A stretch of DNA of 64,000 nt from Ferrimonas marina. Its GTDB lineage: Bacteria; Pseudomonadota; Gammaproteobacteria; Enterobacterales; Shewanellaceae. Shown one piece after another: positions 1 to 64,000 of this stretch. The notes under the pieces were generated by a model, which saw nothing but the letters and a program-made list of their open reading frames with translations, did no database searches and was not told where the DNA came from. Position numbers and translations under genes: made by a program. The DNA is taken from contig NZ_FQXG01000007.1 in the NCBI RefSeq assembly GCF_900129905.1, forward strand, positions 186,001 to 250,000, given 5' to 3'. Positions within the stretch are counted from its first letter, which is position 1; each line of letters starts with the position of its first letter.

Positions 1-693
1 CCGGACCTGCTCAAGGTCAACCTGATTGAGGCAGCCGACCGGGTGATGCCGGGCCTGGAGCAGGACAGCCTGCAAAAGGCGGTGGACACCCAGTTGCGCG
101 ACCTGGGCATCGAGATCCACACCGGCACCATGGTGACCGAGGTGACCGCCGAAGGGATGAAGACCAAGTGCGGCAAGTTCATCCAGGCCGATCTGATGAT
201 CTGGGCCGCCGGTGTGAAGGCCCCCGAGGTACTGAGCACCCTGGATCTGCAAACCAACAAGGCTAACCAGATCAAGGTGCACCAGAACTGTCAGTCCATC
301 GACGATCCGCGCATCTTCTCCTTCGGTGACTGCGCCGAGTGTCCGCAGCCGGACGGCTCCTTCACCCCGCCGCGGGGCCAGACCGCCCGCCAGATGGCAC
401 TGCTGATCGGTGACCACCTGATGAAGCTGCGCAAGGACGACAAGGCGGAGCTTAAGCCTTACGTCTACCACAACCTGGGCGGCTTCGTGAACATGTCCAA
501 GTTCCACACCGTGGGCAACATGTTCACCTTTATGAAGGGCGGTGTGAACGTCCACGGCTGGCCGGCCCGCTTCGTCTACACCACCCTGTACCGTCGCCAT
601 ATGCTGGCGATCCACGGTCCGGTGAAGGGCGTGTTCATGCTGGCGCTCAACGGCATGCAGCGCTGGATGCGCCCGGAGCTGAAGATCTGGTAA
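1..693 (+). CDS. ndh: NADH dehydrogenase, type II (3' part)
   Basis: Only the C-terminal 230 residues lie in the window; the reading frame is open from base 1. Type II NADH:quinone oxidoreductases are single-subunit flavoproteins on the inner membrane that feed electrons into the quinone pool without pumping protons. The visible part has the end of the NAD-binding Rossmann region (LIEAADRVMPGLE), a second dinucleotide-fold segment with DLMIWAAGVKAP, the FAD-contacting IFSFGDCAEC stretch, and a basic, aromatic C-terminal tail (RFVYTTLYRRHML) of the type that attaches Ndh to the membrane. The family is usually about 430 residues, so about 200 are missing upstream. A strong terminator follows. 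Confidence 0.93.
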   Translation, partial: PDLLKVNLIEAADRVMPGLEQDSLQKAVDTQLRDLGIEIHTGTMVTEVTAEGMKTKCGKFIQADLMIWAAGVKAPEVLSTLDLQTNKANQIKVHQNCQSIDDPRIFSFGDCAECPQPDGSFTPPRGQTARQMALLIGDHLMKLRKDDKAELKPYVYHNLGGFVNMSKFHTVGNMFTFMKGGVNVHGWPARFVYTTLYRRHMLAIHGPVKGVFMLALNGMQRWMRPELKIW

Positions 694-711
694 TCTCAGA
701 CTCCAGCAACG

Positions 712-740
712 AAAAAAGGAGGCCTATGGCCTCCTTTTTT
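712..740. terminator. Rho-independent terminator after ndh
   Basis: A perfect hairpin, GGAGGCC-TAT-GGCCTCC, is flanked by six A on the left and six T on the right, so it can act in both directions. It ends ndh transcription and could also stop readthrough from the leftward yqgE-ruvX genes. Confidence 0.9.
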
Positions 741-750
741 GATCCGCGCT

Positions 751-910
751 GCTAGGTGCTAGGTGCTAGGTGCTAGGTGCTAGGTGCTAGGTGCTAGGTG
801 CTAGGTGCTAGGTGCTAGGTGCTAGGTGCTAGGTGCTAGGTGCTAGGTGCTAGGTGCTAGGTGCTAGGTGCTAGGTGCTAGGTGCTAGGTGCTAGGTGCT
901 AGGTGCTAGG
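751..910. repeat. Tandem heptamer array GCTAGGT, about 22.9 copies
   Basis: The unit GCTAGGT is repeated without interruption or mismatch 22 times, followed by six bases of a 23rd copy. The array begins 10 bases after the ndh terminator. Every unit contains CTAG, a tetranucleotide that is generally under-represented in enterobacterial-type genomes. The unit length is not a multiple of the 11-base unit that follows at 999. Perfect identity of all copies points to recent slippage expansion; the copy number probably varies between strains and may be hard to assemble. Confidence 0.97.
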
Positions 911-998
911 CAGGCTAGCCTAAAGGCCAGTTCATCACGGTCAACGCTTTTCCTGGTCTTTCCTAGCTCCTAGAAGGGCTTTGCCCGCCCTAGTCCCT

Positions 999-1109
999 GC
1001 TCTTCCTAGGCTCTTCCCAGGCTCTTCCCAGGCTCTTCCCAGGCTCTTCCCAGGCTCTTCCCAGGCTCTTCCTAGGCTCTTCCTAGGCTCTTCCTAGGCT
1101 ATTCCCTAG
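999..1109. repeat. Tandem 11-base array GCTCTTCCYAG, about 10 copies
   Basis: Nine copies of an 11-base unit run from 999 to 1097, with a tenth degenerate copy to 1109. The units come in two versions: CTTCCTAG at both ends of the array and CTTCCCAG in the middle five. Both flanks carry the same TAGTCCCTGCTCT sequence (991 and 1107), so the array seems to have expanded inside a duplicated segment. It abuts the 3' end of ruvX. No terminator hairpin is visible here for ruvX. Confidence 0.95.
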
Positions 1110-1117
1110 TCCCTGCT

Positions 1118-1534
1118 CTACCCGTACATCGACTCGAAGTAGCTCTCGACGATCACCGCCGCGGACTGGGCGTCTACCGCCCCCTTGCTCAGTGCCCGGT
1201 AGCCACCCTGCTCAAACAGTCGGGCCTTGGCATCGGTGGTGGTCAGGCGCTCATCCTGGGTCAGGGTCTCGATGCCATAGCGACCAAACAGCCGATTAGC
1301 GAACTTGCGCGCCGCCCGGGTGACGTGCTGCTCAGTACCATCCATGTTCAGCGGCAGGCCCACTACCAGCTTGTCCGGTTGCCACTCACGGATCAGCTTC
1401 TCTACCTGATCCCAGTTGGGGATCCCATCCTGAGCCTTGATCCCCACCAGGGGCTTGGCGGTACCGGTGATGCTGTTGCCCACCGCGACACCGATGCTCT
1501 TGGTGCCAAAATCGAATCCCATGATCGTGCTCAT
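1118..1534 (-). CDS. ruvX: Putative pre-16S rRNA nuclease / Holliday junction resolvase-like RuvX (YqgF)
   Basis: A 138-residue RNase H-fold protein of the YqgF family, needed for 16S rRNA 5' end maturation in Escherichia coli. The N-terminal [14 protein letters not shown] carries the first catalytic aspartate, [11 protein letters not shown] is the conserved central strand and loop, and DERLTT and [12 protein letters not shown] hold the later acidic residues. The ATG at 1534 was chosen because it overlaps the yqgE stop as ATGA and gives the usual family N-terminus; the frame stays open upstream but only inside yqgE. It is co-transcribed with yqgE, as in many gammaproteobacteria. The 3' end abuts the 11-base repeats. 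Confidence 0.93.
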
Positions 1535-2094
1535 GAATGCCCCACATCGCTGGAGAGTTGCCAGACGTCGATGCCAAGCCGCCGAGTGGCCTCTTGCCAA
1601 CGCTGATCCAGCGGAATATCAAACATCAGGTCCAGCTCTGCTGGAATGGTCAGCCAGGCGTTGTCCGCCAGCTCCTGCTCTAGTTGCCCGGCGCTCCAGC
1701 CAGCATAGCCCAGGGCCACCAGAGACTGATTGGGCTGGCGCTCGCCACCGAAGGTGCCCAGCACATCCCGGCTGGTGGTGATCATCAGGTCGTCCGGCAA
1801 GGGGTGGCTCTGATCCAGCCCCTCTATCGCGGTGTGCAGCACAAAGCCGCGCTCCGGGTTAACCGGCCCCCCCATCAACACCAGGTTTTCCAGCCCTTGC
1901 GGCAGCTCAAAGTCCTTGCCCTTGACCGACATCTTGCGCAGCAGGGCGTCCAGGGTAATGTCCACCGGCTGATTGATGATTAAGCCCATGGCACCCTCAT
2001 CGTTATGCTCACACAAATAGGTCACGGTGCGGGCAAAGAAGGGGTCCTGCAGCGACGGCATGGCGATCAGCAGATGGTGCTCCAGGCTGTTCAT
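1531..2094 (-). CDS. yqgE: UPF0301/AlgH family protein YqgE
   Basis: A 187-residue protein of the UPF0301 (AlgH) family, which almost always sits directly upstream of ruvX. Its biochemical role is not settled; AlgH was named from alginate regulation in Pseudomonas. Family marks are the N-terminal [35 protein letters not shown] and [13 protein letters not shown]. The ATG at 2094 follows GGAGG by six bases; a TTG two codons upstream is the alternative. The stop overlaps the ruvX start by four bases, so the two are translationally coupled. Confidence 0.93.
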
Positions 2095-2121
2095 GGTCAA
2101 CCTCCTTGGGCGATGATGGTC

Positions 2122-2451
2122 TTAGCCACCCGCCAGCTTCACTTTCAGGCCCTTGCTCTCCAACAGGCCTTTGAGCTGTTCACGATTATCGCCCTGGATC
2201 TCGATATCGAAACCCTTTACGGCGCCGCCACAACCCATCTTCTTCTTCAGTTCTGCCGCCATGGTTTTCAGCGCCTTGGCATCCAGACCCAGGCCGGTCA
2301 CCACCATGGCGCCTTTGCCCTTGCGTCCCTTGCGCTCCATCTTGATGCGCACGATGCCGTCCCCTTGAGGCACCTCGACCGGGGCCTTCTCGCTGTTGAT
2401 ACGGCCGCCATCGGTGCTGTAAACCAGTTCGGAATCAAATTTAGAAATCAT
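2122..2451 (-). CDS. yciH: SUI1/eIF-1 family translation factor YciH
   Basis: A 109-residue member of the SUI1 (eIF1) family, which in bacteria has been linked to fidelity of translation initiation and to stress responses. The core is visible as RIKMERKGRKGKGAMVVTGL, followed by KKMGCGGAVKGFDIEIQGD and a C-terminal VKLAGG. The start ATG at 2451 has AAGGTGG upstream. It lies 27 bases upstream of yqgE on the same strand and may share its transcript. Length matches the family. Confidence 0.9.
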   Translation of the reverse strand: MISKFDSELVYSTDGGRINSEKAPVEVPQGDGIVRIKMERKGRKGKGAMVVTGLGLDAKALKTMAAELKKKMGCGGAVKGFDIEIQGDNREQLKGLLESKGLKVKLAGG

Positions 2452-2681
2452 TCTTGGCCACCTTTACGTACAGAGGGGGAGGGATTGTACCAGATGCTCG
2501 AGTCCGGCTTGCAGTCAGGCCCGGGTAAATGGGCAAAAAGCGACTGGATTCAGTAAGCTAAACAATGCTGTACTGCACCTGATGCAAACCGAAAAAAGAT
2601 GCAGGTTGCTGAATCTGGCTCTTTTCTCACCGTGTCGACGCTGGCACGATAAGAGTAATGGTGACCAATCCCCACCAGTAT

Positions 2682-2709
2682 AGGGCTGGAACACTAGAGG
2701 GCTGGAACA
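2682..2709. repeat. Short direct repeat in the yciH-DUF4136 intergenic region
   Basis: AGGGCTGGAACA occurs twice, at 2682 and 2698, separated by CTAG; together this is 1.75 copies of a 16-base unit. The 317-base gap between yciH and the lipoprotein gene (2452-2768) must hold two divergent promoters. Apart from this repeat I see no hairpin or gene in it. Confidence 0.7.
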
Positions 2710-2768
2710 ATTTTTCGCCCGGGAAGGTCTTATGATTAACAACCTGACGCAGGTATAAGGTAAGTCCC

Positions 2769-3323
2769 ATGAAGAAGCTTTTCGCAATGGCCGCGGCACT
2801 GATGCTGGCTGGATGCAGCACTATCCAGACCGATTCCGATTACGATACCTCCACCCAGTTCAGCAACCTCAAAACCTGGGCATGGGTTGAGAAGAGCGAG
2901 GTCACCGGCGACGACCAGTACCACATGGATGGACTGATGGACCAGCGGGTACGCAACGCCATCACCAACACGCTGCAGAGCAAGGGACTGAGCCAGGTCG
3001 ATGCTGCAGACGCCGATATCCTGGTTAACTACCTGACCAAGATTGAGAAGAAGGTTAATGTCGACACCTTCTACTCGAGCTTTGGCTATCACCCCTATTA
3101 CTACGGTCGCTACCCCTTCCACGCTGGCGTGCGGGCTGACACCCGGGTGCGTGAGTACCAGGAGGGCACCCTGCTGATCGACCTAGTGGACAACGAGAAT
3201 CGCACCCTGATCTGGCGCGGCAGTGGCACCGATACCCTGAAGCAGAACCAGACCCCGGCCCAGCGGACCGAGCAGGTCAACGAGGTGGTCTCCGCCATCA
3301 TGGAGCAGTTCCCGCCGCAGTGA
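2769..3323 (+). CDS. DUF4136 domain lipoprotein
   Basis: A 184-residue predicted lipoprotein. The N-terminus MKKLFAMAAALMLAGC is a lipoprotein signal with the lipobox LAGC, followed by STIQTDSDYD, which suggests outer membrane sorting. The rest fits DUF4136, with FSNLKTWAWVEK near the start of the mature part, a central ILVNYLTKIEKKV strand, a Tyr-rich FGYHPYYYGRYPF segment, and GTLLIDLVDNENRTLIWRGSG. Function is unknown; related proteins sit in the outer membrane or periplasm. It is a single gene with its own terminator, convergent with the thioesterase gene. Confidence 0.85.
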   Translation: MKKLFAMAAALMLAGCSTIQTDSDYDTSTQFSNLKTWAWVEKSEVTGDDQYHMDGLMDQRVRNAITNTLQSKGLSQVDAADADILVNYLTKIEKKVNVDTFYSSFGYHPYYYGRYPFHAGVRADTRVREYQEGTLLIDLVDNENRTLIWRGSGTDTLKQNQTPAQRTEQVNEVVSAIMEQFPPQ

Positions 3324-3350
3324 TTGGCGACGGACAGCAGCAACAAAAAA

Positions 3351-3376
3351 TGCCCGGCAATGCCGGGCGTTTTTTT
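3351..3376. terminator. Bidirectional terminator
   Basis: Hairpin GCCCGGCA-A-TGCCGGGC with an A run on the left and seven T on the right. It ends the DUF4136 gene. The stop codon of the leftward thioesterase gene lies inside the T run, so both convergent genes appear to use this element. Confidence 0.9.
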
Positions 3377-3782
3377 ATGCCTCTAGCGGCGGCAGTGGCC
3401 GGGGACGGCCGTTGTCGTCGATCGCTACGTAGTTGAACAGCGCCTCGGTGACGCAGTAATGATCGTCCGAGCCGTCGGTGATGGGTCGTACCCACACCTC
3501 CAGTGCGATCTGCATCGAGGTACGGCCACGACGGCTGAGCTGGCCGTAGACGCAGACCGCGTCCCCAACCGCCACCGGGCGATGGAAGGTCATCCCCTCG
3601 ACAGACACGGTGCAGGTTCGGCCGCGGCTGACCTGCTTGGCCAGCAGACCGCCGGCGATGTCCATCTGCGACATGATCCAGCCACCGAAGATATCACCGT
3701 TGGCGTTGGTGTCCGCCGGCATGGCCAGGGTGCGCAGCAGCAGCTCACCTTCCGGCTCTGGATGGTGCTGTTCTCGGCTCAT
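3375..3782 (-). CDS. Acyl-CoA thioesterase, YciA-like hotdog protein
   Basis: A 135-residue single hotdog-fold protein that hydrolyses acyl-CoA thioesters. The signature is LAMPADTNANGDIFGGWIMS, where NANGDIFGGW holds the catalytic Asp and the helix start, followed by VSVEGMTFHRPVAVGD and a C-terminal CVTEALFNYVAID. This pattern matches YciA/acyl-CoA hydrolase proteins of 130-150 residues. Its start overlaps the end of the threonine aldolase gene by four bases (ATGA), so the two are co-translated. The functional link between the two is not evident. Confidence 0.85.
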   Translation of the reverse strand: MSREQHHPEPEGELLLRTLAMPADTNANGDIFGGWIMSQMDIAGGLLAKQVSRGRTCTVSVEGMTFHRPVAVGDAVCVYGQLSRRGRTSMQIALEVWVRPITDGSDDHYCVTEALFNYVAIDDNGRPRPLPPLEA

Positions 3783-4795
3783 GCCTGTCCCCCCTCGAAA
3801 CGGGACAGGCTCTGCAGCAGCGCCTCCACTCCGGCTGCCGGGATGTCCTTATGCAGCACCAGGCGGCTTATCGCATCGGCGTTCAGCGTGGCCTTGATAC
3901 CATCGTCAGCCAGATGAGCCTGCAACCGGGCCAGATCAGGGTAACGGAACTGGGCAAACACCATGTTGGTGTGGCGGCTGTCTACCTCAACCCCACGCAG
4001 GGCACTGAGCCCCTCGGCCAGACGCTGGGCGTTGTCGTGGTCCTCAGCCAGGCGCTCTACCTGCTCGGTCAGGGCCAGCTGACCCGCGGCAGCGAGGATA
4101 CCGGCCTGGCGCATGCCACCGCCAAGTACCTTGCGCCAGCGACGGGCGCGCTGGATCAGTGCCTCATCCCCCACCAGCAAGGAACCCACCGGGGCCGCCA
4201 GCCCTTTGGACAGGCAGATGGTGAAAGAATCAAAGTACTGGGCGATGTCCGCCAGGGTCACCCCCTGGTCCACCACCGCATTGAATACCCGGGCACCGTC
4301 CAGGTGCAGCTTCAGCCCCTGCTCAAAGGCAAACTGTTGAGCCTGGGCCAGGTAGGGCATTGGCAACACCTTGCCACCAATGGTGTTCTCCAGGCTAATA
4401 AGCCGGGTGCGGGCAAAGTGGATATCGTCCGCCTTGATAGCGCCCTTGAGCTTGCCCAGATCCAGGCTGCCATCCGCCTCGTTGTCGATGGGCTGAGGCT
4501 GGATCGATCCCAGTACCGCGGCACCGCCCCCTTCATACTTGTAGTTATGGGCCTGCTGACCACAGAGATACTCATCCCCCCGCTGGCAATGGGCCATCAG
4601 CGCCAGCAGGTTGGCCTGGGTGCCGGAGGAGGTGAACAGCGCCGCCTCAAAGCCAGCCATCTCGGCCGCCTGGGCCTCAAGCGCATTGACGGTGGGGTCA
4701 TCACCGTAGACGTCATCGCCGACCTCAGCCTGGGCCATGGCACGGCGCATCGCCTCGGTGGGTTGGGTCACGGTATCGGAGCGGAAATCAAACAT
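3779..4795 (-). CDS. ltaE: Low-specificity L-threonine aldolase
   Basis: A 338-residue PLP enzyme of fold type I that splits L-threonine or L-allo-threonine into glycine and acetaldehyde. The N-terminal [20 protein letters not shown] is typical, as are [40 protein letters not shown] (with the PLP-contacting Asp), and [13 protein letters not shown] with the Schiff-base lysine. Length fits the family. The start at 4795 has no clear Shine-Dalgarno sequence but gives the conserved N-terminus. The thioesterase gene follows with a four-base overlap. Confidence 0.93.
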
Positions 4796-5033
4796 CGATT
4801 AGACAGGTTCGTTGAATGGCAAAAGTGGCTTTAGGGTATCAGAACTGACCTGACAGGGTATTAATACAATTTTGAACAAATCTGATTCATGCGAAGTGGG
4901 ATTTTCGCCGTTTTACCTCGGCCTTTCTGCCATGGATAATGCATCGCAACAAACAAAGTCATGCAACAGCCGGGTTATTGGGGTTCGAGTTAGCACCGCC
5001 CTGGATCTCCGGCCGCCGAAAAGGAGTCTCGCC

Positions 5034-5126
5034 ATGTTGAGCCTGATGGTTACCCTCTCTCCGCTGGCTGCGATTGCGCTGCAGCGCCGCTACCCGGCCA
5101 AGCCCAAGATCAACGCCTGGCTGTAA
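5034..5126 (+). CDS. Possible 30-residue small protein
   Basis: ATG at 5034 is preceded by AAGGAG with a seven-base gap, opens a 30-codon frame, and a strong terminator begins five bases after the stop. The product starts with a short hydrophobic stretch (MLSLMVTLSPLAAIAL) and ends with a basic tail (QRRYPAKPKINAWL). The frame is open upstream to 4872 but that part looks noncoding. Good ribosome site plus terminator argue for a real small gene; I recognise no family. It could instead be a leader or an mRNA-like RNA. Confidence 0.5.
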   Translation: MLSLMVTLSPLAAIALQRRYPAKPKINAWL

Positions 5127-5130
5127 CGCC

Positions 5131-5157
5131 AAAAGCCCACCATAAGGTGGGCTTTTT
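5131..5157. terminator. Bidirectional terminator
   Basis: AAAAGCCCACC-ATAA-GGTGGGCTTTTT: 11 paired bases including the A/T tails. It serves the small gene at 5034 and the leftward mscS gene, whose stop lies 19 bases to the right. Confidence 0.9.
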
Positions 5158-5175
5158 GTTGTTTGCCGTTGCGGA

Positions 5176-6000
5176 CTAGGCCTTGGGGATCTGCTGCACG
5201 TGCAGATCCATCTGCGGATAGGGAATGCCGATACCGGCATCATCCAGTGCCTCTTTGATCGCCTGGTTCAGGGCGAACTGGGTCGGCCAGTAGTCATCGG
5301 TAGCCACCCAGGGGCGTACCACGAAGTTGACCGAGGAGTCGGCCAGCTCTGCCACTTCCACGGTGGGGGCAGGCTCCGCCAGCACCCGGCTCTCGGCGCT
5401 AATCACCCGCTCGATCACCTCGCGGGTCTGCTTCAAGTCCGCATCGTAGGAGACCCCGACCACCATGTCGATGCGGCGGGTGTCCATGGCGCTGTAGTTG
5501 ATGATCACCCCATCCATCACCGCCTTGTTAGGGGCGACGATGCGCTTGTTGTCCGGGGTAACAAAGGTGGTGGAGAAGATGGAGATCTCCTTTATCACCC
5601 CGGCGATCCCTGCCGCCTCAACGAAATCACCGGCCTTGAAGGGGCGAAAGGCCACCAGCAGCACACCGGAGGCGAAGTTGGACAGCGAGCCCTGCAGGGC
5701 CAGGCCGACCGCCAGGCCGGCGGCACCGAGTACCGCAACGATGGAGGCGGTCTGTACCCCCAGCTGGCCCAACACCGCCACCAGGGTGATCGCCATCACC
5801 AGGGCACTGACGATATTGCCGATAAAGCCCACCACGGTGGCATCCACATCCCGGGCGGACAGGTTCTTGCGCACCAGGGCGGAGAACCCTTTGGCAATCC
5901 AGCGACCGACGATAAAGATAAGAACAGCCACCACCAGCTTGGTGCCGTAGATCACGATCAGATCCGGCGCCTGCTCAATCCAGCCTGAGAACATCTCCAT
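5176..6000 (-). CDS. mscS: Small-conductance mechanosensitive channel
   Basis: A 274-residue MscS-family channel of the basic three-helix type, which opens under membrane tension to release solutes in osmotic downshock. Predicted membrane segments lie near residues 15-35, 60-82 and 88-115; the third is the pore helix, rich in Gly and Ala (VLGAAGLAVGLALQGSLSN). The beta domain follows with FRPFKAGDFVEAAGIAG and PNKAVMDGVIINYS. AAGGAGG precedes the ATG. It seems to be monocistronic, with a terminator behind it. Confidence 0.93.
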   Translation of the reverse strand: MEMFSGWIEQAPDLIVIYGTKLVVAVLIFIVGRWIAKGFSALVRKNLSARDVDATVVGFIGNIVSALVMAITLVAVLGQLGVQTASIVAVLGAAGLAVGLALQGSLSNFASGVLLVAFRPFKAGDFVEAAGIAGVIKEISIFSTTFVTPDNKRIVAPNKAVMDGVIINYSAMDTRRIDMVVGVSYDADLKQTREVIERVISAESRVLAEPAPTVEVAELADSSVNFVVRPWVATDDYWPTQFALNQAIKEALDDAGIGIPYPQMDLHVQQIPKA

Positions 6001-6076
6001 TACTTCCTCCTTGATAGTGGGTGCATCCCACCGGCTGTTATTTAAAGGGGTTAACGTATGGAAATGTAGCTGATTA

Positions 6077-6667
6077 TTAAAACAAATTCGCCTGGTATGG
6101 CTGATTTTTATCCATTGGAGAGATGGTTAAGTCCGGCAGGCTGGCCGCGGGCACATCAGGGGCCTGCAGCCACGCCTGTGCCTGCTGGGCAGGCAGAATA
6201 AGCGGCATGCGGTGGTGATAGTGGCTGACACTGCCCTCGGCGGCTGTGGTGAGCATCACCACCGCGCCCTGGGGTCGCTCGGAGCTGGGGGGCCAGGCGA
6301 TCCCGGCCACGTTCATCAGCGCCTGCGGCTCGAAGCGGTAACCCACCTTGCTCACACCCTCTTTGCGCCACTCAAACCAGGCGGACATCGGCAGCAAACA
6401 GCGAAAGCCGGCAAGGGCGGTACGAAACAGCGGCTTCTCCGCCACGGTCTCACTGCGGGCGTTGATCACCGGACGGGAGAGGAATTCGGTATCCAGTCCC
6501 CAGCGCAGGCCGCTGCATTGAATACGGCCCTGCTGCTGGTGGATAACAGCAATGGTGTCCGTGGGGTAGATCCTGGGGCTGCCGCTCAGTTTGAAGCTGC
6601 CCTGGTCGACCCCCACCTGGGTGCGGGTGTCGTAGTCGACAGGGTTTAACGCAAACTGGCCACACAT
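6077..6667 (-). CDS. SRAP domain protein, YedK/HMCES-like abasic-site DNA-protein crosslinker
   Basis: A 196-residue SRAP (SOS response-associated peptidase) protein. These proteins protect abasic sites in single-stranded DNA by forming a covalent link through Cys2. The catalytic set is visible: MCGQFA with Cys2, NARSE for the conserved Asn, SAWFEW with the catalytic Glu, and YHHRMPLIL with the His. Escherichia coli YedK is about 220 residues, so this is a slightly short member. It appears monocistronic; I see no LexA box upstream. Confidence 0.88.
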   Translation of the reverse strand: MCGQFALNPVDYDTRTQVGVDQGSFKLSGSPRIYPTDTIAVIHQQQGRIQCSGLRWGLDTEFLSRPVINARSETVAEKPLFRTALAGFRCLLPMSAWFEWRKEGVSKVGYRFEPQALMNVAGIAWPPSSERPQGAVVMLTTAAEGSVSHYHHRMPLILPAQQAQAWLQAPDVPAASLPDLTISPMDKNQPYQANLF

Positions 6668-6710
6668 GGGCTGCTCCAGGCTGGCGGCTGATCGGAATTA
6701 CGGGCTTAAG

Positions 6711-7313
6711 CTACTGGCCGAAGCGGGCGCCACCCTGGGCCAGGTAGGCGCGCTCCTCCTCGCTCTCCCGTCGCCCCAGTACCGCGTTGCGGTGGGGGAA
6801 GCGGCCAAAGCGCTCGATGATCTCAAGATGGGCCTTTTGGAAGCGTAGCGTACTGGCTACCTGCTCACGGGCCGGACCGCTGAGCCCCGCCATCATCCGC
6901 TCCAGCATCGCCACGCCGATCAACTGATCCTCCAACTGCTCGGAGTGCTGCAGCGGCATATAGAAGAACAGGCGCTGACTGAGCGCCAACTGCTTGTCCA
7001 GGCCCAGCTCGATACCCTGCTTGCACAGCGCCAGCGCCGTCGCATCGTAGGCAAAGGCCTCCGCCTTGCCGCGGAAGATGTTACGACTGAACTGATCCAG
7101 CAGGATGATCAGGGCCAGGCGCCCCTCGGCACTTTGCAGCCAGTGGCCCAGCTCACCCTCCACCGCCTGGCGATGCAGCTTGCCAAAGTGCAGACGGATG
7201 GCACTGTCGGTCAGCTCACTGGCGCCGAACCACAGCTTGTTCATGGGCTCCACCGGCAGACCTTCCGAGTCCAGACGGCCGAACCAAAAATCGATTACAT
7301 GGTTGATATCCAT
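6711..7313 (-). CDS. DUF924 family protein
   Basis: A 200-residue protein of DUF924, an all-helical tetratricopeptide-like family of unknown function. The marks are the N-terminal HVIDFWFG, a central LIILLDQFSRNIFRGKAEAF and FFYMPLQHSE. The ATG at 7313 (MDINHVIDF) was preferred over a GTG seven codons upstream because it gives the usual N-terminus. It lies 43 bases upstream of the SRAP gene on the same strand, so the two may share a transcript. Confidence 0.85.
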   Translation of the reverse strand: MDINHVIDFWFGRLDSEGLPVEPMNKLWFGASELTDSAIRLHFGKLHRQAVEGELGHWLQSAEGRLALIILLDQFSRNIFRGKAEAFAYDATALALCKQGIELGLDKQLALSQRLFFYMPLQHSEQLEDQLIGVAMLERMMAGLSGPAREQVASTLRFQKAHLEIIERFGRFPHRNAVLGRRESEEERAYLAQGGARFGQ

Positions 7314-7409
7314 CGACTTAACTCTTAATCGCACCCTGCCCTATCCTGCCTATGCCCGGCGCTAAAGGAAAGCCAAAGCGGCGAAATTGTGGCCTGTGGC
7401 AGAAACAAA

Positions 7410-7432
7410 CAAGCCCGCTCGTAGGCGGGCTT
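7410..7432 (-). terminator. Terminator after the RND efflux operon
   Basis: Hairpin with arms AAGCCCGC and GCGGGCTT. On the minus strand it is followed by TTTGTTTC, which suits the leftward efflux operon ending at 7450. Confidence 0.75.
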
Positions 7433-7449
7433 GTCATTACCGGCTGGCG

Positions 7450-10400
7450 TTAGTGCACCTCTCGGCGCAGCCACCCCCGATCCGACATGATGGCGTAGGC
7501 GCAGGGGATCATGAACAGCACCAGCAGGGTGGAGGCAAAGATCCCGAACACGATGGAGACCACCATCGGCTTGACCACCTGGGCCTGCAGGCTCGGCTCC
7601 ATCAGCAGCGGCAGCAGTCCGGCGGCGGTGGTCAGCGAGGTGAGGAACACCGCACGGAAGCGCTCCCGGCTGGCCTCTACCACGGCGTCCAGCACCTGCT
7701 CTCCCCGCTCCATATGGTGGCGGATGTACTGCACCAGCAGGATCGAGTCGTTCACCACCACCCCGGATAGGGAGATGAAGCCCATGATGGAGGGCATCGA
7801 CAGATCGTAACCGGTCAGCCAGTGTCCCCAGAGTACGCCGATCAGCGCCAGCGGGATGGCAATCATCACCACCGCCGGCTCCTTGTAGCTGCGGAACTGC
7901 AGGCTGAGGATGGCGTAGATCCCGAACAGACCCAGGATAAAGCCACGCTTCATCGAATCCCCGGTCTCCTGGGTCTCCTTGGCCTGGCCCTCGAAGCCAA
8001 AGCTGACATTGGGGTACTGGGCCCGGATCTCAGGCAACGCCTCCTGCATCAGCTGGCGGTTGATGTCCGAGGCGTTAGCCACCCGGCTATCGACACTGCC
8101 AAACACCGTGATGGTGCGTAGCCCCTCGAATCGCTGGATCCGCACGTAGCCGCGCTGCCAGCTTAGATCCGCCACACTGGCCAGGGGCAGCTGACTGCCA
8201 TCCGCCAGGAACACCGGGAAGCGGGCCAGTGACTCCAGATCCGCCGCCTGGCTGCGGTCGAGCTGAACCATCACCCGCAGGTTCTCCGGCCCCAGCTGGA
8301 TCTCATCCGCCAGATTGCCGTAGTAGGCACCCCGCAGCTGACTGGCCACCATCTGGCCGGTCAGGCCAAAGCTCTCCGCACCGGGGCGCAGGGTGATCAG
8401 CAGTTCATCCTTACCCGGACGCATGTTGTCCAGCAGATTGTGGACGCCATTGAACTGACCGAGGTACTGCTGGACCGCCACCGATACTGCCTTAAGCTCC
8501 TCCAGGTCATCGCCGCGGATGCGCAGCTCAATGGCGCGGCCGCCGGGGCCGTGCATCGGCTGGCTGAACACCAGGGAGATCGGCTCCGCCAGCTCACCCA
8601 CCTCGGTGCGCCAGTCCGCCAGGAAATCCTCGATACGGCTCTGGCGGATCTCGGCGCTGCGCAGGTCCAGCCTCACCGTGGCCACATGAGGGCCGGATTC
8701 ACCGGCATCCACGTTGAAGTTGAACTGCTCCGCTCGGTGCAAGATCAGCGGCTCACCGCCCTCGAACTGCTCGCTGTAGCGCTGGGCGACGCGCTCGGCA
8801 GCGTCGCTGATCTGGCTGGCGACCGCCTCGGTCCGGTGCAGCGGTGCCCCCGGCGGCAGGATGATGCGCGCCTCGGCCACATCGCCATCCAGCTCAGGAA
8901 AGGCGCTGAACTTGACCGCACCGCCAGCCAACAGGGCAATAGAGGCAAACAGCAGGCCGATCACCCCACCGAATACCGCGTAACGACGCTGTACCGCCCA
9001 GCGTACCGCGGTCACCAGCCGCTCATTGCGAAACGCCTCGAAGCGTTCGCCAAACCGAGCCTTGGCCCGCTGCAGGCGCACCAGGCGCTGCTTGGGTACC
9101 GGCTTGCCTTCGGCGATCAACTGGGCCCGGCGGGCCTCGCGCTGTTTCTGCTTGTGCATGGAGTGAGCCAGGTGAGCCGGCAGGATCAGGAAGGCCTCCA
9201 GCAGCGAGATGGAGAGCACCAGCAGCAGCACCTTGGGCACATCCCCCAGCACCGCTCCCATCTGGCCATCGAGAAACAGCATGCCACCGAAGATACAGAT
9301 GGTGGTGAGGTAGCTGGAGAGCACCCCGGGGAACACCTTCTTCACCCCCTGGGTGACCGCCTCGTCGATGCCAAGCCCCTTCTCGATATGGGCGGCGATG
9401 GACTCGGAGATCACGATGGCATCGTCCATCAGGATACCGATGGCCATCAACAGCGCGACCAGGGACATGATATTGATGGAGATCCCCAGCACCGACATCA
9501 TGTAGATGGCACCAAGGAAGGAGACCGGCAGGCCCGCGGCAACCCAGAAGGAGTAGCGCAGGGAGAAGAACAGCCACATTACGGCGAACACCAGCAGGAT
9601 CCCCTGCAGGCCGTTGTTGACCATCATGTTGAGCCGGTCTTTCACCAGCGAGGAGAGGTCGTTGGAGAGCACCAGCTGCACCCCGTCAGGGGCACGCAGC
9701 TGCTCAGCCTCGATAAAGGCCGCTACCTTCTCCTTGACCCGCATGGCGTCTTCCGACTTGTTCTTGCTGATCTTCAACGCCGCCGACAGCTTGTCGTCGA
9801 ACAGGATCTTGGACTCTTCCAGCTCGAAGGTATCGGTGATGGTGGCGATCTCCGCCAGGGTTACCTGGGCACCATCGGGGCTGGCGGCCACCACCAGCTG
9901 GCCGAGGCCGCGGGGGGTCACCTGGCGCTGGTCGAAGCGCAGCATCAGGTTGCGATCCGCCAGCTCCAGGTTGCCCGCCGGCATCATCACGTTTTGCTGG
10001 CGCACGGTGGTGGCGACATCATTGACCGACAGGCCGTGGCGGCGCAGCGCCACCTCATCCAGCTCCACCCGCAGCAGGTGGTTGGAGAAGCCGGCCACGT
10101 TGATAAGCGCCACCCCGGTCTGCAGCTTCATCCGCCGCTTGAGATCCTCGGCGTAGGCCTTGAGTTCCGGCATCGACAGATCCGCGGCGATGGCCACGTC
10201 GATCACAGGCTCGGTCCACTCCAGCTCCTCCACCACCGGAGGCTCAATCTCGCTGGGAAAGTCCTTGATGGCGCGGATCCGGGTCTGGACATCCACCAGC
10301 ATCCGGGTCATGTCTGCCTTGTCGTCGATCTTCAGGCGCAGGCTGGCAAGGCCCTCGCTGGCCTGACAGGTCATCTCACGGATATTGGAGAGGCCATCCA

Positions 10401-10605
10401 CCGCATCCTCCATCCGCAGACAGAGATTCTGCTCCGCCTGGAAGGGGGTCGCGCCGGGGTAAACTACGGTGGCACCGATGTAGTTGAACTTGAACTCCGG
10501 GAAAGTATCCCGTTTGACGCTGCCGATGCTCAGCAGCCCCACCATCAGCAGCAACCCCATCAGCAGGTTGGCCGCGGTGGGGTGGCGGACAAAGTAGCGG
10601 ATCAT
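7450..10605 (-). CDS. RND-type efflux transporter permease (HAE family)
   Basis: A 1051-residue inner membrane RND permease, the proton-driven pump of a tripartite efflux system. The N-terminal first helix (ANLLMGLLLMVGLL) is followed by a periplasmic porter domain, then helices 2-6 with GILMDDAIVISE holding the proton-relay Asp pair. The second half repeats this plan. Where AcrB has its essential lysine in helix 10 (AKNAILIVEF), this protein has VVVNDSILLVQY, so the Lys is replaced by Asn, as in a subgroup of RND pumps. A cytoplasmic insert of about 60 residues rich in Lys, Arg and Gln (from about 478) follows helix 6. The start overlaps the adaptor gene by four bases. Substrates cannot be told from the sequence. 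Confidence 0.93.
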   Translation of the reverse strand: MIRYFVRHPTAANLLMGLLLMVGLLSIGSVKRDTFPEFKFNYIGATVVYPGATPFQAEQNLCLRMEDAVDGLSNIREMTCQASEGLASLRLKIDDKADMTRMLVDVQTRIRAIKDFPSEIEPPVVEELEWTEPVIDVAIAADLSMPELKAYAEDLKRRMKLQTGVALINVAGFSNHLLRVELDEVALRRHGLSVNDVATTVRQQNVMMPAGNLELADRNLMLRFDQRQVTPRGLGQLVVAASPDGAQVTLAEIATITDTFELEESKILFDDKLSAALKISKNKSEDAMRVKEKVAAFIEAEQLRAPDGVQLVLSNDLSSLVKDRLNMMVNNGLQGILLVFAVMWLFFSLRYSFWVAAGLPVSFLGAIYMMSVLGISINIMSLVALLMAIGILMDDAIVISESIAAHIEKGLGIDEAVTQGVKKVFPGVLSSYLTTICIFGGMLFLDGQMGAVLGDVPKVLLLVLSISLLEAFLILPAHLAHSMHKQKQREARRAQLIAEGKPVPKQRLVRLQRAKARFGERFEAFRNERLVTAVRWAVQRRYAVFGGVIGLLFASIALLAGGAVKFSAFPELDGDVAEARIILPPGAPLHRTEAVASQISDAAERVAQRYSEQFEGGEPLILHRAEQFNFNVDAGESGPHVATVRLDLRSAEIRQSRIEDFLADWRTEVGELAEPISLVFSQPMHGPGGRAIELRIRGDDLEELKAVSVAVQQYLGQFNGVHNLLDNMRPGKDELLITLRPGAESFGLTGQMVASQLRGAYYGNLADEIQLGPENLRVMVQLDRSQAADLESLARFPVFLADGSQLPLASVADLSWQRGYVRIQRFEGLRTITVFGSVDSRVANASDINRQLMQEALPEIRAQYPNVSFGFEGQAKETQETGDSMKRGFILGLFGIYAILSLQFRSYKEPAVVMIAIPLALIGVLWGHWLTGYDLSMPSIMGFISLSGVVVNDSILLVQYIRHHMERGEQVLDAVVEASRERFRAVFLTSLTTAAGLLPLLMEPSLQAQVVKPMVVSIVFGIFASTLLVLFMIPCAYAIMSDRGWLRREVH

Positions 10606-11885
10606 TGCTCCGCCTCCGTACGCAACAGCATCCCCGGCACCGCCGGCAGCAGGTCATTGAGCACCAGGTCAACATCCGAGGGCAGTGCGCCACGCACCGC
10701 CACCTGGTCGCCCCGGCGGTAAAGCACCTCCACCGGCTCAATGCGCAGGCGAGATTGCTGGTCCATCAGGTAGAGTCGCTCACCGCGCAGGGCGCGGCTG
10801 GGTACCACAACCTGTTCACGCTCCGGGCCACGGATGCGAGCAGTGACAAACAGATCCTTCACCAGCGGCGGCCGTTGGGCCAGATCCAGTTGCTGATAAT
10901 CCTGCTTCACCAGCAGCACCACGCCAACGGTGGCCTGGTTGGGATCCACCGACTCGCGGATCCGCACCACCTCGGCATCCCAGTTGACGCTGAGTTCACC
11001 GCTGTCGAGCTGGACCTCGGCCTGCAACGACAGCGCCCGGTTGCGCAGGGCGTCTTCGGAATGGCTGCCCAGCAGGCGCTGCATATCGTGCAGCGCTACC
11101 GCCACCTCGATCTCCATCTGGTCGATGCCATGCAGCGTCACCATCACCTGGTTGGCTGAGACCACCTGGCCGGTCTCCACACTGACCTCCGCCACGCGGC
11201 CGTCAAAGGGCATGGTCACACGGGTCTGGCTCAGGCGCCGCTCGGCATCCGCCACCGAGGCCTCGGCCACCTTCAGCTGGGCCTGGGCTACCTGGCGGTC
11301 GTCGGGCAGCAGTTGCAACTGGTTCTCCAGCTCCTGCACCAGCTTGCGCTGGGCCAGCAGCGATTGCTGTTGGTTGTCCAGCTCGGAGTCGGAGATCAGG
11401 CTGCGCTGCTTGAGCGACTGCTTGCGCTCGGTCTCCGCCTGGGTCAGCTGCAGACGCCCCTGCTCCAGCTCCAGGCTGGCCTGCAGGTTGTTCTCGTTCT
11501 GGCTCAGCCGGGTCAGCTGCGCCGCCGCAGCGTTGCGATCCGCCCGGGCCTGGGCCAGTCGCAGCTCAAACTCCAGCGGCTCGATCTCCAGCAGCAGGGC
11601 GCCCTTGGGCAGCAGACGCCCGGCTTCCAGCTGAGGATTACGGTAGCGCACCGGTCCACCCAGCTCCGCTACCGCCTGCCACACCCGCTTGGGCTCAACC
11701 CGGCCAAAGGCGCTGATCTCCGGCGCCAGTGGCGCGCGCTCCAGTGGCATCACCTCAACCAGGCGGGCTCGATCATAAGACTCGTTAACCGGTGCCTTGG
11801 GGCGCAGCATCACCGCGGCCACCAGGCACAGTACACCCAGGGCGATGCCGATAGGCAGCCAGCGTTTTTTCGGGGTTGAACTCAT
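10602..11885 (-). CDS. RND efflux periplasmic adaptor (membrane fusion protein)
   Basis: A 427-residue adaptor that links the RND pump to an outer membrane channel. A single N-terminal membrane anchor (WLPIGIALGVLCLVAAVML) is followed by the beta-barrel and lipoyl halves around a long coiled-coil hairpin rich in Gln and Leu (about residues 100-210), and VTMPFDGRVAEVSVETGQVV, the second lipoyl half. ATG at 11885 was chosen because AAAGAG lies seven bases upstream; ten more codons are open. It is the first gene of a two-gene operon; no outer membrane channel or regulator gene adjoins, so the pump may use a shared channel. Confidence 0.9.
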   Translation of the reverse strand: MSSTPKKRWLPIGIALGVLCLVAAVMLRPKAPVNESYDRARLVEVMPLERAPLAPEISAFGRVEPKRVWQAVAELGGPVRYRNPQLEAGRLLPKGALLLEIEPLEFELRLAQARADRNAAAAQLTRLSQNENNLQASLELEQGRLQLTQAETERKQSLKQRSLISDSELDNQQQSLLAQRKLVQELENQLQLLPDDRQVAQAQLKVAEASVADAERRLSQTRVTMPFDGRVAEVSVETGQVVSANQVMVTLHGIDQMEIEVAVALHDMQRLLGSHSEDALRNRALSLQAEVQLDSGELSVNWDAEVVRIRESVDPNQATVGVVLLVKQDYQQLDLAQRPPLVKDLFVTARIRGPEREQVVVPSRALRGERLYLMDQQSRLRIEPVEVLYRRGDQVAVRGALPSDVDLVLNDLLPAVPGMLLRTEAEQ

Positions 11886-12025
11886 GGTTTCACTCTTTGT
11901 CAGCACAGGCGCCAAAGGCCGCGGGGACGGCCAGATATCGCGCAGCGGGATTTATCCCGGGCATTGTACGTGGCAGATCCTGTACCAAAGAGGGAAAAGC
12001 TATCGAAGAGAGCGGGTTGGAGTTG

Positions 12026-12058
12026 AAAAATCGGAACGGGATCACCCCGTTCCGAAAA
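12026..12058 (-). terminator. Terminator after pilT-pilU
   Basis: Perfect hairpin TCGGAACGGG-ATCA-CCCGTTCCGA. On the minus strand it is followed by a T run (TTTTTCAACT), so it ends the pilT-pilU transcript 13 bases after the pilU stop. Confidence 0.85.
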
Positions 12059-12070
12059 CAGTGAGGCCGG

Positions 12071-13186
12071 TCAGTCCAGATCGATGGTGAGATCACCGCG
12101 CAGACGGCTGCCCTGCTCGCCTCGCTGCTGTAGCTTCACCATCAGGCGGAGGTCGTTGGCAGAATCGGCATGGTGCAGGGCATCGGCGTAGCTGATCTCA
12201 TCCTGGCTGTAGAGCTCAAACAGGGCCTGGTCGAAGGTTTGCATCCCCTGCTCCCGGCTGTTGGCCATGGTCTCCTTGAGCAGGTGCAGCTCCCCTTTGG
12301 CGATGATGTCCGCCACCCTGGGGGTATTGAGCAGCACCTCGATGGCCACCCGTCGCCCTTTGCCATCCCGCCGGGGGATCAGCTGCTGGGCCATCACCGC
12401 CTTGAGGTTCACCGACAGGTCAAACAGCACCTGTTTATGCTTGGTTTCCGGCACCAGGTGGAGGATACGATCCAGCACCTGGTTGGCGTTGCTGGCGTGC
12501 AGGGTAGCCATACACAAGTGGCCGGTTTCGGCAAAGGCAAGGGCAAACTCCATGGTCTTCTGGGTACGGATCTCACCCAGCAGCAACAGGTCCGGTGCCT
12601 GGCGCAGTGAGCTTTTCATCGCCGCTTCGAAGCTCTCGGTGTCGGTACCCACCTCACGCTGGGTGACGATGCTCTTGTCGTGCTGATGGACGTACTCGAT
12701 GGGGTCCTCGATGGTGAGAATATGGCCGCGCTGGCTTTGATTGCGCAGCCCCACCATGGCCGCCAGCGAGGTGGACTTACCGGTGCCGGTGGCCCCTGCC
12801 AGGATCACCAGCCCCCGCTTGGCCATCGCCACTTCCTTCATCACCTCAGGCAGATGCAGCTCCTCCATGGTCGGGATCTGGGTGTGGATGGCACGCAGCA
12901 CCATGCCGGGGTAATCCCGCTGCCAGAAGGCGGAGACACGGAAACGGGCCTGCTCAATGCCACTGGCATAACCAAAGTTGGCCTCCCGCTCCAGCTCAAA
13001 GCGTTGCCGAATCTCGTCGCTCATCACCTGATCGAGCAGTGACATCACCTCTGCCTCCCCCAGTACCTGGTCCGACAGGGGCTGTAGCTCCCCGTCGATC
13101 TTGGCGCTGGCGGGAAAGCCCACGGTGATAAAAAGATCCGACGCCCGATGGGCCAACATCGTTTGCAGCAGAGCCTGAATGTCCAT
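12071..13186 (-). CDS. pilU: Type IV pilus retraction ATPase PilU
   Basis: A 371-residue hexameric ATPase of the PilT/PilU group that assists pilus retraction. It has the N-terminal PAS-like domain (MLAHRASDLFITVGFPASAKIDG), Walker A GATGTGKST, the ILTIEDPIEYVHQ Asp box, Walker B LLLLGEIRTQKTM and a His box. It differs from PilT in the C-terminal third (TPRVADIIAKGELHLLKETM). It lies 19 bases downstream of pilT, the usual arrangement; the two proteins act together at the inner membrane base of the pilus. Confidence 0.93.
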   Translation of the reverse strand: MDIQALLQTMLAHRASDLFITVGFPASAKIDGELQPLSDQVLGEAEVMSLLDQVMSDEIRQRFELEREANFGYASGIEQARFRVSAFWQRDYPGMVLRAIHTQIPTMEELHLPEVMKEVAMAKRGLVILAGATGTGKSTSLAAMVGLRNQSQRGHILTIEDPIEYVHQHDKSIVTQREVGTDTESFEAAMKSSLRQAPDLLLLGEIRTQKTMEFALAFAETGHLCMATLHASNANQVLDRILHLVPETKHKQVLFDLSVNLKAVMAQQLIPRRDGKGRRVAIEVLLNTPRVADIIAKGELHLLKETMANSREQGMQTFDQALFELYSQDEISYADALHHADSANDLRLMVKLQQRGEQGSRLRGDLTIDLD

Positions 13187-13205
13187 ATTCGCCTCGCGGT
13201 CTGGT

Positions 13206-14240
13206 TTAGAAACTGCTCTTCTGACTCATCTTGCTCATCGCATCAGCACGGGTGATGAGCCCCTGATTTACCAAGTTTTCCAACCCCTGATCCAGGGTTT
13301 GCATGCCGTGAGCCATACCAGTTTGGATGGCGGAATACATCTGCGCCACCTTGTCCTCTCGAATGAGGTTGCGGATCGCCGGGGTGCCGATCATGATCTC
13401 ATGGGCCGCCACCCGGCCGCCGCCCGCCTTCTTGATCAGGGTCTGGGAGATCACCGCCTGCAGGGATTCCGACAGCATGGTGCGCACCATATCCTTCTCG
13501 CCGGCGGGGAACACGTCCACCACACGGTCGATGGTCTTGGCGGCAGAGGTGGTGTGCAGGGTGCCAAACACCAGGTGACCGGTCTCCGCCGCGGTCAGCG
13601 CCAGGCGGATGGTTTCCAGATCACGCATCTCCCCCACCAGAATCACATCCGGGTCCTCACGCAGGGCACTGCGCAGGGCTGCAGCAAAGTTGTGAGTATC
13701 CCGATGTACCTCACGCTGGTTGATCAGGCAGTTCTTGGGGTCATGAACAAATTCGATCGGGTCTTCGATGGTGAGGATATGATCGTGACGCTGCTCATTG
13801 ATGTAATCCACCATCGCCGCCAGGGTGGTACTCTTACCGGAGCCGGTGGGGCCGGTCACCAGCACCAGGCCACGGGGATAGGAAGCGATATCCCGGAAGA
13901 TGTCCGGCACACCGAGCTGCTCCAGGGTCAGCACCGAGCTGGGGATGGTACGGAATACCGCAGCGGCACCACGACTCTGGTTGAAGGCATTAACACGGAA
14001 ACGGGCCAACCCGGGGATCTCGAAGGAGAAATCGATCTCCAGGTTTTCCTCGTACTCTTTGCGCTGTTTGTCGTTCATGATGTCGTAGATCAGCGCGTGG
14101 ACCTCTTTGTGGTCCATCGAGGGCAGGTTGATCTTACGAACCTCGCCATCCACTCGAATTAACGGTGGAACCCCTGCGGAGAGGTGCAGATCCGAGGCGT
14201 TGTGCTTTACACTAAAGGCGAGTAATTCAGTAATTTCCAT
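13206..14240 (-). CDS. pilT: Type IV pilus retraction ATPase PilT
   Basis: A 344-residue AAA-type motor that depolymerises type IV pili for twitching and DNA uptake. Walker A GPTGSGKST is at residues 130-138, the Asp box is in HILTIEDPIEFVHD, Walker B is VILVGEMRDLETI, and the C-terminal AIRNLIRE motif, needed for retraction in characterised PilT proteins, is intact. Length equals the family norm. It is divergent from yggS across only 26 bases, so its promoter must overlap that of yggS. The pairing with yggS is conserved in many gammaproteobacteria. Confidence 0.96.
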   Translation of the reverse strand: MEITELLAFSVKHNASDLHLSAGVPPLIRVDGEVRKINLPSMDHKEVHALIYDIMNDKQRKEYEENLEIDFSFEIPGLARFRVNAFNQSRGAAAVFRTIPSSVLTLEQLGVPDIFRDIASYPRGLVLVTGPTGSGKSTTLAAMVDYINEQRHDHILTIEDPIEFVHDPKNCLINQREVHRDTHNFAAALRSALREDPDVILVGEMRDLETIRLALTAAETGHLVFGTLHTTSAAKTIDRVVDVFPAGEKDMVRTMLSESLQAVISQTLIKKAGGGRVAAHEIMIGTPAIRNLIREDKVAQMYSAIQTGMAHGMQTLDQGLENLVNQGLITRADAMSKMSQKSSF

Positions 14241-14266
14241 ATCTAGTTAACGTTCCCGAAGAGTGT

Positions 14267-14950
14267 ATGTCCACCATATCAGAGCGGATCCAGCAAGCCC
14301 AGAACCGCATCCAACAGGCCACGGCTGAAGCCAAACGGCCCGAAGGCAGCGTTACCCTGCTGGCGGTCAGCAAAACCAAGCCCGCCGAGATGGTGCGGGA
14401 GGCCCACCAGGCAGGACTGAGTCATTTTGGTGAAAACTACCTGCAGGATGCCCTAGATAAGATGGCGCAGCTGGCGGATCTGCCGCTGACCTGGCACTTC
14501 ATCGGCCCGCTGCAGTCCAACAAGACCCGGCCGGTGGCTGAGCATTTCCACTGGGTCCACAGCGTCGACCGGGACAAGATCGCCCAGCGCCTAAGTGATC
14601 AGCGCCCGGCGGGCATGGCACCACTTAATGTCTGCCTGCAGGTCAATATCTCCGCCGAGCAGAGTAAATCCGGGGTCACCCCCGAGCAGTTGCCGGCCCT
14701 GGCTGAGTTGGTAGAGCAACTGCCTGGCCTGAACCTGCGTGGACTGATGGCGATCCCCGCCGCCAGCGATGACCCGGCCGAGCAGCGCCAGGCCTTTGCC
14801 CGGCTGCGAGCCCTGCAACAACAGCTGCTGGTTAAGCACCCGGGGCTGACCACCCTGTCGATGGGGATGAGCAATGACCTGGAGGCTGCCATCTATGAGG
14901 GCAGCACTATGGTGCGGATCGGCACCGCCCTGTTTGGCGCCCGAGATTAA
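14267..14950 (+). CDS. yggS: PLP homeostasis protein YggS (PLPBP)
   Basis: A 227-residue pyridoxal phosphate-binding protein of the YggS/PROSC family, with an alanine-racemase-like barrel but no known catalytic activity; it buffers PLP and affects amino acid balance. VTLLAVSKTKPAEM holds the PLP lysine, FGENYLQDAL and WHFIGPLQSNKTR are family blocks, and LSMGMSNDLEAAI is the phosphate-binding C-terminal loop. It begins the rightward cluster that runs to hemW; proC follows after 25 bases. Confidence 0.95.
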   Translation: MSTISERIQQAQNRIQQATAEAKRPEGSVTLLAVSKTKPAEMVREAHQAGLSHFGENYLQDALDKMAQLADLPLTWHFIGPLQSNKTRPVAEHFHWVHSVDRDKIAQRLSDQRPAGMAPLNVCLQVNISAEQSKSGVTPEQLPALAELVEQLPGLNLRGLMAIPAASDDPAEQRQAFARLRALQQQLLVKHPGLTTLSMGMSNDLEAAIYEGSTMVRIGTALFGARD

Positions 14951-14975
14951 TCAATCAATGAACAAAGGAATCAGT

Positions 14976-15791
14976 GTGAGCAGAACCGTCGCCTTTATCG
15001 GCGCAGGCAATATGGCCCGCAGCATCATCAGCGGTCTGGTGGCCAGCGGCTACCCGGCAGCACAGATCATCGCCGCTAACCCAAGCCAGGGTAAGCTGGA
15101 TGCCCTGGCCTCAGAATTCGGTGTGCAAACCACCAACGACAACCTCGCCGCTTGTGAGCAGGCCGAGGTGATTGTTCTCGGTGTGAAGCCGCAGTTGATG
15201 GCCCAGGTCTGTGCCCCTATCGCCGAGCTTGACCTGTCCGGCAAGCTGGCCCTCTCCATCGCCGCCGGGGTCACCTGTGACTCACTGCAATCCTACCTGG
15301 GATCCGATGTGGCGCTGGTGCGCACCATGCCCAATACCCCTTCACTACTTGGTCTGGGCCTGACCGGCCTCTATGCGCCGGCAGGGGTATCGCAGGTGGA
15401 TAGGGACTTTGCCACCGAGCTGATGGCGGCGGTAGGCGAAACCCTGTGGCTGGAGCAGGAAGCGCAGATCGATCAGGTGATCGCCTGTGCCGGCAGCAGC
15501 CCGGCTTACTTCTTCCTGTTTATGGAAGCGATGGAGCAGGCCGCCGAGAAGATGGGGGTAACCCAGGCCGATGCCCGATTGATGATCCAGCAGGCTGCCC
15601 TTGGCGCCGCCGAGATGGTAAAACATAATCCGCAGCTGTCCCTGGCGGAACTGCGGGCCCAAGTGACCTCCAAGGGCGGAACCACCGCCAAGGCCATCGA
15701 GACCTTTGAACAACAAGGGCTGCGCAACAGCGTGGCCGATGCCATGAACGCCGCCGTCGAGCGCGCGCAGCAGATGGCGAAAGAGTTTTAA
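14976..15791 (+). CDS. proC: Pyrroline-5-carboxylate reductase
   Basis: A 271-residue enzyme that performs the last step of proline synthesis, NAD(P)H-dependent reduction of pyrroline-5-carboxylate. The Rossmann motif FIGAGNMARSIISGL is at the N-terminus, VRTMPNTPSLLGLG is the central signature, and the C-terminal dimerisation region has the proC pattern with LRAQVTSKGGTTAKAI. The GTG at 14976 was chosen because AAAGGAA lies six bases before it and the length then equals that of Escherichia coli ProC; an ATG six codons upstream (14958) is the alternative. It is followed by yggT as in other gammaproteobacteria. Confidence 0.95.
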   Translation: MSRTVAFIGAGNMARSIISGLVASGYPAAQIIAANPSQGKLDALASEFGVQTTNDNLAACEQAEVIVLGVKPQLMAQVCAPIAELDLSGKLALSIAAGVTCDSLQSYLGSDVALVRTMPNTPSLLGLGLTGLYAPAGVSQVDRDFATELMAAVGETLWLEQEAQIDQVIACAGSSPAYFFLFMEAMEQAAEKMGVTQADARLMIQQAALGAAEMVKHNPQLSLAELRAQVTSKGGTTAKAIETFEQQGLRNSVADAMNAAVERAQQMAKEF

Positions 15792-15811
15792 CACGGAAAA
15801 CGAGACCCACT

Positions 15812-16360
15812 ATGAATGATGCCATGACGTTCCTCGTCACCACCCTGCTTGAACTGTACCTGATGGTGGTGCTGCTACGCCTCTGGCTGCAATATGTTCG
15901 TGCCGACTTCTACAACCCCTTCAGCCAGTTCGTGGTGAAGGCGACCCATCCAATCCTGGCCCCCATGCGTCGGGTGGTGCCCTCCATCGGCCGCCTGGAC
16001 AGCTCAGCACTGCTGCTGGCCTTCCTGGTGGGCTCGCTGATCTGGACTGCCAAGCTGCTGCTGTCCGGTAACGGCTGGAACGTCATCGTCTTTGTGCTGG
16101 GTGCGGTCACCGTGCTGAAGAAAGCCGGCGTTCTGCTGTTCTGGATGCTGCTGATCCGCGCCATCCTCAGCTGGGTATCCCAGGGCCACAACCCGGTGGA
16201 AGCGGTACTGCATCAGCTGACCGAGCCGATGCTGGCCCCCATCCGTCGCTTCCTGCCGCCCATGGGTGGCCTGGACTTCTCCATGCTGGTGCTGCTGATC
16301 GGCATGAACTTCGTCAATATCCTGCTGCACTCCTACCTGCCCTACTGGAGCGTGGTGTGA
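15812..16360 (+). CDS. yggT: YggT family inner membrane protein
   Basis: A 182-residue membrane protein made of two YGGT repeats, each with two helices and the motif [19 protein letters not shown] (residues about 33-51) or the related [19 protein letters not shown] in the second half. Members have been linked to osmotic or potassium tolerance and cell division factors, but the function is not settled. The stop overlaps the next gene (yggU) by four bases, so they are translationally coupled. Confidence 0.93.
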
Positions 16361-16653
16361 GTCAAGCGGTCCGGCAGCAGGGGGAGTCCCTGCTGCTGAA
16401 CCTCTATATCCAGCCCAAGGCCAGCCGGGATGCGCTAGTGGGCGAGCATGGTGACGAGTTCAAGGTGGCGATCACCGCGCCACCGGTGGACGGCAAAGCC
16501 AACAGCCACCTGATCAAATACCTGGCCAAGCAGTTCAAGGTGGCCAAAGGGCAGATCACCATCGTCAAGGGCGAACTCGGCCGCCATAAGCAGCTGCGCA
16601 TCGACCAGCCCAAGGCGATCCCCAGCGCCATCGAGCAGCTGCTCAACCATTAA
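16357..16653 (+). CDS. yggU: DUF167 / UPF0235 protein YggU
   Basis: A 98-residue protein of DUF167. The marks are [20 protein letters not shown], the highly conserved [20 protein letters not shown], and [12 protein letters not shown]. The function is unknown; it is almost always found next to yggT. It starts with GTG overlapping the yggT stop (GTGA). Confidence 0.93.
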
Positions 16654-16666
16654 CCCCAAGGAAACC

Positions 16667-16707
16667 GTTGCCCGAAGGACAAGGTCTATAGTTGTAATTC
16701 GGGCAAC
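16667..16707. promoter_or_regulatory. Perfect 10-base inverted repeat before the DUF4426 gene
   Basis: GTTGCCCGAA (16667) and TTCGGGCAAC (16698) are exact inverted copies separated by 21 bases that include TCTATAGT, a possible -10 element. The arms end 17 bases before the ATG at 16725. It could be a repressor operator spanning a promoter, or a stem-loop in the 5' leader; there is no T run, so it is not a standard terminator. Confidence 0.55.
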
Positions 16708-16724
16708 TGAAATGGAGATCCCCT

Positions 16725-17165
16725 ATGTTCCGTGCCCTCATTACCCTGGTACTTTCCGGCCTGATGCTGCTGGTTCCCGCCAGTGCCGAGCAGAAGATGC
16801 AGGTTGGCAAATACGCCATCCATTACGTCTCCTTTGGCAGCACCTTTCTCACCCCGGAGGTGGCCAAGGCCTATGGCATCAGCCGCAGTCGTTATACCGG
16901 CCTGGTCAATGTCTCGGTGATCGACACCAGCATCCAGGGAGATACCAGTCACACCGTGGCGGTCTCCATCTCAGGCAATGCCAAGAACCTGCTGGGCAGC
17001 AACAAGTCGCTGGACTTCAAAGAGGTTCGCGAGGGCGATGCGATCTACTACATCGCCGAGGTGGGTCACCGCAACGAGGAGACCTACACCTTCGATATCC
17101 AGCTGGATAACGGCTCGGATCTCAACACTCGGCTGCAGTTCCAGCAGAAGTTCTACGTCGATTGA
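16725..17165 (+). CDS. DUF4426 periplasmic protein
   Basis: A 146-residue secreted protein of DUF4426 with a signal peptide (FRALITLVLSGLMLLVPASA, cleavage after ASA near residue 21). The mature part is predicted to be mainly beta, with GKYAIHYVSFGSTFLTPEVA, KAYGISRSRYTGLVNVSV and a C-terminal LQFQQKFYVD. The function is unknown; the gene sits between yggU and rdgB in many marine gammaproteobacteria. A GGAG site precedes the ATG. Confidence 0.85.
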   Translation: MFRALITLVLSGLMLLVPASAEQKMQVGKYAIHYVSFGSTFLTPEVAKAYGISRSRYTGLVNVSVIDTSIQGDTSHTVAVSISGNAKNLLGSNKSLDFKEVREGDAIYYIAEVGHRNEETYTFDIQLDNGSDLNTRLQFQQKFYVD

Positions 17166-17282
17166 GTATCGGCTCGCTCACCCAGGCGGTGGGCGAGCAC
17201 TCAACTATTGCCCCTATCTGGTATAGAATCGGCGCCCAGATTGCCCGGGGCGCCACTGCGCTCCCACCCAACAGGAGCCTTC

Positions 17283-17882
17283 ATGTCCCAGTCCATCGTT
17301 CTGGCCACCGGCAATGCCGGCAAGGTCCGTGAGTTTGCCCAACTGCTGGCAGACTACCCACTAGAGATCCTGCCCCAGTCCCAGTTCAACGTCAGCAGCG
17401 TGGCGGAGGACGGCACCACCTTTATCGAGAACGCCATCATCAAGGCCCGCCATGCCGCCCGCATCAGCGGTCTGCCGGCCATCGCCGACGATTCCGGCAT
17501 CGAGGTGGACGCCCTCAATGGCCGCCCGGGGATCTACTCAGCCCGCTACGCCGGCGAGCAGGCCAGTGCCGAGCAAAACTGGCAGAAGCTGCTGGTGGAG
17601 ATGCAGGGGCAAGCCCAGCGCAGCGCCCGTTTCCAGTGTGTGCTGGTGTATATGCGCCACGCCGATGACCCGTCGCCGGTGATCGCCCAAGCCAGCTGGG
17701 AGGGCAGCATCACCGAGCAGGCCCAGGGGGAACACGGTCATGGCTATGATCCGGTATTCCAGGTAGCCGGCGACAACCGCACCGCCGCCGAGCTCAGTGC
17801 CGATGAGAAAAACGCCCTGAGCCACCGCGGCAAGGCGATGACGCTGCTGCTGGACGGCCTCAAGCAGAAAGGGATCCTCTGA
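17283..17882 (+). CDS. rdgB: XTP/dITP pyrophosphatase (Ham1/RdgB)
   Basis: A 199-residue nucleotide house-cleaning enzyme that converts dITP and XTP to monophosphates and so prevents their incorporation into DNA. Signature regions are [13 protein letters not shown] at the N-terminus, [31 protein letters not shown] and [11 protein letters not shown] at 17283 follows AGGAGCCTTC. The stop is followed directly by the GTG of hemW. Confidence 0.96.
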
Positions 17883-19019
17883 GTGTCCCTGCCGCTGTCG
17901 CTCTATATCCATATCCCCTGGTGTGAACAGAAGTGCCCCTACTGCGACTTCAACTCCCACGCCCGCAAGGGACCGATCCCGGAGCAGGAGTACATCGCTG
18001 CACTGCTGGCAGATCTGGACCAGGATCTGCCACTGGCGGCGGGCCGGACCCTGCGCTCGATCTTTATCGGCGGTGGCACCCCGTCGCTTGTCTCGCCCCA
18101 GGGCATCGAGCAGTTGTTGCAAGGGGTAGCCGAGCGCCTGCCGCTGGCACAGGATTGCGAGATCACCATGGAGGCTAACCCCGGCACGCTGGAGGCGGAT
18201 CGCTTCCGCCCCTATCGTCAGGCCGGGGTCAACCGCCTCTCCGTGGGGGTGCAGAGCTTCCAGCAGGACAAGCTGCAGATCCTCGGCCGTATCCACGGCG
18301 CCGAGGAAGCCCGTCGCGCCGCCCGGGAAGCACGCAAGGCCGGTTTCGAGCGCTTTAACCTGGACCTGATGCACACCCTGCCCAACCAGTCGGTGCAGGA
18401 TGCCCTGTACGACCTGGCCCAGGCGATCGAGCTGGATCCCCCCCACCTGTCCTGGTATCAGCTCACCATCGAGCCCAACACCCAGTTTGCCTCCCGCCCG
18501 CCCAAGTTGCCGGACGAGGAGACCCAGTGGGCGATCTTCGAGCAGGGCAAGGCGATGCTGGAAGCGGCAGGCTACCGTCAGTACGAGATCTCCGCCTGGG
18601 CCAAACCCGGCTACCAGTGTGAGCACAACCTCAACTACTGGCGCTTTGGCGACTACCTGGGGATAGGCTGCGGCGCTCATGGCAAGCTGACCGGGGCCGA
18701 TGGACGGTTAGTGCGAACGGTGAAGGTGCGCCACCCCAAGGGCTACCTGGAGGCGGGGCGTAATCCATTAGACCAGCTGACCGAGGTGGCCCGGGAGGAC
18801 CAGGCGCTGGAGTACTACATGAACCGGCTGCGGCTGATGGAGCCGATGCCACTGACCGAGTTGACCCAACGCACCCAGCTCAGTGCCGATGAGGTGGAGC
18901 CCCAGCTGAGTTGGGCGCTGCAGCGGGGGCTGATCGCCCGGGACGAGCAATCACTGCAGTTGACCGAGCAGGGCCACCGCTATCTCAATGAGTTGCTCGG
19001 CCAGTTCCTGCCGGACTAA
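17883..19019 (+). CDS. hemW: Radical SAM haem chaperone HemW
   Basis: A 378-residue radical SAM protein formerly annotated as oxygen-independent coproporphyrinogen oxidase. HemW binds haem and delivers it to client proteins. The cluster-binding CEQKCPYC motif has the spacing CX3CX2C at residues 14-21, followed by FIGGGTPSL and a GVQSFQQDKL strand. The C-terminal domain (residues about 285-375) is the HemW type. GTG at 17883 begins at the base after the rdgB stop. Its 3' end overlaps that of the broken TonB-like gene on the other strand by four bases. Confidence 0.94.
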   Translation: MSLPLSLYIHIPWCEQKCPYCDFNSHARKGPIPEQEYIAALLADLDQDLPLAAGRTLRSIFIGGGTPSLVSPQGIEQLLQGVAERLPLAQDCEITMEANPGTLEADRFRPYRQAGVNRLSVGVQSFQQDKLQILGRIHGAEEARRAAREARKAGFERFNLDLMHTLPNQSVQDALYDLAQAIELDPPHLSWYQLTIEPNTQFASRPPKLPDEETQWAIFEQGKAMLEAAGYRQYEISAWAKPGYQCEHNLNYWRFGDYLGIGCGAHGKLTGADGRLVRTVKVRHPKGYLEAGRNPLDQLTEVAREDQALEYYMNRLRLMEPMPLTELTQRTQLSADEVEPQLSWALQRGLIARDEQSLQLTEQGHRYLNELLGQFLPD

Positions 19020-19489
19020 CCGCACTGAGCGGGCAGCGGCATCGGCTCGCCGCTGCCCCCCGCCAGGGTGAAGTCCAGTTTCACACTCAAAAGTGCCGGG
19101 GTCGCAGTGGGGTTTTCCGGCCCTGCCTGGTAGCGCCAGCCTTTGAGTGCCTCCAGCCCGGCCCGGTCAAACACCTGCTCGGGGTGGGAGCGTACAATGG
19201 CGACACGGCGGGGCCTGCCGTCCCGGTCGATGGTGAACTCCATCTCGACGCAGCCCTGGTAGCCGTTACGGGCCGCATTGATCGGGTAGCGTGGCTCCTT
19301 GCGAGACTTCAGCTGCCAGAATCACGTGTACTGCTCATTATCCCGCAAGTCCAGGTAGTAGTCCGATTCGGGTAACACCGTTCCAGCTTGCTCCGCTTCG
19401 GTGCTGCTACAGCCGCTCAACAGCAACGCTAACCCGGCCAGCATCAGGCCGGTCTTTTGAACCACTCTTCCCTTTTCTATGAGCTTCAT
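19016..19489 (-). pseudogene. TonB C-terminal domain lipoprotein, interrupted by in-frame TGA
   Basis: Reading leftward from ATG at 19489, the frame gives a lipoprotein signal with lipobox (LALLLSGC, Cys at residue 27), then a short linker, and reaches a TGA at codon 56 (bases 19324-19322). The same frame continues without another stop to 19016 and encodes a TonB C-terminal-like domain: PRYPINAARNGYQGCVEMEF, then IDRDGRPRRVAIV, then LEALKGWRYQ. Everything needed for a 157-residue protein is present except that codon. Likeliest is a nonsense change from TGG or CGA, or a sequencing error. A downstream ATG could still express the last 75 residues but without a signal. The 3' end overlaps hemW by four bases. 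Confidence 0.8.
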
Positions 19490-19652
19490 GCTCTCTCTCC
19501 ATCCATTGGAAAAAAAACATGGTGCACTGCTAAGTCGCTGTTTCGCAACCGTCTTGAAATATCCTCACACAGTTCCGGGTTTACTAAGCAAAGCCATCTG
19601 TGCAACATTGCCGCAACTTGATATCGATCACTTAAATGCCAAGGAGTGTGCA

Positions 19653-21485
19653 GTGAAGTCCTTCAGTTCCGCGGTGGCCCTGGCCGTCACCCTCGCCCTG
19701 GGTGGCCTGTCCGGCTGCAACAATGAGCCGGTAGCCAGCCAGGTTCAGGCCCAGGCTCAATCCGAGTCAGAAAAAGCCAACGCCCTGTTCGATGCCCTGT
19801 TTATGGAAGAGGTGATGGCCTCCCCGATGGCCCAGACCCAGCTGGGTCTGAAGCAGGATCAGGACAAGTGGGACGAGTTTAGCGAGGCCCAGTACCAGCG
19901 CGATCTGGAGCGGCGCCAGGGCCAACTGGCCCGGCTACTGGAGATCGACGCCAGCCAGCTGGATAGTGCCACCCGGCTTAGCTTTGATCTGATGAAGCAG
20001 GATCTTGAAAACGCCATCGCCGATCACCGCTGGCGCTACCACAGCTACCCGGTCAACCAGATGCGCGGGATCCAGTCCCGTACCGCCGCCTTTTTGATCA
20101 ATCAGCATGCCATCGAGGATGAGGCCGATGCCCGCGCCTACATCAGCCGGTTGCAGGGAATTGAGAAACGCTTTGACCAGGCGATTGAGCAGCTCAAGGT
20201 TCGTGCTGACAAGGGGATTATCGCGCCGAAGTTTGTCTTCGCCTACGCCATCAGTGACAGCAAGAATATCCTCGCCGGTGCCCCCTTCGAGGCGGGCCCG
20301 GACAGTACCCTGCTGGCAGACTTCAAGGGCAAGCTGGCCAGCATCGAGATTGATGCCGACACCCGGGCCCAGTTGATTAAGCAGGCGGAAACCGCCCTGA
20401 GCAACCAGGTGGCCGCCGGCTACGGCAAGCTGATTAGCTACCTGGGGGAACTGGAGCAGCAAGCCGATGAGCGGGACGGGGTATGGAAGCTGCCGGATGG
20501 TGAAGCCTTCTACGCCACCATGCTTGAGCGCACCACCACCACGGATATGACCGCCGAGCAGATCCATCAGCTGGGGCTGGATGAGGTGGCGCGGATCCAC
20601 GGTGAGATGCGTGCCATCAAGGAGCAGGTGGGCTTTGACGGCGATCTCGATGCCTTCTTTGAGTACCTGCGTACCGACCCCAAGTTCTATTTCGATAACA
20701 CCGATGAGGGCCGAGCCGCCTACCTGACCCAGGCCACCGATTACATCGACCAGATGCGTGATCGACTGGACGAGGTGTTCGGTATCAAGCCCAAGGCCGA
20801 TCTGGTGGTCAAGGCAGTAGAGCCGTTCCGGGAGAAATCCGCCGGTAAGGCGTTCTACGAGGTGCCCACCGCCGATGGCAGCCGTCCTGGTACCTATTAC
20901 GCCAACCTCTACAACATGGCCAATATGCCCAGCTACCAGATGGAGGCGCTGGCATTCCATGAGGGGATCCCGGGACACCATATGCAGCTGGCCACCGCCA
21001 TCGAGCTGGAGAGCGTGCCCAAGTTCCGCCGCTACGCCATGTACACCGCTTACATCGAGGGCTGGGGGCTCTATTCCGAGTACCTGCCCAAGGAGATGGG
21101 CTTCTACCAGGATCCCTACAGCGACTTTGGCCGATTGGCGATGGAGTTGTGGCGGGCCTGCCGCCTGGTGGTGGACACAGGTATCCACCAGAAAGGCTGG
21201 AGCCGGGAGCAGGCGATCCAGTACCTGGCGGACAACACCCCCAATCCCCAGGGAGATATCGTTAAGGCGATCGAGCGCTACATCGTGATGCCCTCCCAGG
21301 CCACCGCCTACAAGATCGGCATGATCAAGATCCTGCAGATGCGAGCCGATGCCAAGGCAACCATGGGGGAGGCGTTTGACCTGCGTGGCTTCCACGATGT
21401 GATCCTGGCCAACGGTGCATTGCCGTTGAACATGCTGGAGCAGCAGGTACAGCAGTGGGCTCAGGGCCAAATCGCGGCAAATTAA
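19653..21485 (+). CDS. DUF885 family lipoprotein, predicted metallopeptidase-like
   Basis: A 610-residue predicted lipoprotein. GTG at 19653 follows AAGGAG by six bases and gives VKSFSSAVALAVTL and the lipobox LSGC. An open frame of 58 more codons upstream has no signal and was rejected. The rest is DUF885, a family with a zinc-protease-like signature; here AFHEGIPGHHMQLA (HExxxxHH) is intact, with the downstream YIEGWGLYSEYL that would supply a third ligand. Related proteins are annotated as secreted peptidases. The gene is monocistronic, with a terminator 60 bases downstream. Confidence 0.88.
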   Translation: MKSFSSAVALAVTLALGGLSGCNNEPVASQVQAQAQSESEKANALFDALFMEEVMASPMAQTQLGLKQDQDKWDEFSEAQYQRDLERRQGQLARLLEIDASQLDSATRLSFDLMKQDLENAIADHRWRYHSYPVNQMRGIQSRTAAFLINQHAIEDEADARAYISRLQGIEKRFDQAIEQLKVRADKGIIAPKFVFAYAISDSKNILAGAPFEAGPDSTLLADFKGKLASIEIDADTRAQLIKQAETALSNQVAAGYGKLISYLGELEQQADERDGVWKLPDGEAFYATMLERTTTTDMTAEQIHQLGLDEVARIHGEMRAIKEQVGFDGDLDAFFEYLRTDPKFYFDNTDEGRAAYLTQATDYIDQMRDRLDEVFGIKPKADLVVKAVEPFREKSAGKAFYEVPTADGSRPGTYYANLYNMANMPSYQMEALAFHEGIPGHHMQLATAIELESVPKFRRYAMYTAYIEGWGLYSEYLPKEMGFYQDPYSDFGRLAMELWRACRLVVDTGIHQKGWSREQAIQYLADNTPNPQGDIVKAIERYIVMPSQATAYKIGMIKILQMRADAKATMGEAFDLRGFHDVILANGALPLNMLEQQVQQWAQGQIAAN

Positions 21486-21544
21486 GAGATTGGGATGAAG
21501 CGCCACTGCGGTGGCGCTGATTGACCGGCTTTACCGATCATCAG

Positions 21545-21582
21545 ACAAAAAAAAGGAGGACCGAGGTCCTCCATTTTTTTTG
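21545..21582 (+). terminator. Terminator after the DUF885 gene
   Basis: Hairpin GGAGGACC-GA-GGTCCTCC, preceded by eight A and followed, after one A, by eight T. Confidence 0.9.
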
Positions 21583-21609
21583 TTTTTCGCTGGGCATCAT
21601 TATTGGTTT

Positions 21610-21837
21610 TAAGCGGCCCATCGCTTAATGGCTCTCCAGCAATCTTATTGTTGCGTAGGGTACGGAGGGCAATTGTCGCTTTTGAAAAGCACCCCGGTAA
21701 TCCGGGGTCAAAAGACTTTGGGTGGATCCTAACAATCCGGATAAGCGAACAACCAAACGGCTTATCCTGTGACGGAGGCCGTTAAATGTTTCGGGGGGGT
21801 CAATCCCGTCACTCAGCTCTATCCGTCAACGAGGGCT
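21610..21837. other. Candidate structured noncoding element, string of six stem-loops
   Basis: The 530-base gap between the DUF885 gene and lysR has no convincing gene, but behind the terminator it holds consecutive stem-loops: TAAGCG/CGCTTA (21610-21627); GCTCTCC/GGAGGGC with inner GCAA/TTGC (21631-21670); CTTTTG/CAAAAG enclosing ACCCCGG-TAAT-CCGGGGT (21679-21714); GGATAAGC/GCTTATCC (21739-21767); GTGACGG/CCGTCAC (21769-21812); AGCTCT/AGGGCT with one wobble (21815-21837). Short stems alone arise by chance, but the third, fourth and fifth are perfect and adjacent. It matches no RNA family I can recall (not 6S, SRP, tmRNA or RNase P). The strand is undetermined. From 21838 to 22016 the sequence is AT-rich with no clear feature. 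Confidence 0.45.
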
Positions 21838-22016
21838 ATTCTATCCAGACTCTTTAGTGACGCAAGTTGCCAATAAGATCGAAAAAACAATAATTTAACA
21901 TTTTGCGCCGGTTAGGTTTCTTCGAATTCTAATTCTATTTATTAAAATTCAGTCACTTAGCCAAATTGTGCCGATTTGATGCACAGCATCGTTCTCTCAA
22001 GTGAACAATGATTCTT

Positions 22017-22958
22017 TCACTGGCGACTCAACTTCGCCGTTGAGGGGCTTTTTCCCCACTCAGAATGGGTGGAAAACTGTTCTCGGACGAAATCAACGAA
22101 GGCCCGGACCTTGGGCGCCAGGTGCTGGCGACGGGGGTACACCGCCTGCAGCGCCAGGTAGTGGCTCAGATGCCAATCCGGCATCAGCTGCACCAACTCA
22201 CCGGTCTGCAGCTCGTTCTGTACCAGGTAGCTGGCCAGGTACACCACGCCAAGATCACGCAGGGCGGCGTCTTTCAGTGCCGGAGCATCGTCCACCCGGT
22301 AGTTACCCTGGACCCGGATCTCCACGCTCTCGCCACCGCGCTCGAACTCCCAGACTGAGTGTTCGTACCATTCGCTTTTGTATACCAGGCAGTTGTGATC
22401 GGCCAGCTCATCAGGTTGGTAGGGCACCCCATGGCGGGCCAAGTAGCCCGGCGAGGCCAGCAGCATAAAGTCGCAATTCATTACCGGCCTGGCCACCATC
22501 CCCAGGGGCAACTGCTCAGACATAGTCAGCAGCAGATCCAGCCCCTCTGCCACCACGTCGACCTTGTGATCCAGAAAGCTGACCTCCAGTTCCAGATCAG
22601 GGTGCTGGGCCATGAACTGGGGGATAAGCGGCATCAGGTGCATGGAGCCAAATGCCTGGGTGATACCAACACGAAGCACCCCGCGGATCTCCCGCTGCAG
22701 GCTCTGAACGCTGGCCACTGCCTGGTCGAGATCCTTCAACAACTTCTCACCGTGGCTGTAGAGCAGCTCGCCACTCTCGGTCAGGCTGAGTGAGCGAGTT
22801 GTGCGCTGCACCAGTTGCACCCCAAGGCGATGCTCCAGTTGGCTAACCTGGCTGCTCACCTTGGATTTGGAGATCCCCAGCTTTCGAGCAGCGGCGGAAA
22901 ACCCCTGTGCTCGCACCACATGAGTGAAAATCGTGATTGGTTCCAGTAACTCACGCAT
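22017..22958 (-). CDS. LysR family transcriptional regulator
   Basis: A 313-residue LysR-type regulator. The winged helix-turn-helix is at residues about 15-60 (GFSAAARKLGISKSKVSSQV, then LEHRLGVQLVQRTTRSLSLT), followed by a linker helix and a periplasmic-binding-protein-like effector domain. It resembles the CrgA/YafC subgroup with FLDHKVDVVAEGLDLLL. No divergent target gene lies next to it: upstream is a terminator and yggN on the same strand, so its target cannot be inferred from position. Confidence 0.9.
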   Translation of the reverse strand: MRELLEPITIFTHVVRAQGFSAAARKLGISKSKVSSQVSQLEHRLGVQLVQRTTRSLSLTESGELLYSHGEKLLKDLDQAVASVQSLQREIRGVLRVGITQAFGSMHLMPLIPQFMAQHPDLELEVSFLDHKVDVVAEGLDLLLTMSEQLPLGMVARPVMNCDFMLLASPGYLARHGVPYQPDELADHNCLVYKSEWYEHSVWEFERGGESVEIRVQGNYRVDDAPALKDAALRDLGVVYLASYLVQNELQTGELVQLMPDWHLSHYLALQAVYPRRQHLAPKVRAFVDFVREQFSTHSEWGKSPSTAKLSRQ

Positions 22959-23007
22959 ATCTTGCTCCCATTTGACCCGGCGCTATTGTCCCCCATTTGC
23001 AGGAAAA

Positions 23008-23038
23008 AAAAAGCGGCGAAGTAGGCTTCGCCGCTTTG
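23008..23038 (-). terminator. Terminator after yggN
   Basis: Stem AAAGCGGCGAAG-TAGG-CTTCGCCGCTTT, followed on the minus strand by nine T in total. It ends the yggN transcript and separates it from lysR. Confidence 0.9.
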
Positions 23039-23055
23039 AAAACCACAATTAGCGC

Positions 23056-23865
23056 TTAGCGCAGCCAGGCCAGGTCCGGATCGCCACTGACGATCAGATC
23101 ATAGGCGTTAATCTCGGGAATGATTCGCTGAAGCTGTTGCTCCTGTTCATCCAGTGCCATCCAGCGCTCGCACATCCCCTGGGCTTGCTGCTCAATCTGC
23201 TCGGCATGGCTGCCTACCTGCTGCTCGATACGCTCCCCCATCGCCTCCATGGAGCGGCCGAAAGACTCCATCTTGGCCTCGAAGCTCTCTCCCTCACCGT
23301 TAGCGATGGCACTGCCCAGCATCATCAGCATGGAGCCCACCGATTGGCTCACCACCTGTTCAATCTCGTCCTCGATCGCCTTGTCCAGCTCCTCATCCAT
23401 GCTGTTGAGGCTGCTCTGCGACAGGGTGTATCCGCCCTTGCCGTCCTGCATCTCGCCATGGACTCGCTGCTGCACCTTCTGCATCAGGCCGTTGCTGTCC
23501 GGCTGCTCAACACCCCACTGGGATAGTTCAGCAAAAACCTCTTCCAGCGCCATCGCCGCCAGGGCCAGGCCCTCATCCACCAGGGCTACCAGCTCTTCAC
23601 TGCTCTCCATCAGCTCCTGCTGGAACCGCTCCAGCGCCTGGCGCTGCTCCTCGCTCAGGTGGATCGGCTTCTGCTCGACATAGAGCTGGCCCTGGTCAAA
23701 GCGGTAGAGCTGACGTTCGCCGTCACTGACACTGAAGGTTTGCTGATTGACGTGCAGATCGTGGTTGAGATTGAGATCGCACTGTTCGCCATTGATGGCG
23801 AAGTCACTGGCATGGGCGCTGCAAAGCAGACCCAGGGAGAGAAGGGGAAGCAACAGCTTGTTCAT
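23056..23865 (-). CDS. yggN: DUF2884 family periplasmic protein YggN
   Basis: A 269-residue secreted protein with signal peptide (LLLPLLSLGLLCSAHA, cleavage after AHA near residue 19). It has the DUF2884 pattern: a short N-terminal beta region with CDLNLNHDLHVNQQTF and YRFDQGQLYVEQKPI, then a long, Gln/Glu-rich helical region (residues about 70-250) and a conserved pair of Cys, one near each end (mature Cys in NGEQCDL and QGMCERW). Function unknown. It occupies the same place in the hemW-to-mutY string as yggN of Escherichia coli. Confidence 0.85.
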   Translation of the reverse strand: MNKLLLPLLSLGLLCSAHASDFAINGEQCDLNLNHDLHVNQQTFSVSDGERQLYRFDQGQLYVEQKPIHLSEEQRQALERFQQELMESSEELVALVDEGLALAAMALEEVFAELSQWGVEQPDSNGLMQKVQQRVHGEMQDGKGGYTLSQSSLNSMDEELDKAIEDEIEQVVSQSVGSMLMMLGSAIANGEGESFEAKMESFGRSMEAMGERIEQQVGSHAEQIEQQAQGMCERWMALDEQEQQLQRIIPEINAYDLIVSGDPDLAWLR

Positions 23866-23991
23866 GGCTCGTCCTTTTTATCAAACGCCTCTATTAGCAT
23901 AACCAAGAGAAAGCAAAGGGTGTGCCACGGATCTATATCTTTATTTATCAATACCTTGAATGTTAGCGCGCTGGAACGATTGGCGAGTTTT

Positions 23992-24024
23992 GCCAGTCGG
24001 TGGGCATTCTTGCCACCGACTGGC
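23992..24024. repeat. Perfect 12-base hairpin 3' of glsB
   Basis: GCCAGTCGGTGG and CCACCGACTGGC are exact inverted copies around a nine-base loop, 28 bases past the glsB stop. The stem is strong, but no T run follows on either strand, so it is not a classic terminator. It could protect a 3' end or pair with a Rho-type termination region. Confidence 0.6.
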
Positions 24025-24051
24025 TGAGGGTACGGCCAGTGTCGGCGGGAC

Positions 24052-24966
24052 TCAGAAGATCGAACGGCCCAGACGTTTGGAGACCTGCTCCAGCATCGCA
24101 ATGCCCGCCAGGGAGTTGCCGCTGCTGTCCAGCTCCGGTGACCAGACGCAGACGCTCATCTCGCCGGGGATCACCGCAATGATGCCGCCACCGACACCGC
24201 TTTTACCGGGCATACCGACGCGGTAGGCAAACTCGCCGGAACCATCGTACAGACCGCTGGTGGCCAGCAACGCATTTACTTGCCGGTTCTGCTTCTCCGA
24301 CAACACATTGCGATGATCCAGGCTGGCCCCCTTGTTACAGAGAAAGAAGAAGGCGCGGGCCAGATCGGCACAACTCATGCGGATGGCACAGTGACTGAAG
24401 TAGGTATGCAGCACCTGCTCCACCTCATTGTCAAAGTTGCCAAAGGACTTCATCAGGTAGGCGATGGCGGCGTTGCGGGCACTGTGCTGGTACTCCGACA
24501 TCGCCACGGTGCGATCGGAAATAATGTGCTCATTGCCGGACAGATTGCGCACCATCTCCAGCATTCGCTGGCGCGGGGCACTGAGCCGGGTCTGTAGCAT
24601 ATCGGTGATCACAAGGGCGCCGGCATTGATAAAGGGATTGCGCGGAACCCCCTTTTCAAACTCCAGCTGCACCAGGGAGTTAAACGGGTTGCCCGAGGGC
24701 TCCTTGCCCACCCGCTGCCATAGCTCCCGCTCCTCGTACAGCCCCATCGTTTGGACCAGGGCAAACACCTTGGAGATGCTCTGGATGGAGAAAGGCTCCT
24801 GGTAATCACCGGCACCGATCACCCCATCCCGGGCGGTACAGACAGCGATGCCCAGCTTTTGGCTGGGCACCTTGGCCAGTTCCGGGATGTAGTCGGCAAC
24901 CTTGCCGCCTCCCAGCAGGGGGGCGGCATCCGCCACCACCTCCTGCAACAGGGACGGGCTGGGCAT
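24052..24966 (-). CDS. glsB: Glutaminase
   Basis: A 304-residue serine-dependent glutaminase that hydrolyses glutamine to glutamate and ammonia. The beta-lactamase-like fold is shown by [13 protein letters not shown], with the Ser and Lys pair of the SxxK motif, and by [35 protein letters not shown] and [18 protein letters not shown] at 24966 overlaps the yggL stop (TGATG); a GTG three codons upstream is possible. It resembles Escherichia coli GlsB (YneH) in length. It is probably the last gene of a trmB-yggL-glsB transcript. Confidence 0.95.
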
Positions 24967-25304
24967 CAGCCCCACCAGATATCGTACAGCTCGGTAACCT
25001 TAAGATCGGTCACCGGCTGCTTGGCGAAGAAGGCCTCCACCGCCTGGCGATGCTTATCGGTGCACTTGCCGATGGCCTGGGTGCAGATCAGCCCTTCCCA
25101 CGCCTTGTGGCCGCTGCCGGAAAAGCCCAGCTTGTTGGGCTCGATCACCTCATCGATGAACTGGTCGACGATGGCGTCGATCTGCTCCTCGGACACCTCA
25201 GGGGTAAAGGTCCAGAACAGGTCAAAGCCCAGCTCCTGGAACTCGCCGGTACGCAGCTTCTTGCGCAGGCGGGTATTGCGTTTGGCGTCGGTCTTGATGG
25301 CCAT
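24966..25304 (-). CDS. yggL: DUF469 protein YggL
   Basis: A 112-residue protein of the YggL/DUF469 family. Escherichia coli YggL has been reported to associate with the 50S ribosomal subunit. The basic N-terminus ([20 protein letters not shown]) and the region [20 protein letters not shown] match the family. The stop overlaps the glsB start, and the start lies 11 bases past the trmB stop. Confidence 0.93.
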
Positions 25305-25315
25305 TGATGGTTTCC

Positions 25316-26032
25316 TTAGCTTTCGCGTTTGTAGATCAGATCCCAGACGCCGTGGCCCAGGCGGTGACCGCGGGCCTCAAACTTGGTCAAGGGACGGAAA
25401 TCGGGACGTGGGACAAAATCGCCTTCGCTGGCGGTGTTCACAAAGCCCGGTGCCTCGTTCATCTCAGCCACCATATGCTCGGCATAGTGCTCCCAATCGG
25501 TGGCCATATGAAACAGACCACCCAGCTTGAGTTTGTTGCGGATCTCGGCGACAAACTCCTCTTTAACGATACGGCGCTTGTGGTGACGCTTCTTATGCCA
25601 GGGATCGGGGAAGTAGAGCTGCACCCGGTCCAGCGACTGATCAGCGATGCAGTCCGCCAGTACCTCAACGGCATCGTGTTCGAACACCCGCAGGTTGGTG
25701 ACACCCAGCTCCTCGGCATACAGCAGGCAGGCACCAACGCCCGGGCCGTGCACCTCGATGCCGACGAAGTTCTTGTCCGGCTCCGCTGCCGCCATCTCCA
25801 CCAGGGATTTGCCCATGCCAAAGCCGATCTCCAGCACCACCGGGGCACTGCGGCCAAAGGCCTGGTCCAGGTCAACCGCGCCATCTTCATGCTTCAGGCC
25901 CATGGTGGGGAAGTACTCCTCCATGGCCCGGGCCTGGCCCTTGGTCATCCGCCCTTCCCGCTTTACGTAAGAACGGATTTTACGCATCCGCTTATCCCCT
26001 TCCGGGGCCTCGGACTTGTGCTCTTCTGTCAT
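25316..26032 (-). CDS. trmB: tRNA (guanine-N7-)-methyltransferase
   Basis: A 238-residue SAM-dependent enzyme that forms m7G46 in tRNA. The SAM-binding loop is [29 protein letters not shown] text follows ([13 protein letters not shown]), and the active-site region is [20 protein letters not shown], which holds the conserved PDPWHKKRH motif. It is divergent from mutY across 78 bases, the usual arrangement. Confidence 0.96.
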
Positions 26033-26110
26033 CAGATCTTCTCGCTTGGTGCGGCGGACGCTACACTGGCGCCCACAAAAACGCGTGATTGTATTTTAGG
26101 TTGCCCGCCG

Positions 26111-27160
26111 ATGGAAGCGAACCCCACCGCCTTTGCCACCCAGATCCTTAACTGGTATCAGCAGTATGGCCGCAAGAGCCTGCCTTGGCAGCAAAACCGC
26201 ACCCCCTACCGGGTGTGGCTGTCTGAGGTGATGCTGCAACAGACCCAGGTGGCGACGGTGATCCCCTACTTCGAGCGCTTTACTGAGCGCTTCCCCACCC
26301 TGGTGGATCTGGCCAATGCCGAGGATGATGAGGTGATGCACCTGTGGACCGGGCTGGGCTATTACGCCCGTGCCCGTAATCTGCTCAAGGCCGCCCGGGT
26401 GGTTAGGGACCAGTACGACGGCCAGTTCCCCACCGAGATCGACCAGGTCGTGGCGCTGCCGGGGATCGGCCGCTCCACCGCAGGAGCGATCCTCAGCCTG
26501 TCGCTGGATCAGCACCACCCCATCCTTGATGGCAACGTCAAACGGGTACTGGCCCGGCACCAGGCGATCGACGGCTGGCCCGGCGTCAAAGCGGTGGAGA
26601 ACCGGCTGTGGCAGTTAGCGGAGCGTCATACCCCGGCTGACGGGGTGCAGCAGTACAACCAGGCGATGATGGATATGGGGGCGATGATCTGCACCCGCAG
26701 TAAACCACGCTGCACAGAGTGTCCGGTAGGTTCTGACTGCGTCGCCCAGCAGCAGGGCAACCCCCAGGACTTCCCCGGTAAGAAACCCAAGAAAGAGAAG
26801 CCGGTAAAGGCCTGCTTTTTGTTGCTGCTGCGCCACCGCGGTCAGCTCTACCTGGAGAAGCGCCCCGGAGCCGGGATCTGGGGTGGCCTATGGTGCCCGC
26901 CGCAACTCGACAGCAAGGCAGAGCTGGACAGCGCCCTGGCTCCACTTAAGGCCAGCAAGGCACCGCAGATGCTGACCCCCTTTCGCCACACCTTCAGCCA
27001 CTACCACCTGGATATCCAGCCGGTGCTGGTGGAGCTGGAACAGGCAACCACTGGCGTCGGCGAGCATGCCGGCGCCTGGTATCCGCTGGAGAAAAAGCCG
27101 GAGGTTGGGCTGGCAGCACCCACCGAAAAACTGATCCTTAGCCTGCAAAATATTGACTGA
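26111..27160 (+). CDS. mutY: Adenine DNA glycosylase MutY
   Basis: A 349-residue base-excision repair enzyme that removes adenine mispaired with 8-oxoguanine. The catalytic glutamate is in [13 protein letters not shown], the helix-hairpin-helix is [13 protein letters not shown], the catalytic Asp is in [11 protein letters not shown], and the iron-sulfur cluster motif CX6CX2CX5C ([17 protein letters not shown]) is complete. A NUDIX-like C-terminal domain recognises oxoG. ATG at 26111 gives the usual MEANP-type start; a long open frame upstream runs against trmB and was rejected. In most relatives yggX follows directly; here a 2.3 kb block intervenes. Confidence 0.96.
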
Positions 27161-27232
27161 GCACAAGCGCAATGAATAACGATCAACAGCTGCGCAATTG
27201 CCCCTGGTTGGTACGCTGTGCCAAGACGGGGC

Positions 27233-27281
27233 ACTAGTTCATATGATTGCGCTAACAGCTAATTGGAATTAGCGAACTAGT
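27233..27281. promoter_or_regulatory. Nested inverted repeats upstream of the riboswitch gene
   Basis: Outer arms ACTAGTTC (27233) and GAACTAGT (27274) enclose an inner palindrome GCTAATT-GG-AATTAGC (27258-27273). An alternative pairing CGCTAA/TTAGCG overlaps it. The arrangement lies 70 bases beyond the mutY stop and about 90 bases before the riboswitch, in the likely promoter region. It may be a regulator-binding site; no T run follows, so a terminator role is unlikely. The 305-base gap (27161-27466) otherwise holds only the riboswitch. Confidence 0.5.
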
Positions 27282-27370
27282 AGCGCCAAATTGAGCCAAC
27301 AAAGCAGACTATCCTCGTTGACGAATTTGGTACACCGGTGCAATACTTTCGTTCGAACAATCCTGATGTT

Positions 27371-27449
27371 GCGCTGCCAAACCAGTTGTGAGGCTGGGAC
27401 GGAAAGCCACGGGTCTCCAACCGATGAAAAGGAGATAGCCGGGTTGCAC
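27371..27449 (+). promoter_or_regulatory. GEMM-I type (c-di-GMP family) riboswitch candidate
   Basis: The leader contains the ordered core blocks of the GEMM-I aptamer: AAACC (27379), a short hairpin CCAG/CTGG, GGGACG, AAAGCC, ACGGGTCTCC, a stem formed by TCTCC with GGAGA (27431), then TAGCCGGGTTGC up to 27448. Residues known to pack the ligand pocket fall in these blocks. Deviations: ACGCAAAGCC of the consensus is ACGGAAAGCC here, and the closing P1 stem with the immediate 5' side pairs only poorly; GTGCAA at 27337 could pair with TTGCAC at 27444 instead. The ribosome site (AGAGGA, 27455) begins six bases past the aptamer and the ATG is at 27467, so translational control is more likely than a terminator switch. 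Confidence 0.75.
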
Positions 27450-27466
27450 AATTGAGAGGACCTTCC

Positions 27467-27940
27467 ATGAAGAAGTCTATTGCCGCCCTGGCAGCCTGCG
27501 CTGCCTTCTCCGCCGCTGTCTCCGCCGAAGTGATCAACGGCCCGCTGGTTACCAAGTGGGAAACCGATAACGACACCACCATCATCAAGCACAAGAAAGG
27601 CTGGGCCCCGGTGCTCAAGCTTAAGGGCGACCGTGGTGTTGGCCTGTATATTCAGCAGGGCAATAAGCAAGCCCGCGGTATCGTGATGGAAAGTGGTGGC
27701 ACCAGTAATCAAGCTAAGCTCACCATGGGCCCAAGCTATGTGGCTGCCGGTATCGCTGGTAATCCGGGATTTACCAAGGAAACTCCGGCCGCGGTATTCA
27801 AGCTCGAGGGTAAGAAGCTCGACAACGGAACCAATGGTCACGCCGTTGCCCTGGATGTGAAGCGCCAGGCCATCTACTGGCTTGATGAGAACGGCACTAT
27901 CATTGCAGAATTGATCCCAACCCCAGTACCTGCGCCGTAA
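27467..27940 (+). CDS. Secreted protein of unknown function, riboswitch-led
   Basis: A 157-residue protein with a clear signal peptide (KKSIAALAACAAFSAAVSA, cleavage after VSA near residue 20). I recognise no family. The mature part has WETDNDTTIIKHKKGW, Gly-rich and beta-like segments (LKGDRGVGLYIQQG), DVKRQAIYWLDENGTI, and a Pro-rich end (IPTPVPAP). It has no Cys outside the signal. ATG at 27467 was chosen for the GAGAGGA ribosome site; five more codons are open upstream. Control by the riboswitch suggests a surface or matrix role tied to the sessile state, which is inference. A terminator follows. Confidence 0.8.
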   Translation: MKKSIAALAACAAFSAAVSAEVINGPLVTKWETDNDTTIIKHKKGWAPVLKLKGDRGVGLYIQQGNKQARGIVMESGGTSNQAKLTMGPSYVAAGIAGNPGFTKETPAAVFKLEGKKLDNGTNGHAVALDVKRQAIYWLDENGTIIAELIPTPVPAP

Positions 27941-27948
27941 ATATTGCC

Positions 27949-27974
27949 AAGCGCCCCCTTGCGGGGCGCTTTAC
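27949..27974 (+). terminator. Terminator after the riboswitch-led gene
   Basis: AAGCGCCCC-CTTGC-GGGGCGCTTTAC: a nine-base stem with a short T tail. The next start codon (27983) comes only nine bases later, so the downstream gene may depend on partial readthrough or on its own promoter inside this region. Confidence 0.75.
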
Positions 27975-27982
27975 TAACGCCG

Positions 27983-28351
27983 ATGAAAAAACTACTCCTG
28001 CCTTTTTGCCTGGCCATCCTGGCCGCCGCCTACCTGATCCAGTACCTTCAGCTTCAGCAGCTTCGCAGCCAACTCGCGCAGCAACAGCTGGAGATCAAGA
28101 CCCAACGGATGATGGTGGTGGATAAGGACACCAATCCCCGTATTGTCCTGGATGCCGAAGGCGAAGAGGTTACCCTGACCATGCTGGATCAGGCTGGCAC
28201 CCCAAGGCTTCAGGCGGTGATGGATGTCAATGACAGTGGCAACCTGTTCCTGTTCGATATCGAGGGTAACCCCAGGGTCGGTTTCTTCAATGAACAAAGC
28301 GGTGAGGTGCTGCAGTATCTCGACAATGTCGAACCTTTTGTTCCGCAGTAA
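27983..28351 (+). CDS. Membrane-anchored small protein of unknown function
   Basis: A 122-residue protein with an N-terminal membrane anchor (LLLPFCLAILAAAYLI) and a coiled-coil (YLQLQQLRSQLAQQQLEI, residues about 20-38). The C-terminal half has three spaced repeats of a D-x-N/G-x-PRI/V/L type: DTNPRIVLDAEG, QAGTPRLQAVMDV and IEGNPRVGFF. This looks like a small beta-repeat periplasmic domain. No family is recognised. The ATG follows a terminator hairpin by nine bases and has no obvious ribosome site, so expression is uncertain. It is convergent with the gene at 28397. Confidence 0.65.
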   Translation: MKKLLLPFCLAILAAAYLIQYLQLQQLRSQLAQQQLEIKTQRMMVVDKDTNPRIVLDAEGEEVTLTMLDQAGTPRLQAVMDVNDSGNLFLFDIEGNPRVGFFNEQSGEVLQYLDNVEPFVPQ

Positions 28352-28396
28352 AACAGCGCTGTACTGCTTGATCAGCAGCACCCGGCTCCAGCTTTT

Positions 28397-29341
28397 TTAA
28401 CGTCTGTCTTGCAGCCAATCCCAAAGCTGCTGGTTACTCGCGGAGCGCTCACCGAGACGGGCCTGCGCTGCAGAAGCCAGCTGCGAGGGATAGACCCCCG
28501 CCTCGATAAACGCCTGCACCTGCTCCATGCTATGGCTCGACACGGCCTGTCGTGCCAGGCGGTCCAGCTGGGGAGTAAACACCCCCAGATAATCCCTGTG
28601 CTGTATCCACTCCATCTGAGCCAAGGGATCAGCAAACTCGAAATTGCCATAGTCCTCACGCAACAGCTCGTTGAGCTGCGGGTCCTGCAGCCCGTAGGCG
28701 AACTCCATAAACTCGACCCCGGGCTGACTGGACTGGCGGGCATCGATGACCGAATAGAGCCCCTGCTGGCGCAGCGGATTATCCTGCGCCAGGGCGAGAA
28801 CCCTATCGGTCATCAACTCCGAATCAAGCCCAAACAACTGTTCCAGCGTTTTGTCACGCAGCTGCGGTTGTAGATGATCCATCCGCTCCAGCTGGAGAAA
28901 GTCCGCTTGTAGCAGGGCATCACCAAACTGATCAAACAGGGCCTCAAGACCTCTGGGCCCGAGAGTACCAAGCAGTTCCGGCTCACTATTGAGCTGCATC
29001 AAGGCTTCCTGCGGCTGCTGCTGGATAAGGGTGACCCAGTAGGCCTGCAGCGCCTCGGCCTCTTCAGCGGAGAGCAGAATCTCTGGCAATTCAGGTGCGG
29101 TTGGTAACGGGCCGATGGCGGGTGAATGTGCCGAGCGAGAGGGGGAAACGAGTGCTGAACTGCGCTGAGGCACCGATGTATCAGTGCCGCTCTCACCAGC
29201 TGCGGAGAGCTTTGCAGCAGCGACTGGGCTGAGCTCTGCAACGCTGCTGTCTGATGGCGCAGGCCCGGTGAGAGCCCAAATACCCGCAGCCACCATTCCT
29301 AAGGTGACGGCGCCAAGTGTCCATTTGCTGAATCGGTTCAT
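28397..29341 (-). CDS. Membrane-anchored protein of unknown function
   Basis: A 314-residue protein with one N-terminal membrane helix (LGAVTLGMVAAGIWALTG, residues about 8-25), a low-complexity Ser/Pro/Ala linker (about 28-85), and a helical C-terminal domain rich in Leu, Gln and Glu. The topology suggests a periplasmic domain. ATG at 29341 was chosen; ten further codons are open upstream. No family is recognised. It lies between mutY and yggX and is divergent from yggX, with a 179-base promoter region between them. Confidence 0.7.
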   Translation of the reverse strand: MNRFSKWTLGAVTLGMVAAGIWALTGPAPSDSSVAELSPVAAAKLSAAGESGTDTSVPQRSSALVSPSRSAHSPAIGPLPTAPELPEILLSAEEAEALQAYWVTLIQQQPQEALMQLNSEPELLGTLGPRGLEALFDQFGDALLQADFLQLERMDHLQPQLRDKTLEQLFGLDSELMTDRVLALAQDNPLRQQGLYSVIDARQSSQPGVEFMEFAYGLQDPQLNELLREDYGNFEFADPLAQMEWIQHRDYLGVFTPQLDRLARQAVSSHSMEQVQAFIEAGVYPSQLASAAQARLGERSASNQQLWDWLQDRR

Positions 29342-29520
29342 CCTGCCCCCATATTGCTTCAGCGCCATCATAGGCTTGAGTGCTTTGCCAGCTCAAGTTC
29401 GCTGTATCGTTGCTCTGACAACAGATAAGGTGGCAAAGCCGTGGCTGCGGACAACCGCGATGCTGCGACGCCTGGCGCATTCTGGTATAACTGCGCAAGA
29501 CCAACCAAGAGGATGCAGCA

Positions 29521-29793
29521 ATGGCACGTACTGTTTTTTGCCAATACCTGAACAAAGAGGCGGAAGGCCTGGATTTTCAATTGATCCCGGGCGATGTCGG
29601 CAAGCGGGTGTTCGACAACATCTCCAAGGAAGCCTTCGGTTTGTGGCAGAAAAAGCAAACCATGCTGATCAACGAACACAAGCTCAACATGATGAACCCA
29701 GAGCATCGCCAGATGCTGCAGGACAACATGGTGAAGTTCCTGTTTGAGGGTGAGGAGATCCATATCGAAGGCTACCGCCCGCCGGAGAGCTAA
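29521..29793 (+). CDS. yggX: Fe(2+)-trafficking / oxidative damage protection protein YggX
   Basis: A 90-residue protein of the YggX family, which in Salmonella and Escherichia coli is linked to iron handling and protection of iron-sulfur clusters. The N-terminal [19 protein letters not shown] with Cys7, then [20 protein letters not shown] are diagnostic. In Escherichia coli and most relatives it lies directly behind mutY; here 2.3 kb separates them. It has its own promoter region and a terminator 25 bases after the stop. Confidence 0.95.
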
Positions 29794-29817
29794 GCGCCGC
29801 GCTTCATCGAACAGACA

Positions 29818-29842
29818 AGAGGCTCCTATGGGAGCCTTTTTT
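29818..29842 (+). terminator. Terminator after yggX
   Basis: GGCTCC-TAT-GGGAGCC with six T behind it, 25 bases after the yggX stop. Confidence 0.88.
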
Positions 29843-29929
29843 GCCCCCGCCGACATCGCACCCACTTGCGATACGGTCTTAATAACGCCATTCTCGAATC
29901 AGACCTGAACAAAAATCGAGCAATGCGCC

Positions 29930-31054
29930 ATGGGACAACTCAAATTCCTGTTGATGTACCTGTTGGTTCTGCCCCACTTCGCCGGCCTGTTGATAGGGGG
30001 CTGGGGCCTGTTTCTGGGGCCGCTGGCCATGGTGTTGCTGCTTTGCCTTGGCGAAGCGCTGGCCGGTGAGGATCATGAAGTCCCCGAGCCCGGTGCCGCC
30101 TGGCGCTGGAATGCCATGCTCTACCTGGCACTGCCACTGGTGGCGATGATCGCCCTGCTGGCACTTTGGTTGATGGCCCCAGGGGATCTGCTTGGCATAG
30201 GTGCGACCGTTCAGGGCCTGACCGGTTGGGACGCGGTCAGTGGCAAGGCCGACAACACCCTGCTGGGCCTGGTTGCGGCGATGCTGGGCAGCGGATTGTT
30301 GATAGCGGCGCTGGGTACCATCGTTGGTCATGAGCTTATTCATCGGCCCTGGGGCAGCCTGGGCCACTCTATTGGCCGCTGGCTGCTGGCCTTCAGCTGG
30401 GACAGTAACTTTGCTATCGAGCATGTCTATGGCCATCACCGCTTCCTCGGCTCCCCCCAGGATCCGGCCACCGCCCCAAGAGGGCGCAGCGTCTACAGCC
30501 ATATCTGGCGCTCGACCCTGGGCGGCTATCAAAGCGCCTGGCGTATCGAGGCCAAGCGTCTGGCGACGCGGCGTCAGGCCGTGCTGAGCTGGCACAATCG
30601 TTTCCTGCGCGGGGCATTGCTTAGCCTGCTGTTGTCTACCGCCGCATTGTGGCTGGCGGGCTGGGGCGGATTTATCACCTTTACCCTGGTGGCGCTGATC
30701 GCCAAGGCCTACCTGGAGATCGTCAACTACATGGAGCACTACGGCCTGGTGCGTGATCCCCGCACCCAGGTGCAGCCTCACCATAGCTGGAACAGCAACA
30801 ACGCCTTCTCAAGCTGGGCCACCTTCAACCTGACCCGTCACAGCCACCATCACGCCACCGGCGCCCTGCCCTTCTGGCGACTGCAGCCTATGCCGGATAC
30901 GCCGATGATGCCGGCGGGTTACATGACCACCCTGCTGCTGACATTGGTGCCGCCGCTGTGGTACCGCATCATGGCACCACGGCTGGATCACTGGGACCAG
31001 CATTTCGCCAGCGAGCATGAGCGGCAGCTGCTGACCCAGGGCATCAACTCATAA
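29930..31054 (+). CDS. alkB: Alkane 1-monooxygenase, AlkB-type
   Basis: A 374-residue integral membrane diiron hydroxylase that oxidises alkanes at the terminal carbon using reduced rubredoxin. Six hydrophobic helices are predicted. The diagnostic His boxes are all present: GHELIHR (HELIH), EHVYGHH (HX3HH), RHSHHHA (HX2HH) and NYMEHYGL, the HYG motif that separates alkane hydroxylases from fatty-acid desaturases. The third box reads RHSHHHA where RHSDHHA is common. Rubredoxin genes are not in the window. It precedes a thioesterase gene by 79 bases. Known AlkB proteins are about 400 residues; this is slightly short but complete. Confidence 0.88.
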   Translation: MGQLKFLLMYLLVLPHFAGLLIGGWGLFLGPLAMVLLLCLGEALAGEDHEVPEPGAAWRWNAMLYLALPLVAMIALLALWLMAPGDLLGIGATVQGLTGWDAVSGKADNTLLGLVAAMLGSGLLIAALGTIVGHELIHRPWGSLGHSIGRWLLAFSWDSNFAIEHVYGHHRFLGSPQDPATAPRGRSVYSHIWRSTLGGYQSAWRIEAKRLATRRQAVLSWHNRFLRGALLSLLLSTAALWLAGWGGFITFTLVALIAKAYLEIVNYMEHYGLVRDPRTQVQPHHSWNSNNAFSSWATFNLTRHSHHHATGALPFWRLQPMPDTPMMPAGYMTTLLLTLVPPLWYRIMAPRLDHWDQHFASEHERQLLTQGINS

Positions 31055-31133
31055 CTACCGGGTCGAATCATCGTTGTGATCCAGGTCATTTGCGTTAGTA
31101 TAAACGCTCGTTTGAATTTTGGACCTGACCAGC

Positions 31134-31664
31134 ATGTACCCGCTGTTTCGATTGCTGACCTGCACCCTGGGCGCAATGCGTGCCAACCCCCTGCACGCCG
31201 ATGCTACCGGCTCGATGTCGTTTCGCTGCCGCCCCTGGGATCTAGACCTGTTTATGGAGATGAACAACGGCCGGATCCTGACCCTGTACGATCTCGGCCG
31301 CTTTGATTTCTCCATCCGCACCGGCCTGATGAAGGCGCTGAAGAAGAACCGCTGGGGATTGGTGGTGGCGGGTAGCACCGTACGCTACCGCCGTCGTATC
31401 CGGTTGTGGGACAAGGTCACCATCAAGACCCGGGTGGTGGGAATGGATGAGCGCTGGCTCTACGTCAAGCAGTCGATGTGGGTCAAAGGAGAGGCCTGCT
31501 CATCGGTGCTGCTGCGTACCGGTATCACCGAGCGAGGCCGGGTTATCGAGCCGCGCCGGGTGATCGACGCGGTGGGTCTTGAGGATTGGCAGCCCACCCC
31601 CAGCGACTGGCCTAAGGCCTGGATCGACAGCGAAGCCCTGCGGCCCTGGCCGCCCCAGGTCTAG
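31134..31664 (+). CDS. THEM6-like thioesterase family protein (hotdog fold)
   Basis: A 176-residue hotdog-type protein resembling the THEM6/4HBT_2 group, probably an acyl-CoA thioesterase. Characteristic are MSFRCRPWDLDLFMEMNNGR, where the catalytic-type Asp and the DxxxMNNxR core lie, LGRFDFSIRTGLMKAL and VKQSMWVKGEACSSVLLRTG. ATG at 31134 gives the usual N-terminus; a TTG five codons upstream is possible. A TATAAA-like box lies 32 bases upstream. Following an alkane hydroxylase, a role in handling fatty acyl-CoA products is plausible but unproven. Confidence 0.8.
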   Translation: MYPLFRLLTCTLGAMRANPLHADATGSMSFRCRPWDLDLFMEMNNGRILTLYDLGRFDFSIRTGLMKALKKNRWGLVVAGSTVRYRRRIRLWDKVTIKTRVVGMDERWLYVKQSMWVKGEACSSVLLRTGITERGRVIEPRRVIDAVGLEDWQPTPSDWPKAWIDSEALRPWPPQV

Positions 31665-31678
31665 CGGCGATGCCACTG

Positions 31679-31706
31679 AAAACGGCGCCCGATTGGGCGC
31701 CGTTTT
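31679..31706. terminator. Bidirectional terminator
   Basis: AAAACGGCGCCC-GATT-GGGCGCCGTTTTG. It closes the alkB-thioesterase region and the leftward secreted-protein gene that ends at 31747. Confidence 0.88.
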
Positions 31707-31746
31707 GTTTCCCCTCTGTCTCGATGCACTGGCTTGTTCAAGCCCG

Positions 31747-33111
31747 TTACCTTGCCTCCATCTCCGCCAGGCTATTGCCGATCTGCAGCCGGATCTGACC
31801 AGGTGTCATCTTGGCCGCTGCAGGGAACAGCGGGAAGGGCTGACACAGGGTGTCCGGCGGGAACTGGCCGCAGGTGATGATGGCGTTGGTGTAGGGCAGA
31901 TTCTGCAGGGTCAGCAACTGCAACAACAGCTCTGGCGCCACCAGTTCAGGGTCGGGGAAGACCGGGCCAAAGCCAGGTACCTCGGTGGCGGTGAGATCAT
32001 CGGCCCGCACGTTGAACAGGTTGTAACTGGTTCCCGGCTGGTTGGCGAATCCCGCCAGCTGCTCTGGCAGCATCGGCAGGGTCACCTGGCCCATGTTCGG
32101 CGGCGTGAAGACCACCTGGAAGGCGCTGCCCTGATCGCCCTGTCGACCGATGCCGATCAGGGTATGCAGCGCAGCGTAGTCGCCCAGCTCAAACTGCAGC
32201 AGGTTGTCCTGCACCTGGATACTGCTGTACAGACCCACCGGCGGTATCGGTGTCTTGATGCTGAGGCTGGTCGTCCCGGGCGGTACCGGGCTGGCCTGCT
32301 GCAGGATAATGGGATCGAGCAGGAACTGGCTCAGCACCTGGTGTTCACCCTCCTCTTGCAGCAGTGCAAGAGTGCCGCTGCTGTTGCCGACAAACTTGCT
32401 CTCCAGCAGATAGGGCAGACTCAGGTTGAAGTAGTACCCGGCGATGGCATCCACCATGCCGTCAGAAGTCCAGTTGATGATGTTGGGCTGCTGGTCAAGG
32501 AACATATCCACCTGCTGCCCCTCCGTTAGCCCCTGGGCCGGTTGCAGCTTGTAGGCCGCCATGTTGAAAAGGCTGTCGAAGCCCTGACCCAGCAGGTAGG
32601 GATTGAACAGGTTAAGCGGATGGCTGCCATCGAGGAAGTTCACCGGCTCCACCAGCGAGAAGACAAACTCGTTGGCGTTGGGGATAAGGCTGGTGACGGT
32701 CAGCTGAGACAACATCTTGCACGGCCCGGTCTGACCGAAGTAATCGGTCAGCTGCCACAGGCCATCGTACTGGAACAGCGACTTGTGGGCCGAGGTCATC
32801 ACCACCTGTTGGCTGGGTGGCTCATTGGGGTCCTCGGGTTGAAGCTCGAACAGCTGGATGATGGAGACATAGCCGCCTTCCGGCACCAAGTTCAGCGATA
32901 CCACCCCGTTGGGGTCCGGAGTGGTGAGCATGGTCACCGCTCCGGTGGCATCGTGGATGGCGATGTCGATCAAGCTGATGGAGCAGAAATTGATATCAAC
33001 AACGGTAAACTGACTGGCCTGCTGCACCGGCGGAGCAGGGACTTCCTCAGCCTGAAGAGGGGCTGACAAGGAGAGGGCCAGGGACAAACTCAACAACATA
33101 GGCGATTGCAT
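31747..33111 (-). CDS. Secreted protein of unknown function, 454 residues
   Basis: A large predicted secreted protein. The signal peptide (MLLSLSLALSLSAPLQAE) is cleaved near residue 22. The mature part is Gln-, Pro- and Leu-rich, beta-like, with four Cys (NFCSIS, GPCKML, ITCGQF, TLCQPF), which could form two disulfides. ATG at 33111 is chosen because GAGGTGG precedes it; twelve more codons are open upstream. I recognise no domain. It is a single gene between two terminators. A role at the surface or in the periplasm is the most that can be said. Confidence 0.75.
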   Translation of the reverse strand: MQSPMLLSLSLALSLSAPLQAEEVPAPPVQQASQFTVVDINFCSISLIDIAIHDATGAVTMLTTPDPNGVVSLNLVPEGGYVSIIQLFELQPEDPNEPPSQQVVMTSAHKSLFQYDGLWQLTDYFGQTGPCKMLSQLTVTSLIPNANEFVFSLVEPVNFLDGSHPLNLFNPYLLGQGFDSLFNMAAYKLQPAQGLTEGQQVDMFLDQQPNIINWTSDGMVDAIAGYYFNLSLPYLLESKFVGNSSGTLALLQEEGEHQVLSQFLLDPIILQQASPVPPGTTSLSIKTPIPPVGLYSSIQVQDNLLQFELGDYAALHTLIGIGRQGDQGSAFQVVFTPPNMGQVTLPMLPEQLAGFANQPGTSYNLFNVRADDLTATEVPGFGPVFPDPELVAPELLLQLLTLQNLPYTNAIITCGQFPPDTLCQPFPLFPAAAKMTPGQIRLQIGNSLAEMEAR

Positions 33112-33208
33112 ACGTCCACCTCGATCTATCCAAACCGGCCAAACCATAGTCCGGTAGCCCGTCTTTGCCAGAGAGATTGGCTATATCCCCATCGCCAGCA
33201 GGCATGAA

Positions 33209-33231
33209 AAAACGCGGCACCGGGCCGCGTT
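33209..33231 (-). terminator. Terminator after the DUF3010 gene
   Basis: Stem AACGCGGC/GCCGCGTT, followed on the minus strand by six T. It lies 18 bases past the DUF3010 stop. Confidence 0.85.
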
Positions 33232-33248
33232 GTTTCTGAAGCTTTGGC

Positions 33249-33692
33249 TCAATCGTCCGACTTGCCGAAGATCCGCAGGTTGTGGGCGCAGTAGGCCGCA
33301 TTGAAGGCGGGCTGCTGGAACTTCTTCATGCCCATGTCGGCAAAGTCCGCCAGCGGCGGGTTGCGCTTGAGCTGCTCCTTGATCTGGGTATTGCTGATCA
33401 GGCTCACCGGCAGCTCACCCAGTTGGATCGCCGCTTCCATCTTGAAGCCCGGGGCACCACCGGCAAACTTGCCCTTCTGGGCACGCTGGATGATGACGAT
33501 CTCATCCACCTGGTAGTCCGCCATCAGCTTGTGGAAGGCAAAGTGAAACTGGCGCATCCCCTCGACGGTTTCGTTACCGGAGCAGGCGATGGAGCGCTGC
33601 CGACAATCCGGCAGGTAGAAGCTCTCCACCTTGTAATCCAACAGACAGAGCACAGCTTCGGAGCCTTTAAGCTCCACACCACAAATTCGCAT
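33249..33692 (-). CDS. DUF3010 family protein
   Basis: A 147-residue protein of DUF3010, function unknown, found mostly in marine gammaproteobacteria. The N-terminal MRICGVELKGSEAVLCLLD and the central DEIVIIQRAQKGKFAGGAPG are typical; the fold may resemble an RNase H-like domain. ATG at 33692 is chosen for its match with the family; the frame stays open upstream through a terminator region and was not extended. It is probably monocistronic. Confidence 0.82.
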   Translation of the reverse strand: MRICGVELKGSEAVLCLLDYKVESFYLPDCRQRSIACSGNETVEGMRQFHFAFHKLMADYQVDEIVIIQRAQKGKFAGGAPGFKMEAAIQLGELPVSLISNTQIKEQLKRNPPLADFADMGMKKFQQPAFNAAYCAHNLRIFGKSDD

Positions 33693-33762
33693 ATCGGGCC
33701 TTTGTTTCAAATCGTATCTGGCGCGCATTGTAGCGGAAAACGCCAAAACTGTTGGTGCCAAA

Positions 33763-33790
33763 ATAAAAAAGATCCGCCGAAGCGGATCTT
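33763..33790 (-). terminator. Terminator after the ParM-like pair
   Basis: AAGATCCGC-CGAA-GCGGATCTT, followed on the minus strand by a T run (TTTTTTATTTTG). It lies 155 bases past the stop of the coiled-coil gene at 33945. I see no other element in those 155 bases. Confidence 0.82.
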
Positions 33791-33944
33791 GATGTCGTGC
33801 AGGGTTGGCGAGAGATGATGAGATGCCAATGCCCGGGCAGGCTAGGTTTGGCCGATGACAGCAAGATGACGGCAGGCTGTCATCCCGCCAACGTCGATGA
33901 ACCTTATTCCCACTTTGTGAGCCGGCTCTCATCGTCGCCTGCGC

Positions 33945-34802
33945 TTACCAGACCCCTTTGCTCTTTACCTTCTGGGCGCTGGCCAGTTTCTGGGCCAGAT
34001 CCCCTTCCTCCGCTGCCGCGGCCACGCTGCCACCTTGCAGCTGTTGGATCAGCTTGGTCTGTCGACTCAGCTGGGCACGCAATTCGCGGATCTCATCCTG
34101 CAGCGCACTTTGGCCCCACAGCACCTCATCCAGGTCCTGCTTGGCGACCCCACGCTCCTGGCGATTGCCGCTGACGCTCTCCAGCTGGGCGATCAGCTGG
34201 GCACCAAACTGGGCGCTGAGCTGGTCGATATCCAGGCTCGGTGTCTCGATCGCGGTGGAAAGCTTGGGTGCCAGCATGGCCGCCAGTGCCTCAACCTCCG
34301 CTTCACTCAATTCATTGCTGCCCTGACCAAGCTGCTGAGCCAGCTTCTGTACCAGCTCGTCGCTATCCAGACTGGGCTCAGCCGGGGTAGACAGGGCCTC
34401 GAGCAGGGAAGGGATCAGCTGCTCTGCCAGACTCGAGACGTCCAGCTTGGGCTCCGGCGAGGTGGCCATCAGCGCCTTGAGCTGCTGCCACTGGGGCTCA
34501 CTCAGGCCCTGGCTCGGCGCCTCAACGCCATTGGCCGCCAACAGATGCAGCATAGCCTGGGGCTGAACCTGCTCGCCCTGGAAGGCTTGGGCTAGCTGGC
34601 CGGGCAGGCTTTCAGAGATCTGACGCAGGTAAAGACCAGCCTGGTAGATCTCCTTGTGAAAGCGCCCCTGGGCCGACTTGTAGCTGTCGGCCTCGGTGTG
34701 CTGCTTGCGCAGGGATTGCTGCCAGGCCTTAAGGGTGGCCACCGTGTGCTGGTCGGCCCCGCTTTGCTCCGGCTCCAGATGGAAACTGCAGCTGACTTTC
34801 AT
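33945..34802 (-). CDS. Coiled-coil partner of the ParM-like protein, unknown function
   Basis: A 285-residue cytoplasmic protein with no signal. The N-terminal third (FHLEPEQSGADQHTVATLKA, then RFHKEIYQAGLYLRQISESL) is helical and may be the DNA-binding or filament-binding part. The middle is Ser/Glu/Leu-rich with repeated ELVQKL-like heptads, and the C-terminal (RAQLSRQTKLIQQLQGG) is a coiled coil. It is co-transcribed with the ParM-like gene, starting ten bases after it. By position it would be the adaptor (StbB or ParR analogue), but no sequence match to those was recognised. Confidence 0.6.
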   Translation of the reverse strand: MKVSCSFHLEPEQSGADQHTVATLKAWQQSLRKQHTEADSYKSAQGRFHKEIYQAGLYLRQISESLPGQLAQAFQGEQVQPQAMLHLLAANGVEAPSQGLSEPQWQQLKALMATSPEPKLDVSSLAEQLIPSLLEALSTPAEPSLDSDELVQKLAQQLGQGSNELSEAEVEALAAMLAPKLSTAIETPSLDIDQLSAQFGAQLIAQLESVSGNRQERGVAKQDLDEVLWGQSALQDEIRELRAQLSRQTKLIQQLQGGSVAAAAEEGDLAQKLASAQKVKSKGVW

Positions 34803-34811
34803 GACCGCTCC

Positions 34812-35813
34812 TTACGCCGCCTCTGCGTGGTAGCAGCAGATCTCCCGGGCCAGTGCAGACTGGGCCTGGGTCACCAGCTGAACCTTGTCGCCCAGGGCCG
34901 GGTAGGCTTCCTTGATCGCCTCGACGATCAGCGGTGCGCCGCCCCCCACCAGGTAGATGCGATTGGGGTTGCGGGCAAAGATCTTGGCCTCGTAGGCCAC
35001 CGCCGCACCCAGCTCGGCGATCTTCTCCTCGATCTTCTGCAGTACCCACTCGATCTTGGACTCATCGTTAACCACCTCGGCCACGAAATCCCTGTCCTTG
35101 CGACGCTTGATCAGCTCATTGGCCACCAGGTAGCTGGCATCGCTGTCTGCGGCGGCCAGCGCCTTGCGGGCGGCGTTGGTGACCATGCAGACACCGATGT
35201 CGGCGTTGCCGTAGACCGCGGAGACCTCATCGAACTCGCCAACCACCACGCCCATATCCAGCGTGGTGCCACCGAGATCGATCACCAACGACTTGGTGAA
35301 CTCGCTGCAACCGGAATCCACCAGGGTGGTCAACACCGCCGGCAGGCTCTCTGGCATCACTTCCACGTCGACGATCTGGAACAGCGAGCCCTTGTTGAGG
35401 CTGATCTCGCGCATCAGGTTGGCCTTCTTGCGGGCAATATTGGCCTCGTTGCGCTGACAATCGTCGGCGTTGTAGTACTCGGTGATCGGCAGGGTCACCA
35501 CGATGGAGACCGGACCCGGCTCGATGCCGGTCTGCAGCAGGGCATGGTGCACCGCCAGCAGGTTCAAATCGTCGTACTGGTACTCCACATGGGTGGTGGA
35601 GAGGGCCTTGTCGGAGGTGGCGTCGTAGGTGTACTTGGTGGTGCCGATGGCATAGTTAAACACCCGCTTGTCGGACAGCAGGGCAGCACTCTTCCAATCC
35701 TTGCGGAAGGAGTTGGCGGAGATCAGGCTCTTGATCTCACCGTTATCAATCCAGCTGATCTTGACGTTGGTGGAGCCATCATCGATGGCGAACTTCAGTT
35801 TTGCGGTGGTCAT
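34812..35813 (-). CDS. ParM/StbA-like actin family ATPase, chromosomal
   Basis: A 333-residue actin-like ATPase of the ParM/StbA group, which on plasmids forms filaments that push sister copies apart. The phosphate-1 loop is KFAIDDGSTNVKISW, phosphate-2 is SLVIDLGGTTLDMGVV, and the adenosine motif is RIYLVGGGAPLIVEA. The ATG at 35813 follows GGAAG. The length matches plasmid ParM (about 320). It has a coiled-coil partner gene downstream. No plasmid replication or transfer genes lie nearby, so this is a chromosomal member with an unknown cargo. Confidence 0.85.
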   Translation of the reverse strand: MTTAKLKFAIDDGSTNVKISWIDNGEIKSLISANSFRKDWKSAALLSDKRVFNYAIGTTKYTYDATSDKALSTTHVEYQYDDLNLLAVHHALLQTGIEPGPVSIVVTLPITEYYNADDCQRNEANIARKKANLMREISLNKGSLFQIVDVEVMPESLPAVLTTLVDSGCSEFTKSLVIDLGGTTLDMGVVVGEFDEVSAVYGNADIGVCMVTNAARKALAAADSDASYLVANELIKRRKDRDFVAEVVNDESKIEWVLQKIEEKIAELGAAVAYEAKIFARNPNRIYLVGGGAPLIVEAIKEAYPALGDKVQLVTQAQSALAREICCYHAEAA

Positions 35814-36071
35814 AGTGGCTTCCAAGGCTTCGCGGACAGCGTCCAGCATGCAACCTGGAAACGCTCCGACAACAAAGGGTCATATCTTAAATCTGGCCTA
35901 TTAAATCAGGGATTCCGGCACGATTTCTATGCCAATTGTTTGACCCGTTTTTTGCCAAATCCTTGGCGCATTTTTGCCCTTTGATCACACTTTTCCCGCC
36001 CGTCAGCCGGCTCGACAGAACCGGTCCCCTGGGTTAGGTTCGAGAGATGGAAGCAGCGTGATGGAGGCGGG
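35814..36071. other. Divergent intergenic region upstream of ParM-like gene and eutB
   Basis: This 258-base region must carry promoters for the leftward ParM-like pair and rightward eutBC. Two copies of TTTTTGCC (in 35948-35980) are the only repeat I see. A plasmid parC centromere would show an iteron array, which is not visible; a short site could be missed. Confidence 0.35.
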
Positions 36072-37445
36072 ATGGCCACCCTACCGCAGGAGCTCAAAAC
36101 CTTGCTGGCCTGGGCCAGTCCGGCCCGCAGTGGCGACCGCCTGGCGGGGCTGGCTGCCCCCACGGCAGAGATGCGCATTCGCGCCCAGATGGCGCTGGCC
36201 GAGGTCCCGTTAAGCCGCTTTCTCAACGAAGCGCTGGTGCCCTACGAACAAGATGAGATCACCCGGCTGATCCTTGACAGCCACAACCCTGATGCCTTTG
36301 CCCCGGTGGCGCACCTGACCCTGGGGGATTTTCGCAACTGGCTGCTCAGCGAGCAGGCCAGCCCCGAGGCCCTGGCAGCCCTGGCTGATGGCCTCACCCC
36401 GGAGATGGTCGCCGCGGTGAGCAAGCTGATGCGCAACCAGGATCTGATCCTGGTGGCACAGAAGTGCCAGGTGGTGACCGCCTTTCGCAACACCCTGGGA
36501 CTGCCGGGCCATTTTGCTACCCGATTGCAGCCCAACCACCCCACCGATGATGCCAGCGGCATCGCCGCCAGCATCCTCGATGGCCTGCTGTATGGCAATG
36601 GCGACGCGGTGATCGGCATCAACCCCGCCACCGACAACCTAAACCAGGCCTGTGACCTGCTGAAGATGCTGGACGAGGTGATCCAGCGCTACCGGATCCC
36701 AACCCAATCCTGCGTGCTGACCCATGTCACCAACACCCTGGCAGCGATCGAGCACGGCGCCCCGGTGGATCTGGTATTCCAGTCCATCGGTGGCACCGAG
36801 GCCACCAACCAGAGTTTTGGCGTCAGCCTGTCACTGCTGGAGGAGGCACAACAAGCGGCGCTCTCACTGCAGCGTGGCAGCGTCGGCAATAACCTGATGT
36901 ACTTTGAGACCGGCCAGGGCAGCGCCCTGTCAGCCAATGCACACCATGGGGTTGACCAACAGACCTGTGAAGCCCGGGCCTATGCCGTGGCCCGCCGCTT
37001 TGAGCCGCTGCTGGTTAACACCGTGGTCGGTTTTATCGGCCCGGAGTACCTGTTCGATGGCAAGGAGATCACCCGAGCGGGGCTGGAGGATCACTTCTGC
37101 GGCAAGTTGCTGGGGCTGCCGATGGGGGTGGATGTCTGCTACACCAATCACGCCGAGGCAGATCAGAACGACATGGACAACCTGCTGACCCTGCTGGGCG
37201 TGGCGGGCTGCAACTTCGTGATGGGGATCCCCGGCGGCGATGACATCATGCTCAACTACCAGACCACCTCCTTCCATGACGCCCTCTACCTGCGCCAGGT
37301 GCTGGGTAAACAGCCCGCCCCGGAGTTTGCCCAGTGGCTCTCCAGCATGGCGATCACCGGGGCTGATGGCCGCTTGAATCCGGCGGTGCCACCGGCATTC
37401 CAGACTCCACTTCAAGCGGTTACCGGGGAGACGGCCAGTGACTAA
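36072..37445 (+). CDS. eutB: Ethanolamine ammonia-lyase, large subunit
   Basis: A 457-residue catalytic subunit of the adenosylcobalamin-dependent ethanolamine ammonia-lyase, which converts ethanolamine to acetaldehyde and ammonia. Family blocks include VAQKCQVVTAFRNTLGLPGH, LQPNHPTDDASGIAASILDG, LVFQSIGGTEATNQSFGVSL and FVMGIPGGDDIMLNYQTTSF. A GGAGG site precedes the ATG. It overlaps eutC by eight bases. No microcompartment shell, eutA reactivase or permease gene is present in the window, so this is the simple two-subunit form. Confidence 0.95.
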   Translation: MATLPQELKTLLAWASPARSGDRLAGLAAPTAEMRIRAQMALAEVPLSRFLNEALVPYEQDEITRLILDSHNPDAFAPVAHLTLGDFRNWLLSEQASPEALAALADGLTPEMVAAVSKLMRNQDLILVAQKCQVVTAFRNTLGLPGHFATRLQPNHPTDDASGIAASILDGLLYGNGDAVIGINPATDNLNQACDLLKMLDEVIQRYRIPTQSCVLTHVTNTLAAIEHGAPVDLVFQSIGGTEATNQSFGVSLSLLEEAQQAALSLQRGSVGNNLMYFETGQGSALSANAHHGVDQQTCEARAYAVARRFEPLLVNTVVGFIGPEYLFDGKEITRAGLEDHFCGKLLGLPMGVDVCYTNHAEADQNDMDNLLTLLGVAGCNFVMGIPGGDDIMLNYQTTSFHDALYLRQVLGKQPAPEFAQWLSSMAITGADGRLNPAVPPAFQTPLQAVTGETASD

Positions 37446-38301
37446 ACCACAAACTAAGCCAGGAACTGAGCCTACTTCCTTGGGCCAGCCAGATCCCTGG
37501 CATGGCCTGCGCCGCTATACCGACGCCCGGGTAGGACAGGGTCGTGCCGGAGTAAGCCAGACCACCAGGGAATGGCTGGCGTTCCAGCTGGATCATGCCC
37601 GCGCCCGGGATGCCATCTGGCAGGCGGTGGACTTTGCCCCACTACAGCAACGCATCGAGGCCCTGGTTGACGGCCCCGGCTGCTGCCAGCTGTCCAGTGC
37701 CTGCGCCGACCGGGCCAGCTACCTGCAACGGCCAGACCTTGGCCGACAGTTAAGCTCAGCCTCTGGCCAGCAACTGGAACAGCTGGCCAAACAGCACAAG
37801 GATGCGACCGAGTCCCCCTTCGACTTGGCTATCGTGGTGGCCGACGGCCTCTCCGCCAAGGCGATCGAGTGTAACGCCTGGCCGATGCTGCAACATCTGC
37901 TAAGCCAGCTGCAGGCGGATGCGCAATCATGGCATCTGGCCCCCATCAGCCTGGTGCAGCAGGGGCGGGTCGCAGTCGGTGATGAGATTGGTCAGCGCCT
38001 GCAGGCCGATGCGGTGCTGCTATTGGTGGGGGAGCGTCCGGGCCTCTCCAGCCCCGACAGCCTGGGGCTCTATCTAACCTGGCACCCCAGGGTCGGCTGT
38101 ACCGATGAGCGACGCAACTGCATCTCCAATGTCCGCCCGCAGGGGCTGGATTACCGCCAGGCGGCACTACGGGCGCTCTACCTGCTCAGTGAGGCCCGGC
38201 GACGTAGACTCAGTGGGGTAGAGCTGAAGGAGCAAGCGGAGCAGGCTGCCCCGCAAGCCCTGGGCAGCAACTTCCTACTGGCCGGCAAGACAAAATCTTA
38301 G
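37438..38301 (+). CDS. eutC: Ethanolamine ammonia-lyase, small subunit
   Basis: A 287-residue small subunit that binds cobalamin together with EutB. Blocks are LRRYTDARVGQGRAGVSQTT, LAIVVADGLSAKAIECNAWP, LLVGERPGLSSPDSLGLYLT and RNCISNVRPQGLDYRQAA. It starts with GTG inside the end of eutB. Its 3' end overlaps that of the AttH-like gene on the other strand by four bases, leaving no room for a separate terminator. Confidence 0.95.
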   Translation: MTKPQTKPGTEPTSLGQPDPWHGLRRYTDARVGQGRAGVSQTTREWLAFQLDHARARDAIWQAVDFAPLQQRIEALVDGPGCCQLSSACADRASYLQRPDLGRQLSSASGQQLEQLAKQHKDATESPFDLAIVVADGLSAKAIECNAWPMLQHLLSQLQADAQSWHLAPISLVQQGRVAVGDEIGQRLQADAVLLLVGERPGLSSPDSLGLYLTWHPRVGCTDERRNCISNVRPQGLDYRQAALRALYLLSEARRRRLSGVELKEQAEQAAPQALGSNFLLAGKTKS

Positions 38302-39425
38302 CGGTTTTCGTAACCGGTCATCTCGATAAAGCCGATCCCCGCGCGGCTGCCGCTGAGGCGGACCGGCCCCTCCCAGTAGGGGAACGCCAGCTGGTTGCGC
38401 TGATCCTCCGACAGGGTCTCCACCGTCATCTGCCAATCCCTATCTGGCAGGCCAAGCTCAAAGGCCACCGGGAAGCGGCCGCTATCGAGACTCGACCAGC
38501 GCGTTGCCCGCCACTGGATCTGCTCTGGCTTAAGCGCTTGCAGGCTGCCATCCGGGGCAATCAGCGAGCCTTCGCAGTGTCGCAGCTTCGGATCCTGCCC
38601 CTCGGAGGGGCGCATACAGAACAGCATCAAGGCATCACCGCCATCCAGGTGGGCACTGAGCCAATCCCAGCCCTGGTAGCGCTTATCCAGGAACTGCGAG
38701 GACCATTCCCGGTCGAGCCAGCCCTCGCCACTGACCTCGAACCAGCCATCAGGGCCCTTAAGGTGACCCGAGACCTTGAGCATCGGATAGCTGTAGTAGA
38801 AGGAGGCCAGGTTACCGTCAGCACTTTTTTGCGAATAGCCATCCTTGCCATGGCGTACCTGGGGCGAGTCCCCCAGTACCAGCGCCATGCGAAAATCGTC
38901 CTCACCCGCCACCAGGTTCAGCGGCAGAAAGGGCGCCTCTCGGCTTTGCAGTTGCCAGTCATCGATCCAGGCTGAGAAGGGCTGGGCCAGAACGCCGGCC
39001 TGCTGCTCGGCACCCACGCCTCCCCTGCCCCAGCGCTCCCAAGCCCGGTGCTCTCCCACTTGCTGCGGGGGCGACCAGGCCAGGTGGCCCATGTACCACT
39101 GGCCCTGCCACCAGGGGTTGTCGGCGGTGTCCTGTTCGCCGCGGAAGCGGAACAGGGTCCATTGCACGCCATGATCCCGCCCCTGCCTGTCCTTGAGATT
39201 GGCGGTGAGGTACCACCATTCGATGCCGTAATCGTTATGGGCACCATGGTCCTGGGGGAAGCTCAGGGTCCGCCCCGGTTCTACCTTGGCCCCCAGGCTC
39301 TTACCCAGGCTGCTCTCCAGTGCCGTGTCCTCCTGGCTCTGCTGACAGCCCGCCAGCAGGGTCAGGGCCAGCAGGATAGTCACCCGGTAGATGATCCATT
39401 GCCGGATATTGATGCTGTCGCTCAT
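38298..39425 (-). CDS. AttH-like / CrtC-fold lipocalin-like secreted protein
   Basis: A 375-residue predicted lipoprotein (lipobox LLAGC near residue 27) with a double-lipocalin-like fold as in AttH and carotenoid hydratase. The marks are DYGIEWWYLTANLKD, QWTLFRFRGEQD, WYMGHLAW and the late GEGWLDREWSSQ. Its start overlaps the upstream permease stop by four bases (ATGA), and the three genes (ATPase, permease, this) form one operon. In other bacteria AttH-type proteins sit with FtsX-type ABC transporters; the substrate is unknown. Some relatives are called secreted hydrolases. Confidence 0.85.
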   Translation of the reverse strand: MSDSINIRQWIIYRVTILLALTLLAGCQQSQEDTALESSLGKSLGAKVEPGRTLSFPQDHGAHNDYGIEWWYLTANLKDRQGRDHGVQWTLFRFRGEQDTADNPWWQGQWYMGHLAWSPPQQVGEHRAWERWGRGGVGAEQQAGVLAQPFSAWIDDWQLQSREAPFLPLNLVAGEDDFRMALVLGDSPQVRHGKDGYSQKSADGNLASFYYSYPMLKVSGHLKGPDGWFEVSGEGWLDREWSSQFLDKRYQGWDWLSAHLDGGDALMLFCMRPSEGQDPKLRHCEGSLIAPDGSLQALKPEQIQWRATRWSSLDSGRFPVAFELGLPDRDWQMTVETLSEDQRNQLAFPYWEGPVRLSGSRAGIGFIEMTGYENR

Positions 39426-41779
39426 GCTTCCTCCCGGCTCAGTTCCCACGCCAGCGAGCGTCGGGTTTGCCACCAGATCGGCCCCACCGCTACCAGCAGC
39501 AGGATCAGACAGGCGCTCAACAGGCCGCTGCCCCAATCGCCGCTACCCAGGTGCACCGGCATGCTCCAACCAAAGGCCAGCGGATTAACCTTGTGGATCA
39601 ACTGCCAGCCAAGCAGCAGCCCCACCGCCACCGAGACCCCGGCGACCAGGCCCATCTGCACCACCAACTGGGCCATTCTTGCCCGCAGGATCTGGCCGCG
39701 CACCATCCCCAATGCGGACACCACCGCCTGCTGACGGACCCAGCCCTGCTGCTGCGCTGCCAGTGAGGCAAACCAGGACACCATGGCCACCGACAGGGTC
39801 AGCCAGGCCAGTGCATCGGTGATATCAAAGGTACGACGGAACAGGCCGTTGGCTTGCTCCCGCAGGGTACGCTGAGCCACCAGACCCGCCTGGGGCAGCT
39901 CGTAGCGCTGCTGCAGGGTCAGCAGCATATTGGAGAGATCGACGCCGGGCGCCAGGATCAGCGAATAGCCATCCGGCGGTGCCTGGCCAAAGCGACGGGC
40001 CATCACCGGGATCGGCAGGGTCACCTCGCTATGGGGATTGCCGTAGTCGAAGTAAACCCCCATTACCCGGCACGACATGGCGCGATTGCCACTGTTGAGC
40101 TGGAGCTCATCCCCCAGCACCAGGTTGCGTCGCATCGCCATCGGCTCATTGATCAGGCAGCCCCTGCCGTTTTGCAGCGCCGGCCACCAGTTAGCATCCA
40201 CCTCGGAGAAGGTCATAAAGGCCCAGGGCTGCGGTTGATCGTTGTAGCCAACGATGCGCACCGGGGTCTCCCCCACCTGGCCCTGGCGCTGGCTGCGCGC
40301 CTGCAACTTGCTCACCTCCGGCATCGCGGCCAACTCCGGCTTGATCCGCTCCAGGGTGGCCTGATCGGCATAGAGATAGATGTCGGCGTGCAGGCGACTC
40401 TCCAGGAACTGACCCAGCGCCTGCTCGAACGAGCCCACCAGGATGCGGGTGGCGATGGCGGAAGAGAGCGCCAGGGTGATGGCGATCATCGGGATCACCA
40501 GGCGGCGGCTGGCGCTGGAGAGATCCCACATCCCCCAGGCCCACTCTACCGGCAGCCGTGGCGCAAGCCGCGCCACCTGACGGCTGCCCCACTGCAGCAC
40601 CGGTGGCAACAGCAGGATCGACAGCAACACGGTCAGCGCCACCAGTGCCAGCGCCTGGTTCTGGTTGCTGGCTGCCAGCTGCAGCGCCATTACCAGCGCC
40701 GCCAAGGCCAGGATGAGGCCGGTCAGGGTGCGACGGCGCATCCCCGGGCGCAGCAGCCACAGGATCATCAGCGCCAGCGCGGCAAACAGGATGGCGAAGC
40801 AGAACAGGGCATGGCCCCAGTTCCAGCTCAGGCTCAGCGGCTGCTGCATGTTGTAGAGGGCCACCAGGGTATCGGACACCCCGGGGCTTAAGAAACGGGC
40901 CAAGCGGATACCGATCAGGCTGCCTACCAGGCCCGCCAGGGCCGACCACAACGCCAGCTCCACCATCAGGGCGGTGAGCCATTGGCGCCGGGTAAAGCCC
41001 AGTTGATGCAGGACATTGAGACTTTGGCTGCGGTGCTGAACCAGCCGCTCCAGAGCGTGGAAGGCCAGCAGCAGCCCCACCAGGAAGCTGAGGCTGGATA
41101 GAGCGGTCAGGTTGAGGCTAAACGCCTCCAGCAGGTTGGAGTCCCCCGCTTCGGCCATGGGCCGCAGCACCAGGTCATCCCCCAGGCGGGCCTCGACCCA
41201 GCGCTGCTGTGCCTCGGTCAGCGGCGGCAGCTCCAGGTAGCTGAGCCAGGGGCCGGAACCGGTGACCCGCGCCGCCTGCCCGATATCCATGATTAGCCAG
41301 GGGCCGACGTCGGCACGCAGGGTCAACGGCGGCAACTGGACGCCCTGCTCGCTGGTCAGGCGTTGTTCATCCAGCCAGCCCAGGCGCTCGGCCTGGCGCT
41401 GATCGACGATGGTCTGCCAACCGCGTTGACCAGACAGGTAGCCCGGCGGCAACTCCACCCCGCGCACCCGCACTACCTGGCCATCCTCCAGCCGGATCAT
41501 CCTTTGACTTACTGGCCGGGCCTGGATCCCTGCCCGGCGCAGCTCAAGGAACAGGTCGCGGTGGATGCGCTGGCCCGCCAGTAGCGAATGCAGACGCCAG
41601 GGGTAGTGGGTATCCAGGCCCTGCTCGGCAGTGGTGAAGCTGGCCTTGGCGGCACGATTGAGCGCCTCGACCCCGGACAGCAATGCCCCGGCGAGCACCA
41701 ATCCCAGCGCCAGCCACAGGTAGAGCCAGCGATGACGGCGCAGATCACCCAGGCTCAGTGCCAGGAAATCCCTGGCCAT
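39422..41779 (-). CDS. FtsX-type ABC transporter permease
   Basis: A 785-residue permease. It has a first helix near residues 20-40 (WLYLWLALGLVLAGALLSG), a periplasmic domain to about 225, three or more helices at about 225-400, a second helix cluster around 425-445 (LVIPMIAITLALSSAIATRI) followed by a second periplasmic domain, and a final helix group at about 640-780. Two MacB/FtsX modules seem to be joined in one chain, as if AttF and AttG were fused. ATG at 41779 follows AAAGG; a GTG five codons upstream (41794) overlaps the ATPase stop. Export or lipoprotein transport is inferred. Confidence 0.85.
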   Translation of the reverse strand: MARDFLALSLGDLRRHRWLYLWLALGLVLAGALLSGVEALNRAAKASFTTAEQGLDTHYPWRLHSLLAGQRIHRDLFLELRRAGIQARPVSQRMIRLEDGQVVRVRGVELPPGYLSGQRGWQTIVDQRQAERLGWLDEQRLTSEQGVQLPPLTLRADVGPWLIMDIGQAARVTGSGPWLSYLELPPLTEAQQRWVEARLGDDLVLRPMAEAGDSNLLEAFSLNLTALSSLSFLVGLLLAFHALERLVQHRSQSLNVLHQLGFTRRQWLTALMVELALWSALAGLVGSLIGIRLARFLSPGVSDTLVALYNMQQPLSLSWNWGHALFCFAILFAALALMILWLLRPGMRRRTLTGLILALAALVMALQLAASNQNQALALVALTVLLSILLLPPVLQWGSRQVARLAPRLPVEWAWGMWDLSSASRRLVIPMIAITLALSSAIATRILVGSFEQALGQFLESRLHADIYLYADQATLERIKPELAAMPEVSKLQARSQRQGQVGETPVRIVGYNDQPQPWAFMTFSEVDANWWPALQNGRGCLINEPMAMRRNLVLGDELQLNSGNRAMSCRVMGVYFDYGNPHSEVTLPIPVMARRFGQAPPDGYSLILAPGVDLSNMLLTLQQRYELPQAGLVAQRTLREQANGLFRRTFDITDALAWLTLSVAMVSWFASLAAQQQGWVRQQAVVSALGMVRGQILRARMAQLVVQMGLVAGVSVAVGLLLGWQLIHKVNPLAFGWSMPVHLGSGDWGSGLLSACLILLLVAVGPIWWQTRRSLAWELSREEA

Positions 41780-41786
41780 GGTGCCT

Positions 41787-42473
41787 TTAACCACGCTGAC
41801 CCTCCCGCGCGGACTGGCGCCAGTGCAGGCTCTGCTGATGCAGCTCCAGCTGGCTGGGGAACTGGGCCGCCAGCTCCTGGCTGTGGGTCACCATCAGCAA
41901 GGTGGCGTTTTGTGCCTGGGCCAGGGAGCGCAGCTGATGCACCACCTCACGGCTGTTGGCTTCATCCAGGTTGCCGGTGGGCTCGTCCGCCAGGATCAGG
42001 GTGGGTTCGTGGATCAGGGCCCGGCATACCGCAACCCGCTGCTGCTCACCGCCGGACAGCTTATCCGGCAGACGATCCAACAGGTGATCCAGCCCCAGCG
42101 CCGAGACCAGGCGGGTGAACCGGGGGGCCCGGTCGTGGCCATAGCGCAGCCGATGCGGCAACAGGATGTTGTGACGAACGGTAAGGGCGGGCAGCAGTTG
42201 GAAGCCCTGGAAGACAATGCCGAGCTCGCGACGGTAGCGCGCCAGCTGGTCTGGCCCCATCCGGGCCAGTTGGTGACTGCCCACCTGGATCTGGCCGGAT
42301 TGCACCGGCTCCAGGCCAGCGAGCAGGTTCATCAAGGTGGTTTTGCCACTGCCGCTGTCGCCCAGCAGGGCGCAGTGCTGTCCCTGTTGCACCTCCAGGT
42401 CGAGGTGGTCGAAGATAACCCGTTGCTTATCGCCATCCTGGCGGGTGAAGCGTAGGGATTGGATTCGGATCAT
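41787..42473 (-). CDS. ABC transporter ATP-binding protein, LolD/MacB-type
   Basis: A 228-residue ATPase. Walker A is GDSGSGKTT, the signature is [15 protein letters not shown], Walker B is [13 protein letters not shown], and the Q-loop is [15 protein letters not shown]. It is the first gene of the three-gene operon (ATPase, FtsX permease, AttH-like). AGGAGGGG precedes the ATG. Its length and the DEPTGNLD text place it in the LolD/FtsE/MacB group. Confidence 0.92.
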
Positions 42474-42639
42474 GGCCCCTCCTGCAGATCCTCTGTAACC
42501 CCAGTGTACGCAGCAAATTTCCGCCAGATAAAGCGCTTGTCAGCTTGAACCGAAGATATTTACTTGCACCTCCGAGTGTTACGTAATCACCCCGGTAACG
42601 GATTGGTGACCGCCAATAAAAATGGTGGGACAGAAAACA

Positions 42640-42667
42640 AAAAAACGCCGGCACGGGGCCGGCGTTG
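42640..42667 (-). terminator. Terminator after the alkaline phosphatase gene
   Basis: AACGCCGGC-ACGG-GGCCGGCGTT, followed on the minus strand by seven T. It ends the phosphatase transcript. Confidence 0.87.
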
Positions 42668-42686
42668 TTTGGTTAGCGTGAGCTGT

Positions 42687-44309
42687 TTATTTCGCTGCCT
42701 GCTCACTCAGCCCCAGGGCTGCATCGATCAGGTGGAACACCAGGTTCTGCTCCAGGGTACCCCGGGCCAACTGAGCTCCGGGTCCAGTGGCGTAGAGCAC
42801 CACATCCTCACCGCCGTGGGTTTCCGAATTGAGCGGCGTGATGGCGCGCTGACGGTAATCCTTCTGCACCACCTGCTCGGCGGTCAGGGTGGCGGTGGGG
42901 TAGCGAGCACCCGGCCCGTTGGCGTACGCCAGGGTGGTGTAGGGCTGGCCATCGCTGTCCAGGGTGGGGATAAACTCGCCGTTGGCATCAGTACGACCCG
43001 CCAGCCCGAGGATATTGTTACCCGCGGCGGAGTAGCCGGCGAAGGTCATGGTGTGGGAGTGGTCTGCGGTTACCAGCACCAGGGTGTCATCGCCCACGGC
43101 GCCGAGGGTGGCCGCTACCGCTTCGTCCAGCTCAATCACCTCGTGCAGGGCTCGATGCGCCTGGCCGGCGTGGTGGCCATGGTCGATGCGACCGGACTCC
43201 ACTACCAGCAGGAAGCCCTCATCCCCCTGTGCCTTGAGCAGCTCAATCGCCTTCAGGGTCATCGCCTTGAGGCTCGGCTGCAGCGAGCTGTGGGTTTCAG
43301 AGTCCTGGCGATCCACCCGGTACTCGTTGTGGGAGGGGGCAAACAGCCCCAGCACCTGAACCCCGGCTTCCACCGGCAGATCTTCCAACTCCGCCTTGGT
43401 GTGGATGTAGAGTGACTGGGCGTGGCGCTGCTGCCACTCCTGGGTCAGGTTACGACCGTCCTTACGTTTACCACCGGCGCCCGGGTAGATGGGATCCGCC
43501 TGGTCCTCTGGCAGGAACTGGGCTCGGCCACCGCCGAAGGCCACGTCCAGGCCACGGCCATAGTCGAAGCTGATCAGCTGGCTGGCGATATCGACGCAGC
43601 CCACCTGCTTGCCCCAGTTGGTCAGGTCAGCGTCACTCTCGTAGTTGCGATCCGGCGACCAGGCAAAGGTGGCAGCCGGCGTAGCATGGGTGATGCGGGT
43701 GTTGGTAACCACACCGGTACCCAGCCCCGCCTCGGCCGCCAGCATCATCGCGCTCATCAGCCGGTGCTCACGGAACTCAGCGCAATTACGACGATTGACG
43801 TTCTCGTCCACCCCCAGCAGCCCGGCGCGGGTCTTCACCCCGGTCATCATGGCGGTCATGGTGCCGGCGGAATCTGGCGTCTGGGCATCGGTGTTGTAGG
43901 TCTTCACCATGGCAGTGAAGGGGAAGGCATCGAAGCTGAGCTGATGATCTTCACCGGGACGGCCCTGCAGCTGACCGGCCAGGATCCGGGCCGCCGCCAC
44001 AGTGGTGGCACTCATGCCGTCGCCGACGAACAGCACCACGTTGCGGGGGCGCTCGGTCAGCGGGGTCAGCTCCATCATGGATTTCAACTGGGATTGTCCC
44101 TGGGTAAACCAACCGCTTTGCAGCGGGCTGGGTTGCCCATCCAGGCCCAACTGACCGACGGAACCGTAGCGGTGTACCGGCTCAGGCTCCGCTGCGATTG
44201 CCGGCTCAGGGGCCGCAGCCTGCGGGGCCTCAATCTCGGTTTCCGGCTTGGAGCAGGCCGCTAACAACGTGGTGGCCAGGATCACGGCCAAAGGGTGCAT
44301 TCTTGTCAT
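42687..44309 (-). CDS. phoA: Alkaline phosphatase, lipoprotein type
   Basis: A 540-residue periplasmic phosphomonoesterase of the PhoA superfamily that releases phosphate from organic esters. A lipobox (LLAAC, Cys near 19) replaces the usual cleavable signal. The first metal Asp is in VVLFVGDGMSATT, the nucleophile Ser is in QTPDSAGTMTAMM, ESGRIDHGHHAG gives the His and Asp ligands and TADHSHTMTF the last set. A late ETHGGEDVVLYA also matches. AAGGAAA precedes the ATG. No Pho box was recognised; the preceding yfcC gene is separated by a terminator. Confidence 0.93.
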   Translation of the reverse strand: MTRMHPLAVILATTLLAACSKPETEIEAPQAAAPEPAIAAEPEPVHRYGSVGQLGLDGQPSPLQSGWFTQGQSQLKSMMELTPLTERPRNVVLFVGDGMSATTVAAARILAGQLQGRPGEDHQLSFDAFPFTAMVKTYNTDAQTPDSAGTMTAMMTGVKTRAGLLGVDENVNRRNCAEFREHRLMSAMMLAAEAGLGTGVVTNTRITHATPAATFAWSPDRNYESDADLTNWGKQVGCVDIASQLISFDYGRGLDVAFGGGRAQFLPEDQADPIYPGAGGKRKDGRNLTQEWQQRHAQSLYIHTKAELEDLPVEAGVQVLGLFAPSHNEYRVDRQDSETHSSLQPSLKAMTLKAIELLKAQGDEGFLLVVESGRIDHGHHAGQAHRALHEVIELDEAVAATLGAVGDDTLVLVTADHSHTMTFAGYSAAGNNILGLAGRTDANGEFIPTLDSDGQPYTTLAYANGPGARYPTATLTAEQVVQKDYRQRAITPLNSETHGGEDVVLYATGPGAQLARGTLEQNLVFHLIDAALGLSEQAAK

Positions 44310-44438
44310 TATTGTTTCCTTGCCAAGTCGCGGGAATTGCTGGGTTATACCCTAAATTGATGACAAACCTGTGGCGATACTAAGGGCAATGTTCTGCCCC
44401 TTTCAAGCCGGGGCTGCCAGAGGGTTAACCGGGTTACA

Positions 44439-44466
44439 AAAAAGCCCTGCATGGATGCAGGGCTTC
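44439..44466 (-). terminator. Terminator after yfcC
   Basis: AAGCCCTGCAT-GG-ATGCAGGGCTT, followed on the minus strand by TTTTTGTAAC; it lies just beyond the yfcC stop. Confidence 0.85.
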
Positions 44467-44470
44467 TTGA

Positions 44471-45874
44471 TTAAAACGGGCCGAGGCCGATCATCTGGCC
44501 GACTAGCACCGCCACCAGGGCCACCGCACTCCACAACAGGAACAGCGGCAGGAAGAAGCGGGCCCAGCTGCTGTAGGAGATCTTGGCCAGGGCCAGTACC
44601 GCCAGCAGACCGCCATTGGTGGGGTAGATGTAGTTGGAGATGCCGTCCCCCAGCTGGGAGGCCAGCGCCGCCACCTGACGGGTCACCCCACCCATGTCCG
44701 CCAGCGGCACAATGATCGGCATGGTGATCACCGCCTGACCGGAGCCGGAGGGGATAAACAGGTTGATGATCGCCTGGGACAGGTACATCGCCGCCGCGGA
44801 GACCAGCTCGTTACCCCCTACCAGGAACTGAGACAGGCCATGGATGATGGTGTCGACCACCATGGCGTCTTCCATGATGGTCATGATGGCACGGGCAAAC
44901 AGGATGATCAGCGCTGCCACCAGCACGTCGCTGCAGCCACGGGTCCAGTAGTCACAGATACGGTTGAGGCTCAGCCCCCCCACCAGACCGGAGATAAAGG
45001 CGGCGGCGAAGAAGCAGCCGGACATCTCGGTGAAGCCGAAATCCATGGTCAGGGTGCCAAAGATCATAAAGCCCATGATCGCCACGAACACCAGGCCGGC
45101 GGCCTTCTCACGGGGAGTCAGCGGCGCCACCTGGTCAGCCACCTTCTCCACCGAGGTGATCACCGCCAGGGAGGGGTCCCGCTTGACCTTCTCGGCGTAG
45201 CGCAGCACATAGATCATCCCGGTCACCAGCATAAAGGCGCCGATGATGGCGCGGTACCACATACCGGAGTAGAGCGGCAGCTCGGCGATGTTGTGGGCGA
45301 TACCGGTGAAGAAGGGGTTGGCCAGTGCCGCGGCAAAGCCGGCACAGGAGGCCAGCAGCACGATGCCCAGGGCGGTCATGGCGTCGTAGCCCAGCTTGAT
45401 GCAGATCGGGATCATCAGGGTAATGAAGATCACGTCCAGCTCGCGCATGCCGGTGAAGGTGACATTGAGATAGATGGCGATCATCACCACCGGGGCGATC
45501 ACCTTAAGGCCATGGCCCTGGGTGCGTTCGGTCAGGCCATAGACGGCAGCATCCAGTACCCCCATGTACTTAAGCACCCCAAAGGCACCGCCAACGAAGA
45601 GCACCAGACCGATGATACCGGCCGCCTGGACAAAGCCCTTGTAGAAGGCATTGAAGAAGTCGGTGATGCCGGCGGGGTTGCTCTCCACCAAACGGAAACT
45701 GGCGGGGTCCACCAGGGTGCGGCCATCCACCACCACCCGGTCAAACTCGCCGGCGGGGATCAGGTAGGTGGCTATCAGGGCCACCACCACCATGATGATC
45801 AGGGAAAGAAAGGGGTGATTGACCTCTTGGGCCTGGGCTGCGCCCTTGGCCTGAGTGACCTCAGCAGATTGCAT
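44471..45874 (-). CDS. yfcC: YfcC family (C4-dicarboxylate-like) transporter
   Basis: A 467-residue membrane protein with about 12 predicted helices. It matches the YfcC family of the ion-transporter superfamily: HPFLSLIIMVVVALIATYLI near the start, FLIPSGSGQAVITMPI-like text (INLFIPSGSGQAVITMPII) and ISNYIYPTNGGLLAVLALA near the end. Members are thought to take up carboxylates or peptides; Escherichia coli YfcC is implicated in acetate-related uptake, but the substrate is not proven. It is divergent from the amidohydrolase gene across 245 bases. Confidence 0.9.
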   Translation of the reverse strand: MQSAEVTQAKGAAQAQEVNHPFLSLIIMVVVALIATYLIPAGEFDRVVVDGRTLVDPASFRLVESNPAGITDFFNAFYKGFVQAAGIIGLVLFVGGAFGVLKYMGVLDAAVYGLTERTQGHGLKVIAPVVMIAIYLNVTFTGMRELDVIFITLMIPICIKLGYDAMTALGIVLLASCAGFAAALANPFFTGIAHNIAELPLYSGMWYRAIIGAFMLVTGMIYVLRYAEKVKRDPSLAVITSVEKVADQVAPLTPREKAAGLVFVAIMGFMIFGTLTMDFGFTEMSGCFFAAAFISGLVGGLSLNRICDYWTRGCSDVLVAALIILFARAIMTIMEDAMVVDTIIHGLSQFLVGGNELVSAAAMYLSQAIINLFIPSGSGQAVITMPIIVPLADMGGVTRQVAALASQLGDGISNYIYPTNGGLLAVLALAKISYSSWARFFLPLFLLWSAVALVAVLVGQMIGLGPF

Positions 45875-46119
45875 AGCTCTCCCATCAATTACAGGGGATT
45901 GGCCAGAAAAAGCGGCTATCCCGTGAGCAAAAAAGCGCGCATTCTGCCAGTTTGTTCAGGCTTCGCACAGCCCACCCCGAAGCCAAGTTAAAAAGCTGCG
46001 ATCCGGATCCCAGCGGTCGGTCGGCCCGGTCCCGCAGGGATCACGCTTATGGCCACCACAGAGCGCGATCCCAGCAGGGTCTACACTTGGCTGTGTTTTG
46101 CCTTGGTCGAGGAGTCTTC

Positions 46120-48009
46120 ATGTTGCGCCTCATCCCCCTGCTGCTGTTTTGCCCCTGGCTGATGGCGGCGCAGTCCTCTTTGCAGCAACTGGCGGAAGGG
46201 CTGGAGCCGGAGCAGCCGGTGACCCTGTTCGTTGCCGCTACCATCCACACCCTGGACCCGCTCCGTCCCCAGGCCAAGGCGGTGGCGGTGCACCAGGGTC
46301 GTATCCTGGCGGTGGGTGATGAGGAGGTGGTCAGCGAGTTGCTCAAGGACTACCAGGTGCGGGTGGATCGCCGTTTTGAAGAGAAGGTGTTGGTGCCTGG
46401 CCTGATCGAGCCCCACCTGCACCCACTGCTCAGCGCCCTGACCCTGACCTCGGAGATCATCGCCATCGAGCCCTGGCAGCTGCCCAGTGGCACCGTGCCT
46501 GCTGCCAAGGACCAGGCGGCGTTTCGTCAGCGCCTGAGCAAGGCGGATGAAGCCCTGGCTCCGGCAGACCAGCTGCTACTGGTTTGGGGCTATCACCACT
46601 ATTTCCATGGTCCGCTGGACAAGGGGGTTCTGGATGGCATCAACGCCAAGCGGCCCATCGTGGTCTGGCATCGCAGTGCCCATGAGTTCTACCTCAACTC
46701 CGCCGCCCTGCAGCAGTTCGGCATCGATGCCGGCTTTGTTGAGCAGCTCGATAGCGAGGCCCGGGCCCAGGTTAGCCTGGAGCAGGGCCATTTCTATGAG
46801 CAGGGGATGTTTGCCCTGCTGCCCAAGCTGGCGCCGGCCATCGCCACTCCGGAGCGGCTGGAGCAGGGCCTGCGCCTAACCCGCGACTACCTGCACCAGG
46901 CCGGGGTGACCCTGGCCGCTGAACCCGGCGGAATACAATCCAAGCCCCTGCAGGATGCCCAGAATGCGGTGCTGGGAGAGAGCGATACCCCGTTTCGCTT
47001 TTTCTATATCCCCGACGGCAAGAGCCTGGCCCAGCAGCACCTGGATGGGGATCTTATCGGTGAAACCGAGAAGCTGCTCAGTTGGGGGGCCGGCAACACC
47101 CAGTTCCTGCCCAAGCAGGTCAAGCTGTTCGCCGACGGGGCCATCTTCAGTCAGCTGATGCAGGTGCAGGAGCCCTACCTCGATGGCCACCAGGGTGAAT
47201 GGATCATGCCCCCTAGCCTATTCTCCCAAGCTTTTAAGGCCTACTGGGATGCTGGCTACCAGATCCATATCCACCAGAATGGCGACGCCGCACTGGCGAT
47301 GATCCTGCAGGTGCTCAAGGAGAACCAGCAGCGAACCCCGCGCCAGGACCACCGCACCACCCTGGTTCACTTCGGCATGGCGGACCAGGCCCAGGTCCAG
47401 GAGTTGAAGCTGCTGGGTGCCATCGTCTCCGCCAACCCCTACTACCCGGTGGCACTGGCGGATCGCTACGGTGAGATCGGTCTGGGCCCGGCTCGAGCCG
47501 ATCAGATGGTACGGCTGGGGGACGTCTCCCGGGCCGGGATCCCGTTATCACTGCACTCGGACATGCCGATGGCCCCGGCGCAGCCGCTCTACCTGATGTG
47601 GGCCGCGGTGAATCGTCAAACCAGCTCAGGTCGGGTGGCCGGGCCCGAGCAGCGGCTGCGGGCACCGGATGCGCTCAAGGCGGTTACCCTGGGTGCGGCC
47701 TACGCCCTGCGAATGGAGCAGGAGGTGGGCAGCATCGAAGTGGGTAAGCGCGCCGATTTTACCGTACTGGACAGTGACCCACTGACGGTGCCAGCGGAGG
47801 CGATCAACACCATCAAGGTCTGGGGTACGGTGCTGGCGGGTCGGGTTCAGCCGGTCGCACCCGACTCCCAGGCCGAGCCACCGAAGGCAGAACCTGGGCC
47901 CGGCGCTAGCGAAGGGGAGTTTGGCGCCACACCAGCAGCGACCCAGGATGAGCCGCTAGCCCAAGCCGTACTGGCCCACTGGCAAAAACTGCTGCAGCAC
48001 CAGCACTGA
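46120..48009 (+). CDS. Secreted amidohydrolase, YtcJ-like
   Basis: A 629-residue protein of the amidohydrolase 3 (YtcJ) group with a signal peptide (LRLIPLLLFCPWLMAAQ). Metal ligand text VPGLIEPHLHPLL holds HxH, further metal ligands are in IHIHQNGDAAL and LVHFGMADQ, and LSLHSDMPMAP gives the last Asp. The C-terminus has a Pro/Glu/Ala-rich tail (about 570-629) unlike the core family. ATG at 46120 follows GAGGAG; a further 56 codons are open but lack a signal. The substrate is unknown. Confidence 0.88.
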   Translation: MLRLIPLLLFCPWLMAAQSSLQQLAEGLEPEQPVTLFVAATIHTLDPLRPQAKAVAVHQGRILAVGDEEVVSELLKDYQVRVDRRFEEKVLVPGLIEPHLHPLLSALTLTSEIIAIEPWQLPSGTVPAAKDQAAFRQRLSKADEALAPADQLLLVWGYHHYFHGPLDKGVLDGINAKRPIVVWHRSAHEFYLNSAALQQFGIDAGFVEQLDSEARAQVSLEQGHFYEQGMFALLPKLAPAIATPERLEQGLRLTRDYLHQAGVTLAAEPGGIQSKPLQDAQNAVLGESDTPFRFFYIPDGKSLAQQHLDGDLIGETEKLLSWGAGNTQFLPKQVKLFADGAIFSQLMQVQEPYLDGHQGEWIMPPSLFSQAFKAYWDAGYQIHIHQNGDAALAMILQVLKENQQRTPRQDHRTTLVHFGMADQAQVQELKLLGAIVSANPYYPVALADRYGEIGLGPARADQMVRLGDVSRAGIPLSLHSDMPMAPAQPLYLMWAAVNRQTSSGRVAGPEQRLRAPDALKAVTLGAAYALRMEQEVGSIEVGKRADFTVLDSDPLTVPAEAINTIKVWGTVLAGRVQPVAPDSQAEPPKAEPGPGASEGEFGATPAATQDEPLAQAVLAHWQKLLQHQH

Positions 48010-48057
48010 CGCTGGTGCCAGAGATGTGGTTGTCAGCCCCTAGCCCGGAGGGTCGCC

Positions 48058-49290
48058 ATGATCCGCAGTGCCGTGCTCCGTAACACCCTGCTTGTTCTCT
48101 ACCAGCTGTGGCTACTGCCGCTCTGTGTCGCCAACCCGGTTGCACAGCTCTGGGCCCCCGACGGGGTGAGCGCCGATCAGTTCGGTTATGCGGTCGCCAT
48201 CGACGGCGAAACCGCCCTGGTGGGGGCAAACCAGCACGATGAGCCCAGCCGGGACGGCGGTGCCGCCTACGTGTTTGAACGCCTGCAGGGCAGCTGGGTG
48301 TTTATCGCCAAACTGACCCTGCCGGAGGCGGGTCTGGATGACCGACTGGGCCACGCCGTGGCCCTGGCGGGGGACAACGCCCTGGTCAGTGCCAGCCAGG
48401 GCAGCGAGCCGGGCAGCGTCCATCACTTTCGTCGCAGCGGCGGCAACTGGCTGTACCAGGGCCAGCTGCAAGGGGAGGACACACGCCCCAATGATGGCTT
48501 TGGTGTCGCCCTGGCGCTGGATGGCAGCCTGGCTGCGGTGGGGGCAAGCAAGGTGAGGCACCAAGGTCAGAACAGCGGTGCCGTGTACCTGTTCCGACTC
48601 GAGGATGAGCAGTTCCAGCCCGTCGCTCGCCTCACCCAGAGCCAGGGTCAGGACCAGGATCTCTTCGGCATCGCCGTGGCGCTTTCCGGAGATCGGGTGC
48701 TGATCGGTGCCAGCGGTGAGGACAGCCAGGGAACCGACAGTGGTGCCGCTTACCTGTTTGATAGCGAGGATGGCCAACAATGGCAGCAACGGGCCCGTTT
48801 GCTGGCCGAGGACGCTGCCCGCTATGACCGCTTTGGCAACGCTGTGAGCCTGGATCATCAGCACCTGCTTATCGCCGCCAGTCAGGCAGATCTTGGCCCT
48901 GCCCTAGACGCGGGCGCCGCCTACCTCTACCACCAGAGAGATGAGCAGTGGCAGCTGCGACACAAGCTGCAGGCGGCTGATCCTGTTGGGGGTGAATACT
49001 TTGCCAGTGCAGTGGCTATCCACTGTGGCCAGGCGCTGTTGGGGGCCATCGGTAACCACCTTAACGGCCAGCAGTCAGGTGCCGCCTACCTGATTGACCT
49101 GGACCAGCCGGAGAGCGCAGCAATCAGGCTGCAGGCACCACAGGGGCAATGGGACGATCGCTTTGGTTTCTCGGTGGCGCTGAGTCAGAACCAGGCCCTG
49201 GTCGGTGCCCCCGGGGACGATGACCTGGGCAGCAACGCCGGCAGTGCTCTGCTGCTGGCGTTGGAGCCGCAAGGCTGCCCAGGGGAGTAG
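48058..49290 (+). CDS. FG-GAP repeat protein, seven-bladed propeller
   Basis: A 410-residue secreted protein with a signal peptide (LVLYQLWLLPLCVANP, cleavage near residue 27). Seven repeats of the pattern FGxAVAL-x-GDxxLVGA are visible: FGYAVAIDGETALVGA, LGHAVALAGDNALVSA, FGVALALDGSLAAVGA, FGIAVALSGDRVLIGA, FGNAVSLDHQHLLIAA, FASAVAIHCGQALLGA, FGFSVALSQNQALVGA. This is the number of blades of an integrin-like propeller. GGAGGG precedes the ATG. It lies 48 bases behind the amidohydrolase gene; no shared function is evident. Confidence 0.88.
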   Translation: MIRSAVLRNTLLVLYQLWLLPLCVANPVAQLWAPDGVSADQFGYAVAIDGETALVGANQHDEPSRDGGAAYVFERLQGSWVFIAKLTLPEAGLDDRLGHAVALAGDNALVSASQGSEPGSVHHFRRSGGNWLYQGQLQGEDTRPNDGFGVALALDGSLAAVGASKVRHQGQNSGAVYLFRLEDEQFQPVARLTQSQGQDQDLFGIAVALSGDRVLIGASGEDSQGTDSGAAYLFDSEDGQQWQQRARLLAEDAARYDRFGNAVSLDHQHLLIAASQADLGPALDAGAAYLYHQRDEQWQLRHKLQAADPVGGEYFASAVAIHCGQALLGAIGNHLNGQQSGAAYLIDLDQPESAAIRLQAPQGQWDDRFGFSVALSQNQALVGAPGDDDLGSNAGSALLLALEPQGCPGE

Positions 49291-49298
49291 GAAGCGCG

Positions 49299-51215
49299 TC
49301 AGAGCTTCAGGTGTGTATCCAGGAACTCGACCATGGCCTCCATCGCCGCCAGCCGATGGGGTTCAGCCCAGAGTGAATGATTGGCGTCCTCCAACTCCAG
49401 GTATTGCACCGGTTTGCCGGCCTTCTTCAACGCGCTGGCCATCTTGCGGCTGTGGGCAACCGGTACCACCTTGTCGTCGGTGCCATGGATCAGCAGCAGC
49501 GGTGCTGAGACCTTGTCAGCCTGGTGATAGGGCGAGTTGGCGCGGTTGTTGGCCTTGTCGGTGCCCAGCTGCTTGCGCACCACCTCTTTGTGGGTAAAGA
49601 AGCGGGCGGTGGAGAGCAGCAACTCAATATCACTGACACCGGCAAAACTGGCGGCACAGCGGAAGGTCTCCGCGTGCTTGACCGTGGCCATCATCGCCGC
49701 ATAGCCCCCATAACTGCCTCCGACGATGCAGATCCGTTTGGGATCGGCCCAGCCCTGTTCAACCAGGAAGTGCGCCGCATCCTGCAGGTCATCCTGCATC
49801 GCCCCACCCCAGCCCTGGATAGCCGCCTGAGAAAAGGCAAAACCGCGCCCGCTGGAGCCACGGAAGTTGGGCTGCAATACCAGGTAACCCCGGTTGGCCA
49901 GCAAGGCCGACCAGTAGTCATACTCCATACCGTCCTGTCCGGCCGGGCCGCCATGGGGCAGGATGATGGCCGGCAGCTTTTGCTCTTCGCTGCTGCCCAC
50001 CGGCCGGGTTAGTACCGCATCCAGTTTGGTGCCATCCCGGCTGGTGTAGTTGAGCCACTGCTTACCGCCATAGCTGCGCTCATCCACCTCGGGATAGCGG
50101 CTGCCCAGGTAGTCCAGGGTCTGGGCCTGGCGATCGCCCAGCAGATAGTCACCGGCGGAGGTAGGGGAGCGGGAGAACAGCACGTAGGACTGCATATCCC
50201 GGCTGACGCTGATGATGCGGTTGTTGCGATCCGGCAGCGCCTGCTGCAGTGCACGCTGCAGCGCCAGGTGCTCCTTGTCCCAGTAATCCACCCCTGTTTC
50301 ACCGAGACCATGGCGTACCCCCACCACCTCGCCGGACCGCGGCGAGTAGACCAGGCCGCCATCGATGTCGTACTTGTCATCACTGAAGACCAACTCAAGT
50401 TCCGGCTGTGGCTGGGTCAGATCCGCCTTGAACAGGGCGTAGCGGCCCTGGTGATCAGCCCGGATATAAAGCAGGTTTGGATCCTTATCAAAGCCCAGCA
50501 TCTGGATATCAGGGGCCTCGAACAGCTGGTACTCCCAGAGGATGCGAAACTCCTCTCCATCGGTGTCATAAAGGCGATAAAACACCCGGGTCTCATCCTG
50601 ACCGATGCCCAAGCGCACCCGCCCCTGGCGGTCGGCGATCCAGTGCTGAATATCCTGTTTGGCCCGTCGTACCCGCTTCAACCGACCGCTCTTAAGACTG
50701 AGTCGATAGACAGTAGGCAGGTTGTTGATCTCCAAATCGATGGCCACCATCACGTGGTCGGGGTCATCCGGCAACAGGCTGACCAGGCGGTCGGTGAACT
50801 GGGGCGAGCGCCCCTTGAGCTGTGAAAGCTTGATCGCCAGCTTGGGCTTGCTGTCCTTGCCCAGGGTGAATTTCTGCAGCTGGTTAACCGAGTACTTGAT
50901 CCCGGCCTGTATCTCGGTGCGGCCAACACTGAGCAGCAGGGTGTCGTCATTAGCCCAGTGAAACCAGTTGAGGGTCACCTCCAGGTTGTCGGCCTTGACC
51001 AGGTACTGCCACTGGGCCTCGTTGCGATCCAGCACCGCCAGCACTTCGTGGCCCTGGACACCCCTGAGCACGGCCAGGTAACGGCCATTGGGAGACAACT
51101 TTACCCCGCTAAAGTCCGGCAGGGCGGCAAAGGCCTTGACCGGGAGCGGCTCACTTTGCAGCGGTGGCATCCATAGCACCAGCGCGGCCAATATAGCAGA
51201 AACGAATAGTCGCAT
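49299..51215 (-). CDS. S9 family prolyl-oligopeptidase-like peptidase
   Basis: A 638-residue secreted serine peptidase. After the signal peptide (LFVSAILAALVLWMPPLQSE) comes a beta-propeller of about 340 residues and the alpha/beta-hydrolase domain. The nucleophile Ser is in CIVGGSYGGYAAMMATV, the Asp in HGTDDKVVPVAHS, and the His in LEDANHSLWAEP. DUF885 and this protein are both peptidase-like secreted proteins in this window. ATG at 51215 was chosen to begin at the signal; eight more codons are open. The gene is convergent with the FG-GAP gene across eight bases. Confidence 0.92.
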   Translation of the reverse strand: MRLFVSAILAALVLWMPPLQSEPLPVKAFAALPDFSGVKLSPNGRYLAVLRGVQGHEVLAVLDRNEAQWQYLVKADNLEVTLNWFHWANDDTLLLSVGRTEIQAGIKYSVNQLQKFTLGKDSKPKLAIKLSQLKGRSPQFTDRLVSLLPDDPDHVMVAIDLEINNLPTVYRLSLKSGRLKRVRRAKQDIQHWIADRQGRVRLGIGQDETRVFYRLYDTDGEEFRILWEYQLFEAPDIQMLGFDKDPNLLYIRADHQGRYALFKADLTQPQPELELVFSDDKYDIDGGLVYSPRSGEVVGVRHGLGETGVDYWDKEHLALQRALQQALPDRNNRIISVSRDMQSYVLFSRSPTSAGDYLLGDRQAQTLDYLGSRYPEVDERSYGGKQWLNYTSRDGTKLDAVLTRPVGSSEEQKLPAIILPHGGPAGQDGMEYDYWSALLANRGYLVLQPNFRGSSGRGFAFSQAAIQGWGGAMQDDLQDAAHFLVEQGWADPKRICIVGGSYGGYAAMMATVKHAETFRCAASFAGVSDIELLLSTARFFTHKEVVRKQLGTDKANNRANSPYHQADKVSAPLLLIHGTDDKVVPVAHSRKMASALKKAGKPVQYLELEDANHSLWAEPHRLAAMEAMVEFLDTHLKL

Positions 51216-51306
51216 AGCCTCTCTCTCCTTGAGAAACAATCACTTACAGACATATTCATTCCATGTCCATCAGCCTGATGCAACCGCAAATGAGTGTAGC
51301 TGGCAA

Positions 51307-51337
51307 TAAAAAGCCGAAGCGGATGCTTCGGCTTTTA
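51307..51337. terminator. Bidirectional terminator closing the flagellar-chemotaxis operon
   Basis: AAAAGCCGAAGC-GGAT-GCTTCGGCTTTT, 12 paired bases with A and T runs on either side. It lies 20 bases past the DUF2802 stop on the left end of the operon. Confidence 0.9.
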
Positions 51338-51356
51338 TAGCGCAGGACGGCAGGTG

Positions 51357-51770
51357 TTATTCACCTCGTCGGTGCAGGGTTACCAGCAGCTGGGCCTCGG
51401 CCCGGGGCAGCTCGCATTCGCGCATGATCTCGTCGACGTCCGCCCCCAGCTCCACCATCTTCATGGCACGGTTATAGAGCCGCGCCTCCGGATCGGTCTG
51501 GGCCACTTCGTCCTGGCGCGCCTTAAGCAGGTCCAGGTGCTGCTCAATCTCCTTGACCCGGCGCCCGACCCCGAGGGCACCGGTGCGGATCTCCGCCAGC
51601 TCACGCTGCAGGCTGTCGCTATTGCTCTGGGCATTGCGCTGAACCAGCTTGAGGGCTTCGCATTGACGCTCCAGCTGCGCCATCCGCAGGCGCGCCTGGC
51701 GCAGCTGCCACAGGCACACCAACAGGAACAGCAGGGCCAATGCCGCCACCGCGGCGGGGATCCAAAGCAT
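51357..51770 (-). CDS. DUF2802 domain membrane protein
   Basis: A 137-residue protein with one N-terminal helix (LWIPAAVAALALLFLLVCLW) and a coiled-coil (residues about 30-70), then a C-terminal DUF2802 helix-turn-helix-like region (MKMVELGADVDEIMRECELP). ATG at 51770 overlaps the cheW stop (TGATG), so the upstream codons were not included. It is the last gene of the operon. Function unknown; the position behind cheW is conserved in marine relatives. Confidence 0.85.
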   Translation of the reverse strand: MLWIPAAVAALALLFLLVCLWQLRQARLRMAQLERQCEALKLVQRNAQSNSDSLQRELAEIRTGALGVGRRVKEIEQHLDLLKARQDEVAQTDPEARLYNRAMKMVELGADVDEIMRECELPRAEAQLLVTLHRRGE

Positions 51771-52264
51771 CACAGGGCGGCGATCTCCATCCACTCTTCG
51801 TCGCTGAGCAGCTTCTCAAGGTCAACCAGGATCAGCAGCTTGTCATCCCGGTGGCAAACCCCCTGGATAAACTTGGCGCTCTCTTCGTTGCCCACATTCG
51901 GAGCGGTATCGATCTCGGAGCTGTTGAGGTAAACCACCTCGGCCACGCTGTCCACCAGGATACCAACCACCTGGTCCTCCGCCTCGATGATCACCACCCG
52001 GGTCTGCTCCGTCACCGGGGCTTCTGCCAGGCCGAAGCGGGCGCGGGTATCGATCACCGTGACCACGTTACCACGCAGGTTGATGATCCCCAGCACGTAG
52101 CTCGGTGCCCCGGGTACCGGTGCGATGTCGCTGTAGCGCAGCACCTCGCGTACCTGCATCACGTTGATGCCGTAGGTCTCCTGCTCCAGCTGGAAGGTCA
52201 CCCACTGCAGCACTTGGTCTTGCTTGTCGCCGGTTTCAGCATTGAGCGCTTGTTGCATGCTCAT
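51770..52264 (-). CDS. cheW: Chemotaxis adaptor CheW
   Basis: A 164-residue adaptor that joins CheA to chemoreceptors. The SH3-like double barrel is visible as QVLQWVTFQLEQETYGINVM, IAPVPGAPSYVLGIINLRGN and the C-terminal KLLILVDLEKLLSDEEW. ATG at 52264 or the next Met (52258, GAGGG at a better distance) may be the start. It follows parP by three bases in the Vibrio-type order parC-parP-cheW. Confidence 0.94.
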   Translation of the reverse strand: MSMQQALNAETGDKQDQVLQWVTFQLEQETYGINVMQVREVLRYSDIAPVPGAPSYVLGIINLRGNVVTVIDTRARFGLAEAPVTEQTRVVIIEAEDQVVGILVDSVAEVVYLNSSEIDTAPNVGNEESAKFIQGVCHRDDKLLILVDLEKLLSDEEWMEIAAL

Positions 52265-52267
52265 CCC

Positions 52268-53035
52268 TCAGGACTCCTGTAAATTGATATCCAAACCCGC
52301 ATCCAGCAGGCTGACCAGTTCCGGCACATCCAGTACCACACACATTCTTTTCTTGACGATGCCCGCCATGAAGCGGCGCTGGTCTGTGTCATTGCGCCAC
52401 TTCACCTCCGCCTGCTTCAGCGGCTCAGCGTTGACCAGGCTCTCACAGGCCAGGCACCAGCGGCTCTCGCCCAGCTGCACCAGGTATTGGTAGTCCGGCA
52501 TCTGCGCACGCGGCCGATCCGGCAACAGCCAACGTCCGCTGTCCACCACATAATATTGTGCCTGCGGGTCACTTTGTACCCCCAACATCCAGGGCGGTTG
52601 GCCCGGCAGCTTGGTGCGCTCCGCCACCCGCTTGATGCCGCCGAGCATCTGCAGTGGCACCGCCAGGGTCAGTCCGGCCACCTTGAAATAGAGGCATTGG
52701 AACTCATCACCCAAGTCGTCACGCCAATGGGCCCGGGGCAGGACCGGCTCAGTCGGCACCTCAAGCTTGCGTTCTGTCTCTGCTTCAGGCTCCACCCGCA
52801 CAGGGGTGGCCTCGGGCCGAGGGGGCGCAACCGGAGTGGCTCGCTCTACCACCGCCGGCTCGGGTTGAGCCTGCTCCGGCTCCGGCGTCAGCGATTGCGC
52901 CTGGGCCCGCTCAAGCAGATCGGCCACCCGCGCCTGGTGCACCGGTACCGCGGTTTGGGGTTCCGGCTCTGGCTCCGCTTCCGCCAGCAGCACATCGAAA
53001 TACTCGTCAACCGCTTGTTGCGCGTGGCGCGACAT
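52268..53035 (-). CDS. parP: ParP-like CheW-domain protein
   Basis: A 255-residue protein with an N-terminal helix (residues 1-20), a long Pro/Glu/Ala-rich linker (about 20-105) and a C-terminal CheW-like domain (about 110-250) with ECL-type text: FQCLYFKVAGLTLAVPLQML and FMAGIVKKRMCVVLDVPELV. This is the layout of Vibrio ParP, whose C-terminal domain binds CheA and receptors and holds the array at the pole. The start overlaps the end of parC by 29 bases, and cheW follows after three bases. Confidence 0.85.
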   Translation of the reverse strand: MSRHAQQAVDEYFDVLLAEAEPEPEPQTAVPVHQARVADLLERAQAQSLTPEPEQAQPEPAVVERATPVAPPRPEATPVRVEPEAETERKLEVPTEPVLPRAHWRDDLGDEFQCLYFKVAGLTLAVPLQMLGGIKRVAERTKLPGQPPWMLGVQSDPQAQYYVVDSGRWLLPDRPRAQMPDYQYLVQLGESRWCLACESLVNAEPLKQAEVKWRNDTDQRRFMAGIVKKRMCVVLDVPELVSLLDAGLDINLQES

Positions 53036-53810
53036 TCGCCCCGTCCTCTTGATCCAGGAAATTCAGCAACTCATTGTATGCGGTTACGCCGCGACTGGCA
53101 CCCGCGAACTGGGGTGCAGGCAGATGGGCGAGACTGGCGTCACGAAAGCGGGTATCCACCGGGATCACCGAATGCCACAACTGCTGCGGATAACTGCGGG
53201 CCAGCTCGGCCAGGGCCAGCAGCGACGCCTTGGTACGACGATCAAACATGGTCGGTACGATGACGTGGGGCGCCACCCGGCGTTTGCCCTGGGCCATCCG
53301 CTGCAGGGTCTGGATCATCCGGTCCAGCCCCTTCAGTGCCAGGTACTCGGTTTGTACCGGCACGATAATGCGATCACAGGCGGCCAGGGCGTTGACCATC
53401 AACACCCCCAGCACCGGCGGACAATCGATCAGCACGTAGTCGTAGCGCGAGCGCAACTGGCCCAGGATCTTCTGCAGGATAAAACCCATGCCCGGCTGGT
53501 TGCCCAGCCGGCGGTCGAGGGTCGCCAGGGCGGTAGCCGCGGGCAGCAGGTCCAGCCCCTCCACCTGGGTAGGCACGATGGAGAGGGAACAACGCTCGGG
53601 GCTGAGCTGGTCATGATGGATGAACAGATCAAACAGCGATGCCGGCAACTCCTCCGGGTCCAGCCCGAGGTAGTAGCCCAGCGAGGCATGGGGATCGGTA
53701 TCCACCATCAGTACCCGCTTGCCCCTGGCCGCCAGCAAGCCGGCCAGGGTCACCACCGAGGTGGTTTTGCCTACGCCGCCCTTTTGATTGACCACGGTCC
53801 AGACCTTCAC
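53007..53810 (-). CDS. parC: ParC-like ParA ATPase of the chemotaxis cluster
   Basis: A 267-residue ParA-family ATPase. The deviant Walker A is QKGGVGKTT at the N-terminus, followed by VLMVDTDPHASLGYYLGLD and DYVLIDCPPVLGVLMVNALA. In Vibrio this ATPase (ParC) is polarised by the HubP landmark and recruits the chemotaxis array through ParP. Length and gene order (parC-parP-cheW) match. The name is by synteny; it is not the topoisomerase IV subunit of the same name. Confidence 0.88.
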   Translation of the reverse strand: MKVWTVVNQKGGVGKTTSVVTLAGLLAARGKRVLMVDTDPHASLGYYLGLDPEELPASLFDLFIHHDQLSPERCSLSIVPTQVEGLDLLPAATALATLDRRLGNQPGMGFILQKILGQLRSRYDYVLIDCPPVLGVLMVNALAACDRIIVPVQTEYLALKGLDRMIQTLQRMAQGKRRVAPHVIVPTMFDRRTKASLLALAELARSYPQQLWHSVIPVDTRFRDASLAHLPAPQFAGASRGVTAYNELLNFLDQEDGANVAPRATSG

Positions 53811-53814
53811 GGGG

Positions 53815-54171
53815 TTACTCCGGTGCGGTCAGGCGCACCGCACCGTTGGGCTGCTGCATCAGCGCCAGCCCCTTGTCGGTGTGCTCAATCAGCAAGGATT
53901 CGCCACTCAGGGCAGCCTGGGTCTTGAGGCCATCCCGACGCTGGTACTCCGCCAGCCGGCTCTTCAGCTCACGGTTTTCCGCCACCAGTTCGGCCAGCTG
54001 CTGATGCTGCTCACTGGCCTCGCGATGCTGCTGGGCCAGCTTGTCCTGCAGCTCGCCGGCATACAGATGCTTGTCCACCGCCCATACCAGGGTGACCAGG
54101 GTGAACAGGCTCAAGGCCGCGGTCAGCCAGGGATAGAGCCGGCAGCTCCAGTTACATCCGGTGGGTTTCAC
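53815..54171 (-). CDS. Small membrane coiled-coil protein between cheB and parC
   Basis: A 118-residue protein with one helix ([18 protein letters not shown]) and a coiled-coil segment (residues about 38-75, ending [14 protein letters not shown]), then a short C-terminal beta part ([16 protein letters not shown]). It starts with GTG inside the end of cheB (20-base overlap) and ends five bases before parC, so it is fully embedded in the operon. No domain is recognised. It may anchor or link chemotaxis components to the membrane; this is inference. Confidence 0.7.
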
Positions 54172-55282
54172 GCAGGATCGCCTCCGACATCTTGTCCAGG
54201 GGAATGCTGTGGCTGCTGATCCCGGCGGCAGTCACCGCCTGGGGCATGCCATAGACCACGCAGCTGTCGGCATCCTGGGCCCAGATATTGGCGCCCTGGG
54301 CCTTGAGCATGCGGCAGCCTTCGCGGCCATCGGCCCCCATGCCGGTGAGGATCACCCCCAGCACGTCACCGCCAAACACCCGTGAGGCACTGCCGAAGGT
54401 GATATCAACCGAGGGCTTGTAGTTGATCTTGCTGTCACCATCACGCACCACCAGGCGCGCACTGGCACCGGTACCCTCCACCAGCATCTGCTTGCCACCC
54501 GGCGCCAGGTAGGCCACCCCAGGGCTAAGCCGCTCGCCACCCTGGGCCTCACATACGCTGATCTGGCAGAGGCCATCCAGTCGCTGAGCAAAGGCCGGGG
54601 TAAAGGCCGCCGGCATGTGCTGAACCAGCAGGATGGGATAGGGGTAGTCCTTGGGGAACTGGGTGAGGATGCTCTGCAGCGCCACCGGCCCACCGGTGGA
54701 GGTGCCGATCAGCAGCGCCTTGTAATGCTTGCCACTGGCGCGCAGCGGCAGTCGGGCCGGGCGCTCTACCCGCTCGCTGCGTGGCGGCGTAGTCACCGTT
54801 GCCACCGTGGCACTGCGGGCAGTGCTGCCGGTCAGCGTCGGTGCCGGACGGGCGCTGGGCGTCGCCACCGCCGCCACTCGACGGGGCTGGCGGGCGATCG
54901 CCTTGACCCTCTGCTGCAGCAGGCTGGCCGCCAGACGACGGTCGTTGGCGATGTCCTCGAAGCGCTTGGGCAGGAAGTCCGCCGCGCCCGCCTCCAGGGC
55001 ATCCAGGGTGGCCCGGGCACCATCGTAAGTCAGCGAGGAGAACATCAGCACCGGCCGCGGCGCAGTGGCCATGATCTCGCGAACTGCGCTGATGCCATCC
55101 AGCACCGGCATCTCGATGTCCATGGTGATCACATCCGGCCGCAGCTGACGGGCCTTGTCGATCGCCTCACGGCCGTTCATCGCGGTGTCGATCACCTCCA
55201 GCTCCGGATCCCCATTGAGGATCTCGGCGACACGGCGACGGAAGAAACTTGAGTCGTCAACAACTAAGACCTTAATGGTCAT
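54152..55282 (-). CDS. cheB: Chemotaxis response regulator, protein-glutamate methylesterase CheB
   Basis: A 376-residue two-domain enzyme that removes methyl groups from receptors and deamidates glutamine. The receiver domain ([19 protein letters not shown], phospho-Asp in [14 protein letters not shown]) is followed by a linker of low complexity (about 125-180) and the esterase domain with the catalytic Ser in [14 protein letters not shown] and the His in [17 protein letters not shown] at 55282 was chosen for the usual MTIKV start; the open frame upstream overlaps cheA. Confidence 0.95.
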
Positions 55283-55311
55283 GATCTTTCCTATATCTAT
55301 CCGGCCGCCAC

Positions 55312-57546
55312 TCAGCGACGACGGGCGTAATGTTTTAGCATGCCAGGCACATCCAGGATCAGCGCAATGCCGCCGTTGGAGGTGATGGTGGAGCCGGCCA
55401 TACCGGGCACCCCCTGCAGCATCGCCCCAAGAGGCTTGATCACCACCTCTTCCTGACCGATCAGGCCATCCACTACGAAGGCCACCAGGGTGTTGCCGAT
55501 GTGGACGATCACCACATGGCCCATCCCCTCCCGCTCTGCACGACCGCTGCCTTTGAGCAGCCACTTATCGAGGTAGAACAGAGGGATGGCACGGTCGCGG
55601 ACGGTAATGGAGAGCTGACCATCCACCACGTTGGTGTTGCCCAGATCCATATGGAAGATCTCGGACACACAGGACAGCGGCAGGGCAAATGTCTGCTGGC
55701 CCAGCTTGACCATCAGGGTCGGCATAATAGCCAGGGTCAGCGGCACCTTGATCTCGATGATGGTGCCCTCGCCGGGCTCGGAATCGATGGTCACCGAGCC
55801 ATTGAGCTGGGCGATGCGGGTCTTGACCACGTCCATACCGACGCCGCGGCCGGAGATGTCAGAGATCTCCGACTTGGTGGAGAAGCCCGGGGCAAAGATC
55901 AGGTTATAGGCGTCCTGATCGCTCAGGCGAGCAGCGGCATCGGCGTCCAGTACTCCACGGTCCACCGCGATCTGACGCAGCTTGTCGGCGTTCATGCCGC
56001 CACCGTCATCACGGATCCGCAGCAGGATGTGGTCACCCTCCTGGGCGGCGGACAGCAAGATGGTACCCTGGCGCGGCTTGCCGGCGGCCTGGCGCTGGTC
56101 CGGCATCTCGATGCCATGATCTACCGCGTTGCGCACCAGGTGAACCAGGGGATCCGCCAGGGCTTCCACCAGGTTCTTATCCAGATCGGTATCCTCGCCC
56201 TCCAGCTGCAGCTGGATCTCCTTGTCGAGGCTACGGGCCAGGTCACGAACTACCCGGGGGAAGCGGCCAAACACCTTCTTGATTGGCTGCATCCGGGTCT
56301 TCATCACCCCGCCCTGCAGATCCGCGGTGACCAGGTCGAGGCTGGCCAGGGCCTTGCTCATCTCCTCGTCTTCCCGCTCCAGACCCAGGGTCATCAGGCG
56401 GTTACGAACCAGCACCAGCTCACCGACCATGTTCATGATCTCATCCAGCCGGGCGGTATCCACCCGCACCGTGGTCTCGCCCTGGGGCTGGGTGCTGGTG
56501 GCTTTTTTCGGCGCAGGCTTAGCCGGGGCTGGCGGCTTGGCTGCGGGGGCCGGGCTTGCCTCTGGGGCCGGGGCGGCAGAGACAGTTGCCTGCGGCTCCG
56601 GGCTGACAGCGGCTTGTGGGCTGGGCTTGGGTTCGGCCTGTGGGGCAGCGCTGGGTTGCGGAGACTGGCCCACGCCGTGGAGCTGGTCCAGCAGCTGTTC
56701 GAACTCATCTTCGCTGATCAGATCCGATTCACTGGCACTCTCCGCTGGGGCCTCCACCGGCGCTGCCTGGAAGCGGCCCTTGCCGTGCAGCTCGTCCAGC
56801 AGGGACTCGAACTCGTCGTCACTGATCTCGTCGCTGGCCTGCTCGACAGGTTGGCTTGGCGCCGGCTCGGCGCTGAACTGGCCCTTGCCATGCAGCTCGT
56901 CCAGCAGCGACTCGAACTCATCCTCACTGATCTCGTCGTTGCCTGCCGAAGCGGGTTCCAGGGTATCCAGCATCGCCTGGTATTCATCGGACTGGAGGCC
57001 ATCGATGCCGGCACTGGCGGGCACCAACTGATCCAGCGGGACCGGATCCAGCTGGGCTAGCGTGGGCTCGGACTGGACAGACTCGACCATTGCTGGCTCT
57101 GCTGCCGGGGCAGGCGCCGCGGCGGCCGGGTTGGCGCTGGCGGATTCAACCAGGGGTTCGCCATTGGCACAGCGCTCCAGTCTTGCCAGCAGCTCGGGAT
57201 CCGCCTCCTGCGGCTCCTCACCGGCCTGCAGCAGCTGGAACATCTCGTTGACCGCATCCAGCGCCTGCAGCACCAGGTCCATCAGCTCAGAGCTGACATT
57301 GAGCTGGCCGTTGCGCAGCAGGTCAAAGATGTTCTCGGCACCGTGGCAGGCGTCCACCATGGCGTTGAGGCTGAGGAAGCCGGCGCCGCCTTTGACGGTG
57401 TGAAAGCCACGGAAGATGGCGTTCAGCAGATCCGCATCGGTGGGGTTCTGCTCCAGCTCTACCAGCTGGGCCTGTAACTGCTCAAGGATCTCCCCCGCCT
57501 CAACGAGGAAGTCCTGCAGGATGTCATCGTCCAGATCGAATCCCAT
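55312..57546 (-). CDS. cheA: Chemotaxis histidine kinase CheA
   Basis: A 744-residue kinase. The P1 phosphotransfer domain has His49 in [17 protein letters not shown]3 dimerisation, P4 ATPase ([23 protein letters not shown]) and P5 CheW-like domains follow. Between P1 and P3 there is a long acidic and Pro/Ala-rich linker instead of a clear P2 domain, holding three copies of a motif [17 protein letters not shown] (near residues 205, 243 and 277) and a weaker fourth near 187. In Vibrio an equivalent region (LID) links CheA to ParP/ParC. Confidence 0.95.
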
Positions 57547-57555
57547 GCCCTACTC

Positions 57556-58281
57556 CTAAAAACCCAGGCTCGACAACAGGTCGTCCACTTCATCCTGGCC
57601 GCTGACCACCTCTTCCCGGTTGGCGGCAGCCACCACCGGCCCTTCGGCCACGGTCAGGTCACGCTCCTTGGCGGTCTGGGTGGACTCGCCAAACATGGTC
57701 AGCATGTGCACCAGCGACAGCTCAACCTCCCGCACCAGGTCGATCACCTTGCGGATCACCTGACCGGTGAGGTCCTGGAAGTCCTGGGCCATCAATACCT
57801 GGTTGAGCAGTTCCTTGAGGCGATCGACGTCGCTGCCGGTCTCCGCCAGCAGGGCGTCGACGTCATGACACAGGGTCTTGAACTGATCCAGCTCCAGCTC
57901 ACGGCGCATCAGCTGATCGAAGCGCGGCTTCACCAGCGCCACCTTGGCCTGCAAAGCGTCGGCCAGCGGCAGGCTCTCCTCCACCGCGTCCATGGTGCGG
58001 TTGGCGGCTTGCTCGGTCATGTCGATGACGTAGCTGAGACGCTCCTTGGCGTCGGGGATCTCCCGCTTGGCCAGCTCGCTGATGCGATCGTCCAGTTGGA
58101 AGTCCTGCAGGGCGTCATGCAGTTGGCGGGTCAGCTTGCCGACCTCGTCGAACAGTTGCTGATTGGTGCTGTGGTTGGCCTGGAGAATGATGTCGTTGGC
58201 CGCCTCGGTCTGTCCCGCTTGCAGCAGTTCCACCAGCGCCTTGGCGTCCTCGATCGAGATCAAGGCTTCTTGTTGTGTCAT
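57556..58281 (-). CDS. cheZ: CheY-P phosphatase CheZ
   Basis: A 241-residue helical phosphatase that dephosphorylates CheY-P. The phosphatase site is in the LMAQDFQDLTGQVIRKVIDL region, with the catalytic Gln, and the C-terminal CheY-binding peptide is DEVDDLLSSLGF. It sits between cheA and cheY. Length is slightly above the enteric form. Confidence 0.95.
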   Translation of the reverse strand: MTQQEALISIEDAKALVELLQAGQTEAANDIILQANHSTNQQLFDEVGKLTRQLHDALQDFQLDDRISELAKREIPDAKERLSYVIDMTEQAANRTMDAVEESLPLADALQAKVALVKPRFDQLMRRELELDQFKTLCHDVDALLAETGSDVDRLKELLNQVLMAQDFQDLTGQVIRKVIDLVREVELSLVHMLTMFGESTQTAKERDLTVAEGPVVAAANREEVVSGQDEVDDLLSSLGF

Positions 58282-58295
58282 CCCGACTTCCTTGT

Positions 58296-58679
58296 TCAGT
58301 TCAGGCGCTCGAAGATCTTATCCAGCTTCTCTTTCAGGGTGGCGGCGGTGAAGGGCTTAACGATGTAGCCGTTCACACCGGCTTGGGCGGCGGTGATGAT
58401 CTGCTCGCGCTTGGCTTCGGCGGTGACCATCAGCACCGGCAGGTGTTTGAGGTTGTCGTCGGCACGGATTGCCCGCAGCAGGTCGATGCCCTGCATCCCT
58501 GGCATGTTCCAATCGGTCACCACGAAATCAAACTCTCCGCTTTGCAGCATCGGCAAGGCGGTGGTGCCGTCATCGGCTTCCTGAGTGTTGTTAAAGCCCA
58601 GGTCCCGCAACAGGTTCTTGATGATCCGGCGCATCGTCGAGAAGTCATCAACGATCAGGATCTTCATGTTCTTATCCAA
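58296..58679 (-). CDS. cheY: Chemotaxis response regulator CheY
   Basis: A 127-residue receiver protein that binds the flagellar switch when phosphorylated. It has the acidic pair in [12 protein letters not shown], phospho-Asp in [11 protein letters not shown], the Thr in [11 protein letters not shown] and the Lys in [16 protein letters not shown] at 58679 was chosen as the start because GGAGG lies five bases upstream; the ATG at 58667 would give the same protein less four residues. Confidence 0.95.
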
Positions 58680-58722
58680 AATCCCCTCCAATTGAGGCAC
58701 AGCTGTTGTTATTAAATTCGTT

Positions 58723-59442
58723 CTAAGCGGACTCGGTCCAGACTCTTAGCTTGGTTTTCAGTCGCACCATCGCCTGACTCATGATCTGGCTGACCCGCGA
58801 CTCACTCACCCCCAACACGGCCCCGATCTCTTTCAGGTTCATCTCTTCGTCGTAGTAGAGGGAGAGCACCAGAGCTTCCCGCTCTGGCAGGGTTTTGATC
58901 GCCGCAGCCAGCGCCTGCTGAAAGCGATGATCGGCCACGTTGGTAAAGTTATCGCTGTCGTCGTCGGCACTGCCCAGTGCCTCTTCCGACACACCGAGAT
59001 CCTCGATGCCGATGATCTTGCCACTGCTGACGTCGTTGAGGATCTGATGGTATTCCGCCAGGGGCAGCTCCAGTTGGGCGGCCACCTCTGCATCGCTGGG
59101 GTCACGGCCCAGCTGCTTCTCCAGGGTGGCGATCGCCTCGCTGACCATGCGGCCGTTGCGGTGTACTGAACGGGGGGTCCAGTCACCGCGGCGGATCTCG
59201 TCGAGCATGGCACCGCGGATACGGATGCCGGCGAAGGTCTCAAAGCTGGCGCCCTTGCTGGCATCGAAGTTGCCGCTGGCCTCCAGCAGCCCCAGCATCC
59301 CCGCCTGCAGCAGGTCGTCCAGCTGTACGCTGGCGGGCAGGCGGGCCAGCAGGTGGTGGGCGATGCGCTTCACCAAGGGGGTGTAGCGCTCGACGATGCC
59401 TGCCCGGTTGTCGAACTGGGTGTAGGCGGCTGCCTTATTCAC
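58723..59442 (-). CDS. fliA: Flagellar sigma factor FliA (sigma-28)
   Basis: A 239-residue sigma factor for late flagellar and chemotaxis genes. Region 2 holds [20 protein letters not shown] and region 3 [20 protein letters not shown]; region 4 has [20 protein letters not shown]. The GTG at 59442 (N-terminus [10 protein letters not shown]) follows GAGG by six bases; a GTG four codons upstream is the alternative. It overlaps the end of flhG by eight bases. Its own promoters would be of GAAA-like type elsewhere; none was read here. Confidence 0.95.
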
Positions 59443-60325
59443 CGACCGCCTCACCGTACATGTTGCGACGGATCATCCGCTCAACGAAGAACTCCAGGTG
59501 ACCACTGGGGTTCTGCGGCACCGGCCAGGTCAGGATCTTGTTGGCCAGGCCCTGGTAGGCGATGGCAGCCGGGGTGCGCGGGAAGGCTTCGACGACCACC
59601 TTCTGCTGGCGAACCGCCTTACGCACGTTCTCGTCGTAGGGGATGGTGGCTACCAGCTCCAGGGCGACATCAAGGAAGCGATCGGTCACCTTGGACAGCT
59701 TGGCGTACAGCTCCATCCCTTCCCGCAGGCTGCGCACCATGTTGGCGACGATGCGGAAGCGGAACACGCCGTGCTCGCGAGACAGCAGCTTGATCAGGGC
59801 GTAGGCATCGGTGATGGAGGTGGGCTCATCGCACACCACCACCAGTACCTCCTGGGAGGCACGGGCAAAGCTCAGCACCATGTCTGAGATCCCCGCCGCG
59901 GTGTCCACGATCAGGCAGTCAAACTTATTCTCCAGATTGGAGAAGGACTGGATCAGGGCGGCGTGCTGGGCCGGGCTCAGCTCCACCATGCCCTGGGTGC
60001 CGGAGGCGGCAGGGATGATGTAGACGCCGTTGGGGCCTTCAATCAGCACCTCCTCCAGCGAGCACTCCCCGGCCAGAACGTGGGACAGGTTACGCTTGGC
60101 ACGCACCCCCAGCATCACGTCCACGTTGGCCAGACCCAGGTCGGCATCCAGAACCAGCACTTTCTGGCCTTGAGCGGCCAGGGCGGAGGCTGTGTTAATG
60201 GAGACGTTGGTTTTACCCACGCCCCCCTTGCCGCCGGTTACGGCGATCACGCGAATCATTCGATCTTGTTTTTTTACCATCTTTCTTAGCCCGCTCGCTT
60301 GATCCTGTAGAAACCACCTAGTCAT
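59435..60325 (-). CDS. flhG: Flagellar number regulator FlhG (FleN, MinD-type ATPase)
   Basis: A 296-residue MinD-like ATPase that limits flagellar number at the pole and acts against FlhF. The N-terminal DQASGLRKMV helix, which stimulates FlhF GTPase in characterised systems, is followed by VTGGKGGVGKTNVSIN (Walker A-like) and VLVLDADLGLANVDVMLG. It overlaps flhF by eight bases. The window thus has the whole set flhA-flhF-flhG-fliA of polar flagellates. Confidence 0.95.
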   Translation of the reverse strand: MTRWFLQDQASGLRKMVKKQDRMIRVIAVTGGKGGVGKTNVSINTASALAAQGQKVLVLDADLGLANVDVMLGVRAKRNLSHVLAGECSLEEVLIEGPNGVYIIPAASGTQGMVELSPAQHAALIQSFSNLENKFDCLIVDTAAGISDMVLSFARASQEVLVVVCDEPTSITDAYALIKLLSREHGVFRFRIVANMVRSLREGMELYAKLSKVTDRFLDVALELVATIPYDENVRKAVRQQKVVVEAFPRTPAAIAYQGLANKILTWPVPQNPSGHLEFFVERMIRRNMYGEAVGE

Positions 60326-61748
60326 ACCGACCCACCCCGCTCACCTGACGCGGTTCGGTATGTTCGGTCCCGTCGTTCTCCTCCACCAAAGCGCGTTGCG
60401 CCAGGTAATGGGGATCGGCGGCCCTCAGATCTTCCGGCACCCGTTGTCCATCAGTGAGATAGCATACAGGTAATTTGCTTTGAAGTAGCACACTTAAGGC
60501 TTCTCCGATGCTATGGGCTTCGTCCAGCTTGGTAAAGATGCACCCTGCCAGATCGATGCGCCGGAAGCGCTCTACGGTTTCCTGAAGTACGCGGTACTGG
60601 GCCGTGGCCGACAGTACCAGATAAGGTTTAATCGGTAGTCTGCTGGAACCGGCCAGCTGTTCCAGCTGCTCCACCAGACGCATATCCCGCTGGCCCATGC
60701 CGGCGGTGTCTATCAAAACCAGGCGGCGGCTGCGCAGTTGATACAGCACCTGCTCCAGCTCCTCCACCGTGGCGGCACTGCGCACCGGACAGCCCATGAT
60801 CTTGCCGAAGGTGGTCAGCTGCTCCTGGGCCCCGATGCGGTAGTTGTCTGTGGTGATCAAAGCCACCTGTTCCACCCCGTAGCGGGCAGCAAAGCGTGCC
60901 GCCAGCTTGGCGATGGTGGTGGTCTTGCCGACGCCAGTGGGGCCGACCAGGGCGATCACCCCGCCCTCTTCCAGCATCGCCTCATTGCCACAGATCAGTT
61001 CATCGGCCACCAGCTGCGGCAGTTGAGCCAAAACCTCGTGCAATTCACCGTGCTGTGGCAGCATCTCGGCGAAATGCTCCGCCACCTCCTTATGAAAGCC
61101 CAGATCCCGAAGCTGCTCTATCACCATGGCGCGAACCGGGGCCTGGCGCGCCATGTCCTGCTGCATCAGGCCAGCAACCTGGTGCTGCAACAGCTGGCGG
61201 ATGGAGGCCATCTCTTCGCGCATGGCGTTCAGTTCAGCCTGGTTAGCGCCATTGCTGGCCCGGGTCGAGCGCGGTGCCGGGGCACGGGCCAGTTCGGCAG
61301 GGCGCGGTGCCGGCTTGGCCTTCTCCGGCTCAAACGCGCGCTGGGCCCACTTGGGCAGCGCCTGCTCCTGCTTGGCCACCATCGCCTTGGCCTCTTTTTG
61401 CTGGCGACGCTGCTGTTGCCGCTCAAGCAGGGCGCGCAAGCTGTCGGAGCTGGGTACCCCGCCGGACGCAGACTCTGCTGGCGTCCGTTTAGGTGTCGCT
61501 GCCGGCTTGGGCCGCGGGCTGGGGGCGGAGGAAAGACTCACTTTATCTTCACTAAGCGAACGATCCGGCGCCGGACTTGAGGGTGCCGCCTCACCGGGCG
61601 CGGGCTGATCGAAGTCCACCGCCGCAACGATCTCCACCCCACCGCTGACCCGCTTGTTGGACATGATCACCGCATCCTGGCCCAGAACCTCTTTTACCTC
61701 GGCCAGGGCACTGCGCATGTCTTTTGCAAAAAAGCGCTTAATCTTCAA
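60318..61748 (-). CDS. flhF: SRP-type GTPase FlhF, polar flagellar placement
   Basis: A 476-residue GTPase that places flagella at the pole. The basic N-terminal B domain starts IKRFFAKDMRSALAEVKEVL, a Pro/Ser/Lys-rich linker covers about 55-150, and the GTPase domain has GPTGVGKTTTIAKLAARF, VALITTDNYRIGAQEQL and LVLIDTAGMGQRD. The C-terminal FTKLDEAHSIGEALSVL matches the SRP GTPase family. flhA lies 17 bases upstream in the operon. Confidence 0.95.
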   Translation of the reverse strand: MKIKRFFAKDMRSALAEVKEVLGQDAVIMSNKRVSGGVEIVAAVDFDQPAPGEAAPSSPAPDRSLSEDKVSLSSAPSPRPKPAATPKRTPAESASGGVPSSDSLRALLERQQQRRQQKEAKAMVAKQEQALPKWAQRAFEPEKAKPAPRPAELARAPAPRSTRASNGANQAELNAMREEMASIRQLLQHQVAGLMQQDMARQAPVRAMVIEQLRDLGFHKEVAEHFAEMLPQHGELHEVLAQLPQLVADELICGNEAMLEEGGVIALVGPTGVGKTTTIAKLAARFAARYGVEQVALITTDNYRIGAQEQLTTFGKIMGCPVRSAATVEELEQVLYQLRSRRLVLIDTAGMGQRDMRLVEQLEQLAGSSRLPIKPYLVLSATAQYRVLQETVERFRRIDLAGCIFTKLDEAHSIGEALSVLLQSKLPVCYLTDGQRVPEDLRAADPHYLAQRALVEENDGTEHTEPRQVSGVGRYD

Positions 61749-61764
61749 GGTCTCGCCTCAACAA

Positions 61765-63867
61765 TTACTGTCCAACCGAATGGACAATCTTGATCTGTTT
61801 GTCGTCCGGGATCTCCTGGTAGGAGAGTACCCGTAACGCCGGAATCGTGTGTTTAACAAACCGCGACAGGGTAGTGCGCAGCAATCCAGAGGTCAGCAGA
61901 ACCGCTGGTTCGCCCACCATCTCCTGTTTTTGCGCCGCCTCTTTCAGCGACTTCTGCAGTCGCTCTGCCAGGCCTGGCTCCAGGCCGCTGTTCTCGCCGT
62001 TGGAGGCCTGCAGTGACTGGTGCAGGATCTGCTCCAGTTCCGGCGACAGGGTGACCACGGGGATCTCCCGCTCCGGTCCATTGATCTCCTGCACGATCAG
62101 TCTCTTCATCGAGATGCGGCAGGCCGCGGTCAGGACATCCGGATCCTGGCTCTTGGGACCATACTCCACCAGGGTCTGAACCAGGGTGCGGGTATCGCGG
62201 ATCGGCACGCCCTCGTTGAGCAGGTTCTGCATCACCTTGACGATCACCCCCAGCGACAGGATATCCGGCACCAGCCCCTCAACCAACTTAGGCGACTGCT
62301 TGGCGAGAATATCCAACAACTGTTGCGCTTCTTCGTAGCCCAGCAGCTGGGCGGCATTGTTATTGAGCAGCTGCGACAAGTGAGTGGCCACCACGGTGGA
62401 GGCATCCACCACGGTGTAACCCAGGGTCTGGGCATAGTCGCGCTGGTCTGGATTGACCCAGACCGCCTCCAGGCCAAAGGCGGGGTCCACCGTCGGTTGG
62501 CCCTCGAGCTTACCGAACACCTGGCCGGGGTTGATGGCCAGCTCACCGTCGTGGCGGATCTCCGCTTCTCCCACCACTACGCCCATCAAGCTGATGCGGT
62601 AGGTGCTGGGGCCGAGATCCAGGTTGTCACGGATGTGCACTGGCGGGATCAGAAAACCAAACTCCTGGGACAGCTTCTTGCGCACCCCCTTGATGCGGGA
62701 CAGCAGCTCACCGCTTTGGCCCTTGTCCACCAGCGGGATCAGGCGGTAACCCACCTCCAGGCCGATGATGTCGACGTGGTTGACGTCATCCCAACCCAGC
62801 TCCTTGTTGGGCTCCGATTCGAGCCGTTCGGTGTTGGCCTTGGCCTCCTGTACCTCGGCGTCAGCCTTGGCCTGGCGCTGTTTCTTCATCATCCACCAGG
62901 TCGCGCCCGCCAGGCCCAGGGCCAAGCTGAGAAACGCCAGGTGGGGCATGCCGGGCACCAGGCCCATGACGAACAGCACCCCGGCGCTGATCCCCAGCAC
63001 CTTGGGGTTGTCGAACATCTGACGGGCGACCTCGTCGCCCATCTTTTGGGATTCGTTTTGCCGGGTGATGATGATGGCGGCACCGATGGAGAGCAGCAGT
63101 CCGGGGATCTGTGCCACCAGGCCGTCACCGATGGTGAGCAGGGTGTAGATCTCCACCGCCTCGGACAGGCTCAGGCCATGCTGGGCCATACCGATAACAA
63201 AGCCACCGAGGATGTTGATCACCAGGATCAGGATGCCGGCAACCGCATCCCCCTTCACGAACTTGGAGGCACCGTCCATCGAGCCGTAGAAATCCGCTTC
63301 CCGGGCTACGTCGGCACGGCGTTCACGGGCCTGCTCCTGGTTGATCAGGCCAGCATTGAGATCCGCGTCGATGGCCATCTGCTTGCCAGGCATGGCGTCC
63401 AGGGTAAAGCGGGCACTTACTTCGGAGATCCGGCCGGCACCTTTGGTGACCACCACAAAGTTGATGATCACCAAAATCAGGAACACCACCAGACCGACGG
63501 CGTAGTTGCCACCGATCACCACCGAACCGAACGCCTCGATCACCTTACCGGCGGAGTCCGGACCGTTGTGCCCCTCGAGCAGAACCAGGCGGGTGGAGGC
63601 CACGTTCAGCGCCAGTCGCAGCAGGGTGGCCACCAGCAACACGGTGGGGAAGGCAGCAAAATCCAGCGGGCGCAGGGTATAGATGGCCACCAGCAACACC
63701 ACCAACGCCAGGGCGATGTTGAAGGAGAACAGCATGTCCAGCAGGACAGCCGGCATCGGCAGAGTCACCATGGCCAGGGCAGCCAGGACCAGCAGCGGAG
63801 TGCCTATGCCTTTAATGTGGGTAAGCCGGTTCTGATAGAGCGAACCGAATGTGGCCTTGAGATCCAT
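61765..63867 (-). CDS. flhA: Flagellar type III export gate protein FlhA
   Basis: A 700-residue export gate protein. The first half has about eight membrane helices, with the conserved RISEVSARFTLDAMPGKQMA, AIDADLNAGLINQEQARERR and ADFYGSMDGASKFVKGDAVA between helices 4 and 5. The cytoplasmic C-terminal half forms the nonameric ring that binds chaperone complexes. It follows flhB by 55 bases on the same strand. Confidence 0.97.
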   Translation of the reverse strand: MDLKATFGSLYQNRLTHIKGIGTPLLVLAALAMVTLPMPAVLLDMLFSFNIALALVVLLVAIYTLRPLDFAAFPTVLLVATLLRLALNVASTRLVLLEGHNGPDSAGKVIEAFGSVVIGGNYAVGLVVFLILVIINFVVVTKGAGRISEVSARFTLDAMPGKQMAIDADLNAGLINQEQARERRADVAREADFYGSMDGASKFVKGDAVAGILILVINILGGFVIGMAQHGLSLSEAVEIYTLLTIGDGLVAQIPGLLLSIGAAIIITRQNESQKMGDEVARQMFDNPKVLGISAGVLFVMGLVPGMPHLAFLSLALGLAGATWWMMKKQRQAKADAEVQEAKANTERLESEPNKELGWDDVNHVDIIGLEVGYRLIPLVDKGQSGELLSRIKGVRKKLSQEFGFLIPPVHIRDNLDLGPSTYRISLMGVVVGEAEIRHDGELAINPGQVFGKLEGQPTVDPAFGLEAVWVNPDQRDYAQTLGYTVVDASTVVATHLSQLLNNNAAQLLGYEEAQQLLDILAKQSPKLVEGLVPDILSLGVIVKVMQNLLNEGVPIRDTRTLVQTLVEYGPKSQDPDVLTAACRISMKRLIVQEINGPEREIPVVTLSPELEQILHQSLQASNGENSGLEPGLAERLQKSLKEAAQKQEMVGEPAVLLTSGLLRTTLSRFVKHTIPALRVLSYQEIPDDKQIKIVHSVGQ

Positions 63868-63922
63868 ACAACGACTTAATATTGACGTAAGCGGCTCGAA
63901 TGCAATTTTCGCGCCAGTATTA

Positions 63923-64000
63923 TTATTGTGACTCGTCGTCTATCTCAGGCTCCTCCACCCAAAGTTCGGCGGGGATCGGCAGATCGGAAGGCAGGGGGAT
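63923..64000 (-). CDS. flhB: Flagellar export protein FlhB (C-terminal end)
   Basis: The last 25 codons of a gene entering from the right edge on the minus strand. The residues read IPLPSDLPIPAELWVEEP and then an acidic IDDESQ, followed by two stop codons. Position directly upstream of flhA and a Pro-rich then acidic tail fit FlhB, but the piece is too short for a motif-based call. Confidence 0.65.
   Translation of the reverse strand: MPLPSDLPIPAELWVEEPEIDDESQ

Follow-up and report, generated by a model that had tools for sequence, protein, structure and literature searches.

The closest described relatives of the element analysed here are the Vc1 and Vc2 riboswitches and the 3',3'-cGAMP (GEMM-Ib) riboswitch of Geobacter, whose crystallised RNA we take to be Gs1761. 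According to the available part of PMC4744006, Vc1 lies upstream of gbpA in Vibrio cholerae within the first 111 nt of a 225-244 nt 5' leader, and lowering c-di-GMP reduces Vc1-dependent expression. Vc2 is described in the accessible sections of PMC9262584 as a translational OFF switch that depends on P1 and loses c-di-GMP binding without it; the same sections treat the G20 position as a factor in selectivity and not as a hard filter. For the cGAMP riboswitch, contacts between the J1/2 adenines and the ligand are described in the accessible portion of PMC6274999.

In a cmscan search of the window, by which we mean the whole 64 kb stretch of DNA that was analysed, the sole Rfam match above its gathering score was to RF01051 (c-di-GMP-I / GEMM-I) on the forward strand at 27366-27451 (54.2 bits against a gathering score of 35; E 8e-08; model positions 1-87 of 87). 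An earlier note on this DNA had proposed that a GEMM-I riboswitch precedes an unknown secreted protein, and the covariance model bears out the riboswitch; the core blocks it named are all present in the order it gave. Its limits of 27371-27449 were too narrow, and the distance from the aptamer to the ribosome site GAGAGGA (27454-27460) is two bases, not six. Covariation was found in P2 and P3, and the bases equivalent to G20, A47 and C92 are present as 27376 G, 27403 A (which we take to be A47 in Vc2 numbering) and 27447 C (presumably C92). This equivalence is our own mapping via the available part of PMC6274999. The usual J1/2 adenines and the P1-opening C76 are missing, neither of which the Rfam score needs. 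When the 86 nt were folded in isolation, the minimum-energy fold was the known three-way junction with an ordinary folding energy (z -0.49; 63 of 200 shuffles fold as well). The earlier note was right that P1 pairs poorly: the predicted fold has 3 + 2 pairs, and the 2 occupy the ligand-pairing C. The element is a true GEMM-I riboswitch whose ligand is most likely c-di-GMP; the instance itself is new, and as a form of GEMM-I it is slightly so. Table 1 lists the features of the locus.

Table 1. Features of the riboswitch locus, in window coordinates, with tandem GEMM-I pattern matches at two other loci in the last two lines.
Feature	Position	Strand	Basis
Promoter-like site TTGACG-18-AATACT, TG before second hexamer	27318-27347	+	consensus scan only, weak
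c-di-GMP-I (GEMM-I) aptamer	27366-27451	+	RF01051, 54.2 bits
J1/2 (GCGCUG); adenines in most members	27371-27376	+	position comparison with other members
G assigned to the position of Vc2 G20 and cGAMP-riboswitch A14	27376	+	authors' mapping, numbering from available part of PMC6274999
P2 hairpin, GUGA loop; outer pair 27377-27402 C-G, commoner form G-C	27377-27402	+	
A at the J2/3 place (A41 of the cGAMP riboswitch)	27403	+	alignment and authors' mapping, available part of PMC6274999
P3 arm	27405-27445	+	Rfam alignment, folding, covariation
Ligand-pairing C (C75 of the cGAMP riboswitch); next base A, usually C	27447	+	
Ribosome binding site GAGAGGA	27454-27460	+	sequence; 6 nt before ATG at 27467
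Orphan protein, 157 aa, signal peptide-like N terminus	27467-27940	+	open reading frame, family searches
Second cassette gene, 122 aa, hydrophobic N terminus (by eye)	27983-28351	+	
Third cassette gene, convergent, 324 aa, no assigned function	28397-29371	-	
Tandem GEMM-I pattern matches	L095 7197-7501	-	pattern scan
Tandem GEMM-I pattern matches	L092 5828-6267	+	pattern scan

The earlier note had also pointed to a consensus C that is G in this element and had suggested that ligand choice might be altered. The base was read correctly, but it is not a defect, since it pairs with the C at 27377 to give C-G in place of G-C. To place this pair we used a comparison set of 117 RF01051 matches: 57 from 40 genomes (the host and its relatives) and 60 of the 112 places found, with a search that used stricter filters, outside the host genome and G028 in 369 genomes of the class, the 40 best and 12 weakest being left out. 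Three of the 117 could not be parsed. Among the 114 parsed members pair 21-46 is G-C in 91, C-G in 22 and unpaired in one; it is thus formed in 113, compared to a mean of 77.8 and a maximum of 89 in shuffles. The base before P2 is G in 20 of the 22 parsed members of the C-G type. At least 124 matches of the C-G form, not scored singly, were found by a pattern scan of public genomes, in several phyla to judge by the record titles; the base preceding P2 was G in 119 of the 124 listed and A in the other 5. Given these compensated swaps we reject the C-to-G change as a sign of altered ligand choice, and the C-G outer pair of P2 is an ordinary feature, neither a defect nor a clue to the ligand. The question of the ligand stems instead from the weak P1 together with the changes in J1/2 and at C76, a wider alteration around P1 that was absent from the first description.

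This alteration is shared by a group of close relatives. The host genome contains six RF01051 matches, five of them compact; with two of the three matches in G017, a genome of another genus in the same family, they make up the seven C-G-pair matches that we call the compact group. Its members have a GNGA loop and a 3' end of the form GCCGGG-U/C-UGC, and the ligand C lies 19-23 nt from the AUG in all seven (19 nt in the window). Reading positions by offset from the match ends, we found AA at model positions 8-9 of J1/2 in none of the seven compared to 99 of the 110 other members; the cytosine that opens P1 (C76) was likewise present in none, compared to 98 of 110. The window has G and C as equivalents of A11 and A12. 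The seven copies are kin to each other and so do not represent seven independent events.

Within the compact group, 97.2% of the P2/P3 cells are paired, and two-sided changes occur in six pairs (4 of the 6 inner pairs of P2 and 2 of the 13 pairs of P3), a number that 11 of 500 shuffles reach. The covariation score for P2/P3 was 0.261 compared to 0.130 in shuffles (none of 500 reach it) and was at most 0.093 when the structure was slid, suggesting that the core is under selection. Further pair types in P2/P3 were not above chance (111 of 500 shuffles reach their number). Along with compensated changes in P2, 42 of the 72 core columns are invariant. The junction bases, like most of P2/P3, are constant in the seven copies, two pairs of which precede orthologous proteins that are only about 52% identical.

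Losses in J1/2 and at C76 tend to go together. Among the pattern matches listed (9 of the 132 could not be mapped), C76 is absent from 17 of 31 places with a non-A J1/2 compared to 11 of 92 others (Fisher p 4e-6), and from 10 of 24 compared to 11 of 92 once the compact seven are removed; some of those 10 are Methylomonas, Methylophaga, Cycloclasticus and Alteromonas records. No description of the compact group was found in the literature searched (titles and beginnings of abstracts). We put forward, as a speculation that is unlikely but deserves stating, that the compact seven and similar elements in a few other gammaproteobacteria form a GEMM-I subclass without P1 and without the J1/2 adenines. 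Such RNAs would read the signal via G20, A47 and C92 alone and pass it on by freeing or hiding the ligand-pairing C; their ligand might be c-di-GMP, bound less tightly, or a different nucleotide that contains guanine. In three compact leaders the ligand-pairing C also belongs to a hairpin that surrounds the start codon or the ribosome site.

The likely ligand of the window riboswitch is c-di-GMP, as suggested by the G at 27376 and by two negative checks for cGAMP synthesis. A serine at the Hypr position of a GGDEF domain marks the enzymes that make cGAMP. The host genome has 25 GGDEF matches, and none of the 24 that were aligned (23 proteins, L198 and L204 being one) has serine there: 21 have Asp, and three degenerate ones have Asn, Glu or Val. 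There was also no match to the SMODS domain in the host genome which, judged by these two checks alone, shows no sign of cGAMP synthesis.

A different possibility is a variant subclass that, through loss of the J1/2 adenines and the closing pair of P1, has either acquired another ligand or come to rely on the leader or the ribosome for binding. The complete absence of both features from the compact copies, and the constancy of their junctions and most of P2/P3 while two orthologous protein pairs diverged, can be read in this way. Yet the two bases to which we ascribe guanine recognition have not changed, the loss of side contacts may merely lower affinity, and the seven copies are too closely related to count separately, so we regard this reading as rather improbable. 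Binding of c-di-GMP by the altered pocket would show how small a part of the aptamer is enough, and a lack of binding would point towards a new ligand. That the riboswitch senses 3',3'-cGAMP and not c-di-GMP is very unlikely. The C-G pair at 27377-27402 resembles C15-G40 of the cGAMP riboswitch (available part of PMC6274999) and is also carried by two of the seven A20-type members, but the specificity position that is A in GEMM-Ib is G at 27376, as in 110 of the 117 members and in all but five of the 124 C-G pattern matches listed; the host genome gave no SMODS match, and none of its 24 aligned GGDEF matches has serine at the Hypr position. We give hardly any credence to a decayed aptamer that has lost ligand binding and survives as a structured leader, for although P1 is weak, the J1/2 adenines are missing, the leader fold of the window is not special and Vc2 loses binding without P1 (PMC9262584, in the part available), those 42 core columns are invariant, with compensated changes in P2, across the five copies of one genome and a further two from another genus.

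With c-di-GMP as the likely ligand, we consider it probable that the locus carries a compact, translational GEMM-I riboswitch in which binding of c-di-GMP alters ribosome access, so that output of the secreted protein follows c-di-GMP. The ligand would bind the three-way junction through G27376, A27403 and C27447; binding would change access of the ribosome to GAGAGGA; and output of the secreted, perhaps surface- or matrix-associated protein would track the cellular level of c-di-GMP. A transcript from the promoter-like site would begin shortly before the aptamer (the consensus scan found 2 such sites in 27100-28400 compared to a mean of 0.8 in shuffles). With only 19 nt from the ligand C to the AUG there is no room for a terminator, and the anatomy of the leader indicates that control is probably exerted at the start of translation. 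No terminator-like site was found on the forward strand from 27100 to 28319. By analogy with Vc2, which is unable to bind without P1 (accessible text of PMC9262584), the weak P1 speaks against strong ligand binding in the window.

As to the direction of the switch, we lean slightly towards ON. The lean comes from three of the seven compact leaders, L003, L050 (the orthologue of the window riboswitch) and L051, in which a hairpin includes the ligand C (z -3.0, -4.1 and -1.9, respectively) and either encloses the AUG or leaves the ribosome site in a loop. The leader of the window itself lacks such a hairpin (z +0.56; 0.64 for 27444-27500), and the direction is therefore a guess. Hairpins were clear in L003, L050, L051 and L165 and marginal in L001 (z -1.59).

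Other ways of coupling the aptamer to the ribosome site were considered and rejected. Comparison of free and aptamer-fixed folds gave no consistent change in hiding of the ribosome site in the seven leaders; its unpaired fraction in the window was 0.45 free and 0.50 with the aptamer fixed, and the clearest change was in L002 (0.44 to 0.89). Pairing of the flanks, as P1 or against the ribosome site, was no better in the window than with shuffled flanks (0.56 were as good), and among the 18 members tested only L002 (0.035) and L110 (0.015) fell below 0.05. Nor is a leader hairpin a general trait of elements without C76 (mean z -0.60, Wilcoxon p 0.14, n=18 short-leader pattern members listed). 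Leaders with C76 were more folded (mean z -1.45, p 2e-8, n=43), and leader folding therefore does not distinguish the compact kind; terminators may contribute to the folding in the C76 group.

The unknown, secreted-looking protein that the earlier note placed behind the riboswitch is supported by a signal peptide-like N terminus and the lack of any Pfam family above cut-off. Searches of Pfam, NCBIfam, PHROGs, PADLOC and PDB sequences gave nothing below E 0.05, and plasmids and phages gave no match at E 0.001. A sequence search of 295 genomes of the order found the protein only in the host, whereas among 146 genomes of the family it was also found in G017 (56% identity). A profile search of the 369 class genomes returned the host and two weak short matches; G017 is evidently absent from both the 295- and the 369-genome samples. 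We did not accept as relatives the weak short matches in G012, G527 and G751 (E 0.003-0.005). Six peptide patterns yielded no confirmed relative in 84,980 species genomes, a scan from which very near records were possibly left out. The family thus has two members found here. An AlphaFold model built from the two-row alignment had a mean pLDDT of 41.6.

Two riboswitch-gene pairs are common to the host genome and G017: the window riboswitch and L050, whose proteins are 52-56% identical, and L003 and L051, whose proteins are 52% identical, each gene lying directly behind its riboswitch. All six RF01051 matches of the host genome precede a signal peptide-like protein with no Pfam family above cut-off, and the five compact copies each precede a different protein; BLASTP detected no relation among the proteins behind the six. 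The protein of L001 has Pfam matches that are weak and below threshold, and over 60 residues that of L006 weakly matches a phage tail fibre family (E 0.00075). Second-messenger control is thereby tied to a set of poorly known secreted-looking proteins and, with six of them behind such RNAs in one genome, these riboswitch-linked orphans are candidates for roles in attachment or the matrix. The 365-368 aa proteins of L003 (380-1483) and L051, each behind a compact riboswitch, also match each other out of register and thus seem to contain internal repeats. Two compact riboswitches converge 3.3 kb apart on G000 contig C6 (73048-73125, forward strand; 76350-76425, reverse strand), each with its own, unrelated signal peptide-like protein.

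The orphan gene heads a three-gene cassette, which is flanked by genes that we take to be mutY and yggX. G017 has the orphan gene and then the other two at a different locus, presumably behind a cysteine synthase-like gene. The 122 aa protein, which is unrelated to the orphan protein by profile comparison, is 45% identical to its G017 counterpart and occurs in only these 2 of the 146 family genomes; the convergent third protein matches its counterpart at 24% over 196 aa (E 6e-15). In the other genomes of the genus the mutY-yggX gap is 77-89 bases in 10 of 13 and about 650 in one, with mutY beyond the fetched 1.5 kb in two, and none of the cassette genes was found in the 13 fetched mutY/yggX stretches. 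Because the cassette sits at another locus in G017 and is missing between mutY and yggX elsewhere, the riboswitch seems to move together with its genes.

Several other GEMM-I contexts were encountered. In at least four genomes of the genus (L012, L015, L024 and L041) a match precedes what we take to be a ParA-like ATPase gene, an unexpected target, and in the same genus L036, L037 and L014 precede secreted, chitin-active-looking proteins, presumably LPMO-like and chitinase-like, comparable to gbpA in Vibrio. A second odd form (L004, L053, L057 and L033) ends in GGCTGC(GCC/ATT)(A/G)CTG(A/G)G and not in AGCGGGG-TTACC. Among the pattern matches listed, tandem arrays of four and three occur in a Desulfosudis and a Desulfobulbaceae record, respectively, and L162 has two matches about 255 bases apart.

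Compared to the known systems, the window riboswitch resembles Vc1 in that a GEMM-I aptamer precedes a secreted-looking protein with no apparent terminator between them, but its ligand C is 19 nt from the AUG whereas Vc1 lies more than 100 nt away (available part of PMC4744006). It shares the C-G outer pair of P2 with the cGAMP riboswitch of Geobacter and differs from it in having G where that RNA has A at the specificity position; the Geobacter P1 is formed by G1-G8 with C76-G84, while the window riboswitch has hardly any P1 (PMC6274999 and PMC8835794, both in the parts available). In contrast to Vc2, where P1 is decisive in the accessible sections of PMC9262584, P1 is weak in the window and J1/2 is different. 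The aptamer core is nevertheless like that of Vc2, and control would likewise act at the level of translation.
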